Positions 1 through 64,000 of a DNA stretch of 64,000 nt are shown here, piece after piece. Under the pieces are notes generated by a model, which did not search any database, was not told the DNA's origin, and worked only from the letters and a program-made list of their open reading frames with translations. The DNA comes from Chromera velia (taxonomy: Eukaryota; Sar; Chromeraceae), in NCBI GenBank assembly GCA_018398765.1, contig JAHBMJ010003309.1:27731-91730 (forward strand), in the 5' to 3' direction. How positions within the stretch are numbered: position 1 is the stretch's first letter; each line of letters starts with the position of its first letter. The translations under genes and the position numbers were made by a program.

Positions 1-92
1 TTCATCCTATTAGCGAATCAGCCAGCTCGATCGTTCATTTGCGCATCCCCTGGCAACTGGGTCTCCGTCTGCAAAGCACCGTGATTTGCGCC

Positions 93-3000
93 CTAGTGCA
101 TCGCGTCTTCTCGGTTCTTTGCTCTCTCCTCTCTCAGTCTTTTGTACTTCCCATCCGCTTGCGGGTCATCTAGAGGGTGGAGGACATCGAGGAGGTCAAC
201 CAGCCACTCGTGTCCCTCCCCCCTTTTGTCAACGACCTGCTTGATCATCAACCCGTGCTTTGTCCCCGAGTCCACCAGAACACCCAAACCTCCCGTAGCA
301 GTCGCTTTCATCCAATGACCCGCCAGGCGGGAGAGAGAGATGACACCTTGCACCTGATCGATCGATGAAAACAAACAATGCGAGACAAAAAAAGAAATAT
401 TAATTCAGACAGAGTTCAGGAACCGATTCCCACCTGTACATACAAATGCCCTCAGCCACCCCTCCACCAGACAGTTTTCAGTGCAGGCTGCCAGCTAGAG
501 AGACAAAAGAAAGACCGACAGACGAATATTATTGTGCTTCATACTCGGCACTTGAAAGCAACAACACAACAGTAAAAAGGGAGACGTCCCATGCAGGTAG
601 CGAAGAAAGATTCAAAGATGTGCATGCGATTTCTTTGTTTGGCCTCACGCTCTGTCTGAATAAGAAAGATCCTTCCAGACAGAAACGGACAGGGTGACCT
701 GGATAGAAAATTTTGACGCAAGTAAGATGGCGGATGCTTAATTGTTCTGCGTACCTCTCGTTGGACATTCCCCCAGAAAGCTTCCCTGTCTTCCTCGCGC
801 TTGTCGTTCAGTCTCTTGCAGACAGACATTGTCGTTTGGGAATACAGGCGCTCGATCATCCCCCCCACTGCTTGCTGCAGAGCTGGAGGGTCCGGAGGGA
901 AGTCTAGGGATCCCACCTGTAGTGCGAACAAAGAGTGATGGGATGGTGTACGGCGGTCGGTAACGCGACTGTTTCTTCAAGCATTGGCAAACCCGGTGAG
1001 AAAGGAGGGCAACACAGAAAGGGGTAAGGCATGGACGCACAGAAGGTTTTCACTTGATAGCCCAACACCCTTCGCTATTGAAACTCGAAGGAGAAAGAGA
1101 GCTGGAGGGAGGATGAGGGAGGAGGGAGAAGAAGAGGAAATAGAGGAGGGAGGAAAGCACGAATCAAAAACTCACTTCGAATAGCCATTGGAGATGCGAA
1201 GCATTTGTGTGTTGCAGAGGAGTGTAGATGGAGAAGGGACAATGACAGGGGGGCACAGGCTTCCTTTCTGCCAGTGCGGCTTGACGGAATTGGAAATCTC
1301 TCCGGGAGGCCTCACGGATTGCCTGCAAGAAAGATCGAAAAAACATGAAACAGGAGGGCGGACAGCAAAAGTGTTCCCTCAAACAAAAACAAACAACATC
1401 ATTCTTCCGTCTCATCTCTAAACAGCGAAATCTGCCAAACAAGAACAGGCCTATAGAGAAGACCCGTAATAAAGCTCGGCGATGCAGTGGCTCGACTCAC
1501 TGACCTGCCGGACAGAGCACAAACGCTTTCATTCCCTCACTCCTCTCACTGCCTTTTCTCAATCACGACGCCCACCCTTTCCTTCCCTTGACTGACGTTT
1601 TGTACGGCCAGCGCCTTTCCCTCAGGCACAGGCGGAAACGGGCCCTCTATGTTCCCCCTCTTCCTCGTGTGCCGAAGAACCTCTATCTCGTACTCTGCGA
1701 GGCCGTCTCCGCCCGACTCGTACGTCTTTGCCCAGGGGGCGGCCAACACGAGAGGCAGCTCCGGTTTATGATTCTTCTCAGGCTGGCTCTGCTTTTCTTT
1801 CTTCTTCTGCTGCTCTTGTCTCCTTTGTGTGCGGACCCACAGGAGCGCGTCCCATTTTCCCCGATGAGTCAGAAGCGCAGTCACCCATCCTCCCCAACCC
1901 GTCACATGGCCGTACTGGGGCAGTCTGTGGAGAAATTGGAGGACTGCGACGTTCCCCTGCCAGACGGCCTCCTTCTTCACGTGCTCCACGTCGGGGCTCT
2001 GGCAGAACTCCTTCTTCGGCTTGCGGAGATCATGAAGCACCTCCAGCTGCGCCCGCCATCAATTACAAGGGATACAATAACACGTTACTCAAGAAACAGT
2101 GCACATAGCTCTACAGATAGAGAATCACCTTGAGGTGAAAGACAGACAATGAATACAATTGACACCACTAGGCACGGGGTTCTAACAAAGGAAACAAGGC
2201 TGGCCTCGGAAGCCGCGAAAGGGACGAGAGTGGAGTCAACATGTGGTGCCAGCAAAAGACGAGGAAGAGAGATTTATTCGAAAGGATGGCTGAATGGACG
2301 GCCGGGGCGTTGTCATGAATGCTGAGCCATGCATGCTTCTGTAGGGGCAAATTGACTGACCTGACTGGCGGTTACAGCAGACAAGAAAGTCCACTTCCCC
2401 CAAACGAAGGGTCTCGGCCCCCCACGTATTCGTGTGCTCTGTATCTTGATCTCCCTCAACATTTTGTACGTATCGAAGTCACGGGCCGCTGCGGCCTCCA
2501 GGGGCCCATACTCCAGAGGGGCCCTCTCCTGAGGTCTCCAACGCATCCAGCCGGGGTCCTTTCCCTCTTCGTCTGGAGGGCAATCCTTCGGCCACGCGGG
2601 GGGAGGGGGGAACTTCCACTCCTTCGTGAGGTCGAGCCAGAAGTCCAGAGGTACCCCCTTCGCGTCCGGGTTCGAGAGGGATGCCGGGGCCCCCAGTCTG
2701 ACTGCCCATTGGAGGAGACGGGGAATCAGACTGTGATGTCCAGCGATGATCATCGCAGTCAACATCAGACGCACAGGGGAGGAGCAAATCAATCTGTGCG
2801 CAAGATGAAGGGAAGGGGAGAGGGACACAGAGGAGGGAGTGCAGGACACTGAGAGAAACCCTACAGGCAAAAAGATACTCTGAACTGACAAACCAACAAT
2901 GAAACAATAGCCCCCACTTACAAACATGGGCAACGGGCACGCACGCACATTCTTTTCTTCGTTTCTTCCTTGCTCTGTCCATCCTTTCGTTTCTCGCTCC

Positions 3001-4391
3001 ATTCCCGCTTCAAAAGGAAAGGCAAAAGTGGCGGGATGGCACAAAGAAAAAGGGTTGAACGAAGAAAAAAAAACGGGGAGGCAAGGAAAGAGGGAATGCG
3101 GGAAAGGGAGAAAGACGCATGCAGAAGAAGCAGATGAAGAAGAGAAAAGTCGATGACAAAACTTCCTCCTTCCAGCTAGAGACAATCGGTCATCCAAAAA
3201 GCTCGTTAGTTCATGCATGACACACCGCCCGCCCTACGTACGCATTGAACGTCGTGAACTTCTCGATCTCAAAAATATTCCCCTTGATGGCTCGGAGAAG
3301 AAGATCCAGGCCCACCGGTGCGTGGCACATCGGCATCATCCCGCTGCTGTCCCTCTGGCAGGAGGCGTGTCTCCCACAGGGCGTGTCTGGATACAGATGA
3401 CGTCTCAGAAGGTTCCGGTCCTTCAGCACACGCGCGGCCTGCGCGCCCGCACCGAGACAGAAAAATGGAGTGAGACAGTCTCTTACAAACACACACCCTC
3501 ACAGACACGCATACATTCTATGCACCAGCACTGAGGTGTGCAAGAAAGATCATGCGTGCATGCGTCCATGGGGGGGGGAAGCAGTTGAAAAGAACGGGTG
3601 GGCACATAGTGAGGATACTGAAGAACAAAGGAATATCAATTAAAAAGAACGTTGGGGGGGCGATTGCCCTCGCCACTCTTTTTGCTGACACACCTGTCTC
3701 CAGAGATGTTCTCATCATCATTCCTTGATCCCATTCTTCCTGCAGGATCTGCCGACCGACACACCTCTAGAGATGGGGTGTCCCTCAGTGCGAGTATGAA
3801 GGGCTCCTGTTTGGGAACCCATCCCTTGTCGAAGAGGAACTTGAGAGCCTCTGGAATCACAAGGCGCGTCACAGCAAGCCCAAGCCTTTCTCTGGTGTCA
3901 TTGTGATCTGACAGGGTTCCAGGAAAAGTCATCATGAGGGAGTATAGAGCCTCGAATGTGCTCATCTGCATACCCCTCTTTTGTGGGTCTTTTTCCGCCG
4001 CCATTTTCACTATCAGTGCCCGAGCGACCCGTTCGATCTTCAGATGTAAGTCGATGCAATTGTCTACGCTCTGATTGAAGCACGCACGGATCAGGCGCCT
4101 CTCTAGAAGGGCATTCGCATCCTGAGGCGTCTTCACGTTTCGTCTCCCCTCAAGAGGAAGGCTGAGGGCCCATTCGATCAGTTCAGGGGAAGCGAAAGGG
4201 AAGCACTCCAAAACTTTGGTGGTCGTGGGAGCTCGGCAGAGTCCGCCTTCTTCTGTCTGAATATAGAAGAGCTGATCAGCACTTCTGCAAAGAGATCGGA
4301 AGGGGAGTGCCGCTGTCGAAAAAGAGAGCTCCCAAATATCCTGGGCAATTCTGTGCACGCGCAGAAGGCCTTCGAAGCTTGCTGATTGCAT
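93..4391 (-). CDS. Uncharacterised multi-exon protein with ankyrin-like helical repeats
   Basis: I do not recognise a named family. Exons in transcript order are about 4391-3765, 3438-3242, 2793-2361, 2046-1576, 1322-1176, 916-755 and 353-93. The frame joins throughout, giving about 765 aa and ending in TGA at 93. The donor near 1570-1576 is the least certain: the better-looking GTGAGA at 1549 would break the frame. The start is the ATG at 4391 (MQSASFEG); an upstream exon cannot be excluded. The protein is soluble-looking, with no signal peptide or membrane segment. Several stretches resemble degenerate ankyrin or helical repeats (GNVAVLQFLHRL, LLQWAVRLGAPASL, ALKFLFDKGWVP), and a Lys/Gln-rich patch follows LLWVRTQRRQ. 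The gene is divergent to the one starting at 5104. The function is unknown, and the ankyrin reading is tentative. Confidence 0.6.
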
Positions 4392-5103
4392 TGCAGGAAG
4401 CAAGCTATTTCAATAAAAGACACACAGAAGAGGGGTCGGTTCCAGCGCACAGTGGTGCTGTGCCCGCAGGTATTGCTTCTCGATCGCCTCTTGCCTTCAA
4501 CAGACTTGCTGCATGAGAAAACGCTCAGTCTGGTGTCTCCTCCGCGTCTCCGTGAGAAGGTTTGAGAGTTCTGCACGACACGAAGCTGTGAGTTTTTCTT
4601 GTCCTTGAGGCCGCAAGGTGCAGAAGCCAGACTTTCTGTCCACTGAACAATGGCCGATTTCGATGCAACTTAAATTAAGCGCACTTATATGCGACGGCAC
4701 ACATCTTCAGCAAAATTAAATCTTCGATTCAACAGGAGTGCACATGGAGTGCATGCACTCATCCGCGCGCGCGGGGTGCATGGGGGGCCCCGGCATGGCC
4801 CCGGCACATGACCTGCATGTACGCTACTAGGCAGCAAGCTCGCCGGCACCCGAAATGCACCCGAAAAGGCGATGTTCTTCTCTTCTTCTCTCTCTCGGCT
4901 TTCTCTCTCTCTTTCTCTCTCCCTGAAAAGTAAGAATTACATATGATGACGTCCCATCTCACTCTCACGAAGTGAACACAGAGAGGAGTGAGCAGTGAGT
5001 GAGAAAGAGACTTCTGGTACCGTTCAAGTCGCGGCCAGACTTCTTGAGGCGTCAAAGATTTGATACTTCTAAAAACTCTCAGTGTTCTTCTACCTGTGCT
5101 GTG
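4392..5103. promoter_or_regulatory. Divergent intergenic region with palindromic TGCATGCA
   Basis: About 0.7 kb between two gene starts that point away from each other. It holds TGCATGCA at 4750-4757, repeated CCCCGGCA-type words at 4787-4806 and a CT-rich run at 4880-4922. No TATA box stands out. A bidirectional promoter is inferred from position. A non-coding first exon of either gene may lie here. Confidence 0.4.
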
Positions 5104-8100
5104 ATGAGCGCTTTCAAGTTTTTTTCTGAGTCGGAGCTGGATGATCATGCTCACTCAGAGGTGTTTGCTACCATTCCAGAGTGCATCGCTGCTTTGGAGA
5201 AGATGAAGCCCGCCGAAGAGGTGAGGTGCCACAGAACCAAAGTACGTACACTCAAGCAACAGACTGAGCACCTTCCAAACGCCCCAGACATTCTCAAGGC
5301 GCGTCTGGAAGCCATGCAAGCGTTGGCAGACTCCCTTTTATTCCTACAGCGCTTCAAGGACATGAAGACTCCCTTTGGAACCTTCCTGGATACGCTTAAG
5401 CAGCACATTCCTCCTGACATCTACGAATTGGCGACTCAGTCAGCAAGAGACGTGGAGGACGATGTTGCATTCTTCCAGAAACTCCAGGTGAGTACGGTCA
5501 CTGCGCAGGTGTGCAAACATTCATGGATCCATTCGGTCCATCCCACGAACGCTTTAAAGGTTCTTCATGTACTCATGCTTGAAAGAGGTACGAAAGCTTC
5601 CTTCCCGGTCGTTCACCATATATCAGTAGCTTACATATACAAATAAGCCACATTCCGTGTCTCCACCGTTTTTTCTTCTGTCTGCAGTCGCTCGCACGCG
5701 TACACCGTCCGCTGACTTCGGAGGAGAAGGAAGCAAAGGACGTTCTGGAGCAGATCCTCAAGGAAGCCACGGGACCGGAGGATTGGAAGACGTCGTTTCG
5801 GACGAAGGCAACCTGCGGGCTTCTGGGTCTCCTGATCGAAAAAGTTCTTCCTGAGAAGGACGATATGATCGCCCTGCAAGAGCGTTTGGCGGTTTTGTCA
5901 GCGGAGTTGCTTGTCAACCGCCATGATCGTCGTAAGCGCGGGTACCGCGCCGGCTTCCCTGGACTTGACCGAAAGGCAGCTGGGGCAGTGTCGGATTTTG
6001 GCAGCGCAGCGCCTTGTGACTTCCGATCTGCTCCCGACTGGAGACTTCGCACAGACGCTCCCAGACAGCCGTCTGGAGGACTTGCAGAGCGCTGTTTGTC
6101 TTTTGAGGAGGGCGAAGAAGTGCGAGGACCCGGATGTGGCCTCTCAGGCTTGTGCCATGCTGAACAAGTTGGCGTATCAGCACGAAGACCATGGAGAAGA
6201 CAGGGAGACGGCAGTGACCAGAGTAGAGGTCGAAATCTCTGGAAGGTCAGTCGACCTCTGGTCTGCCTGCATGGATTGCGTCTGAGTGTGAATCAATGAA
6301 TTCACAAAGCCCGGCAAACCCACCCTGTTTCCCCGTGCAGGTCATTCCACACTGCCCTCCTCATTCGTCACCTAGTGGGTCCCTGTGGTCCTGTGATGGC
6401 AGTCGTGCATGGATGGCCATTCATTGTGTGCGTTCCTCAATAGCTTTCTGCTTCATGCACAGCATCACTTCCTACATCTACTGTCTCTCTCGACGCCTAT
6501 CTCTCCGAAAGAATTTCGTTCCCCCCCTCTCACACAACGCCTTCTCGTTGCATGACAGTCTACATTGAGCATCTTGTGTACTGGTTTTATCAAGTCGGCA
6601 CTGTTGCCGTCACATCTATGCGTCTCTTCCCTCACCTTGACCATTCTGTTGGTCGCTTGCTGGTGGATCTTTCATACGGAAGAGACGGCCCACACCCACA
6701 CTCGCCTGCACGCATGTATTGTATGTCTGTGCAGAGAATCTCGCCTCGACTCTCTGGAGATCGCGAAGTACGTGCGGGGAGATCCGGATTCGTTCGAGGG
6801 GTTCTCTCTCTTCCTCGGTTCTCTCTGCAAGGAAGCAGCCCTCCTCCTCTCAGACACCCAGAATCTGTCAGTCACCGCACAGTGCAAGGGACAAGTCCAG
6901 CCACAGGGGGAGAGCCCGACAGGGGCAGGGGGGGGTGCGGTGGGGGAGACTTTGGGGAGTCTCTTTTCTTTGGGGGGTGATAAATCAGAGGCTTTTGACG
7001 CCACTGGCGTTCCTGCCGACTTCGTGCCTGTAGTGCTGCTTGCCGAGGCTTACCTCTTCAACCCACTCCTGTCCTTCACTAAAAAACCGTTCGTTGACAA
7101 AAAAAGCGACCCGACACGCTTCTTCGATCAGTTTCGCGTTGTCAAAAAGGCCCACGAAGTCCTCGTGGAGGGCAAGAGAGAAAGAGCAAAAGAGAGCAAG
7201 GCTCGGGCGGTGAAATCGGGGGGGGGGGGGAAAGAAAACGAGTCCACAGCAGTACGAGTCCACCGCCTCGGGGGGGGTGCCAACTGTTGCGCCAGATGCA
7301 GTCCAACGTTTCTGGGCGCTGGTGTTGGGTGGTTTGTGTACCTGTGTGAAGAAGGGGGTCAGCGGGAAGCTGACAGAGATGCGGGAGTTCAGGATCGGAG
7401 AGACGGATCTCCATCTGTGCAGCAGACCGAAGGACGTGGAGGAGAAGATGCCAGAAGGCATCAGTCCCATGTGTCTGGACGAGATTGACCTTTCCTGTCC
7501 TCTAGTGCAGCGTGCACTTTTGATCGAGGCTGTTGAGCTAGGTGAAAGGATCCGCGACCAGCAGAAACAGCAGCAACAGAAGCAGCAAGAGCCGAACAGA
7601 AAGAAAAAGGGAAAGAAGGGGGGGGCAACGCTTCAGAGTCTGACCGAGAAACCGACTCCCACCGTCACTCCTGGTGTCGACCGGGTTGTGCAGGTTCTTC
7701 CGCTTGTTATGCGCTCTGTGGCCCTGCTCTCGTTTGAGTCAAATTTTGAATTTGAGGTGCCTCAGATGTTGTCTGAGCATCTCGTTGCCTCGTGGGGAGA
7801 GGAAAACAGAGTGATGATGCGAAGGGCGGAGAAGGAGGCATACGCACAAGGGCAGAAGAACAAAAGCACGGGCAGTCTCCCTCTGTGGCCCCTCGGCCCT
7901 TCCTCCTGTCTGCAGGCCTTCCTGGCTGCAGAGAATCTCGCAAGAAAGGCGGAGGCGAGAGCAAAGGAGGAGGGTGTGTCACTCTTGGGGGTCTGTCTTC
8001 CTTCCCTCTTCTGGGAGAAAACCTCTTTCGACACCCCCACCCTCAGATCTGCAAAGCTCATGTATTTCCACCTGGAAGAGTGGCTGGGTGGCAGTCACAA

Positions 8101-8614
8101 TGCTTGCAGCTCCACATTCACAGCCTCCCCCATTCCCCCGCTCCTCCATTCAACCGCACCCAGGGCCCCCGACGGCGAGCCTCCCTCTGTTTCTGTCTTC
8201 GAAGAAGACAGACACGGGGAGGAGAGCGACGACAAAGAGAACCCGACCGAGAGCGAGAACAGCAAAGCCCCACAGCCCTCGATGGCAGCGCAAGTCTCTG
8301 AAAGTGCCACTGCGCAAGGTTCTTGCCACTCGAGCACCCACCCCATGATCTCCCGCCTTGTTCAGATGGTGGAACCGCGACTCCACCTCTGGCTGACCTA
8401 CACGAACTTTGAGTATCAGTTGAAGCTTCACGAAACGGGAAAGCGCGTCGGGAAACCCTTCAGCAGGAACGCCTGGCTGAGGTGCGCGAAGGGTTTCTGC
8501 ACCGCTGCGCACGGCGATGAGCCCGTACTCCCCCTATACCATTTCCGCATCTCAGGGCACTTGCTCGAGGAGGGGGATATGGCGGGGGGCAAAAGAACAC
8601 CCGGACCCTCATAG
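5104..8614 (+). CDS. Uncharacterised 902-aa protein, five exons
   Basis: Exons are 5104-5487, 5688-5931, 6005-6245, 6735-7209 and 7250-8614. Phases 0, 1, 2 and 0 match at every junction and give 2,709 nt (902 aa plus TAG). The ATG at 5104 opens MSAFKFFSESELDD. The N-terminal 280 residues are helix-rich (LEAMQALADSLLFLQRF, DVLEQILKEATG). Further on come a Gln/Lys-rich charged linker (RIRDQQKQQQQKQQEPNRKK) and a second low-complexity Ser/Glu patch around 8200-8330. I recognise no domain. The fourth intron would be only 40 nt and contains a run of 13 G. The last codons overlap, in another frame, the start of an RGWC/ankyrin-type remnant. The present 3' end may therefore be a truncation of a longer ancestral protein, created by a one-base change in the G run at about 8583-8588. 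Confidence 0.6.
7210..7249 (+). other. 40-nt intron containing a poly-G run
   Basis: A GTGAAA..CACAG interval with 13 consecutive G (7218-7230). Removing it moves the reading frame from the upstream open frame to the long downstream one. The competing explanation is a homopolymer indel in the assembly. Confidence 0.4.
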
Positions 8615-9392
8615 TTTCCGTCACAGGTGTGTGATGGAGCAATTGGAAAAACACTGGTGGGCAAGGGAGGGGTCTTCAATCACTACGTTTGTCTTTTGGG
8701 ATTTTCTCTCTCTCTTCCAACACCCCACCGAAGGCCGTCGGACAGCTGCGGAAGAGGCGTTGTTCAAAGAAGTTCTCTGTAAGATGGACATGATTTACAG
8801 CAGCCCCCATACATATGTGATCCGATCGACCGCAGTGCCAGAGAGTGCAATGAATCCGGTTCCATACATAGACAGGGGGTGGTGTTGGTTTGAGTCTGCC
8901 GTCACGACCTTCAAGCCCCCTGCACAGGTCATCACAGACACGCCGGGCGGGAAGGGCAGCAGCACGAGCTCTATTCGAATTCCAGCAGCCCCCCTAGCGT
9001 TTGACAAAGCGATTGATGAAAAGACTTTCACAAACGGATCAGATGCAGATGGAGTCAAGGCGTTGTACAGAAACTTTCTTGAAAGATCCGCCCCTAAGTT
9101 GCGCGTCTTTGCGGATGGCTCTTGGGCTTCTGCGTGGAAAGACAGATTACAGTTCGACCATGGGCACGCAGATCAGTTTGCGGAAATCGTGGAATATGTC
9201 GCGCAAGACCCGACACTAGCTGGCAAACTCCAGCCTCCGCTGCTGGACGTCCGAAATACCTTACCAGAGTATGCTTCCATTCATTGGGAAAGTGAAACCA
9301 TCGTTGCGGAAAAGGTGGCATCTCTTGAGCGCTTACTCCGGGCTTTCGGAAAGTTGCGCAGCATTTCTTTCATAAAGCTCCCGACATTTTGA
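8517..9392 (+). pseudogene. RGWC/FWDF-type domain remnant, 5' part of a decayed ankyrin gene
   Basis: An open frame running to TGA at 9390-9392 carries HPDPHSF, FWDFLSLFQHP, LCKMDMIYSS, YIDRGWCWFE and FTNGSDADGVKALYRNF in order. I associate this arrangement with a large uncharacterised protein family of algae and dinoflagellates in which ankyrin repeats often follow. That assignment is from memory of motif patterns, so it is moderate. The frame has no convincing start of its own. It links to the preceding gene either through a one-base difference in the G run near 8583 or through a 31-nt interval, GTACTC..CTCAG (8525-8555). After the TGA the same frame stays open and codes plausibly to 9530, so the stop looks like a premature one. 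Confidence 0.5.
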
Positions 9393-9425
9393 GGGTCAAC
9401 AAAGTCTGCCAAAGACAAGATTCAC

Positions 9426-10497
9426 ATGGATGGGTTGCGAAGGGGTTTGGAGTCCGTCTTTGCAGAGGGAGAAGGAGCCGAACCTCTTGAGAGGAATCTG
9501 CTTCTCCTGGCATCGTGCGGAGCAGCCACAGTCAGTCAGTCAGTCAGTCAATTGCGTTGAGTAAATCTAGGAGTAAATCGTCCCCTTTTCTGCTTGGTTG
9601 CAAACTCAGCACTGTTTCATCAAAAAGGAGAGCTTTTGCTGCATTTCGACTCACGTGAAATCTTTCTGCAACTGGAGGGAATGCATGGGTCTGCAGGTGG
9701 TGAATGGGTCTCATGGTCCCTGAAGAGAAACGTGTCCCTCCTGCTTCTAGATGTCATTCTTGAACGTGTTCCCTGTCAAAATTTGAAGCAAACAATTCAT
9801 TGTTGTCTGCAGATAATGAGGCGCCTCCTCAGTCGCGAGAAAAGAGTAGATGCTGAATTTCTCTCCCAGGCACTCTTCCTTTCCTCGTGCAACGGCCACG
9901 CAGACGCCGTACGGGCGCTCCTCGACGCAAAAGCAGATGTGAACTCTCAAGACCAAAAACGGGCGGACTGCCCTCACATGGGGCACTATGGGGGGTCACC
10001 GATCCATTGTAGAGTTGCTGCTTGAAGCAAACGCAAGAGTTGACGTTGGGGAGGGTCCGTTGCTGCGCGCTTGTTCCAACGCAGGATACAGAAGGGACCC
10101 CAAGATCGTCAACCTGTTGCTTGATGCCGGTGCCAACCCGAACGATCAAGAGAAGACAGGGAGACAGTGGACACCCCTCATGTATTCAAGTGCACAGGGT
10201 GACGCAGAGGTCGTGCAGCTGCTTCTGGGTGCACAAGCTAGTGTGGACGTGCAATCCTGGGCCAATGTGAGCCAAATGCTGCTAGCGGGGGGGCACACCG
10301 CGCTGATGCTCGCCTGCCGTTTTAACCAAGCTCCGATTGTCCGCATGCTGCTCGATGCAGGTGCGTCAGTCAACCTGAAGGATGAGAACGGATTATCGGT
10401 TCTGGATCACGTATATGAGCCAAGCATCAAAGCCTATCTCACAGACAACAAGCTCGTAAAGCCCATTGACAATCCCAAGCATCTGCATGCTAAATAG
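9426..10497 (+). pseudogene. Ankyrin-repeat segment with a one-base frameshift
   Basis: Exon 9426-9530 (MDGLRRGLESVF..LLLLASCGAAT) joins exon 9813 onward in phase 0 (IMRRLLSREKRV). Ankyrin repeats follow: CNGHADAVRALLDAKADVN, GGHRSIVELLLEANARV, KIVNLLLDAGANPND, GDAEVVQLLLGAQASV and QAPIVRMLLDAGASVNLKD. The product ends in TAG at 10495-10497. Between the first and second repeats the frame slips at about 9951-9960: the consensus would read D-K-N-G-R-T-A-L, but one extra base (GACCAAAAACGGG) shifts it. No intron signals explain this. It is a decayed gene or a sequencing error. Together with the upstream in-frame TGA, decay is the simpler reading. Confidence 0.55.
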
Positions 10498-11350
10498 GCA
10501 CGCCACTTGCAGCCAGATTCCAAGCAAGCGTCCTGGGCCGGCCCAATCGAGGGCGTACATGCCTGCAGATTATTTTGAATTCAATGCCCTGCAATTAAAA
10601 AATTTATGAGATACATTTATGAAGTTGAATGTAACATTTGAAAAAACAATGCTAAAAGTTTTTGTGTATTGAATGACGCAGTGGTAAAATGTGACTCAAT
10701 TTAAAATATGAGCCTCTGTTTATAAATAGATTTAAGAGTGTTTGGTATAGATGAATAAATATACAGACTGGTATGATAGAAATCAATTGAAACTTTGAAG
10801 TTAGTGACACTGCTGATTTAGTTTAAAAGTGTTTCTGTTTGTTTTTTAGAATTTAAAAACATTTCAGGCTTCCAAGCAATCATTTTGTAAATGACAGATT
10901 CAATTAATTATGTTGAGTTTTTTATATTGGCATTATGTTGAGTTTTTTATATTGGCTTTTAGAAAAACGACACAAGCAGGTTTAATAGACATACTTAACT
11001 TTAAAATTAACAATTCAATACAAAAAATAAGTAAAAACTATAAAGCAAAAGGTTTTAAAGTATATATATAAAATTTCTAAAAAAATATGATGATAGTCAT
11101 TTTAAGTCTTTTTTTATGTAATTTTATCCGCGTCATTGCAAAGTACTACACACATAAAGCAGTTCAGTTGTTTAGTTTAGCTCTAAAATTAATTGAAAAA
11201 GAATAATTTGAATTGAATTACATGGTTCCTAGGAATAAAATATTAAATCAAAAACATATTTGTAGTCACAGATCTGTTGTAGCATTCATCATTCAAGCTG
11301 GTTATATCCATATGTTGAATTGATTTTCAGAACCGGGGCCACCACAGCGA
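10498..11350. other. AT-rich island, convergent gap
   Basis: About 0.85 kb with abrupt AT enrichment between the 3' end of a plus-strand gene and the 3' end of the giant minus-strand gene. It contains A and T tracts and a 27-bp direct repeat (TTATGTTGAGTTTTTTATATTGGC-like, 10909-10962). No coding frame of note is seen. Confidence 0.7.
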
Positions 11351-13650
11351 TCAGCTCAATGAAGTTCGGCCTCCCACCGTTGCTGGATCGACATTTGCAA
11401 AGGGATAAACTGGTACGGCGGCCCCCGCAGCGGCAGCAGATGCTGCGGATGATGACGAAGCAGCTGCTGCCCCATCTCCACCTTCCGTTTCCTCTGAGCC
11501 TGTCCCCGTCCCTGTCTCACTGCTTGTTCCACCCCCTGTGCTTGTCCCTGTACCCCCTTCACCCGACGACGATTCCCCAGTGCCCCTCTCTGTCCCTGTC
11601 CCTGTCCCCGTGCTTCCTTCTGCTGTTGATGATCCCCCCCCACTTCCCGTCTCAGTCTCTGCATCTACTGCGATGTCCTCTGAGGATTCTGTGCCTGTGC
11701 CCGTGCTTGTCTCTGAGCTAGATGACGATTCGGATGTCCCCTCGGAGGACGAATCTGTATTGGAATCGGACTCTTCGGATCCTTCAGTGGACGTGTGAGT
11801 GGAATCGGAGCCGCTTCCTTCTGAGCTCGATGCACTGTCCAAGGACAACTCAGTAGAAGAACCGCTGTCCACGGTGTAAGTGCCTGGGACAAGATTGTGC
11901 CCCACACCGGACTCTGTGGGTGGTCCGGTTTCTTCTGTTGGGCCTGCCGCTGCAGCGGCATCTTCCGCAGATTCCTCTCCCCCTTCCTCCGGAGACTCTT
12001 CGTCTGGGTTACCTGCCATGTCCTCTTCACTGCTGTGTGACTCGGTGTCACCGGCGATGGTTGTTGTGGTGGATCCGTCGGACGGGGAGGAGGCCGACCC
12101 TCCTGCTTGACCGGGGGCAAGGGTGCTATTGGTTCCAGTGGAATCGGTTGCATTGGTCAACGTGCTGTTTGAAAGGGTATCGTTCACACTTGATTGACCG
12201 GTACCGTTTGCATCGGCCGAAAGGGCGTCTGAGTCTGTGTCATTCAGCCCTGAGCTCAACTCGTCATCCTCCTCCCTCCCGACTGACGCTCCACTCTCTC
12301 CCCCTGTGACAGAAGAACCATCCAAATCAAAATCTTCCAAACTTTCACTTCCATTCCCTGCAGCAGCAGACGTACCATTCACTCCCTCCGTCAGATCTGT
12401 ACCATTCAGACCAGACACGCTGGAATCGGTACCGTTCAGAGTACCATGGCCTCCTGTGAGGGAAGAAAAGTCCCCGTCGGTGCCATTGACACCCGAAGAC
12501 AGACTGCCTTCACCCGACGCTGTGCCGTTCGTTTGACCGACTGCTGTGCTGTTGTCACTATCACCCACCCCTTCTCCAGATCCATCAGAAGAGGATCCCT
12601 CGGCACTTCCCTCTGTGCCCCCTGACGATCTACCTCCTCCTTCCCCTTCTCCTTCCCCGTTTGACAAATCTCCACTCCCAGCTGCTCCTCCGGAGGAGCC
12701 CTCTCCGTCAGAAGACGAAGAACCTGCTTCTCCCCCCTCACCTCCAGACTCTCCTGAGGATCCACTCTCACCCTCACCTTCCCCTTTCTCCCCTTCTTGC
12801 GCCTCTGTTCCTGTTCCAGCCCCCCCCTCAGGTTCTCCTTTCTTGGCCTCCTCGAGGGCTCCGTGGAGGTCTGACAGCCAATCCTGGTCGCTGCCTTCCT
12901 CAGACAACAACAACCTCTCCTCTTCTGACACAGATTTCGACCCACTCCCAGCCTCATCAGAGGAGGAGGAGGAAGAAGAGGAGGAAGATTCATCTGTCCC
13001 TGTGGAGTCACCAGACGACTCTCCCTCAAATTCCCCACTGCTGCCCTCTCCACTTCCCTCTCCATGTCCAGATCCGCTCTCTGCCCCTGCAGACTCAGCG
13101 GATGACCCTGCAGCTGCATGCGAACCCTCCCCGTGTGCGTGATGGCCTCCCTCTCCAGACCCAGACCCGGAGACGCCACTACCCGACTCTCCGTGAGACG
13201 AACCAGAGTGACTACCGCCACTGCCTGAATGACTGCCGCCCTCTTCTCCGTGAGTGGAATGACCCCCGCTGCCTGCATGGGCCCCTCCCTCCGCACCTCC
13301 TGCGTGTCCTCCAGTGTGGCTTCCTCCCGTGCCCCCATGGTGTCCGGAGGATCCCTCGGAGGACCCTGCGTGCCCCCCTTCCTTTCCTTCCCCGTGGGAA
13401 GAGCCCCCTTCCTCGTGGGAGGAGCCCCCGGAGGCTCCCCCATGGGCACTGTCTCCATGGGGGGAAGAACCGGAGTGAGACGCAGAGTGGGAGTGGGACC
13501 CTTCTGAGCCGGAAGAGTGCGCACCGGTGTGGGTGCCCCCCTCCCCTTCGTGTCCTCCTTCCCCATGGCCCCCGTGGGATCCTGAGGTTCCACTCCCACT
13601 CCCACTTCCTGAGTGGTGCTCCCCTCCTTCGGTATCCAGAGGGGCGGGGT
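11351..13650 (-). other. Ser/Gly/Glu/Thr-rich C-terminal tail (~750 residues)
   Basis: A single uninterrupted low-complexity coding stretch in the last exon. It has SGSGSG and GGSHSG-type runs, His-rich segments (GHHGGTGGSHTGGHAGG), a poly-Ser tract, N-glycosylation sequons (NGT, NDT) in the middle and an acidic Ser/Glu end. It has no hydrophobic anchor and finishes VGGRTSLS. Composition suggests a hydrophilic, glycosylated, gel-forming tail. Confidence 0.7.
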
Positions 13651-16600
13651 TGCCCGCAAACCCGGGGGGGGAATCTTTGAGTTTCCCATGGGATTCTGTC
13701 TCTGTCTCGAGGGGGATTTCGATGGGAGTAACAGCGGGGGCGTTTTCCTTATCGAACTCCTCATTTCCTTGGCAACTCGTCATGAACGCCCCTCCATCCT
13801 GCCTTCCCATATCGACGCCAATCTCCAAATTTTCGAAACGGCAGGGGAATCCACTAGCATAGTTGAAGAGGACTTGCTGCGTTCCGGTCAGACGGGAAGA
13901 AGCGAAGTGAAGGGAAATCGTCAACCCCCCGGAGCCGTAGAGGCCGACAGACCGGTCAGACACCATGAAGTGGTGACCGTTGAACGACACGCCCCCTTCT
14001 CTGCAGACACACACGAAAAAAAATTCAGTCAAAAGCCATGCATAGAGCAGAGTGTGTACATGACTCTTGCCGTCGAGGCGCCAGGACAAAAGAGAGGCAG
14101 CTAGGAATAAAGAGAAGACTGACTGACAGTGAGTATGCAGGCATGTTGGCAGGGAGTGTCTGGGTGAACGCGTCGATGGTGTGCTCTGCGTCCGGGCCTG
14201 TGTGCGTCTTCTGCAGCACCGATTTCCAGTGTGACACTCTGCCTTCAGGAGTGAGCGTCAGGAAACGAGGATGAGGAACGAAGAGACCCAACAGTCTCTT
14301 TCTGAGAGAGACAGGGACAGAACTCAGGTCTTCAAACGCTTGAGGATCTCCCTTATGAAGGAGGACAGTGGCTGATCTGAAAAAGTCAGCAACCTTCTCC
14401 AGTTCTCCTGCCTCAATGGAGATCTCACGCCTCCATATGGCCATGCCGTGAATGCTTCCTGCAAGAGGTGGAAAACATGAAAGTTGTGTTTCGTCAGCGA
14501 ATGCTCTCAAAACGCTTTTTGGCCAGCTTCAGCGCTTTTCCCGTCAGATGCAAGAAGACAGAAGCAAACCATCGTTTTTGTGTGAAGCACTATGAAGCCG
14601 GGAAAAAGAGTCGATTGATGCTGAGACTTACTTTCACCTAGACTGACCGAAAAAGCAGTTATCTGCAAGAGAGCGGTTGCTGAGATGGTCTCCTGGAAGG
14701 TTGTCTATTTCCCCTGGGTGAAGCGAGCTGAGCTCTTCCACCGACACCCGACAGCCCAGATCCACCGGGGCCGCCCGTCCAAGGAGCATACCGCGGGCCC
14801 ACGCAGGTCCCGGAAAGCCGTGACCTGTGCGGACCAACTCGCCTCCAGACAGGAGATGCCCACTCTCAGCGGCATGTGAGGACAAACCAGGCACATCCTC
14901 ATCTGAGGTGGGCAGTCTGAAGGCGAAGGCGGCAGGGTCCTCGGGAAGGGGTTTCTGCTTCTCTCCTGAGAACATTCGGAGAAGACTTTTGCCGAGCGGC
15001 TGGGGATATGGAAGGATCTCGACTGTGAATATCTCCGGCCCTGTTCCGATCGGGGTCTTTTTCTCCCCTGCTGATCCTGTCTCCCCCTCTTTCTCTTCCT
15101 CCACCTCCTCTCCTTCTGCCTCTTTGACAACTTGTTCCTTCGAGACGGTGGCGTGCTTGGGGCCTGCAGAGACTCCAAATCTTCCGATGCCTGCACGCAT
15201 CCATTCACTCATTCGACCGATGATTGGGGGGATGATTCATGCGTTAGGTAGTCAGAAGGAGGATCGGACACTCACACACACAAACACACGCACACACACA
15301 CGCACACACACACACACATACACACACACACACATACACACACACACACACACACACAGACAGACAGACAGACATAGAGGCATAGAGACATAGAGACAGA
15401 AAGACAGAGGGACAGACAGACAGACAGAGAGACAGATGAATAAGTAGGTGGACAGGCAAATGGATAAGCATAACGCATACATACATGTAAACATGCATGC
15501 GTGCACACATGCAGACACAGTAGGTGTTGAGACGAAGTTTCTTCTTCTCAGTTTCTTCTCATTCAAAGAAAGGGAATGGGACCGCAACGCAGGTAACGAC
15601 AGAAACTTCTTCCTTGTCCTCTTGATGTCTCCCTGCTGTCACTCACGTACCTCCGCAGTTGACAGAGGTCACCCACTCCCCGTCCTCGCAGACGGCCTCC
15701 CCCTCGAGAGGGATCGAGTGGCCCTCGTGGTCTTTGAACACATCCAGAGGCCGTGCACACCGGACAGAGATTCTAGTGCCAGGCCGAGGCACCAGAGGGG
15801 AAGACGAGGGCACGAAGTCTTCCCTGTCCTCCCATTGACCGCAGGGTCTCTCACACCTGAGATTGACCTCCGACCATTTCACTGTCTGGCTGTTCCTGTC
15901 AAAGGAGGCAAAGAGGGCCTCGACTGATGCCCCCCCCTGTGCCACGAACTTGGACTCATGGCCCGCGAGACTTCCAATCAGAGTTTCCTCTTCTTCATCT
16001 CCCGCGATCTGTTTCTCCATCCATTCCTGGTCTCTGCAGGAAATCTGAACGACCGCCACTGCCTCGACAGACGGCAGGTCTGCTCCGTCGAGAGAGTCCC
16101 CCTCAGGAGGGGGGAGTTTCTTCACAGGCCCCCTCTTGTAACGCTCAGTCAACACAGGGACACCGCAAACCTCCGGAGATGGACGGCCGCCCGGAGGCAC
16201 GTGCACCTTTTTTGGGTCTGCCTGGACTGGGGGTTTCCACGCGTCTTTGTCTCCCTTGTCGGGATGTCGGAACACCCGTTTGGTGTCCTCCCAGTCCCTT
16301 TCGATCTTGAACGACACAGCGTAGCGCTGCTTTGGCTCGACTCTCGAATCCGAAATCAGGAGGGCCCGAATGATGGGGTCGAAATGCGACTGCAGTCATT
16401 TAATTGAGCGTTCATGGGAGCAGGCAGACAGACATGCAGCCAGGCAGGGGAGCAGCAATCGACAGGTGTAAAAAGAGAAAAAGAAAGTCGGGAGGAAGGG
16501 ACGAGGTGAAAAAAACAGCGGCGATCAACAAAGAGAAGAAGATGACGAAGAAGAAGAGAGTGCGGATTGGTGCTTTGGGGAATTCAGGGCTTAGCTCTCA

Positions 16601-19600
16601 TGACCGAGCTCCTTTTTTTCGACATCATGCAACGACCAAGCGTTCGCTTTTTGGTCTGCAAAGTAATGTGAAACACAATCATGCAGACGAGCCCCCACTT
16701 CAATTGACAGACCTCTGCAGCCACAAATCCCTGGGCTCCTTTGAGGGTCGGTTGAATGAACGCGCGTCCTTCCACTGCCTTGAATCCTTTGGGAACCAGG
16801 GCAACGAGCTGAGACCCTTCTGCTGATGCTGTTTCTGTTTCATGATCCTCCTCTGACCCCCCCTTTTGGAATTCAGGATCACTCAGGAGACTACCGGAAC
16901 CCTTTTTGACTCCACCTACAGATTGTGTGTTCTGTGTAGGAGCAGGGCGCTTCTCTGTTTTGATGGTCACGAAGTATGAAGTTCCCTCACCAAATCTGTT
17001 ACTCTTTAGAAGAACATACGCACTGTCTGCGTCAAAAGAGAGGTTGTCACCATACGGGACGCTGATGGTTATACGAGGCCCTTCGCCGTGTGAATCCTGA
17101 AGACAAACAGCTGCCTCTCCGCCTGCTGGCTGCATGTCGCCTCCCAGAGGCCCCACAGCCATCTCACCCCCGTGCGCAACTCCATGCAGCTCCTCGTAGG
17201 TAGGAAGCTCAGAAGGTTCTGCACTCGACGTCCCCTCTTCACTGTCTCCTCCTTGCTGGAGAATTTTCTTGTGCGTTTCCTCCAGATGTTTGAAGGCTTC
17301 CTCTAAGCCCTTCAGCTGCACCAGACTCTCAGCAGCGAGGGCTGCTTTCTTTTCAGCCGTGGAGAGAGAGCCGAAGATCGCATCGATATCAGCAGCCGTC
17401 TCCTCACCGAGGTGCACAGAGCCCCCTCTGGACCCTGAGAAGAGACTGTCAAGAGCGTTCTGGGCCTTTTCCCTCTCGGCATCGCTCTCATGGAGAGAAT
17501 CCATGAAGGCGCCTATCTGGTCCTCGAAGGTCACGGTCTTGTACCCAGACACCTGGGCGGTGTACGGAGCTCCTTCGACCACCCTGCCGGAGGTGATAGA
17601 TAGCACTCCGGTGGATGGATTGACGCCAACCTGCAGTGCAAAGGAAGCGGCAGAGAGCGAAATGCATCGTTGTCCACTGTTATGTGTAGATTTGTCTGGG
17701 TCCCCATCAGGAAACGACCAGAGACCATCGCAGATATTTGCACAGATTCACAACGACGGAGACACATTGTCAGCACACGAGGGACAACACTGTAGCAAAA
17801 AAACACAAACTGCAATGAAAGAAACCGCATAAAGTAAAATAGAGGAGGTTCTCTCTGTGGTGTCCTATCAGCTCACCTGAAGAGGGTTTCTCAATTTGAC
17901 CTGAAGAAAAAAACAGAAAAAAAGGAGCTCACCTGAAGAGGGTTTCTCAATTTGACCTCGAAAGGCGCCTCCTTTCGGGAGTCTCCATCCTGAAGGTCCG
18001 ACTTGACAGTCACGTACGCAGTCATGCGGGGGGTCCACCCGTCCGGTTTGCTCGCAGGTGTGAGCCTGAGGAAATGATCCTCCCCCACGCCTGTGCACGT
18101 CACAAAGATTTCCTCCTTGTCAATAGCGCCTTCGAGAGAGAGGAGGGCAGACGCCTTGGCAAGAAACGCCTGGAGATTCTTCTCCACTTCCTTCTCGATG
18201 GCCTCAGTGATGCGCAGTTGGTTCCCTGTGCGTCTGAGGCTCTCTGTTGCATGCTCGAGGAACTCATCTGTGGCTCCCCCGTCGAAAGGAGACGAGACGG
18301 CCTCTGTCGCAAGACGGAAAGAAGTCCGCGCAGCCTCGAGAGACGCCGTTGCGCTTTGAACTCTGGTTTGGGCCTCTTGTTGCTGCTCCATTAGAGACTC
18401 CAGGGCCGTCGCGGCGTCTGTGTGGAGCGTTCCTGGCACAAGCGCAACCGTCTGGATGACGTCGGGGGTGTCGAAAAGGGGTGACACGAGAGAAATCATG
18501 TTGCCCCCCCTGCTGTAGGACGCCGCCTCTGGAGACTTGAGTGACACTTCCCCTTCGTTGAACTCGTGAGACGCTGTGACTGTGAAGAGCTTCACGGCTG
18601 CATCCGATAGGAGTGGGGCAGGTTCCCACTTACCCTCAGATGGCTGCTCTGGAAGCAGGTCCAAAGAGAGTCCTCCTTCCTTAGGCTTCTCATCGCTCTC
18701 CACGACCAGAAGTCTCTCTGCAGCGATGGTGATTGTCCCCAGTCGCTCGTCTGCAGACAGAACCTCCGGCCTCAATTGGGCAGAGGGGGTGGGAGGAGTG
18801 CCAACAGGAACATACGCTTCGACGGTTTTCGTTCCCTTCAACGCTCCTGCGTAGGACACGCCCTTCAAAATTTCTGGGTGCTCCACCCGCAGGAAGGGGG
18901 CCTCGAGGTCGAGGTGGAACTGCAGGGAGAGAGAGGCAGAAGGAACGAACGAAACAGGGGTCGAAAGATTGTTTTTTGCAAAAGCCATCGGACGATGAAA
19001 AAGGAAAAAGCACAAACTCAAACCCAATGGACGAAGTTCTGAATAGGTAGGAATGAAATTTGAAGAAAGAGGGATCTACAGGCTCACGCTGACCATTGTT
19101 TCGTCGTCTGTGGAGACTTCCAGGACGTTTCCGTCGTCTCCCACCAATTTGAGTGTGCGCACATCTGACGGCTTCCACTTCTCAGGTACCTTGCCGTGGA
19201 GGAGGAATGTGACGACACCGTCTTGAATTGCTTCTGCTTCTAGATAGACAGATACGGACATCTGCATGGATTTCCTCTGAAGGGCTACTGGGTGCTTTCC
19301 CTTCAGAAGAGCTGCGTATGTGTGTCCAGGAACAAAGTCTGCAGAAGCCACGTGGAGGGTGTCGATGGACAAATCCATCTGCCAGTCTTCCCCTCCTGCT
19401 TCCACCGTGACTGAAGGAGCCCCTCCGGGTCCGATATCAAGGAACACAACCGACTGAGGAACGGAAATCACCCAACCCTCTGGAACGGGGGCGAACACTG
19501 CGGTCACCTTGGTCTTCAACTGCTCAGCACCTCCACCTGCAAGAACCTCCACAGAGGCAAATTCTGCCTTCCCCTCCACCTTGACGTTGAATTGTGTCTC

Positions 19601-22600
19601 CTCCTTCTTCCAGGACACCTCTCCTCCCTTTGCGTTCACACCCTCGGGAAGGAGGAGTCGGGAGCCCGGCAGGTAACCCGTCAAATCGAGGGGCTCCTTG
19701 AATGCAGGGTCAGAGCACTTCACGTGCCTGTTCGCACGATCCCAAGTGAACTGCAGAGAAAAGAAAAGAAAAGAAGGAATGGAAGGGGACGCATCGTATA
19801 AGGGGTGAGAGAAATTCGGTATGGGATGTCTTTTTGATACCCCCCTTTTGTGTTCTCTAAGTTGGCGTTTTCTGAATTCGCCCTTTCAGCCCCTAACTCA
19901 ATCGGGCAGTGTGCGAAGGAAACACGAAAGGAATGTTGGAGGAATTAGAGGCCAGATCCGGCCCCTTCATTATCGGTGACTATTTGTTCAGAAACGTTAC
20001 TCTCTCTCTTTTCTTTTTGCTCATTATGTTCCTAGTCTTGTCCTGCTAGTTGTGCCCCCGACTGACCGGCGTGCAGCTGAGTGAGACGTGTTTTCCCTCT
20101 GGAGTCTCTCCGTAGAGCTGCAGACTTTTCTCTGTCTCGGCAGAGAACCCCCAGGGCACGTGAGCGGTGGAACCTGTGAACTCTCCATTGGCAGCAGAGC
20201 CTCTGACAAAGAGGCTGTACCGAATCGGGGTCGGGCCTTCAATGACCGAAGGGGCAATCAGCTTGTACCCTGGGAGGGTGAACATGTACTTCTGCCCTTT
20301 GTTGATTCCGTACTTTGAGATGACCACCTGCGTCCAGTCAAAGAGAGTGAGAGAGGTGCTCGAAAGAATATCCTTCTCTTTTGTGTTGCTTGCTTGCTTC
20401 TTAGCTTTCGTCCGTCCCTCCTTCCTTCCTTCCTGCCTGCCTGTCTGTCTGTCTGTTTGCCTTTCTGTCTCTCATGCTTCTCAATCCTGGTCTCCCTAAG
20501 CATCCCGGCAAACCAATCACCGAAATGAACAACCCCCCAAAGAACGCACCTCCTGGAGGTCTTTGTCGTACTTGAACTGCTGTGAGTCTGCAGTGTTCAC
20601 CGTCAGAGAAGAGCCAAGAGAGGGGGAGAACAGCTCCAGCGGTGCCTCATCGAGTCTCTGCAGGTCCATCAGCCACTCTCCAGGTCCATCAACGCCCACC
20701 TCATCAAGAGAAGCGTGGATCTTCCCTCCCGCCAGGCCCTCTGCCTTGATCTGCAGGTCGAACAAACTCTTCTGAGGACGGAGAATGCCGACCGTCGCTG
20801 CACCCTCAGGCCCCTCAGCCGCCTTGAAGACCCGAATAACAGGCACAGACGCCTCGTAGTCCTGCATCTCCTGCACGTCGTCACACTCAATCGCGTACGT
20901 CTCGTCGCCTACCGGGATCACGCCATCGGCCTTCTGGTCGATAGTGATCACCTGCACACACAGAATTAAATTTAAGGGTACACACATTGTGTTCATCAGA
21001 CTCGGTGCCTTCACATGCCATCCCTCTGATTTCATGAGTCGGGTCGCTCTGAGTATGCGTTTCGCAAGGGATGTCTTGAAGAGCTGACGTATTTGATTTT
21101 TCGGTGCTTCTATCCTTTTCTCTGTGTGTCACAAGCGGAGCATTGCACGCTATAGAAGAATCCCAGAGCTGCACTAGGTGAGACCCTCTTTTACCCTCTT
21201 CTAGTCGGAAGAACGTGGATCGTGAAGGGCATCTGATTCAAACCGCAAAAGGAGCCGGGATGATCAGTTCACAAACAGGGTTCAACACAGCAACGCCTTC
21301 TGTGAACATCCCCACTTCTCACCTTTTTGTTGTCCAAATTATTCAGCAAGATGGGCTTTGACTTATCCAGCTTCCACCCCCTGGGTATCTGGAGGTTCCA
21401 GCCCTGGATCCAGTTGATGACCAGGTAGGAGGTCGTGCGGACAACCGGAACTGCCACGTTGACGGGAATGTCGGGGGACAGAACGGGAGACCTCAGGACG
21501 ATCAGATGCTCCATTTCGTTGTAGGCCACCTGAATCAAAGAGAAGATCAGCAGGTGAAAAGGTGAGTGAGTGAAAAAATTCATGTAACCATGAATGCATA
21601 GACAGTGAGGAGGTCATCTTGCTGAATGAGGCAGCCTCCCTGTCCCTGCACTAGAGAAGGGACTGTCGACAGGCTGCAATTCAGTCATCCGGTTCTTCGG
21701 TCATCTGAGCGCTAGCCTTGATGTGCATAGGGAGCAGCTAGAGAAGCCTGTCGGAGAACGACAGCGGTACAATTTCATCAGTGGATCGATGGAACGAAGT
21801 GATCCCTGTCTCATCGATGCAGATCGGATAGAAGAATGAGATCAGATGTGGTTTTGAAAGCAGACGGACCGTTGAGGCTTCGATCTCCGTTGAATGTCCA
21901 TTGGCATCTTCGACCAGAATGCTCTTGGAGGAATCTAGAACTAGCTTTGTGGTCAGTTGGACAGACAGGACTCCGTCTGCACTCGGAGTTCCTCCGGTCT
22001 TGATGATCCCCCTTCTCCCATTGACGGTGTGCACATGGACCGTGTACTCGACGTCCTTTGCCAAAAGAGGAGAACGCAACCAGAGGATTGAGGCGTTCTC
22101 TTCAAAGAAACTCTGCCGGCTGCTGGAAGGAACAATCGCCCCCCCCCCTCCGGCAGCCTCAACCAACACAGGGCGGCTCATGTCCGGACGCGAGCCGACT
22201 GGAATGTCGACGCCCAACAGTCCTTGTTCCTTCGGTATCTGTTTACCGAAAGCTACAGGCTGCTGTGGGACCTCGGAGTTTGTCGGGACCAGCGTCACAT
22301 GCAAGGAGTAGGGCTGGGAGTCGATCACCTTCGGATGGCGTAACGACAGAGTCACACCATTCCACGAGACGGCATGTGAAGCCACATCCAGAGTCACCTT
22401 CAGAGGCTCCTCCCCCTCTGGGCTTGGACCGTCCAGAACAAGCGGAGCGTCCAAGTTGGGTTCCCACCCGGTGGGGCAGTGGAACTCCAGAGAGGTTGTG
22501 TACGCGTTGGCCTGGAGGGAGAAGGGCACAGGGAGCTGTTGAGTGGACACCTCGGGAGTGTGGACCCACATGCCTCCTCTGCACTTCAACGCCACCTCAT

Positions 22601-25600
22601 CACTGCCGTCACATGCGAGTGTCCTTTTGGACCCAGGAAACGTCCCCACTCCCCTCCAGGCACACGACCCTTTTTTGAAAGTGACGGGACAAAGAAGACC
22701 CTTCGGCTTTGCGTTGGTTTCGTCTGCAGTCAGCAGAATGGGAAATGAACATGTCCAGGAAAGAAAGAGTCTGCAGAATTATTGTCGAGGGAAAATACGG
22801 ACAAAATGTGAAAAAATGAACGCAAAGAGAGACCAGAAGAATTTGAGAATCCATCACTTGAAGCCCATTCTTTCTCTAGAAGGACATAATTTGCGGAGTG
22901 GAAGTATACAAACTCACCTTTCTGCCTTTTTTCAAGGAAGATGTCGAGCATCTTTTCCGAAAATCGACGCGTCTCATCTTCTCCGAGAGCCCTGCGGAAG
23001 ACTGCGAGAGCCCCGACCTTTCCCTGAAACTGTCCCGCTTTTTCCGGAGATCCGAACATGAAAGTCCCCTTCTTCATCTTTTCCTCTCTGGGACACACCG
23101 GCCCCGTCCCTACCTCTTCCTGCTCCCCATCTATTTTGAATTCAGAGTCAACGTGGGAGAGCAGAAGAGACGCCTCCCTCCGCCCATTCTCCAAAGGAAG
23201 GAGGCGCAAAGCCATCACCTGCCACTCCTTTGCGCGGACCACAGGGGAAGCCGTACGGAAAGTGACGATCTTCCCCCCCTCTCCACAGCGGACCCTGTTG
23301 GCAAACCAGGCGAGCTCTGAGGACTCCTCACCTCCTCCTGGCGCTGCACTCATGCGGAGAGATGGATTGATTGATTGATTAACAAAGTACAGGGAAGAAA
23401 AGAGAATTGAAAGGAATCGAGGAAGACAAAGAAGAGCGGGGGGGGCGCAACAGGGAGATGCTGTACAAGTTCAACAGAGTTCAACCGGCGGGACATTCAT
23501 TTTCTGATCTCTAATACACAATGGAAGTAGAAACTTTTTCTTCGGCTTAAACTGAACTTTCTTCTTTCTCATTTGAGCAACACACACAAAAAAAGAGAGG
23601 GGCTCCCTCCAATTCCGAGACCCCCCCCTCTCTGCTGACTGCCCAAAGACTCACCAGCAAATCCAAAGAAAAAGGAGCTGTCATCCGCAATCTCGACCAT
23701 GCCCTCGCCCCCTAGAGCGGGAAGACCAAAGAGGACCGAGTTGGTCTGCAATCAGAAGGAAGGAAGGAAGGAAGCAAGGAAGGAAGGAAGGAAGGAAAGA
23801 AGAGGTCCATTTGAAGAAAAAGAAAGTTCGAAAGGATAACAAAAAAAAAGTTGCTTCTGGCTTCTTTCATCGGTCTGTATGCAGTTGCCTGAGTATTCAA
23901 ACGTACTGGCTGGATGTCATGCACACACTCTGTCTCCCTCAAGTAATTTTCCGAAGCGTTCCCAGCTTCACAAACTCTGGTAAGATAAGATCACAAGTAT
24001 CATCTTGGTGGATGGATTGTCGCCGACCTCAGGAACCCGTGGCTTGACGATCGCAAAGACCGTCAGACCCTCCCGAATGTCGATCGCCTTCTCGGCCACC
24101 ATGAAGGCAGAATCTTCCGTGACCATGTCCACCCCAATTCTGCTTGCAGTCAAACAAAAAAAACAATCAAAAGAAAAATCGATATTGAATTCCCATCCTT
24201 CTTTTCCGCCGTTCTTCTTCCTAGCATAGATACAAAAAAGTCTTTCCGCAAATCACTCTTCAGCCGGCACATTCATACATTATTCATCAGCCGGTCTGTC
24301 TCTCGACTAGTACCCATCTGTCTGTCTGAAGACTCATGCATGATTCTGGACGAAAGCAAAACTGACCCGGGGGAAAGAACAGGAGCCTTGGCGAACCGCG
24401 CCTGTCTGAGGTCTCCGAGGGATACCTGGCCCTCCAGAGCAATCTCAGGCAACACATTCTGCCAGACGTGCATGCGGAATCTGCCTTTCGGGCCTCTGCT
24501 CAACCGCATGTAGTCCGCATCTGCCACCCACAGACCGCTCAGATCTCCGAGAACAGTCCTCAGTCCTCTGTCTGACCCCAACATCGTCCCGACATTTGCA
24601 GGACCCCAAACGCCCCCCTTCTGGAAAGATCGGGCCCAATCGAGGAAGGCCTCATTTGACAACACCCCCCCCCCAGCGGCACCGAGAGGGAAACGCCCAG
24701 CACGGAGAACGGGACACTTCTCGCAGGACGCAGGGCACTGCGCGGCCACCTTTTGGGTCTTCACTGACGCAAGCAGAGGAGGAATGTCAATGGCAAGTTC
24801 GGCAGATGCGGCACCGAAGGTCATGTCACAGCCCCCCGGGAGGGATGCCATTCTGTCGCACGTGAGGTCGTGGAGCAGTTCGGGGCTCACCCACTTGTTC
24901 TGGCACGTTGGCTCTGCACGAGAGAGAAAGAAGCAGATCACGTAGTGTTTCTCTCTGCTTTTGCGTATATCCAGCGTCAGAAAGAGGGGGGACATTCGAG
25001 AAGCACAGACGCGAGAATGAACTCGGGGGTTCCATACTCAACGTGAGAGAAGAAGCTCTCTCTCTCACACACACACACAAACACACACACACAAACACAC
25101 ACACACACACACACACACATGTATACGTACATACACATACACACGTACACACAGAGCGGGGAAGAGAGGGAGAGGGAGGGAGGGAGGGAGGGAGAGAGAG
25201 AGACTGAGCAAAAGAAAGAGAGGGCAGGAGAGAGAGGGGGAGACTCACTGCACTCAGGACATGAGCCCCCACAATCAATTCCCGTCTCGTCCCCGTTCAG
25301 CTTCCCGTCGTCGCAGGCAGCTGCACAAAGAAAGCACATGGAAAGATTGGGATCTACGAAAAACAAAAAGAGAAATTGTGGAAGCGATACAGCCGCCCAC
25401 TTGGTGGCTTCCAATCATTTTCAACGCCAATCACTTCGCTTTTTTCTCTGGACATCATTCTGTTCTACCTTCCTTTCTTTCCTTCCTATCTCCGAACACG
25501 CGGTAGCTTCTGTATTGCATTCCCCTGATTTTCTTGTCTGGTCGATCTCACCCCCTCCTTTCATGTTGGGCCCTTGTTAGGTTAGACTTACCACAGGCAT

Positions 25601-28290
25601 CGCACGTGACTCTGCAGAGCTGCTTGACTGGCATGGTGAAGTTGAGGAACTCGTTGAAGCTCAGAGAGGCCCCAAGAACTGTCCGAGCATCCCCGAGTGT
25701 CCCGCCACACCCCACCCCTTCTGTGTCCCTCAGCATAGAGCAGGACAGCCCTGGGACAACAGCGTCGAGTGGGTCGTCAAGACACGCACTCGCACGGTGA
25801 CTCACTAGCAGAGCTGCATGGAACATTTCAAAAAAGGGGATCGATTGCTGCAAGAGAAAGTTGTGCAAAAAACAAAAACAGAAAGAGAATAGAGGTACAG
25901 ATGAATAGTCAGTCGTCTTGTCCATGGATTTCGTTTGCGGGATGGGGGAGGTGAGTGGACTCTAGCCAATCGCTCACCCACCCAAGTCTTGTCACAGAAC
26001 GGCTGCAGCAAAAAAAGCGGACAGAGGTCTGCTGATGAAGGGCTGACTGACCATCCATCTCTGCGGTGATGTTGAGCATCGCCGTGGAAACTGCACGCAG
26101 CAGAGAATTGAGGGAAGCCTTGCACGGTCAGGCAGGGCAGATCAGAGGGGACCCATTTCAGCATGCACACAAAGAAAAATGCCTATCATTGAGAGGCGCC
26201 TGCACTTTGTGTCACTCTCGCATGATTTCTTCTTCTTCCTCAAGATCGGCCCTAGCTTCTTCACATATGAATGAAATGTTTCAAAAACACTTTCTGGCAG
26301 CAGATCCACAGACTTGCAGCGGGAGGGACCGACCTGGAGTTCCCGACGCAATTGAAGACACCCACTGTCCGAGTGCTTTGAACTCGTGTTCCTCAAAATT
26401 TTGATTCCATACAGAAAGCAGACGGATCTTCCCTCTGAACAGAGAACGCACGGGGAGAGGCCCATTTGGCGTCTCTTCGTCCTCCTCTTCCCTCCCAGCC
26501 CGACGGATGAGCTCCAGACTATCCTTCAATGAGGCCGAGCGGCTCAACACACGGGCACCCACATGAAGGCGACCCCACCCCGGCATGTCTTGCAGGGCGA
26601 GGGCCTCCTCTCCTGACTCCTGCACTGTGTGGGAGTAGGTCTGTACAGCATCGGGGGTGATGCGGAAGACGGTCATGTTTCCCTGTGGATCCAGTGAGAG
26701 TGCAAAGGTCACGAAGGGCAGCTTTGGTGCACCTTCATGCGTCTCTTCCTCTTCCTTCTTCTTCTCGTCCTCCTCGGTTTCCTTGTCCGATTCTTTCCAC
26801 TCAAACGTCCCCCTGTCTGTCTCTATCCATCTGCCCATTGTCTCTCCAACCCGCTCCCCAGACTCCCAAAAACCGAAAGTGGGGGTCTCAGCACCCCGGA
26901 GGGACAACTGGAGCGCCCGACCGAAGTCCTTCTCTCTGTTGGCGAAATGAAGAATCGTCTCCTCCTCCTTCGGCTCCCCCTTTTCCCTGGTTGCTTTTTT
27001 TGGGCCTTTTGGAGAAGGAGGAGGGGGGGCAACGGAAACGACCACCGTGAGGGCCCCAGTCTCCCCCAGCATTACCGGAAGACTGGAGGTGAGTGCCTTG
27101 GGTAGAAACCCTGTTTCTTCCTCTTCATCTCCGTGGAGTCCAAAATCGATGAAGCGCCCCGACCTGATCAAAGAATCGCATTTGTGAATTCAGGAAAAAT
27201 ATATCATTGCTTCTGGAAAGGGAGGCGCCCCTTGATGTTGCTTTGTGGATGAAAAAAATAGCGGAAAATTGGGCGCTGTGCCAACGCAGACCCGACTTAC
27301 TGATATGGCAACACAGTACGAAAAGAGCCACAGACTTTTGCAAAAAATGAGTTGGTTTTGAGTGATACACATGCAAGAAGGTTGATGTTCGTGTCCAAAC
27401 TTTGAGGCGGTGAGTAAATCTGTGAAAGGGCGGCCGTTCCTTTTTGTGGCAGACCTCAAACGTCTCATGGAACAGGAAATCGATACAGCTGCTGGTTAAC
27501 GACCGGAGATATCTTCATGATTCATGAACCGTTCATGTCATCCATCTGAACTGACGAGTTGAAAAACGGCAAAGGCGAAACTTGGTCTCTTGACTCATCG
27601 CCCTCCCCGTCCTCCGGTCGACTAGGCGCCCCCACCAGATCCCCAGCGCCTCCGCACAAAAGATTTCTCACCCTCTCCACCCCTCCTTCCTCATCCGTTA
27701 CAACATAATCCTCATTGGCAACCCAAAGCCCCAAGGCATTCTCACGCATCCAGCCCGGAAGCGTTCTCAGAACTCCATCGGATGCCCTGCCGGCCTCTGT
27801 CCACGACACTTCTTTGCACTTCTGCAACGCGCCGCCCTCCTCGGGTGTCTCCTCATCCGATCCGTTCTCGGTCTGCTCTCCCAGAAATTCCTTTGCCATC
27901 TCGGCGGCCTCCATCCACCTGCCTCCTCTGCACTCCTGAATTAGCGCTCCCGATGCCCTTGCAAGACCCGCACAGCAGAGCCCCACAGAGTCCCCATCGA
28001 TGAACTCCGCCCCCGTTCCCCCCCCGGTCACTCGGTGAAAGCTCCCGAGAGGATCCTCGGGCCGGGCGCATTTCTCTGCAGACAGTCAGATCAATGCATG
28101 TGCTTTCTTGGGGTTCTTCCTTTTCATTCATTGTGCCTACAGGTGTATCCCTGCAGATCCCGACTACTACACATGCATCCGCATTGTCGCTGTCCTTTCC
28201 CTGTGTAGATCTCGCGTAAAAAGAAGATGCATGGTGTGTGAGCAAAGTATGAGAGAATTCATAAGCCATTGACCCTGTTTTATGGCAACT

Positions 28291-28326
<36 letters not shown>

Positions 28327-31300
28327 CCCTTTTGAATCGGGCTGCATGACTCACCCAGACATCGAGGGAAGCCTTCCATGCCATGGGCAGGCACCAGATT
28401 CCGGTGTTTCTTCCCGTCTGCACCCATGCCGCCGTGGACACACTGCAGGAGAGAAGAACCAGAAGGGGCAAAGCCAGCGTCACAGACCACTCGCACGGAC
28501 TCCCAGAGACGTGCAGACAGCCGCCCTTTCTCCATCTCCAGAGGCCCTTCTTCCCCCTCCTCTTGTTGCTCCTGAGATGACGTCGCGTTCCCTTCTGCTG
28601 ACGTGGGGCTGTCGAGCAGAGGCCGTGTGCCGCCTCCTTCCTCCTCCTCCTCAGGAGAAACGATCTGGAGTTTTCCGTTCGGAATTTCAAACAGAAAGCA
28701 GCCTGAGGCTGCAGGAGGGAGGGGGGAGGGAAGAAAGGTAGGCAGGGCGATTTAGCGCTTTGAAGAGCACTCGATCGCAAAGACGTGTTCCTGTACACAC
28801 ACACACACAAAGAGTCAGCCCAGTCGATCGATCGATCGGCCGCTGACTGCATGAGAGAAGACCGGACTAAATTGAAGAGGACGAACCAGCTTTCCTCGTT
28901 TAGAAGGTGAAATTTTTGTGAGACCAGGCTGACATTCCCTTGAGGCAAATCAGCGAGGGCTAAAGAAAGGCAGCTAGTGGGTTTGCTGTCTCAATGTCTT
29001 TGTAATTCGCTGGCTGGCTGATTTCATGTGTACTTTACGAATGACTTACTCATTCGCAGCCAAGCTTGCTGATCGAGACATTGCACAGAACCGAGGGAAG
29101 GCTCCCAGTGTCCCTTGGGTGCCATTGGATTCGTGCCTTGCTGTCTCTGGCATTTGAGCACAACAGATCCGGTGGCTGAGGGCGGCATCATGTGTAGTCC
29201 CTCTGCACACTCCAGAGGCACCTGCAGTCCCTCCGTCCAGTCTATCGGCATCGTCTCTGCGTCCTCCTGGAGACCTTCACTTCCAAGAAGGGCGAGGTCC
29301 TCCTCTTCTTCCTCCTCGTCTCCCTGGCCGAGCAGTGCCCGAGACTGTGCGCCCCTTGCAGCGACACCAGAGAGGTCGAGACGGAAGGAGGGAGACCCGC
29401 TGGCCTGGATGCGCACGTCCGGGCAGAGTGCCAGATGCTCTGCAGAGGTTCACACTCAAAGGCAGCCACAGGGACACCACACATGAAGACAGAAAGAGAA
29501 ACGACATTGTCTTGTCTTGTAAATGGGCGCTTCAGAGAACACATAGGTGATGTGGAAGGGGTTTTCTGACGAGGCCACAGTGGCTTCACCCAATGAGACA
29601 GAGACTGATGTACGTGCATCGTGAGAGATACCCACATTCCAAGTACACTCATTCATTTCTGGCCAAACCAAATCAATGCATTGAGGCTTGGAGTCAATCT
29701 TCAAACCCTTAATCACTTACCGGGTTCACAAAAGGGCAGATCTCCAGAATACTTCCCATCCTCCCCACAGGAGATGGAAGCGGGCCCTCTGAGTTTGTAC
29801 CCGGGGGGGCATTTGAAGTGAAATGCGCCGTCTCCTTCCTCGACTGGAGGGACGCTTTCCGGGGCCGGTGCGGAGTGACCTCCGAGTCCCACTTCTGTCT
29901 CTGTCTCGTTGAGTGCTTCCTCGATGACCCTCTCGAAGGACCCGAGATCAGGCAACGCCTTCCTCTGGGTCTTTCTTCCGCTTTTTCTGGTAGAGGAAAC
30001 GGAACGGGACCCCTTTTGGAGAAATGATGCGGCATCATCTACCGGTACCGTGTCGTTTTCACTGACTGTGGTGGTTGCGTTGAGCTCAGGAGCTTTTCCG
30101 TGTCCCACCAGAGGGCGGATGTTTGGGGGAACGATGAAAGAGAAATCTGGATCGCCACACTCGGACACTGCAGGTATGCGCACAGAGGCACAGAGAGAGA
30201 GAGATGACCGGGATCACCTGAGAGATTCTATCGGTGGAAACATAAGAGGTGAAAGAGTGCGCTTACATCTTTCAGACACCAAAACAAAAACTCCAAACCC
30301 CCTACACTTTCTTTTCCATTTTTGTGCTTTGTTGGCTTGCATCAAACTTTCTTAACTCAAACTCGACTTGGAAAAAGTGTTTTTCGTTCTTTTGATGCCG
30401 ATGGTCGTCTGAAGCCGAGAAGCACCGCAAAATGAATCTTCTGACCTTGTTCATGCGTGAACCAAATGATGATCAAAACTCAATAATTGATTCTCTCTGA
30501 CAGACACAGACTGACCGCATCTGATATCCTCTGGGTCCAGGTTGAAGCTTCCGTCCTCCAAGCAGGTCAAGACAGATTTGGTGGAAGGCTCCAGGGAGTC
30601 CCCCTTGATGATGCACGAGACGGCAACCCTGTGGCCTGGCGGCACGACAGATCTGTCGGAGTCTAGTTGGGTCCTCCTGTTGCCCTCAATCAAGAAAGAA
30701 GGAATCTCGCAGTCCGCTGCAGGAATCATAGCAGAGAGAGATAGAGAGATTCACATGAGATCAAGTGATGGTGTTCACAGAGAAATACAGCAGGAAAGAA
30801 CTCATCAAAAACGGCTGAGCGTGAGTGAAGTCTCTGGATCTGTGCCTGTTTTATCTTACACGCTCGATCTGCACGAAGTTTCGACATGGCGCTTGGACCA
30901 AAGCAGCAACCATCATGCAACTCTCAACTCAGACACTCATTGAGTTATTCATTCATTCAGCAACTGACTGACTTCTGCACGTCGGCACAGTCCCATGGAG
31001 AGAGCCGCTATGGCCGTCGCACTTCAGAGAGCTGGAGCCCAGAAGAACCGTGACACCCCTCCCAGGAGACTCTTTGCAGGCGAATCTGACGGACGTTCCA
31101 GATGGAATAAACTGGGCACCCGTGGAGAGGTCGACTGACGGCCTCGCTTCAGGAAGGACAGTCATGCGAAGAGGGTCCACCTCCGGGAGCTCGCAGCCCT
31201 TCGCTGCCATCGGACGCACACAGCCCGGGGGTTGTCTCTCTTTGTAAGCATCCCAGAACCCCCACTGTGTGCAAGTGGCAGAGGAGGGAAAGCCCTCTTG

Positions 31301-34300
31301 CCAGACGTACCCTTCCTCTTCACAGTGGAACAGGACAGTCGCTCCAATAGAATCAGAGCCTCCGTCCAGACCCTCCACGACCGTCAGACCTCCGTGGGCA
31401 GGCAGATTCATCGCTCCACATCGAACTGCAAGAAGCAAAAATGGGGGCAAGAAAGAGAAAGGTGATACGTTGATGCGCTGTTCCACGGAATCTCTCGGGA
31501 AAGACTTCGCAGAGTCCTCACTGCACATTTTGTCGCGCGTCAGTGGACAGCACCTTTGACCCCCGACACAACCAAGGCAGAGAGAGAAGAGAGAAGCACA
31601 AAAGAAAAAAGAGTCTCTGAGTACCTCTCTTGCTTCATCAAGGAAGGAACAATGAATGAAAGAATCGACCGACCGACCTGTCTTTGTCACCTTCACACCC
31701 TCCAGACCCAGAGCTCGTGAGGAGACCTGCTTTGCTTCCTCAGGATCCAAAGCCCTCTTCCAGAGCATCATGTTCTTCACCAAGCCGATGAAGCACTCCT
31801 TCGGCATGGCCTCATGTGCGGAGTGCTGGAACACGCTGTTGCCCCCCCCCGGGGTCTCCACTCTACAGCCCAAATCCAAAACACCAGGACCCCCCAGACG
31901 CACGGTATCATCCAAGGCCATGGAAGCTCCCAGAGGCTGTCCATTCTTGTAGAAGATCGTCTCGCTCCCGGACCGCGTGACGATCCATGACTCGATCACC
32001 CCTGTCCCCGGGGTTCCGTCTGCAGTGGCCTTCACTGCTTCTGGCGAGGGGCCATTAGCGAGTCCAGCCGATCTGTTATGCGGCAGCGGTACAAAGAATA
32101 GGGGTGATTGCGCGCGCACACACATACACACACATACACACACACACACACACATTTTTCACAGAGATAGACAGATACACACACGCGGATAAACAGACCA
32201 CAGAGAGAGAGAGAGAGAGGACGGGTGAGAACGAGAAAAAATGGGGCAAAAAAGTGAGAGAGAAAGTGTGTGAGGAATTAGAGCGAAAACCGCACCAGCA
32301 GGATGCGATGAAGATTCATTCAAACAAATTGAAGTTAGATGTGTTTCTCTTCAGAAGGGTGCGCATTCACCTAGTGTTCCCCATTGAAAAGGAATCATGA
32401 GCAAACCACCCCCAGCTTTTTTGTTGCTGACAGACTGACGGCATTGTGTAGAAGACCAGGCTCTTCTGCAGTCCATGTCCTGAGGCAAAATTGAGCATCA
32501 CTTGTCTGTTCTCTCTGTCTTCATTTTTCTGAGCCCCCTCTTCCTCTTCGTTTCCCGTCATGGACGCGCCGGGGTCCAGGCCCTCCGCGTCGAGTCCAGT
32601 GAGATGCCGGGATCCGTTGAAGGACTTCCCTGAGGGCCCCAGAAAGGCTTCAGGGTCGTCAACGGACCCGACAGCGAATGCGATTGTAAAGTCTCCATCA
32701 GATACGGTTGCGAGGGGGGCCTTTGACTGGGAGACGAGGAGGGAGTGCCCGTCGAAGAGGATCCCATCGGAAGGGCTGAGAGAAAGAGGAAGAGGAAGAA
32801 AGAGAGAAACACAGACAGACAGACGGACGCGCAAAAACACAGGGGGGTAATAAGAGACGCGAGGGCAGAGAAAGGAAGTGATAAAGGTGTTTCGAGAAAA
32901 AGATGTGCAGTCTTGAATATTCACATGGATGAACGACGGCTGGGTCAGAAGGAGGAGAGAGGAAAAGATGAAAAAGATCTGCTGCCAAGAATTTCCAAGA
33001 GAAGGAAGAGAGGAACCACAACGCCTTCTGAGTTTGGAATCAATATATCTGGAAGGAAGATGAGGGCACAAGAAGTCTGTCGAGAGAGAGAGAGAGAGAG
33101 AAAAAGAAAGAGAGAAACTGGAAAGAAAGTAAAAAGGAGAAAAACAAACAACCTACTGACGAGAGAACCTCGGGCGCTCTGTCGGGAAAGTTCATAGAAA
33201 GCGTTCCGAACCCTTCAACGCACGCAGACCTGCAACCTCTCATGAATTCGTTTGCAAGAGGGGCTGGTGCTCTCAAGGTGAAAAAATCAGCAAAAGGAAG
33301 GAAGGAAGGAAGGAAGGAAGGAATGAGTGAACGATTGAGTGAGTGAGTAAAAGAGAGAGGGGGAACAAACAAATAAAAAGAAAAACAAAGACGGAGGAGG
33401 GAAGCTAACAACATGAGGAAGAAGAAACTTCGGAGTGGAGGAGGGGAGGCGTGAACGATGAAGGGAGGAAGAAGAAAAAACCGAAGAGAGAGGCAACCTG
33501 CCGGGACCGAGAGAGACCTAGCTGTTCTCACTACTGGACCCACTCCGACTGACCCTCTAGAATCCCCCCAGGACCTCAGAAGCTCTCCCCCCCTCGGCCC
33601 CTCCCTATCCTTTGTCGTCGTGATGGTCGACACACCCCCGGGTTGCACTTCAGACAGGTACACACCCACCAAGCCCTCACACGGCAAGTTGAATCTCAGA
33701 GAGCAGTGGGGACCTGCAGGAAGGAGGCGGGGAAGGGAGACAGAAGGATCATCGAAAGGATCCAGACAAATGGATGATGGGGGTCCATCAGAGCAAATGG
33801 CGAAATTGACAGGAGAGAGGGAACGGGCCACAGCAGCATCAGCACAGAAAAGGAGGAGAGAGGAAATGAAGAAGGGCGGGGTGGAATTTGCTGACCGTCC
33901 CAACAGAAGCCTGCGTGGGGGTCGAAATCGGGTTTCAGAAATCCAGGCAGCGCATCGCCCCCAGATCCCCCCGCTTCGTCGTCCCCTCCCACAACCTCAG
34001 GCTCAATTTCTTCTTCTGTCGTCGTGGTGGTAGTGGTGGTTGTAGTGGTGGTAGTAGTAGTAGTGGTGGTGGTGGTGGTGATGGTGGTGGTGCTAGTGGT
34101 GGTGGTGGTGCTAGTGGTGGTAGTCGTTGTTTCGTCTGATGTGTCTTCCTTTTGATCACTCGTCGTATCTTCTTCACTGTTTGTTGACCCCTCTTCTGAA
34201 GGTGCTGCTGTGGTTGTTGTTGTGGTAGTGGTTGTGCTCTCCTGTTCTCCTTGGTCTGCTGAAGATTCCGGAGACTCTGCATCCTTCTGGTTTTCCTCTT

Positions 34301-34980
34301 CTGAGTCCTCATCAGTCTGCTGTGTGGTCTCCTGGGTAGAATCTTCTGATGTTCCGCCATCTCCTCCGTCATCATCTGTTGTTCCGTGTCTGACCCCTAG
34401 CCTTTTGCTTTTGTTTCCTTTGTGTGATAACAAATGAGAACCAGATCCCGAAGAAGTCTTGTGCTTGTGCTGGTGTTTGCGTTCTAAATCGTGGGCGTCT
34501 TCGCTTTTTGTTTTCCTGCCACTTGACTCTTTCTTTTCTTCTCTATGGGCCTTTTGGCTTTTTGATACGGAGGCAGTATTCTCCTCCAGAAACGAAGCAG
34601 ACAACAACTCCCTTCTCTCGTCCTCTTCCTCCTCTTTGCCTAGTGACGCGTGCTGTCGAGGAAGTTGGTCTCCCTCCCTCAGGTGCGTGTCCATACCCGC
34701 TCTCTCCTCTCCATGCAGACGGAGGAAAACGTCTTCATCCCCTGGAAAGGCAACGAAGAAAAAAGGGAGGAATTTATCAAGAAATGAACGTTATGGATCC
34801 AAACAGGAAGGCTGCTAGGAATGCATTCATCTCAAATCAACATGCATTCCCATGGTATTGTCGATAGGTTCAAAGGATCAAACCGGAAGCAGCAAGAGAA
34901 CGGAGGGATTTTGAAATCTGACCCGCAAGCCAGAACAACGCTCATGCGGGGGCTTATGGATGATATCACACGCACACACA

Positions 34981-35035
<55 letters not shown>

Positions 35036-35799
35036 GTGGGAGGCAGGCAGGCTGACTGACTGACAATCTGCTTGTCCTCCAAAGTCTTTGACTCTCTCAA
35101 GAAATTCCTGGCTCTTCCGAACTGCCCCCTCCCGGTTTCCCGAACCGCTCCAAAGATCTCCACCCCCCTCATTAAGATTCACATTCGCACTCCCCACCCC
35201 AACAGCACCCCCTCTCTCTGTCGAAGCTGTCGATCCTGCTTCCAGGGGGTTCCTCCTCTCCTTCTCATTACTGCTTTGTGATGGTGAATTTGATACAGGA
35301 GGGCTCGACGATGGGACCGGAGATGGAAAGTCTGCCCGTTGGTCTTTCTCAGCGCCCCTCGAGCCCTCTGCAGGAAGAGAGCCCGCCCCTGTCCCGGACA
35401 CTGCCGAAAGCGAAACAAAAGCCCCCGCCTGGTCCTGTAAGCTTCGTACGGGATGGTCTGCTGCTGCCTGGTGTTGCTGTTGCTTCTGCGACTCTGGGTT
35501 GAAGAAGTGCACCACAGACTTCAAGGCGTCCAGCTGCAGACAGAGACAGAGGCACAGAGAAAACAGCTTGCTTTACGATTCTGCAGCTGATCAGCGTGTA
35601 TGTTATAAGCACACATGGACGGTCTTGAATGCAGAGGGATGATCATCCAGTTGTCAGTTTAATGGACTGAGAATGCGCACAACTCAATTTGATCTTAGTA
35701 CGATAAACTGACCACTTGAGCGCGTGGTTGGGTCAGCAAGCAACTGAAGAACACAACAAATTTGAGACACAACAGCAGAGACCTTCTGGGGGCAGACAT
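11351..35799 (-). CDS. Giant secreted multidomain protein (Sushi/CCP, LamG-like, Cys-rich; 33 exons, ~5,273 aa)
   Basis: Exons in transcript order: 35799-35713, 35533-35065, 34741-33896, 33713-33518, 33229-33161, 32775-32371, 32072-31678, 31425-30973, 30716-30517, 30168-29721, 29439-29050, 28708-28355, 28075-27556, 27163-26334, 26090-26048, 26002-25978, 25847-25592, 25320-25249, 24913-24367, 24139-23995, 23745-23655, 23343-22918, 22723-21870, 21529-21323, 20951-20550, 20327-20067, 19750-19088, 18919-17933, 17630-16713, 16389-15651, 15190-14648, 14458-14128, 14000-11351. They sum to 15,822 nt, exactly 5,274 codons, with phase matching at every junction. The start MSAPRRSLLLCLKFVVFF is a signal peptide. 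No C-terminal membrane segment is seen, so secretion to the coat or matrix is inferred. The module order suggests an adhesive or structural extracellular protein. Some donors are approximate, and gene predictors may split this locus. Confidence 0.75.
15268..15436. repeat. CA/GACA compound microsatellite
   Basis: In an intron of the giant gene (between exons at 15190 and 15651). (CA)n then (GACA)n and (GATA)-like units. On the sense strand this is TG/TGTC-rich. Confidence 0.9.
17870..17958 (-). repeat. Tandem duplication of an exon end and its 5' splice site
   Basis: The 33-bp segment spanning the last codons of exon 28 and its GTGAGC donor is present twice, at 17870-17902 and 17926-17958, with 56 bp offset. 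The inner copy keeps the frame (donor after 17933). Use of the outer donor would add 56 nt and shift the frame. Confidence 0.85.
23757..23802. repeat. AAGG microsatellite
   Basis: (GGAA)n beside the acceptor at 23746 of the giant gene; TTCC on the sense strand, i.e. its polypyrimidine tract. Confidence 0.85.
25058..25235. repeat. CA / GGGA / GA compound microsatellite
   Basis: In the intron between exons at 25249 and 24913 of the giant gene. (CA)n at 25068-25110, then GGGA and GA units at 25155-25205. Confidence 0.85.
27556..31425 (-). other. Block of Sushi/CCP modules on phase-1 exons
   Basis: Residues about 822-1611 (exons 8-13). Cys-framed modules include RCGAMNLPAHGGL..VLFHCEEEGYVW, DCEIPSFL..VAVSCIIKG..DIRC, ECGDPDFSF..FHFKCPPGYKLRG..FCEP, LCPDVRIQASG..VVLKCQ and RVVCDAGFAPSGSSLLQC. 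The exon junctions within this block are all phase 1, the classic arrangement for shuffled CCP exons. The last exon (28075-27556) begins KCARPEDP. Confidence 0.7.
31678..33229 (-). other. LamG/concanavalin-like module 1
   Basis: Residues about 533-822 (exons 5-7). Beta-rich sequence reads DGILFDGHSLLVS, SDGDFTIAFAVGS, VMLNFASGHG, ESWIVTRSGSETIFYKNGQ and CFIGLVKNMMLWKRALDPEE. The series of a ligand-face strand, NGQ turn and a final alpha/beta 'W-x-R-A-L' closure is the signature of LamG-like (pentraxin/ConA) folds. Confidence 0.65.
32105..32155. repeat. CA microsatellite
   Basis: (CA)n just upstream of the acceptor at 32073 of the giant gene, followed by a GA run at 32203-32219. Confidence 0.85.
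33296..33322. repeat. GGAA microsatellite
   Basis: Seven GGAA units in the intron upstream of the 69-nt exon 5 of the giant gene. Confidence 0.85.
33896..35799 (-). other. N-terminal module: signal peptide, Ser/Glu-rich and poly-Thr mucin-like stretch
   Basis: Residues about 1-467 of the giant protein (exons 1-3). After the signal peptide comes a Ser/Gln/Pro-rich region. Acidic Ser/Glu stretches follow, then uninterrupted Thr runs encoded by GTA/GTG/GGT-type repeats on the plus strand (34023-34107). Such Thr-rich tracts are typical O-glycosylation platforms. That role is inferred. Confidence 0.6.
34971..35035. repeat. CA/GA microsatellite
   Basis: (CA)n then (GA)n within the intron immediately downstream of exon 2 of the giant gene (exon end 35065). 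Confidence 0.9.
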
Positions 35800-36636
35800 C
35801 CTGCGGGACAGAAGGGCTGAAGATTCAACAAACAAACAAACAAAGAAGTGAAGCTTATTCGCGAAGTCTGTTCATGTGATCAGTCTGTTAAAGATCAATT
35901 TGATGCTTTATAGGGCTTCTTCTTCAAACGCAGGGATCTTATCAACCAGGTTTACAGCAGAGCACGCAAGCACATGAAACTTTCTGGCAAGAAAGGGGCG
36001 CCATGCATGCACTGCTGATCTGCTTGCACATGCAGGAAAGCATGAAGGTCAGATCATTCGACTGCATCCTTTTGTGAGGAAACTTCAAACTTCAAAGAGC
36101 ATACTGCCCTCTGAGACCGGAATCATGCATGGACTTCCTATGACTGCGTTTATGACTGGGGCCTTAAGTTCAATTCGGGGAAGTGCCTTGAGGTTTCTTG
36201 AGACGATGCATTTTCCTTCATAAAAAAGGCCCCGGCGCGGGACCGCACGGCTGGGCCCGCGCGGCGGGTCCGGCCACACAAGTTTATGAGACCAAGTTTT
36301 TCTCAAGGCCTCTACGATTCCATGCACACCGATACGCTCCTTGACGGAGAGTGTGTCTCGTCAATGGGACTGTTTCCGTCCGTCTACCTCGACTCAGTGA
36401 TGACAGCATGTATAGGAGCAGAGTCCTTTTCGTGACTGCAGGAAAGGCCGGGGCTCCTTCTCACAATCTCGGGTACGCGACCTGTCACCCAACAAGGCAG
36501 AGAGCCACACTCACAGTCAGGGAAAGGGGACACGGTACCCTGGAAAGTTTCCCTCTCTGAATCCTTTGAAAGAACGCATTTGTTTTTGTTTTGTGTTTGC
36601 AAGCAGTTTGTCGGTCAGTCAATCTGTGAGTCCATC
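35800..36636. promoter_or_regulatory. Divergent intergenic region with TGCATGCA and a GC-rich palindromic stretch
   Basis: Separates the starts of the giant secreted-protein gene and the 36637 gene. TGCATGCA lies at 36004-36011. A very GC-rich, partly self-complementary stretch (36228-36276, CCCCGGCGCGGG..CCCGCGCGGCGGG) could form a hairpin or serve as a CpG-rich promoter core. The bidirectional promoter role is inferred from position. Confidence 0.4.
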
Positions 36637-38352
36637 ATGCCCAGGTGGCTGATCTTCGTCCTTCTGGGGACGTTCATTCCCGCTCTTGCCCTCCAGGGAC
36701 GCGGCACTCACCCTCGAGCTGACGAGGGCCCTGGTGCGCCCGCCTCGATGGCGACAGCGCTTGCACAGAAGCGGGAGGAGCCGCAGACAGAGAGCACCGA
36801 GAGCACCAGCACCACCACCGGCACAACCGCCGTGACAGTGTCTGCAGACGCTGACGTGACAGAGGAGGATGAGGAGGAAACCATCGCTACCCACAGTGAG
36901 CAGGTAGAGCACGAAGAGGAAGAGAAGAAACATGAGGAGGAGGAGAAGGAAGAGGAGGAGAAGAAAGAAGACGAAGAGGAGGACACAGTTGTAGAGGGCT
37001 ACACATTTGACGGCGAGCTCTCGCCCGAGGAGGTCGTCCAGAAGGTTGAGGTCGGCATCATTGATGACACAATGTATGTCAAGAGAATCGATTCATACTG
37101 TGCCTACGGAAACCGCCATCTCTGGTGCGGTTCCTATGGCTACCGTACCTATCTGCCCACAACTGTTTATGAAGTCGACAACGAGCTCCTTTCCTGCATC
37201 CGCCCCCCCCAGAGAAACGACTACTGCTACTGTCTTGTCAAAGCAGATGAGACAGAGTGTTGCGACAAGGCAGATGCAGAAACCGTCCGAAACAGCACAG
37301 ACGGAGAGACCACATGCACCTGCGAGGCCGACTTCCCCCGCGCCGCCAGCTGGGAAGAGGAGGCCCCCGCCATTATCCAGTCACACTTCCCCTACACACT
37401 TTGCCTCGGGGATTTCGATCAGGAGACCCCGGCATTGCGTCACTGCAAACGTTCCTCCAACGGGGACCATACCATTGACCCGGACTTTCAGTGGACGATG
37501 GTGGAGGAGGAGCTGGGATCTGAGGGGGAGATTGTGTTCACAGTCAAACTAGCAGATGTGGGTTTGTGTCTGTCTGTTGTCGAGGGTACAGACCCTCTGG
37601 ACGTTGCAGTAAACCCCTGTGACGAGACGACCATCATGAAGCATATGTTGTGGAACGTGACCACATTCCCAGGGGGTCACAACGCGACCAACGAAGGCTA
37701 CTCGATGTTCCGTTCTCTAGGGTACAAGGACAAGTGCCTAGCCGCAAAGGAACTTGAGAAGAAGGAGGGTGACGAGTCATCCTTCCTTCAGGGCCCGATA
37801 GGGGGGGCAGGGAAGAAGGAGATGAAGAAAGAACATGAAGAGAAGGAAGAAGAAAGCAAAAAGAAAGAAGAAGATCACGAGGGAGGACCCAAAAAACTTC
37901 AAGCATCAATTTTCCTCACTAACTGTGACGATGAGGATGAGGCCCAGTGGTTCTTCTTCACAAATTTGAAGAACGAGAGACAGGGCGCGGAGGAGATTGA
38001 GAGAGACGAGGCAAGCCAAGACCAATTTGCGGGAGATTTGCAGCAGGAGAGAGAAGAGCAGAAGTCGACGAATGAGGAGGTCAGGCGGACAGGGAAGGAT
38101 CGACAGGGGGGTCGCAGTAGAAAGGGGGCGAAGAAAAGCGATGCATTCAAGACAAACAAACGAAGATAGGCAGGCAGGCAGGCAGGCAACCAGACAGCCA
38201 GACAGACGAATAGATGGATGGATCGATAAATAGCGAGATAGATAGACCTACAGATAACAGACACATAAAGAGATACACGTGCACACGTGTCTACAGAAAG
38301 ATAGACAGTAAGACGGCAGACAGACAGACAGACAGACAGACAAACAAACAGG

Positions 38353-38390
<38 letters not shown>

Positions 38391-38391
38391 T

Positions 38392-38423
<32 letters not shown>

Positions 38424-38635
38424 GCAGGCAGGCAGACAGACAGACAGACAGACAGACAGGCAGACAGACAGACCGACAGAGAGACAGACAGACCGACAGA
38501 GAGACAGACAGTCAGACAGTCAGAGAGAGAAACAGTCTGACAAGCCAAACGGAGATAGATAGGTAGACAGAGCGAGACAGGATTGTGGGCAAACAAATGC
38601 AAATCAAGACAGCCCGACAGAATCCCCTTGTGTGC

Positions 38636-38668
<33 letters not shown>

Positions 38669-39265
38669 GGAGAGAAGGGGGCGGGAGAGAGTAAAATGTG
38701 GGGCAGAATGAAGAATTCAAGTGACACCGTGTAAGGAATGCAGAGGGCCAACCACAGGGAAAGAAGACGATGAACCCAATGAAGAGAAGAAGAGAGGAAA
38801 AGAGAGTGTAAGAGAGGATCATCGACGACAGCAAAACGGCCAGCTTTTAGAGAAACAAGAAAGCAAAGTAAAAAAGTAGATTTAGACAGGGAAGGTACAA
38901 AGAAACGAAAGAACAAGGAGTAGGAGGGATGACGGCCGGCCGGGGAAAAATGCACTGTAGTAGAGACAGATTTGTCTGGTTGTGAATTTCGTAGGTTTTG
39001 TCATGTTCTGCCTCTCTGCCAATGCCCGTTTCGGCTATCCTCCCACAGAACGAGGCAAGACTGTACTAGACAGGTATTCATACATACATGTGATCAGAAA
39101 TCACATCCAATTCTGTCTGTATGAATGCAGGTTCTTGAGGAGGACCAGATTCTCCTCGAGCAGAAGAATGCAAAGGGTGCAGAAGGGAAGGGGGCAGCCG
39201 GAGCAGTCCCTTCTGTGCTCGCACTGCTTCTTCTCTCGATTGCCCACCTCACAGGCCGGCGGTGA
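36637..39265 (+). CDS. Secreted, probably GPI-anchored protein with beta-trefoil-like core
   Basis: Exons 36637-38079 and 39131-39265, joined in phase 0, give 525 aa. The N-terminus [18 protein letters not shown] is a signal peptide. A Thr/Glu/Lys-rich acidic spacer follows (to about residue 125), then a Cys-rich part ([30 protein letters not shown]). Residues about 250-445 resemble a ricin-type trefoil ([48 protein letters not shown]). The second exon encodes a charged helix, then [20 protein letters not shown] and GRR before TGA, a good GPI-attachment signal. The intron (38080-39130, GTCAGG donor) is filled with GACA repeats. Without splicing the frame would run to 38169 with a Lys/Arg-rich end, so the splice is inferred. 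A lectin-like surface role is a guess from the fold. Confidence 0.6.
38164..38545 (+). repeat. GACA tetranucleotide microsatellite
   Basis: About 380 bp of (GACA)n with GGCA, GATA and GACC variants, inside the inferred intron of the GPI-anchored protein gene. A GT and GA run continues at 38631-38668. Confidence 0.9.
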
Positions 39266-40445
39266 GGGTCGCGGTGTTGAGCAGATCAAGCAAAGAGAAG
39301 AGAGAGAAACAGCTTGATCGTCCGGAATTAAATCAAAAAGGGCTCCAGCTGTCTTTACTTTTCGTCTGCCCGCGCCACACATTTGTTCTGTTCTTACAGC
39401 GCCGCGCGGGACCTGCTGAACTGAAAGGGGAGTGTCGGGCCGGCACTGCCTTGCAGAAGTACCAGGAGGAATCGTTGAGAGCGAGGACAGAGAAGCGGCC
39501 TCCAAAAGACAGAAATTGCTGATCTATTTGAAACAGTTATTTGTATTCATTTTATTATCTTAATGCATGCTTCAAAAATTGAATCAAAAGCATGTTAACT
39601 TGCGCTGAGTGAATTCTATTACTGTTGTAAAAGATAAAAACATTATTTTTTTTTTTTCAAAATGTATCATATAGTGTGCTAAGTGTATCATTATAGATGT
39701 ATATCCTAGAAGTGCATCATTTTAGTCTTTCTATTATTTTTCTAATTTAATGTCAGATTTAGTTTTAATTTCACAAACCGTTCCAATTTTATAAATTAAT
39801 CACTAAATAAATACTTTTTACTTCCAGATTATACTAAAGGTTATAATACTAGTTGTAATCTAGATTGTAATATCAACTTAAACTTGAACTAATCCAGTAA
39901 CTCTAGCAGTAACTGAGTGTTACTGACAGTTTAGCTGACAAAGCCTGACACTGTGCTCATAGTACTTATTAAACATTAATTGCTGACTCGGAATTAATTG
40001 TCCTTCTAGTATATCGTTTCCATTACTTACATGACTGTCATATTAGGTTTGATTGCTGATTTCAGTGATTTGACTAGTGATTTGACTATCAAACCGTTTG
40101 ACATCACTTTCCTTAATATCACCTTAGCAGCTAGTTTGCACATTAGTACGTATCTGTACAAACAGACTCAACTAAAAGGATTTAACTATAGATTTAACAT
40201 ACTATAACATTCATACTGCCAGTGGCATACACAAGACTATCATACACTGGATCTTCACTGGCCGGGAAGTCTGATTCTATGAATATGACATAACATATTT
40301 TTTGATTGATTGATTGATTGAAACACCGCAATGTAGCCAGGTTTGTTGCAATGTTGCGTAGACAGATGGAAGGACAAGAGTGAGGCGGACGTGCTAGGAA
40401 CGGATCTCAAATGCTTCCCCCCCCCCCCCCCAAAAAAAAAAGAAG
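39266..40445. other. AT-rich island downstream of the GPI-protein gene
   Basis: After about 260 bp of ordinary sequence, composition drops sharply to AT-rich from about 39530 to 40330, including a T-tract at 39647-39658 and a (GATT)n stretch at 40302-40319. A C12 A11 homopolymer run abuts the gap. No gene is seen. Confidence 0.65.
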
Positions 40446-40767
40446 NNNNNNNNNNNNNNNNNNNNNNNNNNNNNNNNNNNNNNNNNNNNNNNNNNNNNNN
40501 NNNNNNNNNNNNNNNNNNNNNNNNNNNNNNNNNNNNNNNNNNNNNNNNNNNNNNNNNNNNNNNNNNNNNNNNNNNNNNNNNNNNNNNNNNNNNNNNNNNN
40601 NNNNNNNNNNNNNNNNNNNNNNNNNNNNNNNNNNNNNNNNNNNNNNNNNNNNNNNNNNNNNNNNNNNNNNNNNNNNNNNNNNNNNNNNNNNNNNNNNNNN
40701 NNNNNNNNNNNNNNNNNNNNNNNNNNNNNNNNNNNNNNNNNNNNNNNNNNNNNNNNNNNNNNNNNNN
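40446..40767. other. Assembly gap (322 N)
   Basis: A run of N flanked on the left by C12 A11 GAAG and on the right by A10 GAAG G11. The similar flanks suggest the gap sits in a homopolymer-rich repeat. Confidence 0.95.
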
Positions 40768-41486
40768 AAAAAAAAAAGAAGGGGGGGGGGGCGTATGTTA
40801 AGACTTGTACTCCATAATTTACAAAGGAGGGCATGGAGGAAAATTATCATCCGAAAATGAGGAGAAAATAATAGAGATCAACAATGCTGACCCTCGACAG
40901 AACAGGTGAAAACAGAATGATATCCTTTTTGTCACACCTCCACAGAAAACTTAAGCCATGAACTGCTGCCTTGACTGATTTCCTGGGGCGATGCTTTCCC
41001 TGATTGTGGAGGTAATTGCGGGGGGAAAGCAACGATCTAATTGTCATTTTGAATCCATCAACTTGCGAGGTTTTCATGGAAGAGGGCAGAAAGGGGATTG
41101 TCGACGATCGGGTCCCTTGCCCTGGCCGCTGCCTGCCTCTCTTTTGAAGAGAACTCTGAGAGAGAGAGAGAATCTGGATGAGCTGCTCGACACGGGAGGT
41201 AAACATTTGGACGGGCCTGGAGGGTGCCTTCCGAGGGGGACATTGAAAGTCTGTTTGACGCCTAGCTGAGGATCGGACTCTGATATGATCGTTGGCGGAA
41301 CTCACCTTGAAGTTGCAGCTGCATGCTGCGGACCCGATCACCGCACGATGACACATGCAGATCTCGACCGATCGAGTGAAAGAATCGTGAAGAGAAAATC
41401 TATCTTTCCCGGCCCCCTGTTTCAAGACTCTCTGACTGCATGTGAGGTGTACAGCGGGTCTCTTCACCTTAGTCCCACTACACTAC
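40768..41486. other. Spacer between the gap and the histone-doublet gene
   Basis: No convincing independent gene. On the minus strand there are a strong donor-like CAAG|GTGAGT at about 41305 and a CATGCAG acceptor before it. Further small exons of the histone-doublet gene could therefore lie here if the GTGAGT at its 3' end is used. Confidence 0.35.
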
Positions 41487-42101
41487 TCACGCGGACAAGG
41501 GAGGCCACTTTCCCTGAAAGAATTCTTCAAGTAAAGGATCGGAGCGTATCCCTCTCTTGATGTGGTCTTCTGTCAGATTCTCCCTCGCCTCAGCTGCCTT
41601 CTCTGGATCTGGATCTTTAGCAGACACAATCTGCTTTCTCTGGTTGTTCGACAGCTCCACAACCTCTGCCATCATGTACTGGCACAAAGCCGCCATGCCC
41701 ATCGCCACCTTTGGGGGAACTGGGCTGTTCAGAGACTCATCCAGTAGTTTGGAAACAGCAGGTATGGAAATATGAACATCAGAGGCTGTTTGCATCTCCT
41801 CTGTGGTCACGGATGCTCCGGACCCCCCGTCTCCTCCAGTCTCCTTCTTTTCTTCTATATCATTCACCTTACAGCACGCCTTGAGAAACTCCCCCTTGGC
41901 GTAGCTCTTCAATTCTCCTGGGATGATATCTTCAATCGTCTTCTGTATTGCCTCCAGTGTAAATTCCTCCTTCCCCTTGACAAACGCTTTAACAATGGCC
42001 TGGACGAGAGCAACAAGGGCCTCTTTTCCTGATTCTGATGCCGTCACTTCACCGCAGAAATCCGAAACCACCTTGTGGATACCAGAAGATTCCCAATCCA
42101 T
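41487..42101 (-). CDS. Divergent H2B-H2A histone-fold doublet
   Basis: A single open exon, 204 aa from ATG at 42101 to TGA at 41487. Residues about 7-80 match the end of H2B: a helix-rich stretch, then FTLEAIQKTIEDIIPGELKS and YAKGEFLKACCKV. These parallel the H2B alpha-3 and the PGEL-initiated alpha-C helix. A Gly/Glu linker (81-108) follows. Residues about 109-197 match H2A: ISIPAVSKLLDE, MAALCQYMMAEVVELSNNQ, then after an 18-residue insertion LTEDHIKRGIRSDPLLEEFF, the counterpart of the H2A RHLQLAIRNDEELNKLL segment. The H2B alpha-2 looks about eight residues short, and basic tails are missing, so it may not be a core nucleosomal histone. A perfect GTGAGT overlaps the stop, so a spliced C-terminal extension is possible. 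It is divergent to PIG-W. An NF-Y/Dr1-type factor is the alternative, but PGEL favours H2B. Confidence 0.7.
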   Translation of the reverse strand: MDWESSGIHKVVSDFCGEVTASESGKEALVALVQAIVKAFVKGKEEFTLEAIQKTIEDIIPGELKSYAKGEFLKACCKVNDIEEKKETGGDGGSGASVTTEEMQTASDVHISIPAVSKLLDESLNSPVPPKVAMGMAALCQYMMAEVVELSNNQRKQIVSAKDPDPEKAAEARENLTEDHIKRGIRSDPLLEEFFQGKWPPLSA

Positions 42102-42691
42102 TTCAAAAGAGACAGATGCAAAACACACATGCAAATCCGGAACTGTCCTGCACGGCTTGGGTCTGGAGTTACGACAGCAATCAGTTTTCTGAGTACAGTT
42201 TGCTTTCTGCGCTGCTGGAACACATGTTGGTGCTTAATTCTATGTATGTATATATTAATATTAATACATGTGACATACAGAAAGAGGACGCACCCATTCG
42301 GATCCAACAACACCGTTGACTAATTTGCCTGACCTTCACGCATGCAGCATGCATGCAGGTCGAAGGCATGCATGGCTCGGAATGGCTCGCGGAGGCTGCG
42401 CGGGCTCTGCAACTGTCACTGAGTTGGGCGTCTCCTTAAATTGGACCTTAATATTGCCAAATCACGCACGCAATCGCACGCATCTCCTATCATCTCCTCT
42501 ATCAGATGTTCGATCAATCTCATCGTGCAGGAAGTCTGCCTTGGCGTCTGATACCTTGTATTTATAGTGGACAACACAGGAGTAGAGAGCACTTGTCCGG
42601 ACTGGCGATGAGGTTGCGCTTTTGAGGTAGAAACTCTTTTGTGAAACAGCAGAGCGACTTTGGGTCCCCCGCTTCCCGTAGCTGTAGCACA
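42102..42691. promoter_or_regulatory. Divergent promoter region between the histone doublet and PIG-W, with two TGCATGC-type sites
   Basis: Only 590 bp separate the two start codons. TGCATGCA is at 42350-42357 and GCATGCATG at 42366-42374, near the centre. An AT-rich patch (42235-42270) precedes them. A shared promoter is inferred. Confidence 0.45.
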
Positions 42692-44066
42692 ATGGGGACG
42701 GAGGGCAAGAAGAGCCTAGGATTTCTGGACAAGTGGTGGTGGTATGGATGCCCTGAGGGCTTGGACCACAGCTTTTGTTCATCCGACTTGGGCGAAGAAA
42801 AATACAAAGAACTTCAAACCGTTGCTTATGATAACCCTCACGGATTTTCCTGGGTTTTGCTGTTCGAGATTTACGCTTTCGTGTTTCTGATGCCTGTATT
42901 GCTAATAGTGGGCCAAAAGGTCAAGGAGAATACAGGGTGTACAAATGCTCGGGTGTTTGGTATCGGAAGTTTCTTCTGGGATTTTTTATTTGTTTTTGGT
43001 CCCCCCACGTTGTTAATGCTCGCTCCTCCCTTCCTCTTTCTCCTGGTTGGATACATGGGCGCCTTCTTCTTGGCCCTGTGCATCACTTTGTGGCAGCAAG
43101 GGTCAAGTGGGAAGATTGATGGGATCCCCGTGCGGGTTGACGAGAGAAGCAGACCCCTCTTTCTGTCGACCTACAGGGCCGTGATGATGGTGTCGACATG
43201 TGTCGCCATCCTGGCCGTGGACTTCCTCGCGTTTCCGCGCAGATTTGCCAAGAGCCTTCGTCTTGGTTTTTCCTTGATGGATGCCGGAGTGGGAGGGGTG
43301 TTGTTTGCAGGAGGTGCGGTCTCGCGGTGGGCGAGGGGTGACAAGAATAGTTCCCCTCTGTTGAACAGTCTTGCGCGGCTGTGGCCGTTGCTGGTGATGG
43401 GCACGGCGCGATTTGTCATCATTTGGGTTGCAGACAAACACGTGCCTGCAACAGAGTACGGTGTACATTGGAATTTTTTCTTCACTCTCGGTGTGGTGGC
43501 AGTGGGTGCAGTGGTGGCAGAGAAATTGGTGTCTCCTGAGCATGCTTGGGTCCTCGCTGCGTTGATCTCTGGGATTTATGAGTGCTTTCTCTGTCTGGGG
43601 GGTGGAGAGGAGTTCATCCTCGATAGCTCTCGAACGAATTTCTTTTCTTCCAATCGTGAGGGCATTCTTGGGTGTTTAGGCTTTCTGTCCGTGCATCTCT
43701 GCGGAGTCTCAGTGGGAAGGGGGGTCTTCATTTCGTTTGTTGAGGGAGAGGAGTTGACGGCAGAAGAGCTGAACAATCAGACCTCATCCGGTGTGGAACT
43801 TGAGGGTGAGAAGGAGAAGGAGAAGGAGAAAGAAGGGAATGCAGAAGAGAAAGAGAAGAAAAAGGGGGCAAGTGCAGAGAAAGGAGAGTTGGCACGGAGC
43901 GCGGACAAAGGAGCGAGACAGCGGAAGGGAAAAGGGAAGGGAGGCGCTGATGGCAGCCCCACAAAGCAGGAGAAGGTAAGAGCAGTCTGTGGATTCAGAT
44001 GTATTGGTATGGGAATGGCAAATGCAAACCCCCACTTCGCACTAAAAATGAAGAGAAGGGTTCTTC

Positions 44067-44097
<31 letters not shown>

Positions 44098-44120
44098 TTT
44101 TTCTTTCTGTCTTTCTTTCT

Positions 44121-44159
<39 letters not shown>

Positions 44160-47100
44160 TTTGTTATCTGTTCTCTGTGTGTATCGCCTCGACTTGCTCC
44201 TCCCAGGCTCGCTGGAATCTGGGACTACTTTGTCGTATGCTCTCAGCAACAATGGAGCGAGGAAGAGGGAGAACAGACGTTTCTTCGTTTGCTCCTTGGT
44301 ATTCTTGGTGTCATTGCTCTGCTTTTCGTTTTCCCCCTTGAGGTGGGGGGCGATGAGTGCAGATAGCGGCAGTGCCAGGCACTGCTTCTCTTCTCGATAT
44401 TTTTGAAAAAAAAAGATTCATGTGCCTGCTGTGCGACCTGCTCATGCGTGCAGGAGAAGGGTAAAGGAAAATCGTCCGAAGGGGAGGAAGGGAAGAAGAG
44501 CGAAACCAAATTCCCCAACGAGACGAAAGTGGCGGAAGGGAAATTTCGCATTGCGAAGGGATTGCACACATATTTGTTCAAGTAAGCTAGTGAGAAGAAT
44601 TGAAATACTCCGAAAAGTATGCATTCGGTGAATCCCTTCTCCTTTCACTTCATTTAGCACTCGGCGTCTTGTATTATCTTATGCATCTGTCTTCTTTCTC
44701 CATGAGCGATCTGTGGACCCGTGTGAAAGTCAACACCTTCTGTTATCTTGCTTGGTCCTTTCTGTCCTTCTGCCTGTCCTCCTTCCTCTCTATCTGATTC
44801 CGTCGTTCTCTGATAATGAGCGCGATCTGATGCCCGCCTGTTTCCCTGACCCCTTCTCCCCGCCTCCTGCGCCTTTCTGACCAAAGCCCTCACCTCACCG
44901 GACCTGCTTCGTGTCGGTCGCTGCCTCTATCTGCAGAGTCCTGGTGCTCTCTCTGTCAGTGGCTGCGGGTCTTTCTGAATCTTTCGGGGCCGTGCCTTCG
45001 CGCAGAATGGTCAGTCAGTCTCTGTGGATTCATTCCGTTCGGCAGTGGCGGACAGACTTCGCTGGTTTCCATTCCGACCAGACAGACGGTCAAACAATTG
45101 TCTGTTCAATTGCTCTATCCGTGTGCATTTGTCGTTTGACGGACATCGCTTCAAATTGGTTCCGTGGGCTCAGCAGAGAGAGAAAAAAGGGGAAAGCCAG
45201 TAGAGTCTTCAGTCACTTCGGGGAGGGCTCCTAATGCATTTTGAGTCTCTTTTCTGTGGAATAGAGGCCAAAAAAGGCTGTCGACTGCGTTTTTCATGTA
45301 GAGATGCCTTTCCCGATTTGTCAATGGGCGGTCATTTGCAGGCGAATGCGGGGTATGTGCTTCACACAGTCGCTTTGAACGTGTTCGCCATGCAACTTTT
45401 CTTCCTTGGCAGCCGCATTGTCGAACAAGGAGGTCGGTGCTTGCAGGAAGAGGGGCAAGAAAGGGAAGGAAAGGGATGCATTCAGAACGAACGCACAGAT
45501 ATGAAAAGGGCGAATATTGAGGGTAGACAGGTGCGGTCTAGAAGGGCAGAATGAGGATCCATCGTTGCACGAAAGAGAGCTTGGCTGACGTTCTTTCCTC
45601 CATACCTTCTGAAGTCTGCTCTCCCCCACTTCCTCTTCTCTTATCTTTTCTATGAATCATCGGTCCAGCTAGCACTCTGTGATTCTTTGCGCATTCTTCT
45701 TCTTCTTATGAGACGCTGATCTTTAGGGTCTGCTCTGTCAGCTCTTTTTCTTTCTGTCCCTCTCCGGTCGGGTCAATGGGTGGAGGGATGGAGCGCTTGT
45801 GTCAATCGGGTCGGATGACCGATAGAGCGTCTTCTGTTCCACAGGCAGAGAGGCAATTTTTCTTTTTTTCTCGGATCATTTCTTCGACAGCGAACCTGTC
45901 TTCCTGGCCTTCTTCTCCCGTGTGTTTGTGCGTTGTAGTGCTTGTTCATCTCTCTTCTCTCATCAAGTGTGTGCGTGTGCAATCGGGAGAGGGCTGCAGG
46001 GGGTCCGACAATTCCTGTGTGGAGGAATCTGCTTGTAGAGGCGATCCACGAAAACCAACTCACAGTCTTCCTGGTAGTCAGTCCGACAGGCAGGCAGTCA
46101 GGCACGGCGTTGAGCACATTTAGAGACTGAGTTCATCCACTCTCTCATGAAATCTCCAGCAGTCCTGCAAAGGTTTCAAGTCGGTCCAACTCTGCAATTG
46201 GGAGGCATCTGCGCCCCTCCACTCTTCTTCAGCCTTTGCCTGCAGACTGCGACGAGCGGCTTTCATGCCCAGTATGTACGATTTCTTTCTGTCTTCATTG
46301 GCTCAGATGTCGTTCATCTTCACATTCATGCCCTTTCTCCCCTTCTGTTTACTTCCGAGTCTCCTTCGGCCTCTCCACTATGTATCCTTTCTCGTCCTCC
46401 CCCTCCTGCTCTTCTGCCCGTTTTGTTGCCTTCCCGTAGGCCCGAATGCGATGCAGTAGGTGTTCATGGGTTCGAAGGCGACAGAGAAGTGCATGCAGGT
46501 TTTCTTAGGTCTGAAGGTTGGCATCCTCGCTCAGTTTCCGTCTCTCCTTCATTCATCCTTTCATTTAGTGTCATGTCCTCCCTCCCTATCCCTTCTGCCA
46601 CACTTCAAATGAACAGGCCAACATCCTGACTGGTACTGTCGGAAAGGCAACACGGACGCTCGTGCAACCTCGTGCTACCGCCTTCAAAATCCTCGGCCTG
46701 TCAGTTCATATGAATAGACACATATTCTCAGATGCGCTTCGTGGCTGAATGAGCGAGGGCGGTACCGAGTGGGTCTCGCGCTGTTGCGTTCATCATCAAA
46801 TCACGCTCCAGATCTCGCATTCGACTGCACGTTCTCGGTCTCTTTCTCTGCCCCTTCTCTCTTCACCTTCTGACGTCCTGTCATTTATTTTCGCCTGTTC
46901 CTTTTTTTCGCATTTATTGCGCGTGCGCGTGTCTGTTCTCACCCTGTCTCGAAGTCCAAAATGGCTGTTTCTGCCTCAGAAGAAGGAAGGGTGGCGGAAA
47001 CCACCGGTTGAAAAGAAAGAGTCTGAGAGTGTGTGGTTGTTCCCTCTCCGTCGGAATTACGCTGCCTCTGTGCTGCTGCTCTGAACTTGTGGTCTGATGC

Positions 47101-47193
47101 GACAGGTACTCGTTGATCCTTGGCGTTGTTTCAGTGGGCCTGGGAGCTCTTGGTGTCTCTCGCCAGATTTGGGTTGGAAAATTGAAGAGTTAA
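42692..47193 (+). CDS. PIGW: GPI-anchored wall transfer protein / PIG-W inositol acyltransferase
   Basis: Transfers an acyl chain from acyl-CoA to the inositol of GlcN-PI in the ER membrane, an early step of GPI-anchor synthesis (known for GWT1/PIG-W). Exons 42692-43975, 44247-44342, 44454-44581, 44937-45009, 45342-45432, 46000-46076, 46617-46699 and 47106-47193 sum to 1,920 nt, 639 aa, with every phase closing. Diagnostic motifs are YRAVMMVSTCVAILAVDFLAFPRRFAK, shown here in parts as AILAVDFLAFPRRFAK and GFSLMDAGVGGVLFAGGAVS. Further ones are HWNFFFTLGVVAV, SNREGILGCLGFLSVHL, SRRMANAGYVLHTVALNVF (built across a splice) and AIHENQLTVFLVANILTGTV (also across a splice). There are multiple hydrophobic segments. 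A Lys/Glu/Gly-rich loop (about residues 365-475) is much longer than in yeast or human proteins. Donors at 45010, 46077 and 46700 are GTCAGT. Confidence 0.92.
44068..44156 (+). repeat. TTTC/TC microsatellite in a PIG-W intron
   Basis: (CTTT)n followed by (CT)n, just upstream of the acceptor at 44246. It is pyrimidine-rich on the sense strand and may act as an extended polypyrimidine tract. Confidence 0.9.
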
Positions 47194-48110
47194 CTGTACA
47201 TAAGTAACATTAAAATTTGATCATTGCTGACCCGGGAATCACGCAGCTGGATGTGCGACTCAGTGTATTGGATTGAAAACTAGATTGAAAAAATAATGTT
47301 CAGCAATCTGTTTAGTTTGAATTCACTTGTTAAACATATAATCTTAGGACAGTTTTTTTATTCAAATATTATTTTAGAATATATTATATTTAACACTCTA
47401 CTTCATTAGTTTTATTACTGTTTTAACTTTTAAACCTACTCAAGAACTGGGTCAACTGACTTTTAAACTCATTTAAGATATATGATTGATTGATTGATAA
47501 GATTTATACATTCTGACTTAGGATATGATTTAGGATAAAATCATAGGAACTTTAAAAAAAAAAAATTATGGTAGTACAAGACTATTTTTTGTTTTTTGTT
47601 TGTTTTACTTTTTAAACCTGATTGAACACTAGATTGAACAACACTTCTAGCAAGCAGTAGCAACACTTTATGTACAACAGCTGTGCAACATGTGAATAAC
47701 ACTTATGAAACACTCAAAATTCAGCTTTAAATAACAGCATGTAGTTTAACTTTTAAAAAAATTTGAAAAGCATAAAGGGTTAATTCAGAATCGACTAAAA
47801 GTTTAAGAAGATTTTTTTTTTTCTTTAGCTGATGCGTAGCTAATGCATGCACTGTAATAACTAGGTAATAACTACTAATGTGATACTATATAATTAATAC
47901 CTAACATTTTCTTTAAAGAATCTTTATTGAACTTTTATAATTCAACCCATGACTCGGCAGAAAAGAAATGAGATTGAATTTACGGTTGTGAGCATGGGTT
48001 GGAAACCTAGCTGAAGCTAGAGGTATACTAGAGATGAAGACTACTGAAGAGTCAGTGAAGACCTTAGTACCTGAACACCCCTATTAAAGACTACACGTGT
48101 AGTAGTCGTG
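47194..48110. other. AT-rich island downstream of PIG-W
   Basis: Strongly AT-rich with several A/T tracts (47553-47566, 47812-47822) and a (GATT)n patch at 47483-47500. It lies between two genes in the same direction, so it is the one island of five not in a convergent gap. No coding frame is seen. Confidence 0.65.
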
Positions 48111-49071
48111 TATACAAATGGACTGGGATCCGCTTTTAATTTACATGCTCATTGAAGCCTCACTGGCAGGCCCCCGAGGAAATTTGTTAACAAAAAGAAA
48201 CGGCCGCTCCCATCTGAGTCAAAGTTCCTTGTGGTCGCCTGCAGTATCCAGTAATGCCCTGCACGACCCTGCAAAGAGCATACAAAGAGTAAGAAAGAGG
48301 AAGGAGGAAGAAAGGAACCCATAGAGTTTAAGAACAAGTTGGGGGCCCCGCATCAAAGAGAAACGACCAACCAGATAGGAAATTGGAGAAAGGAAACCTG
48401 CTTAAATCCTCTCATCTCTACTATATCATTTGAACGTGCTCTCAGTCAACTCAACGAACCTCTCACCCTTCAGCGTCCGATCAATCTTCCAGACCACCAT
48501 GTGGGATCTACGCGGAGCATGTATCGAGATGTGTATACGCATACATGCCTCATATTATAATCACTACGTGAGTATTTGCACAAACCGATGGATGCCTTAA
48601 TTGTTTTGAGAATATGTGTGCGTGCAGGTATAGCTGTAGTGACTCGGAAGTGTACTGGAAGAAGCCCGGCATTCCAGACTCCGATGATTGCTGATCGATC
48701 GAAGCCCTCAATTGACAGGCCCCGGCATACCTCAAAAGCAGACCCCGGCATGCCAACGGACAAGACAGGCCCCGGCATATTCATTCATTCATTCATTCAT
48801 TCATTCGTGGCTTTGTGCGTTGGGATTCGTGGAAACAGTGCGCCTCAAAAATCGTCACTAGATCTGGCTTGTCCGTTGGCATGCCGGGGTCTGCTTTTGA
48901 GGTATGCCGGGGCCTGTCTTGTCCGTTGGCATGCCGGGGCCTGCTTTTAAGCATTCATCTTAACAGACAGATTCTCTCTTCTATCGACTCGCTCTCGTTC
49001 ATTTAAGTATTGTTGGGTTCTGTGCACGTCGCTGTTCGGCTGTCGGGAGAGATTGTCACACGTTGAAGAGA
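48111..49071. other. Intergenic region upstream of the MICU gene, containing an inverted repeat
   Basis: No gene recognised. Contains the 48-bp inverted repeat described separately, an (ATTC)n run at 48779-48806 within its loop, and the start-proximal region of the MICU-type gene. Confidence 0.5.
48717..48950. repeat. 48-bp perfect inverted repeat with a third partial copy
   Basis: The arm at 48717-48764 is the exact reverse complement of 48868-48915, with a loop of 103 bp that includes an (ATTC)n run. A further partial copy in the right-arm orientation follows at 48919-48948. The unit is built on GGCATGCCGGGGYCTGC-type words. It is foldback or MITE-like, with no transposase nearby. Confidence 0.8.
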
Positions 49072-52029
49072 ATGACCACATTTTGTGTGAGGGGGTTTGG
49101 CCTGGTCGCTGCCGGTGGTGCAGGGGCCTGGCTCCTCTCTCGACCTTTTGGTTGGAGACGACGGAGTCTGGAGGAGACGAGGACAGAAGGTCCCTTGCGT
49201 TCTGTATCTTCCTCAACCCTCATGGGAGCCTTCCCGCAGAAAGTGTTTGACGGGCGGTCTCTTCTCTTTCCTCGTTCGCCCGTCAGAGCAGAGGGCACAA
49301 GCCAGTCATCTACGAAACCACAAACGGGCTTTTTTGATCCAATGAGGTCGGTCTGCCCGCTGACGTATCCACCTTCAATCCTCTGCCGTCTCCTTATTCT
49401 GCCCGTGCGTTGAATTGCAGTCCGCAGCCCTCGCCCTCCCCCCGTTCCTCTTTTTTGCGTGATCTTTGCTGTGTCCCCAAGTGTCAGCCTCAGACCTGCT
49501 TTCCCCTCAATCATTTGAGACAAGCAACTGGTCCAGCGCGATTGCCATGGCAGCCATGGTGAGCTCCGTAGGATTGATCCAATAGACAGAGCCCCTTCTC
49601 GCGCCCTGCATACAGTCGCTGGCGATTTTTTTTCTCTGCCCTGTTCTCCTGTCTTCCTCCAACTTCGCCTCGATTCCTTTCCTTCTCTCCTCCTGGACCC
49701 CTCACACACACGGGAAACCTCTGTTCGTGGTCGTGCGTGCGTCGGACGACAGGGTTACCGTTTCCCCTTGTGTTTTTGCGCTTGCAGGGTGAGAGGCAAC
49801 TACGAGAACCGCATTAAATTTGCCTCCACCCCTGAGAAAGTTTTTGAGTATTTCGCTTCTTTCAAAGACCCCGACACAAAGAAGCACTACATGACTTTGA
49901 GGGACTTTATGGAGTCCGTGCTCCCTTGGAATTTCGGCCCCTTCTGCTCTCGTGATTTGAAGGAGCAGGAGGAAATGGTGGAGAATGCCCTCAAGGCAGC
50001 GCAGGGCAAAACTGATAATACAAAGTTGAAGGCAATGGGGGTGGAGAGTTTCATGGAACTTGTTGATCACAATCGAGACGGAAGGATTTCATTCGCAGAA
50101 TATCTCTTCTTTACCACTTTGATGACGACCAAACTCGACGATTTCCGCACAGGTTTCAAATTGTACAGTTCCCCCACGCCCCCGCCCAATGCGAGCGACA
50201 GTGAAATTGCGCTCACAAAAGACGAATTCGTGCGTTTGATGGTGACTATGATCTGTGTGAACCCCAGAGGGAGGCAGCAGAAGCACACGAAATCCGAAAA
50301 GATCCCTGGGGTCGCCTTGCCTGACCCTCGTGGGGTCCACCTCGATGAGAGCGTTTTTGAATTGTGTGGGAATTGTTTGAAGGGAAAGTTGGGTGTTGTT
50401 CTGTTTGGCAACGACGGAGACGAGTCCCTGTCGTTTGAGAAGTTCTCCGGAGTCTTCAGAGGTCTGAAGAAAGATTTGCTCTTTCAGGAGGTGTTCAGAG
50501 CTTCAGGTGGGGACTTGGAGGGCACGGGGGAGGAGGCGCGTATCTCTCCTGCAGCCATGGGTCTTCTGTTGATCCACTTCGTTCCTCCTTCCAAGATGGA
50601 GACACTCGCCCGTCGAGTGGGGTCTCTGGAGTTGAGTGAGGAGAAGAAAATTTCCTTCGGGGACGTCGTGGAGTTCGACAAGTGAGTCAGTCTCACGCAG
50701 CCAGCCAGGCTGTGCTTGTTTGTTTGTTTGTTTGGTGAGGTGCTTCTCTCAGTCGACTCAAAGTACTTCAGTAGAGACAGAAGCATCGTTCTTAGCTGCT
50801 CGTAAGGTACTCTTTGCGCGTGTAATTTCGCACATAGCCGAAGTTTCTAGACACCCGTTGTGCGTGCGTATGCAGTTGGCAATCCCGCCATCGTGTTTGT
50901 CCCTCTCTTCCTCTTTCTATTAATATCTCTCTATCAGTTTTTTGACGAGAGTGCGTCGGAGTCCACTTGCCTTCCTTTGACTTGTGTGCTCATGTGTGTG
51001 TGAGATTGCTTGCTCAATACCTGCGAGCGAGCCTCGTGCCTCCAGCTCGTTTGCCCTTTCTCCTCGCACTTTTTTTTTCTATCGAACAGAGTCCGCAGTC
51101 TCCTCCCGTCTTCCTCGATCCCCCCCCCCCTTTGCCTTTTTTCTCCCGCTTTGAATTCCTTTTTTCCGTCTCCTCGGTCCATCCACAAAATCGGTTGTAC
51201 ATGAGGCGATTGAGGACTAAAGTCCAACAAACAAAAAAACTAGAGTATCATTTGAATTCGTCGATGGATGAGAATCTGCGCTTGCATGCAGGTGCATCTA
51301 CAAGCTTGGACAGCTGCGAACTGCAGTAGAGCTCCTCGACGGCTCTGGAGGGTTGACGAGGGCCACGCTCGAGAGGGCTCTCAGAGCTCTTGCTTCTGGG
51401 GGGGGAGGGAAGGGATCTCAGAGTGGGCCTTCCTCTGATGGTGCAAACAGTGGGGGGCAGGGAGATGCTAGTGCAAGTTCTGCCTCTTCTCCTCCCGCCT
51501 CCTTCTCGTTGTTCTCGTGGGGAGGTGGAAGTAAGAAGCAGGAAGCGGCGGCGCCACCGGCTCCTCAACCTGTCCCACAACCCCCCCGCCACCAGAGGGA
51601 CTTCAGAGAGATAGTGGACGTCGTCTTTCGGGTCTTTGACTTCGATGGGTGAGTGCCTTGATAGATGGATAACGAGGGTGCATGGGTCCAAGCTGCATTT
51701 TTCGTTCCTTGTGCAGACATTCGGTAGAGGCCCGCAGTGGTACAGAACCTTGAAGTCGCCGTGATAAAGTGGTCGGCTGTTGGGATGTTGGCAATCTCTT
51801 TCGCATTTGACTGGCTGGTCGGGTCTTTTCCAAATTTTTCCATCCACTGTGACACGGTAGCCAATCGTGCATGCACTCAATTTGCAGATCTGGGACCCTG
51901 GCGGAGGACGAATTCTTCGCTCTGATCGTTCAGAGGGGCACGGCATTCCGAGTGTTTGACGAACCTCTTTGGATCCGGAGAGCGAGGGGAATCGCCAAGT
52001 GTGCAAAAAAGGTGTATAGCTTCAGCTGA
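49072..52029 (+). CDS. MICU1: MICU-family EF-hand regulator of the mitochondrial calcium uniporter
   Basis: MICU proteins sit in the mitochondrial intermembrane space and gate the calcium uniporter. Exons 49072-49346, 49788-50681, 51292-51648 and 51888-52029 sum to 1,668 nt, 555 aa, all phases closing. The N-terminus (MTTFCVRGFGLVAAGGAGAW) is Arg-containing and hydrophobic, fitting a mitochondrial targeting sequence. Family core: YENRIKFASTPEKVFEYFAS, shown across the first splice after FFDPMR. A canonical EF loop DHNRDGRISFAE occupies residues 185-196. A degenerate loop GNDGDESLSFEK is at about 299-310. A canonical loop DFDGSGTLAEDE is at 506-517, assembled across the last intron. A Gly/Ser/Pro/Ala-rich insertion of about 70 residues precedes the last EF-hand and is unusual. 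The C-terminus is basic (KCAKKVYSFS). Assignment to MICU1 versus MICU2/3 is not possible by eye. Confidence 0.88.
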
Positions 52030-52189
52030 TCGAGGACAGACCCAGCGGCATAAAGAAGCACTGGGCAACCGAAGGATGCTGTAGGCAGGATTCGGGTCAT
52101 ATGATCAAAAAGCTTCGATTTTCGAGATTTTCCCGCCGCTTTCGTCACAGATACTCATGAATGTTCAAACTGCCCTGCAGGTAGCTGGG

Positions 52190-52281
52190 ATTTTACGGGA
52201 TTTTAGCCCAGAATTTTAGCGGATTTTACGGGATTTTAGCCAGGATTTTAGCGGATTATGCGGGATTTTGCCCAGGATATA
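52190..52281. repeat. Degenerate tandem array of a GGGATTTTAGC unit
   Basis: Two to three copies of a ~35-bp unit combining ACGGGATTTTAGCC and AGGATTTTAGCGGATT with small changes, immediately at the GC-to-AT boundary of the island. Confidence 0.7.
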
Positions 52282-54003
52282 TATGTGTATATATTAAATA
52301 GTACTATAACTAAGGTAATAACTTTGAAGATTGATTGATTGATTGATTTAATTGCTCTGTCCTATAATCTAAGGCCTTCCTGCTATGTGACTAGCCTATG
52401 TCCATAGGTGACAGCAAGCTAGGTTAATTTTTCATATAAGTATATATACTATAGAATCACTATGAAAAACAATTTGCTAACTTCTCACAAGTCAATATCA
52501 CCCCCGGGCCTAGCCCCGGGCAAGCTTGTTCTAGAACTTACTGTACCTCAAGTCGCTGAGTTTGAAATAGAAACGATATATTATAGAGCATCCACAGTAA
52601 TTTTAACTACTAATTTAGTAAAATTACTAGTAAAATTGATTAAGTTATTAAACTATAGTTATTAAAATGCTGTCAGAAACTAAATTAACTAGAAACCAAA
52701 CCGCCTCATGCGTTGTTGACAAACGGGTTAAGAGCCTCAAAAAAGACTGTCAGATAGTGATGACGTATCTAGTGACGTATGGTGCCAGTGTCATGTGATG
52801 ATATATAGGCCCCTGCCTTTGAATTTTGTATGCACGATTTGACTGTATACATGAGTGCCAAAGGTTCTAACTTGACTTATACCTAATAGACTATAGTATA
52901 TATACATATTAATATATTAATACATCTTTTACCTAGTCTTATATGGTGAAATCAGTAGTAAAATCATCTCTTCTGTGATACCATATCAGACGTATATATA
53001 CTACATAGTACTACATATGAATATAGGTTTTTGCTCATACGTAGGCTTATACAATAAATCTATTGCTATTGCTATATGCTGCTTATGCAGCCTTAGCCTT
53101 AGCCAGCCTATGCTACATACCGATGCCTATTACATTGCCTAGGCTGATCGTGATATACTATATATAGTTTCAGTGTACTGATCGATACCAGTATTGAAGC
53201 TGCTGAGCCTCAAGCTGCTGCTTATCCTAGTGCTGATCACTACACTAGTCACTACATCAATATTCGGCACTATAAAACTAGCACTAAAAGCATCTAGTCC
53301 ATGATCTAGACTAGGATCTAGAACGGCCCAGAGAACGATATTTGAGAACTTTGAAATGTTTAGAGCCTTTTTTTCGTTTTTGAGTGGGAAAACGTTCACG
53401 ATAACGAAACCCAGTACGTTTCAATAGCTTCTTAATTATTGAATTGGTCCAAATCTGGTCGCCTTCACTCTCTTGGATGCATGCCAGCCAGCGGATAATC
53501 CAGAAGAGGTCTATCTGTGGCAAACCGCCCCGAGTCGGGCCCCCGACCGGCTAGTTGGGGTCTGCAGGTGTTGTTGCGGTTTGACGTTTGCGGACATTCG
53601 CCCCCTTTTCTTCGGACTTGGACGCGCTGGGCACAGCACTTCCCACTGCCATTGCCTGCACGAGGAATGTCAATGCATCCAATCCTTCATACATTGAGAA
53701 AATGTTACCGTTTGCAAGCATACCTCCTAATGGCGCATTGATGAGCCGGCCAAGTGAGTGCAGAAAAGAAAAGAATAATAGAATATCGAAGCAAAAGAGG
53801 CCATTCTGGTCGGTCAGCTGTAGAAAAGACCTGAAAGGACATCACTGGCAATCGTCAAGAAGGGAGGGAGGAAAGGAAAGGAAAGGAGAGAATGACACAG
53901 GGGGTATGTCTGCCTTCAACCAAAAGAGCCGGAAAGTCGGCAGAAGGGCATGATAGGGAGAGACAGACAGACTATATGGTTTCTTTCCCTCCTCTTCTAG
54001 ACA

Positions 54004-54265
54004 GACACACACACACACACACACACACACAAAGGGGCACACCCACATTCCACTCACCCACACACACACGCGCACACGGAGCGTCGGGGAGAGAGACAGA
54101 GACAGAGACAGAGGCAGAAACACAGGCAGGCAGGCAGGCAGGCAGGCAGACAGACAGGCAAAGAAGACCCCCTCAGTTCGTTTGTCTGACAGCCGGCCAA
54201 CCAACCAACGAAGGAAGGAAGGAAGGAAGGAAGGAAGAAAGGAAGGAAGGAAGGAAGGAAGACCG
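54004..54265. repeat. CA, GGCA and GGAA microsatellites
   Basis: (CA)n at 54004-54031, a CAGG run at 54122-54158 and (GGAA)n at 54211-54262, next to the EMC8/9 exon at 54272. On the gene's sense strand they are TG- and TTCC-rich. Confidence 0.85.
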
Positions 54266-54271
54266 ACCGAC

Positions 54272-55394
54272 CACATCAGGATTGCGGATGAAGTCCCTCT
54301 CAGGGTTCGACAGATGATCCTCAAAGTCCCAGAGCTCCAGATATCTGTATGTATGCATGCATGCAAACGTTTGTTTGACCACCAGAATTCACCGTGTGAT
54401 GACAAAGACCAAAGAAATATTTTTGTCATGTCTGTCAGAGTGCATGAAAGAATGAGGTCGAGAGGGTCAACTGTCTGCGGGGCCGACAGGGAGACGCGTA
54501 GAGACGGAGACAAGTTAAAGGATCGATCCGGAGGGGAACGGGTGGATGGATAAAAAGAGGGATTGATGGTCGATGAATGGACAAGATAGACTGATGGATT
54601 GGAGAAAGAAATAGAGAAAACGGGGAGGGAATACGGGAGGCGGTTGGATGAATTCAGCATTCAAGGACGTTGCACTAGCTCTCTTTCTCTCTCTCTCTGT
54701 TTCTTTCTCTCTCTCTTTCTTTCTTTCTCTCTCTCTCTCTCTTTCTTTCTTTCTCTCTTTCTTTCTTTCTTTCTACCTTTCTTTTCTGCATTGTCTGTCA
54801 ATTTCTTATTATGCCTGATTATTCCTTTAAGGCAAGACACCTGCGAACCTTCTCATTTTATATCAACGAGGAGGTTTTCTTCAACCGAAAAAGTATCAAA
54901 GTGGAGCGAACGAAGAAAAAAGAGAAGACGAGTGACGGGAAAGCAAAATCGTCAATCGTTTGAAACCTGGAAAGTGGCAAGCAGAAGGGAGTCACCAGTC
55001 AGAGACCAGGAGCAATCAAGAGAATGGGGGGGTCATGGAAGAAGGAAGGCAAAGATGAGTGAAGAGGGGGAGGTTCCAGAGGGCCCATGTCCGTCCGTAC
55101 ACAAAAGGAAAGGAACTAATCACAAACAAACCCATTCCTCCTCTCCTTCCCACAAACCCCGCAGGCACACACTGCCCCCTCCCAAACAACCCACCCACCC
55201 ACCCACCGTGCTTGTGCCACTTCCTTTTTTGCCCTGGCAGGGGTGGAGGAGGCGGTCTTCACATTTTCCGGGGCCACAGCCCGCCAGCTGCCCCCAGTCG
55301 ACACCCAGCCCTGAACAGTCAGTCATTAATTTGGACGGGTCGGTTGAGAAGAGAAGGAAATCGAGCACACGCACACACACACACACACACACAT

Positions 55395-55425
<31 letters not shown>

Positions 55426-57233
55426 CAAAGAGAGAGAGAGACAGAGAGACAAAGAGAGAGACAGAGACAGAGAGAGAGGGNTCTCTGCCTCTGTCTCTCT
55501 CTTTGTCTCTCTCTCTCTGTCTCTCTCTCCCTCCNGGGAGGGAGAGAGAGAGAGAGAGAAGTTCTGAAGCCGAGGTCACCGACCAGGCTAGGGTGCACGG
55601 AGACGGAAAGAAAAGAGAAAAAGAAAAAACGCCACTGAAGGCACTCCCCCCTTCTTGACATCAGTCAACGAAGCCCTCGATTGAGTGACACATAGAAGAC
55701 GGTGATGAATTCAGGAGCCGAGAACAATTGCTGTTTTCCTATCCGCCACAGTTTTCGTTCACACGTCTTCCGTCTCTCTCCTTTCGCCTCCCTCCTGACC
55801 TTCACAGCTGGATCATCATCGCTCTCAGCCAACTTCTCAGAGTCGACCTGGACAGGGAGGGACAGACAGACACGCACACAGACGGACGAATGGAAGTACA
55901 GTAGGACTTCTTCTTTTGGAGGGACAGACAGACACACACACAGACGGACGAATGGAAGTACAGCAGGACTTCTTCTTTTGGTCTTTCTTTTCTTTTTCAA
56001 CACAGCCTCAGGGCCTTTTTCATTTCTCTTTCTCCACTTTCAGATCGAGTGTCAGGCAGCAGACTAATATCTTTTTTTCTTCCAGATATGCCAGACAGGA
56101 GGCAGAGAGGGGAAAAGCAGAGAAAGCTGAGGTATGAAAAACGCAGCAAAGTATAAGGGCATGAGGTTCCACGCAGTGTGGCGAGAGACCAGGAAGCAGA
56201 CATCAGGGCAATCTGTGCAAAAAACAGCCAGCCACTCAACCAGGAGTTCGTTCAATGAGGAAACCCAGACAAAACAGAGGACAAGAGAAGAGAACCTGAG
56301 TCCCCTCTACAGCCACACATAAGCACAAAAGGCAGAGTGGCATACATGCATACATGCATACAGGCAGGCAGGCAGGCAGGAAGGAAGGAAGGAAGGAAGG
56401 AAGGAAGGAAGGAAGACGCACAGTAAAAAATGCCGCAGGGACTTTCCCCGAGAGATTAGCTGCGATCTTGACGCTGGTTGCCTTTGCCGTCTCGTTTTGT
56501 CCCACGTGATTTGACCCTTCCGCCTCAACGTGGTAGTACCCCACAATCTGCTGAGGGGGGTCCAGGGAGGCTGCGTACTCATCTACCTGCATGAACACAT
56601 ACATGCAACATGCAGGACGTAAAGATGCATGCAGACGAGAGACATCTCTTCGCTGCTGCCCAGAAGATGGTCAGTATTAGATCTAGAAAGGCAGGCGGGC
56701 AGCCAAGGAGGCCACCATCGAGAGCTACACGGAAAAAGAGGGGAAATAAAACAAATGACAAAGTGACACAAGTACCCAGGCTGGCAGGAGGGTAGGTAGA
56801 TCGTTGCAGGGGACAGACACGTAGACAGCCGACAGTTGCGCAGAGGGCACCCCACAAATTTCGGTTTCTGTGTGTGAGGAACAGAAAGTGAAAAGGTCCA
56901 CAACGGAAACAGTGACCGTTTGATCAAAAAGATGGGAGAGCAGGAAGCACACTGAGAACAGGACAGGAGGATTCAAGCACCTTTTGGGAAGATCGACCGG
57001 AGACGGCACAGATGTGGAGCAGACTGACAGACCATAGAGAAGGCCAGTTTCATCATGGGATCCAGGATGTACGTGTGGAAGAGTGGAATCGCATCCTTGA
57101 AGACAATGTCTCCGGAACCATCTGTTCGTGTGCCAATCAAAATACCGTTGACATCTTCCTTCGCATACTTCAAGGAATGCAAAATCATTTTTACATATGC
57201 ATCGTCATCGAAAACAAAGTCAGGCTGCGACAT
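54272..57233 (-). CDS. EMC8: ER membrane protein complex subunit 8/9
   Basis: EMC8/9 is an MPN-fold subunit of the ER membrane complex, which inserts tail-anchored and multipass proteins. Exons in transcript order are 57233-57033, 56586-56422, 55847-55800, 55310-55207 and 54344-54272. Phases close and give 197 residues; a short terminal exon with the stop was not found. Motifs in order: DDAYVKMILHSLKYAKEDVN, GILIGTRT, KDAIPLFHTYILDPMMKLAF, QQIVGYYHVEAEG, SGKVPAAFF, GGSWRAVAPENV and RYLELWDFEDHLSNPERDF. They parallel the human order: VNGLLVAE, DCIPLFH, VIAGYYQAN, RWRCRDP and VDFDNHL. There is no JAMM zinc motif, as expected for the family. Introns hold GGAA, GA and TTTC repeats and a likely assembly scar at 55481-55535. 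It is divergent to the LRR gene. Confidence 0.85.
54682..54785. repeat. CT/TTTC microsatellite
   Basis: Mixed (CT)n and (TTTC)n in an EMC8/9 intron. It is purine-rich on that gene's sense strand, unlike most repeats here. Confidence 0.8.
55365..55558. repeat. CA/GA microsatellite with two single N and an inverted middle
   Basis: (CA)n then (GA)n, interrupted at 55481 and 55535 by single N. The 53 bp between them are the reverse-complement type (TC-rich) of the flanks. It looks like a wrongly oriented repeat contig. Confidence 0.85.
56361..56415. repeat. GGCA/GGAA microsatellite
   Basis: (GGCA)n then (GGAA)n, immediately after the EMC8/9 exon ending at 56422. Confidence 0.9.
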
Positions 57234-57978
57234 GGTGCCCTTTCCTTCACTTTGTGCTACGTGAAATTTTTCGACAGATGCTTCCGTGCAGACTCGTTTC
57301 TTGCAGAGCAAGCGCTACAGGGCTGCGGTGCTCACAACGTTTTGAAAAAAGAAGATAGAGTCCGGCAGCGTCTCCGTGTACGTCTTCCCACAAAAAGGGA
57401 GCGCACCAGCCGCAGGAAACCGCAGGATAGCGTTAAATTGGCGAAGGTCCCCAAAATATCATTTTCCCACAAAAGAGTGTGAGGTGATTGTTGCCAGTCC
57501 AGCGTTTCTTCTGTCACTCCAGCGACCTGTATAAAACACCGTCGCAAAGTGTCGCCTGACTTTCTTGCCAGGCTAACGAAGGAAGATGAAGGAAGTGGCA
57601 ATACAGTGGCAATGCAAGGAAAATGTCGTGCGGCGGCGCCACGGTGAGAGGTATGCCCGCCGCCGCATTCATACAAATTAATTATATAATTAAGCTAGCT
57701 GCCGGATTATATGGCGCCGCCATGCATGACGTGCAGCTGCCATGACCGCGCAAACAAAGACTGCTCCACTCGATCGGAGGACATGAACGATCGAATTGAC
57801 GCAGGCAGTATCGGAGAGTTCTTGCATGAAGTACGCAGGTGAAGCAATAGGAGAGCTCGAGGTGAATTAAGAAGGACGGATTGTTCTGAGTCTGCGCGGG
57901 AGATCGGCACTTGTCTAAGTTTCGGAGTGTCTCTCTGTTTTCTGTCTGATTTGTCTTCCAAGAGATCAAGCCCTGAAG
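57234..57978. promoter_or_regulatory. Divergent promoter region of EMC8/9 and the LRR gene
   Basis: About 745 bp. The centre (57610-57730) is rich in CGGCGGCGCC-type words, with ATGCATG at 57722-57728 and a short AT patch (57675-57700) between. A shared promoter is inferred. Confidence 0.45.
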
Positions 57979-59992
57979 ATGGGTGACTGCTGTTCCAAGA
58001 CAGACACAGTAGAGTCACGCGGACAAGGGAGACATCAGGAGACGAGTCCCCAGCCTGAGACGATAGGAAAGACAAAGAGGAGAAGGGGCAGGGTGCCTTC
58101 AGTCGTGTACAAAAAATTGAACAACGCGAAGAAGGTTGGGGTTCTGCCTCTTGCAGAGCTCAAACTCAAAGAACTGCCGGCGGTGATTTTTGAAATCGCT
58201 CCCCGGACTGCGGACGTTTCCAAAAATCTTCTGAAGCATCTCCCGGCAGAGTCAGTCCACTGAAGTTTTGAAAGTGACTGACCTTTTTCCTGCTACTAGG
58301 AGGTGGACGGAACGTAGCATGCATTGACGAGCACTTTCACGTGTTTATGTGTCTGCAGACTCGAAGCCTGGGCCCCAAAATTGCAGATTTTCCTGGCGAG
58401 CTCCAACAAGATCCGTTCAATCGACCCCTCCTTCGGGAGTCTGACCAAGTTGACGAAGTTGGACTTGGGCGGGAATGAGTTGGCGGGAGTGCCCTCGTTC
58501 TTCTCCTCCCTTTCGGCCTTGAAGGAATTACATCTGGCTTCAAACCAACTGGGATCTCTTGAGGGCGTTAACTGGGGTTGGTCAGGGGGGATTGGTGTTA
58601 CTTACAGATGCCTTTCTCTGCAAAGATAGCAAAGCACATGCATCTGTGGTGCGAGTTTGTCTCGTTGCTCTTTTGGACACTCAAAGTACATGATCTGGCT
58701 TTTTCCATCCCCATTCCCATTTTTGTACATCCATCGATCCTCCGATGCGTGTGTCTACACACAAACTTTGCTTGCCTTAGTACTGACGCAGCGTCCATGC
58801 ACTCACTGCATGATCGACTCCTTGCAGGATCGATGACTGCCCTCTCTTTCCTTGACGTCAGCAACAACAAGATCAGCAGTCTTACCGCTTTCGCCTCTAC
58901 AGGCGGAGCAGCAGTAAAGGCAGACTCCGGAAGCGTCCTGACAGACATACCCCTGCACGGAGACCGTGAGGAAAGGACACAAGTGCAGAATGGAGACATA
59001 GAGAGGAGGAATCTCACGGCCCACCCCCCATCTTTGTCGGATCTGAGAGTGAGGAATAATTGTCTCCAAGCACTCGAGGGGGTCGAGGGGATCTCCACTT
59101 TGACCGTGAGCTCACCTCTCTGACTGACAGTCTAGTCCTTCCATGCATTTGCTGCTCTCTCTCTCTCTCTCTCTCTTTCACTCTCTCTCTCACTCTCTCT
59201 CTGCGTGTGTGTGTGTTGATTGATTGATGTTACTTAATTCTTCTTCCCTCCTCGATTTCTCCCCCGCTCTCCTCTTCCCCACTCTCACTCGACCGTCTTA
59301 CTTCGTCCTTCTCTCCCCTGACATGTGACTCCACGTGATTTCTGTCTCTCCTCTCCCCTGTTTCTGGCTTGCCATACCTTGATTTTTGTGCGTGAAATGC
59401 CTCCCTATACAAATACAGAATGCATCTGTTTGTTGGCGCACATGCCCGTCCGTCTTGTCTGTCTGTCTGTCTGTCTACAGGTGCTGGACGTGTCGGGGAA
59501 CAAGAACGTGTCTGTGGTGCCCCCGAGACTCCTCACTGACACCAAGTGAGTGCTCTTTGTGACTTGCTCCCTCTGCCTGGCAATCGCCTCCGGGAGCAGC
59601 TCAGCTTTGCTGAGATCAGCCGAGAGGCCCTGAGATCGCACGCACTCGCATATCATCTTTTTTTTTTTAGTCTCTCCCCCAACTCGGTTTGCCTCCTCAT
59701 TTTTTTGCGCGCGCAACGCGACGTATTAAACGCGACAAAGTGCCCCTCAAATAATTTGCTCAAATAATTTGCCCGGAGCAAATTGTACGCCCACGCAATT
59801 GATGTACTCGCGCGTCCCCAACCGGCTCCATGCTGACCGCGACGGGCCCCCCGAGGCACTCACCCAACTGGTTGGGTGTATCATGTTGGAGAAACTGCTG
59901 CACTCTCTCTGGTTTTTACTCTCTGCATGGGGGGAGCGGCGAGGGTGTGCTGATGGCTGTCTTCCGCCCGATACCCTCCACCCCCCTCCCTC

Positions 59993-60055
<63 letters not shown>

Positions 60056-60099
60056 TGTGTGTGTGTGTGTGAGTGAGAGAGAGAGAGAGAGAGAGAGTA

Positions 60100-60133
<34 letters not shown>

Positions 60134-60358
60134 GTCTCTCTGTGTGTGTGTGTGTGTCTAATGGACAAGGCCATGGTGTGTATGTTTGTTTGCAGTCTGA
60201 ACGACCTGAACCTGCGAGAATGCCGTATCGAGAGGAAAGCCCTCATGGAGACAGAGGGGTTTGAGAGCTTTCAGGAGAGGAGAAAAGCTCGCATTGACAA
60301 AAAGATAGACTCCAAACTGTCTGGACTCGATTTCAACTTGTGTGGCTTAGAAGACTGA
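57979..60358 (+). CDS. LRRC57: Leucine-rich-repeat protein, LRRC57-like
   Basis: Exons 57979-58250, 58359-58576, 58828-59105, 59481-59545 and 60196-60358 sum to 996 nt, 331 aa, with all phases closing. The second donor (GTTGGT at 58577) is the weakest. The protein starts MGDCCSKTD, an N-myristoylation and palmitoylation-type signal. LRRs follow: LQIFLASSNKIRSIDPSFGS, LTKLDLGGNELAGVPSFF, LKELHLASNQLGSLE, LSFLDVSNNKISSL, LSDLRVRNNCLQALEGV and VLDVSGNKNVSVVP. The end LNLRECRIERKALMETEGFE and SFQERRKARIDKK corresponds to the conserved LRRC57 tail ([29 protein letters not shown] in human, from memory, shown here only for order). An insertion of about 50 residues rich in Asp/Glu/Arg splits the fifth repeat. 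The cellular role of LRRC57 is not established. Confidence 0.82.
59155..59220 (+). repeat. TC/TG microsatellite in an LRR-gene intron
   Basis: (TC)n then (TG)n followed by (GATT)2. Pyrimidine/TG-rich on the sense strand. Confidence 0.85.
59994..60159 (+). repeat. TC/TG/GA compound microsatellite in the last LRR-gene intron
   Basis: (TC)n, (TG)n, (GA)n, (TG)n, (GA)n and (TG)n in series, ending about 36 bp before the acceptor at 60195. Confidence 0.9.
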
Positions 60359-61721
60359 TGGAACAGTCCAAAAGCAGACAGGGCTCATGTCGTAGCTCCC
60401 ATTCAAACAAAAGCTGGCTGTTAATTACGTATGCAGGGCTACGCTTTCCGGGTTTTCACATGCACTAGGTTTTTAAGAAAGTTAATTGACTCATGATTAT
60501 ATTCAACACTATTCTACTGGCACTATTCTAATGAATTCTTTCAATTGAGATATGTCAAGGCCAGCTAGTATTTTTATGTTTTCATATCTTTTTAACTGTC
60601 TCTTAGTTCTATTTTTTTGAGCTTCAAGTTTGCATGAATTGAATTTTTCAGTGAATTAAATTGCGTTAAATTCGCCGTTAATTGTATTCATTGTATACAT
60701 GTAGGCATATTTCTGAGTTAAAACCTAAGTTAAATTTGAAACAAGTCCTATATCAGCGGCATAATCAGCCATTATTGGCCTGCAATCTCTCACTCTAGTC
60801 TTTAGAGCTACGTAGCAGGTCTGTGAAAAGACTAGTGAAAATACTTCCATAGAAATGCACTGCTAAGGGCCTAGCTCCACAGGGTGTAATCATTTATTCA
60901 TTAATTCGATTATATTTTTTGTTCAAACCTTTTATAACACTTGTTAATTTATTGTTATAACATTCATAATTAACAATCTATATACTGCTAACTTCAAATC
61001 TAGCTCTGTACTTTGATGAGTATTTAGACGAGTACTGAGACTATAGTATCTGATTAGCAGACTTCAATAAATTTTTTATTAAAACTAGTAGTGATTTAAA
61101 CAATCGATCAACGATCTCTAGCAATTGCATGATTCATGCAAATTTGAACCATCATTTCATAATGTACATAGCTGGTCTAGTATAAACTTGTGTGATCTCT
61201 CTTTTCCCATGCACATCTACTGATCAGACTACACGACACGTAGGTTCAAAAGTTACAAATTTTTACAATGCAGGACAACTTAAGGCTCCACCAGGATAGT
61301 GGCAAACTGGCAGCAACAACGCTCCCGGAACTGCATTACTTGAGTTGTCGATCGTTTGCAAAAAAGGCGTTTGCATCATATAAAAACACCGGCAAATTGC
61401 CGTTGCCGTTAACAAGCAACCAAAGAGAAACACGCAACCTGATCACAGTCACACGAACGTGAACAATCAGCGGTCGGCGGACACACATCGGGCCCACACA
61501 CAGAATACTGTCACACACACTCAGTTGCAGAAAAGGACACGCAAAGAGAGAGAATTCAACAAACGATCGATGCAGCACTCTTGCCTTGAAACCACTTTCA
61601 CACTTGATTTCAACTCGTATCAGTCAGCCTTCCCTTACGCACTGTCTTTGTTCCACGGTCAAAGTGAAAAGTGCAAACTGATGCAAAGCCTTGCTGTGCT
61701 CCTTTATGCCGCGCCTGGCGC
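60359..61721. other. AT-rich island in a convergent gap
   Basis: From about 60420 to 61265 the DNA is AT-rich with no coding frame. From 61266 to 61721 composition returns to normal, probably the 3' untranslated region of the wall-protein gene. It contains no feature I recognise. Confidence 0.65.
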
Positions 61722-64000
61722 TTAGTCGTGCTTGTGGCCGTGACGGCGGGAGTGCTTGGTGGGAGCGGAGTACTTGGTAGGGGCGGGGGCAGCCATGGGG
61801 GTGGCAGGAATGGAGGCAGTGGTCACGCACTTCTTGCCAGTGTCAGTGAAACCCTCGGGGCAGGAGGTCACCTGAGTGTAGGTGGTCTTGGTGCATCCGC
61901 CAGCAGCAGAGCCGGAGGAGGAAGCACCGGCGGGGCAAGAGAACTCAGCGGGGACAGACACGGTGGAGGCGCAGGCAGAGCCAGTGTCCACAGTGCCGGC
62001 GGGGCAGGAGTAAGTGGTGGAAGACTCAGTGCGGTAAGTGGTGGTGGGGACGACGGTCTCGGAGATGGTCTCAGTGCGGAAGCCCATTTCGGACACCATC
62101 ATGGTGGACTTCTGGGCAACGGCAGACACCTGCTCGGAGTGGGCGGTCTCAGAGACGGTCTGGGTGGTGTAGGAGGGGATGGAGGAGACGGTCTCAGTCA
62201 TGGGGACAGTGGAAGAGACGATCTTGGTGCCGCAAGCGAAGCCGCCCATGGAGCCAGAGCCGGTTCCGAAGCCAGAGCCGCTGCCAGAGCAGGACTGGGG
62301 CTGGTAGGTGGTCTGGTACTCAACAAGAGTGTTGGGGGCAACGGACTCGGTGGTGTAGGAGGTGGCAACGGAGTGGCCAGTCTCCATGAGGGTTCTGGTC
62401 TCGTAGGCCTGCTCAGTCTCCTCAACGGTCTGAGTCTGGAAGCTGTCCTCAGTGAAGTAGGTGGCGACGGCGGGGACGGTCTCGGTGTAGGAGTTGGTCA
62501 CAACTCTGTACTTGGTCTCAGAGAGGCAGCCAGAGGCACCGGCACCGCCGAAGAAGGCGCCAGAGGAAGCACCAGCAGAGGAGCAAGAGACGTAGTCAAC
62601 GCGGTCGTTGGACACAGTCACGGTCTCGGAGACGGTGGCAGTGGAGTAAGAGACAAGGGCGGGGACGGCCTCAGTGTAAGTGGAGGGTCTGACAGACTCG
62701 ACCTCCATAACGATGTCATCGTAAGCGGTGAAGACTTCCTCGGTGGTGGCGGTCTCAGTAACGGTGCGGGTCTCATATCTGTAGAGCTTGGGGACGGTCT
62801 CAGTGACGGTGGAGGACTCGTAGGAGATGGAGGTGGTGGTGTAGGACTCCATGGGGACATCCTCGTAGGTCTCAGCGGCGCAGGTCATGGAAGCGCCCTC
62901 ACCAATGACAGCGGTGCCGGAGGGGCAAGAGTACTGGCCGGCCTTGGAGGCAAGGGAGCCGGGGAGGAGGGTGGCGGGGACGGTGGCAGTGGTGCGGCGC
63001 TTGCAGCCAGAGTAGCCCTTGGAGGAAGAGCCAGAGGCACCAGAGCCGGGTCCGTAGCCGGGTCCGAACTCCTCAGCGTTGGCAGGGCACATGGTGTGGG
63101 TCTCAGAGACAGTGATGGGTCTGCTGACAGTGACGGTCACAGTGCACTCGCCCATGGAGTTCTCGACGGTTCCCTCGGGGCAGTAGTACACGGGGACAGA
63201 CTCGACGCGGGAAACGGTGACGGTGACGGGTCTCTTCTCGAAGCGAGCCTTCTTGACGGTCTTCTGCTCAGTCACACGGGAGGTGGTGGGCAGAGAGATG
63301 GTGCAGCGCATGTCAGGGCCAGAGCCAGAGGCAGAGGAGCCAGCGGGGCAGGAGTAGGAGGGGACAAGAACCTGCTTGGTGAGGGTGAGGGTCTGGGGGA
63401 CGGAGGTGATCACGGGGATCTGGCTGGAGGCGGGGACGGAGTAGGCCTCGAGGGAAGAGGTTCTGAGGGTGACGGCGCAGGTGCCATCGGCCTGGGCGGA
63501 GGAGCCCTGGGCGCAGGTGGAGCCGGTTCTGAGGGTGGTCATGGGCAGGTTGTAGGTGGCGGGCTTGGAGGCGAGAGTGGCCACACGGATGGATCTGGCG
63601 GAGGGGGTGGTCTCAACGGACTGGAAGGAGAGGGTGGCGGTGCAGCTCCCGTCAGCGCCCATAGTGGTGCCAGAGGGGCACACGGAGGAGGAGACGGGGG
63701 TGGACACGGGGAAGGAGAGGGTGGTGGGGACAACCTCAGTGGAGTACTGGGTGGTGGATCCAGTCACGATGCAGGCACCGCCGGACATGGAGGAGCCGGA
63801 GGGGCAGGTGGGGGCACCGGGCACGGAGACCTGCTTGGAGACGGGAACGGAGAAGGGGGATCTCTCAACAGAGGTGGAGGTCACAGGGACATCGCGGGGC
63901 TGAGACTCGGGGACGCGGATGGTCCTGGTGGTGGTGCACATGCCGTCAGCGCCGGGGCCCATGGAGCTAGCGGGGCAGGAGGTCATGGGGACCTGGATAG
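61722..64000 (-). CDS. Oocyst-wall-type Cys-rich repeat protein (5' end outside the window)
   Basis: Open from the window edge to TAA at 61722 (about 759 residues, no intron seen). Repeated Cys cassettes of the form CPxG(S/T)..G..C occur: TCPSGSSMSGGACIV, VCPSGTTMGADGSCTA, SCPAGSSASGSG..RC, YYCPEGTVENSMGECTV, YSCPAGTVDTGSACAS and SCPEGFTDTGKKCVT. Between them lie Ser/Thr/Val/Glu/Tyr repeats (VTETVP, YETRTVTET, YTETVP). The C-terminus is basic and His-rich (KHSRRHGHKHD). This resembles the Cys-periodic oocyst wall proteins of apicomplexans, and structural wall function by disulfide cross-linking is inferred. Tyr-rich segments could support di-tyrosine links. Third positions are almost all G or C, far stronger than in neighbouring genes, suggesting very high expression. 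The ATG at 63986 follows IQVP in frame, so it is probably internal. Confidence 0.7.
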   Translation of the reverse strand, partial: IQVPMTSCPASSMGPGADGMCTTTRTIRVPESQPRDVPVTSTSVERSPFSVPVSKQVSVPGAPTCPSGSSMSGGACIVTGSTTQYSTEVVPTTLSFPVSTPVSSSVCPSGTTMGADGSCTATLSFQSVETTPSARSIRVATLASKPATYNLPMTTLRTGSTCAQGSSAQADGTCAVTLRTSSLEAYSVPASSQIPVITSVPQTLTLTKQVLVPSYSCPAGSSASGSGPDMRCTISLPTTSRVTEQKTVKKARFEKRPVTVTVSRVESVPVYYCPEGTVENSMGECTVTVTVSRPITVSETHTMCPANAEEFGPGYGPGSGASGSSSKGYSGCKRRTTATVPATLLPGSLASKAGQYSCPSGTAVIGEGASMTCAAETYEDVPMESYTTTSISYESSTVTETVPKLYRYETRTVTETATTEEVFTAYDDIVMEVESVRPSTYTEAVPALVSYSTATVSETVTVSNDRVDYVSCSSAGASSGAFFGGAGASGCLSETKYRVVTNSYTETVPAVATYFTEDSFQTQTVEETEQAYETRTLMETGHSVATSYTTESVAPNTLVEYQTTYQPQSCSGSGSGFGTGSGSMGGFACGTKIVSSTVPMTETVSSIPSYTTQTVSETAHSEQVSAVAQKSTMMVSEMGFRTETISETVVPTTTYRTESSTTYSCPAGTVDTGSACASTVSVPAEFSCPAGASSSGSAAGGCTKTTYTQVTSCPEGFTDTGKKCVTTASIPATPMAAPAPTKYSAPTKHSRRHGHKHD

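Follow-up and report, generated by a model that had tools for sequence, protein, structure and literature searches.

The 64,000-nucleotide stretch of Chromera velia DNA analysed here (the window) carries on its minus strand a gene for a fused H2B–H2A protein. As judged from its sequence, the protein belongs to a structural class already known; the lineage in which it occurs is unexpected, and its surface is unusual. Aligned with two further doublets from the same genome, it retains as the best-kept residue set the acidic patch of the nucleosome. The protein may be a single-chain H2A–H2B mimic acting as an acidic-patch docking module outside the nucleosome, a reading from sequence and modelling to which we give a little less than an even chance.

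The open reading frame and its genomic setting

The doublet frame occupies 41487..42101 of the minus strand and comprises 204 residues and a stop, with the ATG at 42101-42099, the TGA at 41489-41487 and the residues encoded by 42101-41490. The original prediction had placed an uninterrupted 204-codon frame at these coordinates correctly, leaving its strand unstated, and the peptides that it quoted are present. Since 42 stop-to-stop frames of at least 200 codons occur in the window, the length of the frame has no significance by itself and the case depends on homology. A codon score, for which nine host frames including the paralogue on contig C2190 served as training set, was above zero in the doublet frame alone of the six. 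A chance frame was ruled out by this score, the paralogue and the profile matches, and the doublet frame is, as far as sequence can tell, a real gene.

Further 3′ on the same strand, no 60-codon stop-free window as far as 38200 scored above zero (best −0.028); the scan leaves shorter exons and an assembly gap unjudged. This gap of Ns, at 40446-40767, lies 3′ of the gene and has homopolymer runs on both flanks. Read directly from the sequence, the doublet stop overlaps GTGAGT (41485..41490, minus strand), a possible 5′ splice site matching the consensus, which leaves room for another short exon. The divergent neighbour is a plus-strand frame at 42641..44341 with a GWT1 domain (Pfam PF06423, E 6.4e-69), which we take to be the eukaryotic GPI inositol acyltransferase. 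This host gene supports the nuclear eukaryotic setting proposed at the outset. Elsewhere in the window, a low-complexity, Ser/Gly/Glu-rich frame of 968 codons was seen at 11351-14257 on the minus strand, and an Rfam search of the window returned nothing at gathering score.

Histone identity of the two halves

A phmmer search of the PDB with the window protein gave engineered H2B–H2A chimeras as top matches (E 9.8e-7). A profile of the three doublets (the window protein and those on C2190 and C608) reached 3.6e-15, a score raised by C608 as its most histone-like row. The halves were also searched separately, again with three-doublet profiles that include C608. Residues 1-88 (41838..42101, minus strand) form an H2B-like fold with alpha-C, as indicated by the first-half profile and the structure model; the best match was 1.8e-12, and the best 60 of 183 rows were all H2B or H2B-containing fusions. 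With the second-half profile, residues 113-195 (41517..41765, minus strand) were assigned to an H2A-like fold with alpha-C. Here the best 60 of 217 rows were H2A, Marseillevirus doublets and Sos, together with evident chance matches to two designed dTor proteins, one of them near the top (1.4e-5).

The two successive histone-fold halves in H2B–H2A order, as first proposed, are thus recovered by separate profiles. It had been considered that NF-YB/NF-YC or other histone-fold factors might match better than H2B and H2A; neither NF-Y nor TAF rows appeared among the best 60 of 183 or the best 60 of 217, and with TAFII28 below the cut-off as well, an NF-Y or TAF-like factor looks less likely as far as these best rows go. 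With two histone folds in one polypeptide, the protein is a double histone fold (DHF). It is also divergent: it shares 25, 22 and 12% identity with three native H2B sequences and 27% with one piece of native H2A. Pfam Histone (PF00125) gave no match over the cut-off for the window protein, which was likewise not among the 17 matches of a genome-wide PF00125 search, and NCBIfam returned sub-threshold matches alone.

Modelled structure

DSSP on the structure model placed the helices of the H2B-like half at residues 8-16, 23-41, 49-59 and 62-88. Canonical H2B alpha-2 has about 28 residues and the modelled helix 19 (residues 23-41; 41979..42035, minus strand), in line with the short alpha-2 of the original prediction; native H2B alignments also show the shortening and disagree on where the gap falls. 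The PGEL motif and H2B alpha-C follow at residues 61-88 (41838..41921, minus strand), where E63 and E71 stand at the two H2B acidic-patch positions. A Gly-containing linker, residues 89-112 (41766..41837, minus strand), includes a short modelled helix at 100-107. In the H2A-like half, the model and alignment indicate a lengthened L2 loop, residues 160-177 (41571..41624, minus strand), with an extra modelled helix at 166-174 and the native KKTR lost. Basic tails are absent, as had been noted.

The two folds are predicted to pair inside one chain as an intramolecular pseudodimer, the arrangement expected of DHF proteins. Native H2B and H2A sequences were included in the alignment behind the confident model, and of the five models in that run two fell below pLDDT 50. 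Modelling from two doublets alone left the helices nearly unchanged at a best pLDDT of 44.6, a quality too low for use.

Further doublets in the genome

The genome searched amounts to 177.8 Mb in 4040 contigs. C2190 carries a 330-aa frame that matches both halves of the window protein (residues 22-170; E 6.8e-12, 33% identity) and is, by sequence, a clear paralogue with the same architecture. Its doublet frame runs to CCG/GTAAGG; a pyrimidine tract and AG occur 601 bases on, and the ankyrin frame that follows them is in phase and lies on that strand too (Ank_2, E 1.7e-32). The doublet is probably joined to the ankyrin repeats by splicing, in which case the KRKR ending the 330-aa frame would be intron. 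Ankyrin repeats are very numerous in this genome (2095 first-look candidates, of which 150 were scored, with 213 matches), so the adjacency can be chance.

The ankyrin frame bears on a different reading, in which the doublets would be an alveolate DHF branch of ABTB2/Cca3-like adaptors, paired with ankyrin repeats for general complex assembly, and the acidic patch would have no particular function. ABTB2 combines a DHF with ankyrin repeats and BTB, and Cca3S is a free-standing DHF; in the review's listing, as extracted, both types are confined to animals (PMC13088155). Compared by description, ABTB2/Cca3-type proteins and Cca3S have a divergent H2B-/H2A-like pair as the doublets do, and C2190 likely has the ankyrin partner. 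However, no stop-free 60-codon window 3′ of the window gene scores as coding as far as 38200, the ankyrin frame beside the C2190 doublet comes without a BTB match and may be fortuitous, and the 24 listed BTB matches all fall outside the doublet contigs (C3207, C2190 and C608). We consider such an adaptor somewhat unlikely.

The third doublet, on C608, is part of a 415-aa frame (positions 4257-5501 of L032, minus strand) in which a C-terminal region of 213 residues follows the doublet. Searched to E 1 in Pfam and, by sequence, to E 10 in the PDB, this region matched nothing. C608 was located via human H2A, and its doublet part matches engineered H2B–H2A.V (1.8e-9) and the Melbournevirus doublet (4.3e-8). 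It was grouped with the others on architecture and alignment, with 25% identity to the window protein. Neither the window protein nor C2190 retrieved C608 from the genome, and C608 retrieved neither of them; it may therefore be a separate fusion.

Two weaker candidates were found. On C3452, a possible tandem (positions 4944-5723 of L034, minus strand) has an H2A-like second half (4.9e-5) and a first half that is weakly H2B-like by eye. An H2A-like exon on C24 (positions 4309-4611 of L039, plus strand) shows 37% identity to human H2A in a match that crosses two TGA codons; judged by sequence, it may be a variant, a pseudogene or a piece of another doublet. A separate collection of genome contigs was scanned with the doublet pair, and no relative was confirmed in it.

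Charge and acidic-patch residues

All three doublets are acidic. Lysine plus arginine against aspartate plus glutamate number 23 versus 35 in the window protein, 23 versus 47 in C2190 (316 aa) and 17 versus 29 in C608 (179 aa). Residue retention was counted across these three, excluding the candidates on C3452 and C24. At 19 basic positions common to human and native histones, basic residues are kept in 18 of 57 cells; the basic tails and DNA-contacting basic fold residues of a core histone are thus largely lost. The acidic patch of a core histone is kept, with 20 of 24 cells acidic at its eight positions. At five other acidic positions only 2/15 cells are acidic and 5/15 are gaps. The patch was defined from an extract of PMC10606924, where the H2B residues are E102 and E110 in Xenopus numbering.

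Fourteen positions are identical in all three doublets, among them H2B E105 and E113 and H2A E61, E64 and D90; the last three correspond to E146, E149 and D188 of the window protein. In this member, five of the eight patch positions are acidic, E56 being replaced by Q, E91 by P and E92 by L. H2A E92 forms part of the arginine-anchor pocket. The probability calculated for the patch retention, P 3.9e-4, is a guide only and optimistic, since the doublets are probably related rather than independent and the patch residues sit in the best-aligned helices.

These counts weigh on two other explanations. In one, the fused protein would replace the H2A–H2B dimer at special loci and give less stable nucleosomes, like the short Melbournevirus variant doublet. 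Trimmed Melbournevirus doublets do still form particles, according to an extract of PMC12297534. Nevertheless, the basic fold residues are mostly gone, the pI is 4.6-4.9 and tails are absent; together with the short H2B alpha-2 and the changed L2 loop, this acidity argues against a nucleosomal role, which we regard as improbable. In the other, the gene would be a dead histone fusion in free drift. Its divergence is high, as decay would predict, but 204 codons remain open with a host-like codon score, the paralogue has the same architecture and residues are invariant across the three doublets, which makes decay very improbable.

Proposed role

As a single-chain mimic of the H2A–H2B dimer, the gene product would neither wrap DNA nor enter octamers; we infer this from the shortening of H2B alpha-2, which forms part of the contact with H4. 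The conserved surface suggests that it would present the acidic patch without DNA and so be bound by arginine-anchor proteins, such as chromatin readers, remodellers or histone chaperones. As a docking module it might either compete with nucleosomes for these binders or tether them to further domains. In C608 the doublet carries an unmatched C-terminal region, and in C2190 it is probably followed by ankyrin repeats. A more specific version, which strikes us as unlikely, makes the doublets free-standing acidic-patch decoys that form an alveolate family: having given up DNA binding, these single-chain mimics would rival nucleosomes for arginine-anchor proteins of chromatin and so titrate chromatin readers. 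With the docking surface kept and the DNA-contacting basic residues lost, the protein offers a clear and cheap way to test whether the acidic patch can act outside the nucleosome.

Comparison with known double histone folds

Marseilleviridae H2B–H2A doublets (7n8n_B, 7lv8, 9cvt) form nucleosome-like particles on DNA. The window doublet differs from them in being acidic, in having lost most basic fold residues and in lying at a host locus. Derivation from a giant-virus doublet, one of two origins first suggested, would account for the shared domain order. The second-half profile places the Marseillevirus alpha chain (1.2e-5) slightly above the best H2A (4.8e-5), the Melbournevirus doublet is the second-best match of C608 (4.3e-8), and in a viral structure library a protein of Pithovirus LCPAC304 tied with the Marseillevirus fusion for best match (E 1.1e-6 each). 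Against this, the window protein matches eukaryote-derived fusions best (9.8e-7) and the Melbournevirus doublet poorly (0.3), its neighbour is a host gene, and Sos has the same domain order. A scan of viral contigs with the doublet pair found no relative; scanning the same contigs with native H2A or H2B, or with an alignment of H2A, also gave nothing, so that the positive control failed and the negative is uninformative. These hints of viral capture are weak and we doubt it strongly; a host fusion with a non-nucleosomal role is the better of the two suggestions.

Sos is built of its fold followed by exchange-factor domains. The window gene is by comparison a free-standing 204-aa frame, with no stop-free 60-codon window scoring as coding 3′ to 38200, and membership of the Sos type was rejected on this basis. 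Over a structural alignment, the Sos H domain (1q9c, 3ksy) is 14% identical to the window protein. In an extract of PMC13088155, this domain has the H2B-like fold before the H2A-like one, and Sos is a cytosolic protein. SPT3 resembles the window doublet in having two histone folds in one chain. The HSIH-DHF proteins of animals are likewise free-standing H2B–H2A fusions, in one of the two orders described. Their identity with core histones is at least 60% (PMC13088155, in part), whereas the window doublet has 12-25% with native H2B and 27% with the native H2A piece; HSIH membership was ruled out by these low values.

The claim that no eukaryotic nuclear example had been described is not supported in that form: an extract of PMC13088155 lists Sos H domains, ABTB2-type proteins, SPT3 and HSIH-DHF among eukaryotes. 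That extract does not mention algae, alveolates or the acidic patch. A dinoflagellate histone survey using a Chromera transcriptome mentions no doublet or fusion (PMC4751559), and the word "histone" is absent from the main text of the chromerid genome paper as extracted (PMC4501334). Among the open-licence papers listed by literature searches, neither titles nor abstract openings mention an alveolate histone doublet. Finding more than one such gene in what is probably the nuclear genome of an alveolate widens the range of H2B–H2A fusions and bears on the argument that eukaryotes lack histone fusions.

Other histone-like genes

The genome also holds separate native histones, with H2B at four loci, H2A on C239 and C3925, and H3. 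One search match, L036, is a native H2A exon. Eleven weak genome matches (L003, L004, L005, L025, L026, L037, L038, L044, L019, L020 and L022; E 0.2 to 10) were judged to be chance, with the translations of L003, L019, L020, L022, L025 and L026 inspected. The chlorophyll a/b-binding family has 58 matches in the same genome. Divergent H3-like pieces on C1557 (L009), C1899 (L010), C821 (L016) and C222 (L021) occur alongside three normal H3 genes (L006-L008); those on C1899 and C821 carry in-frame stops and that on C222 is weak (E 1.7). A divergent H4-like gene, L018, was located at G000:C3012:56684-56893 on the plus strand (PDB H4 match 7e-8; Pfam Histone 0.039). Its tail and start (GGAKRHRKVLRDNIEGI) are retained and its fold has diverged strongly.
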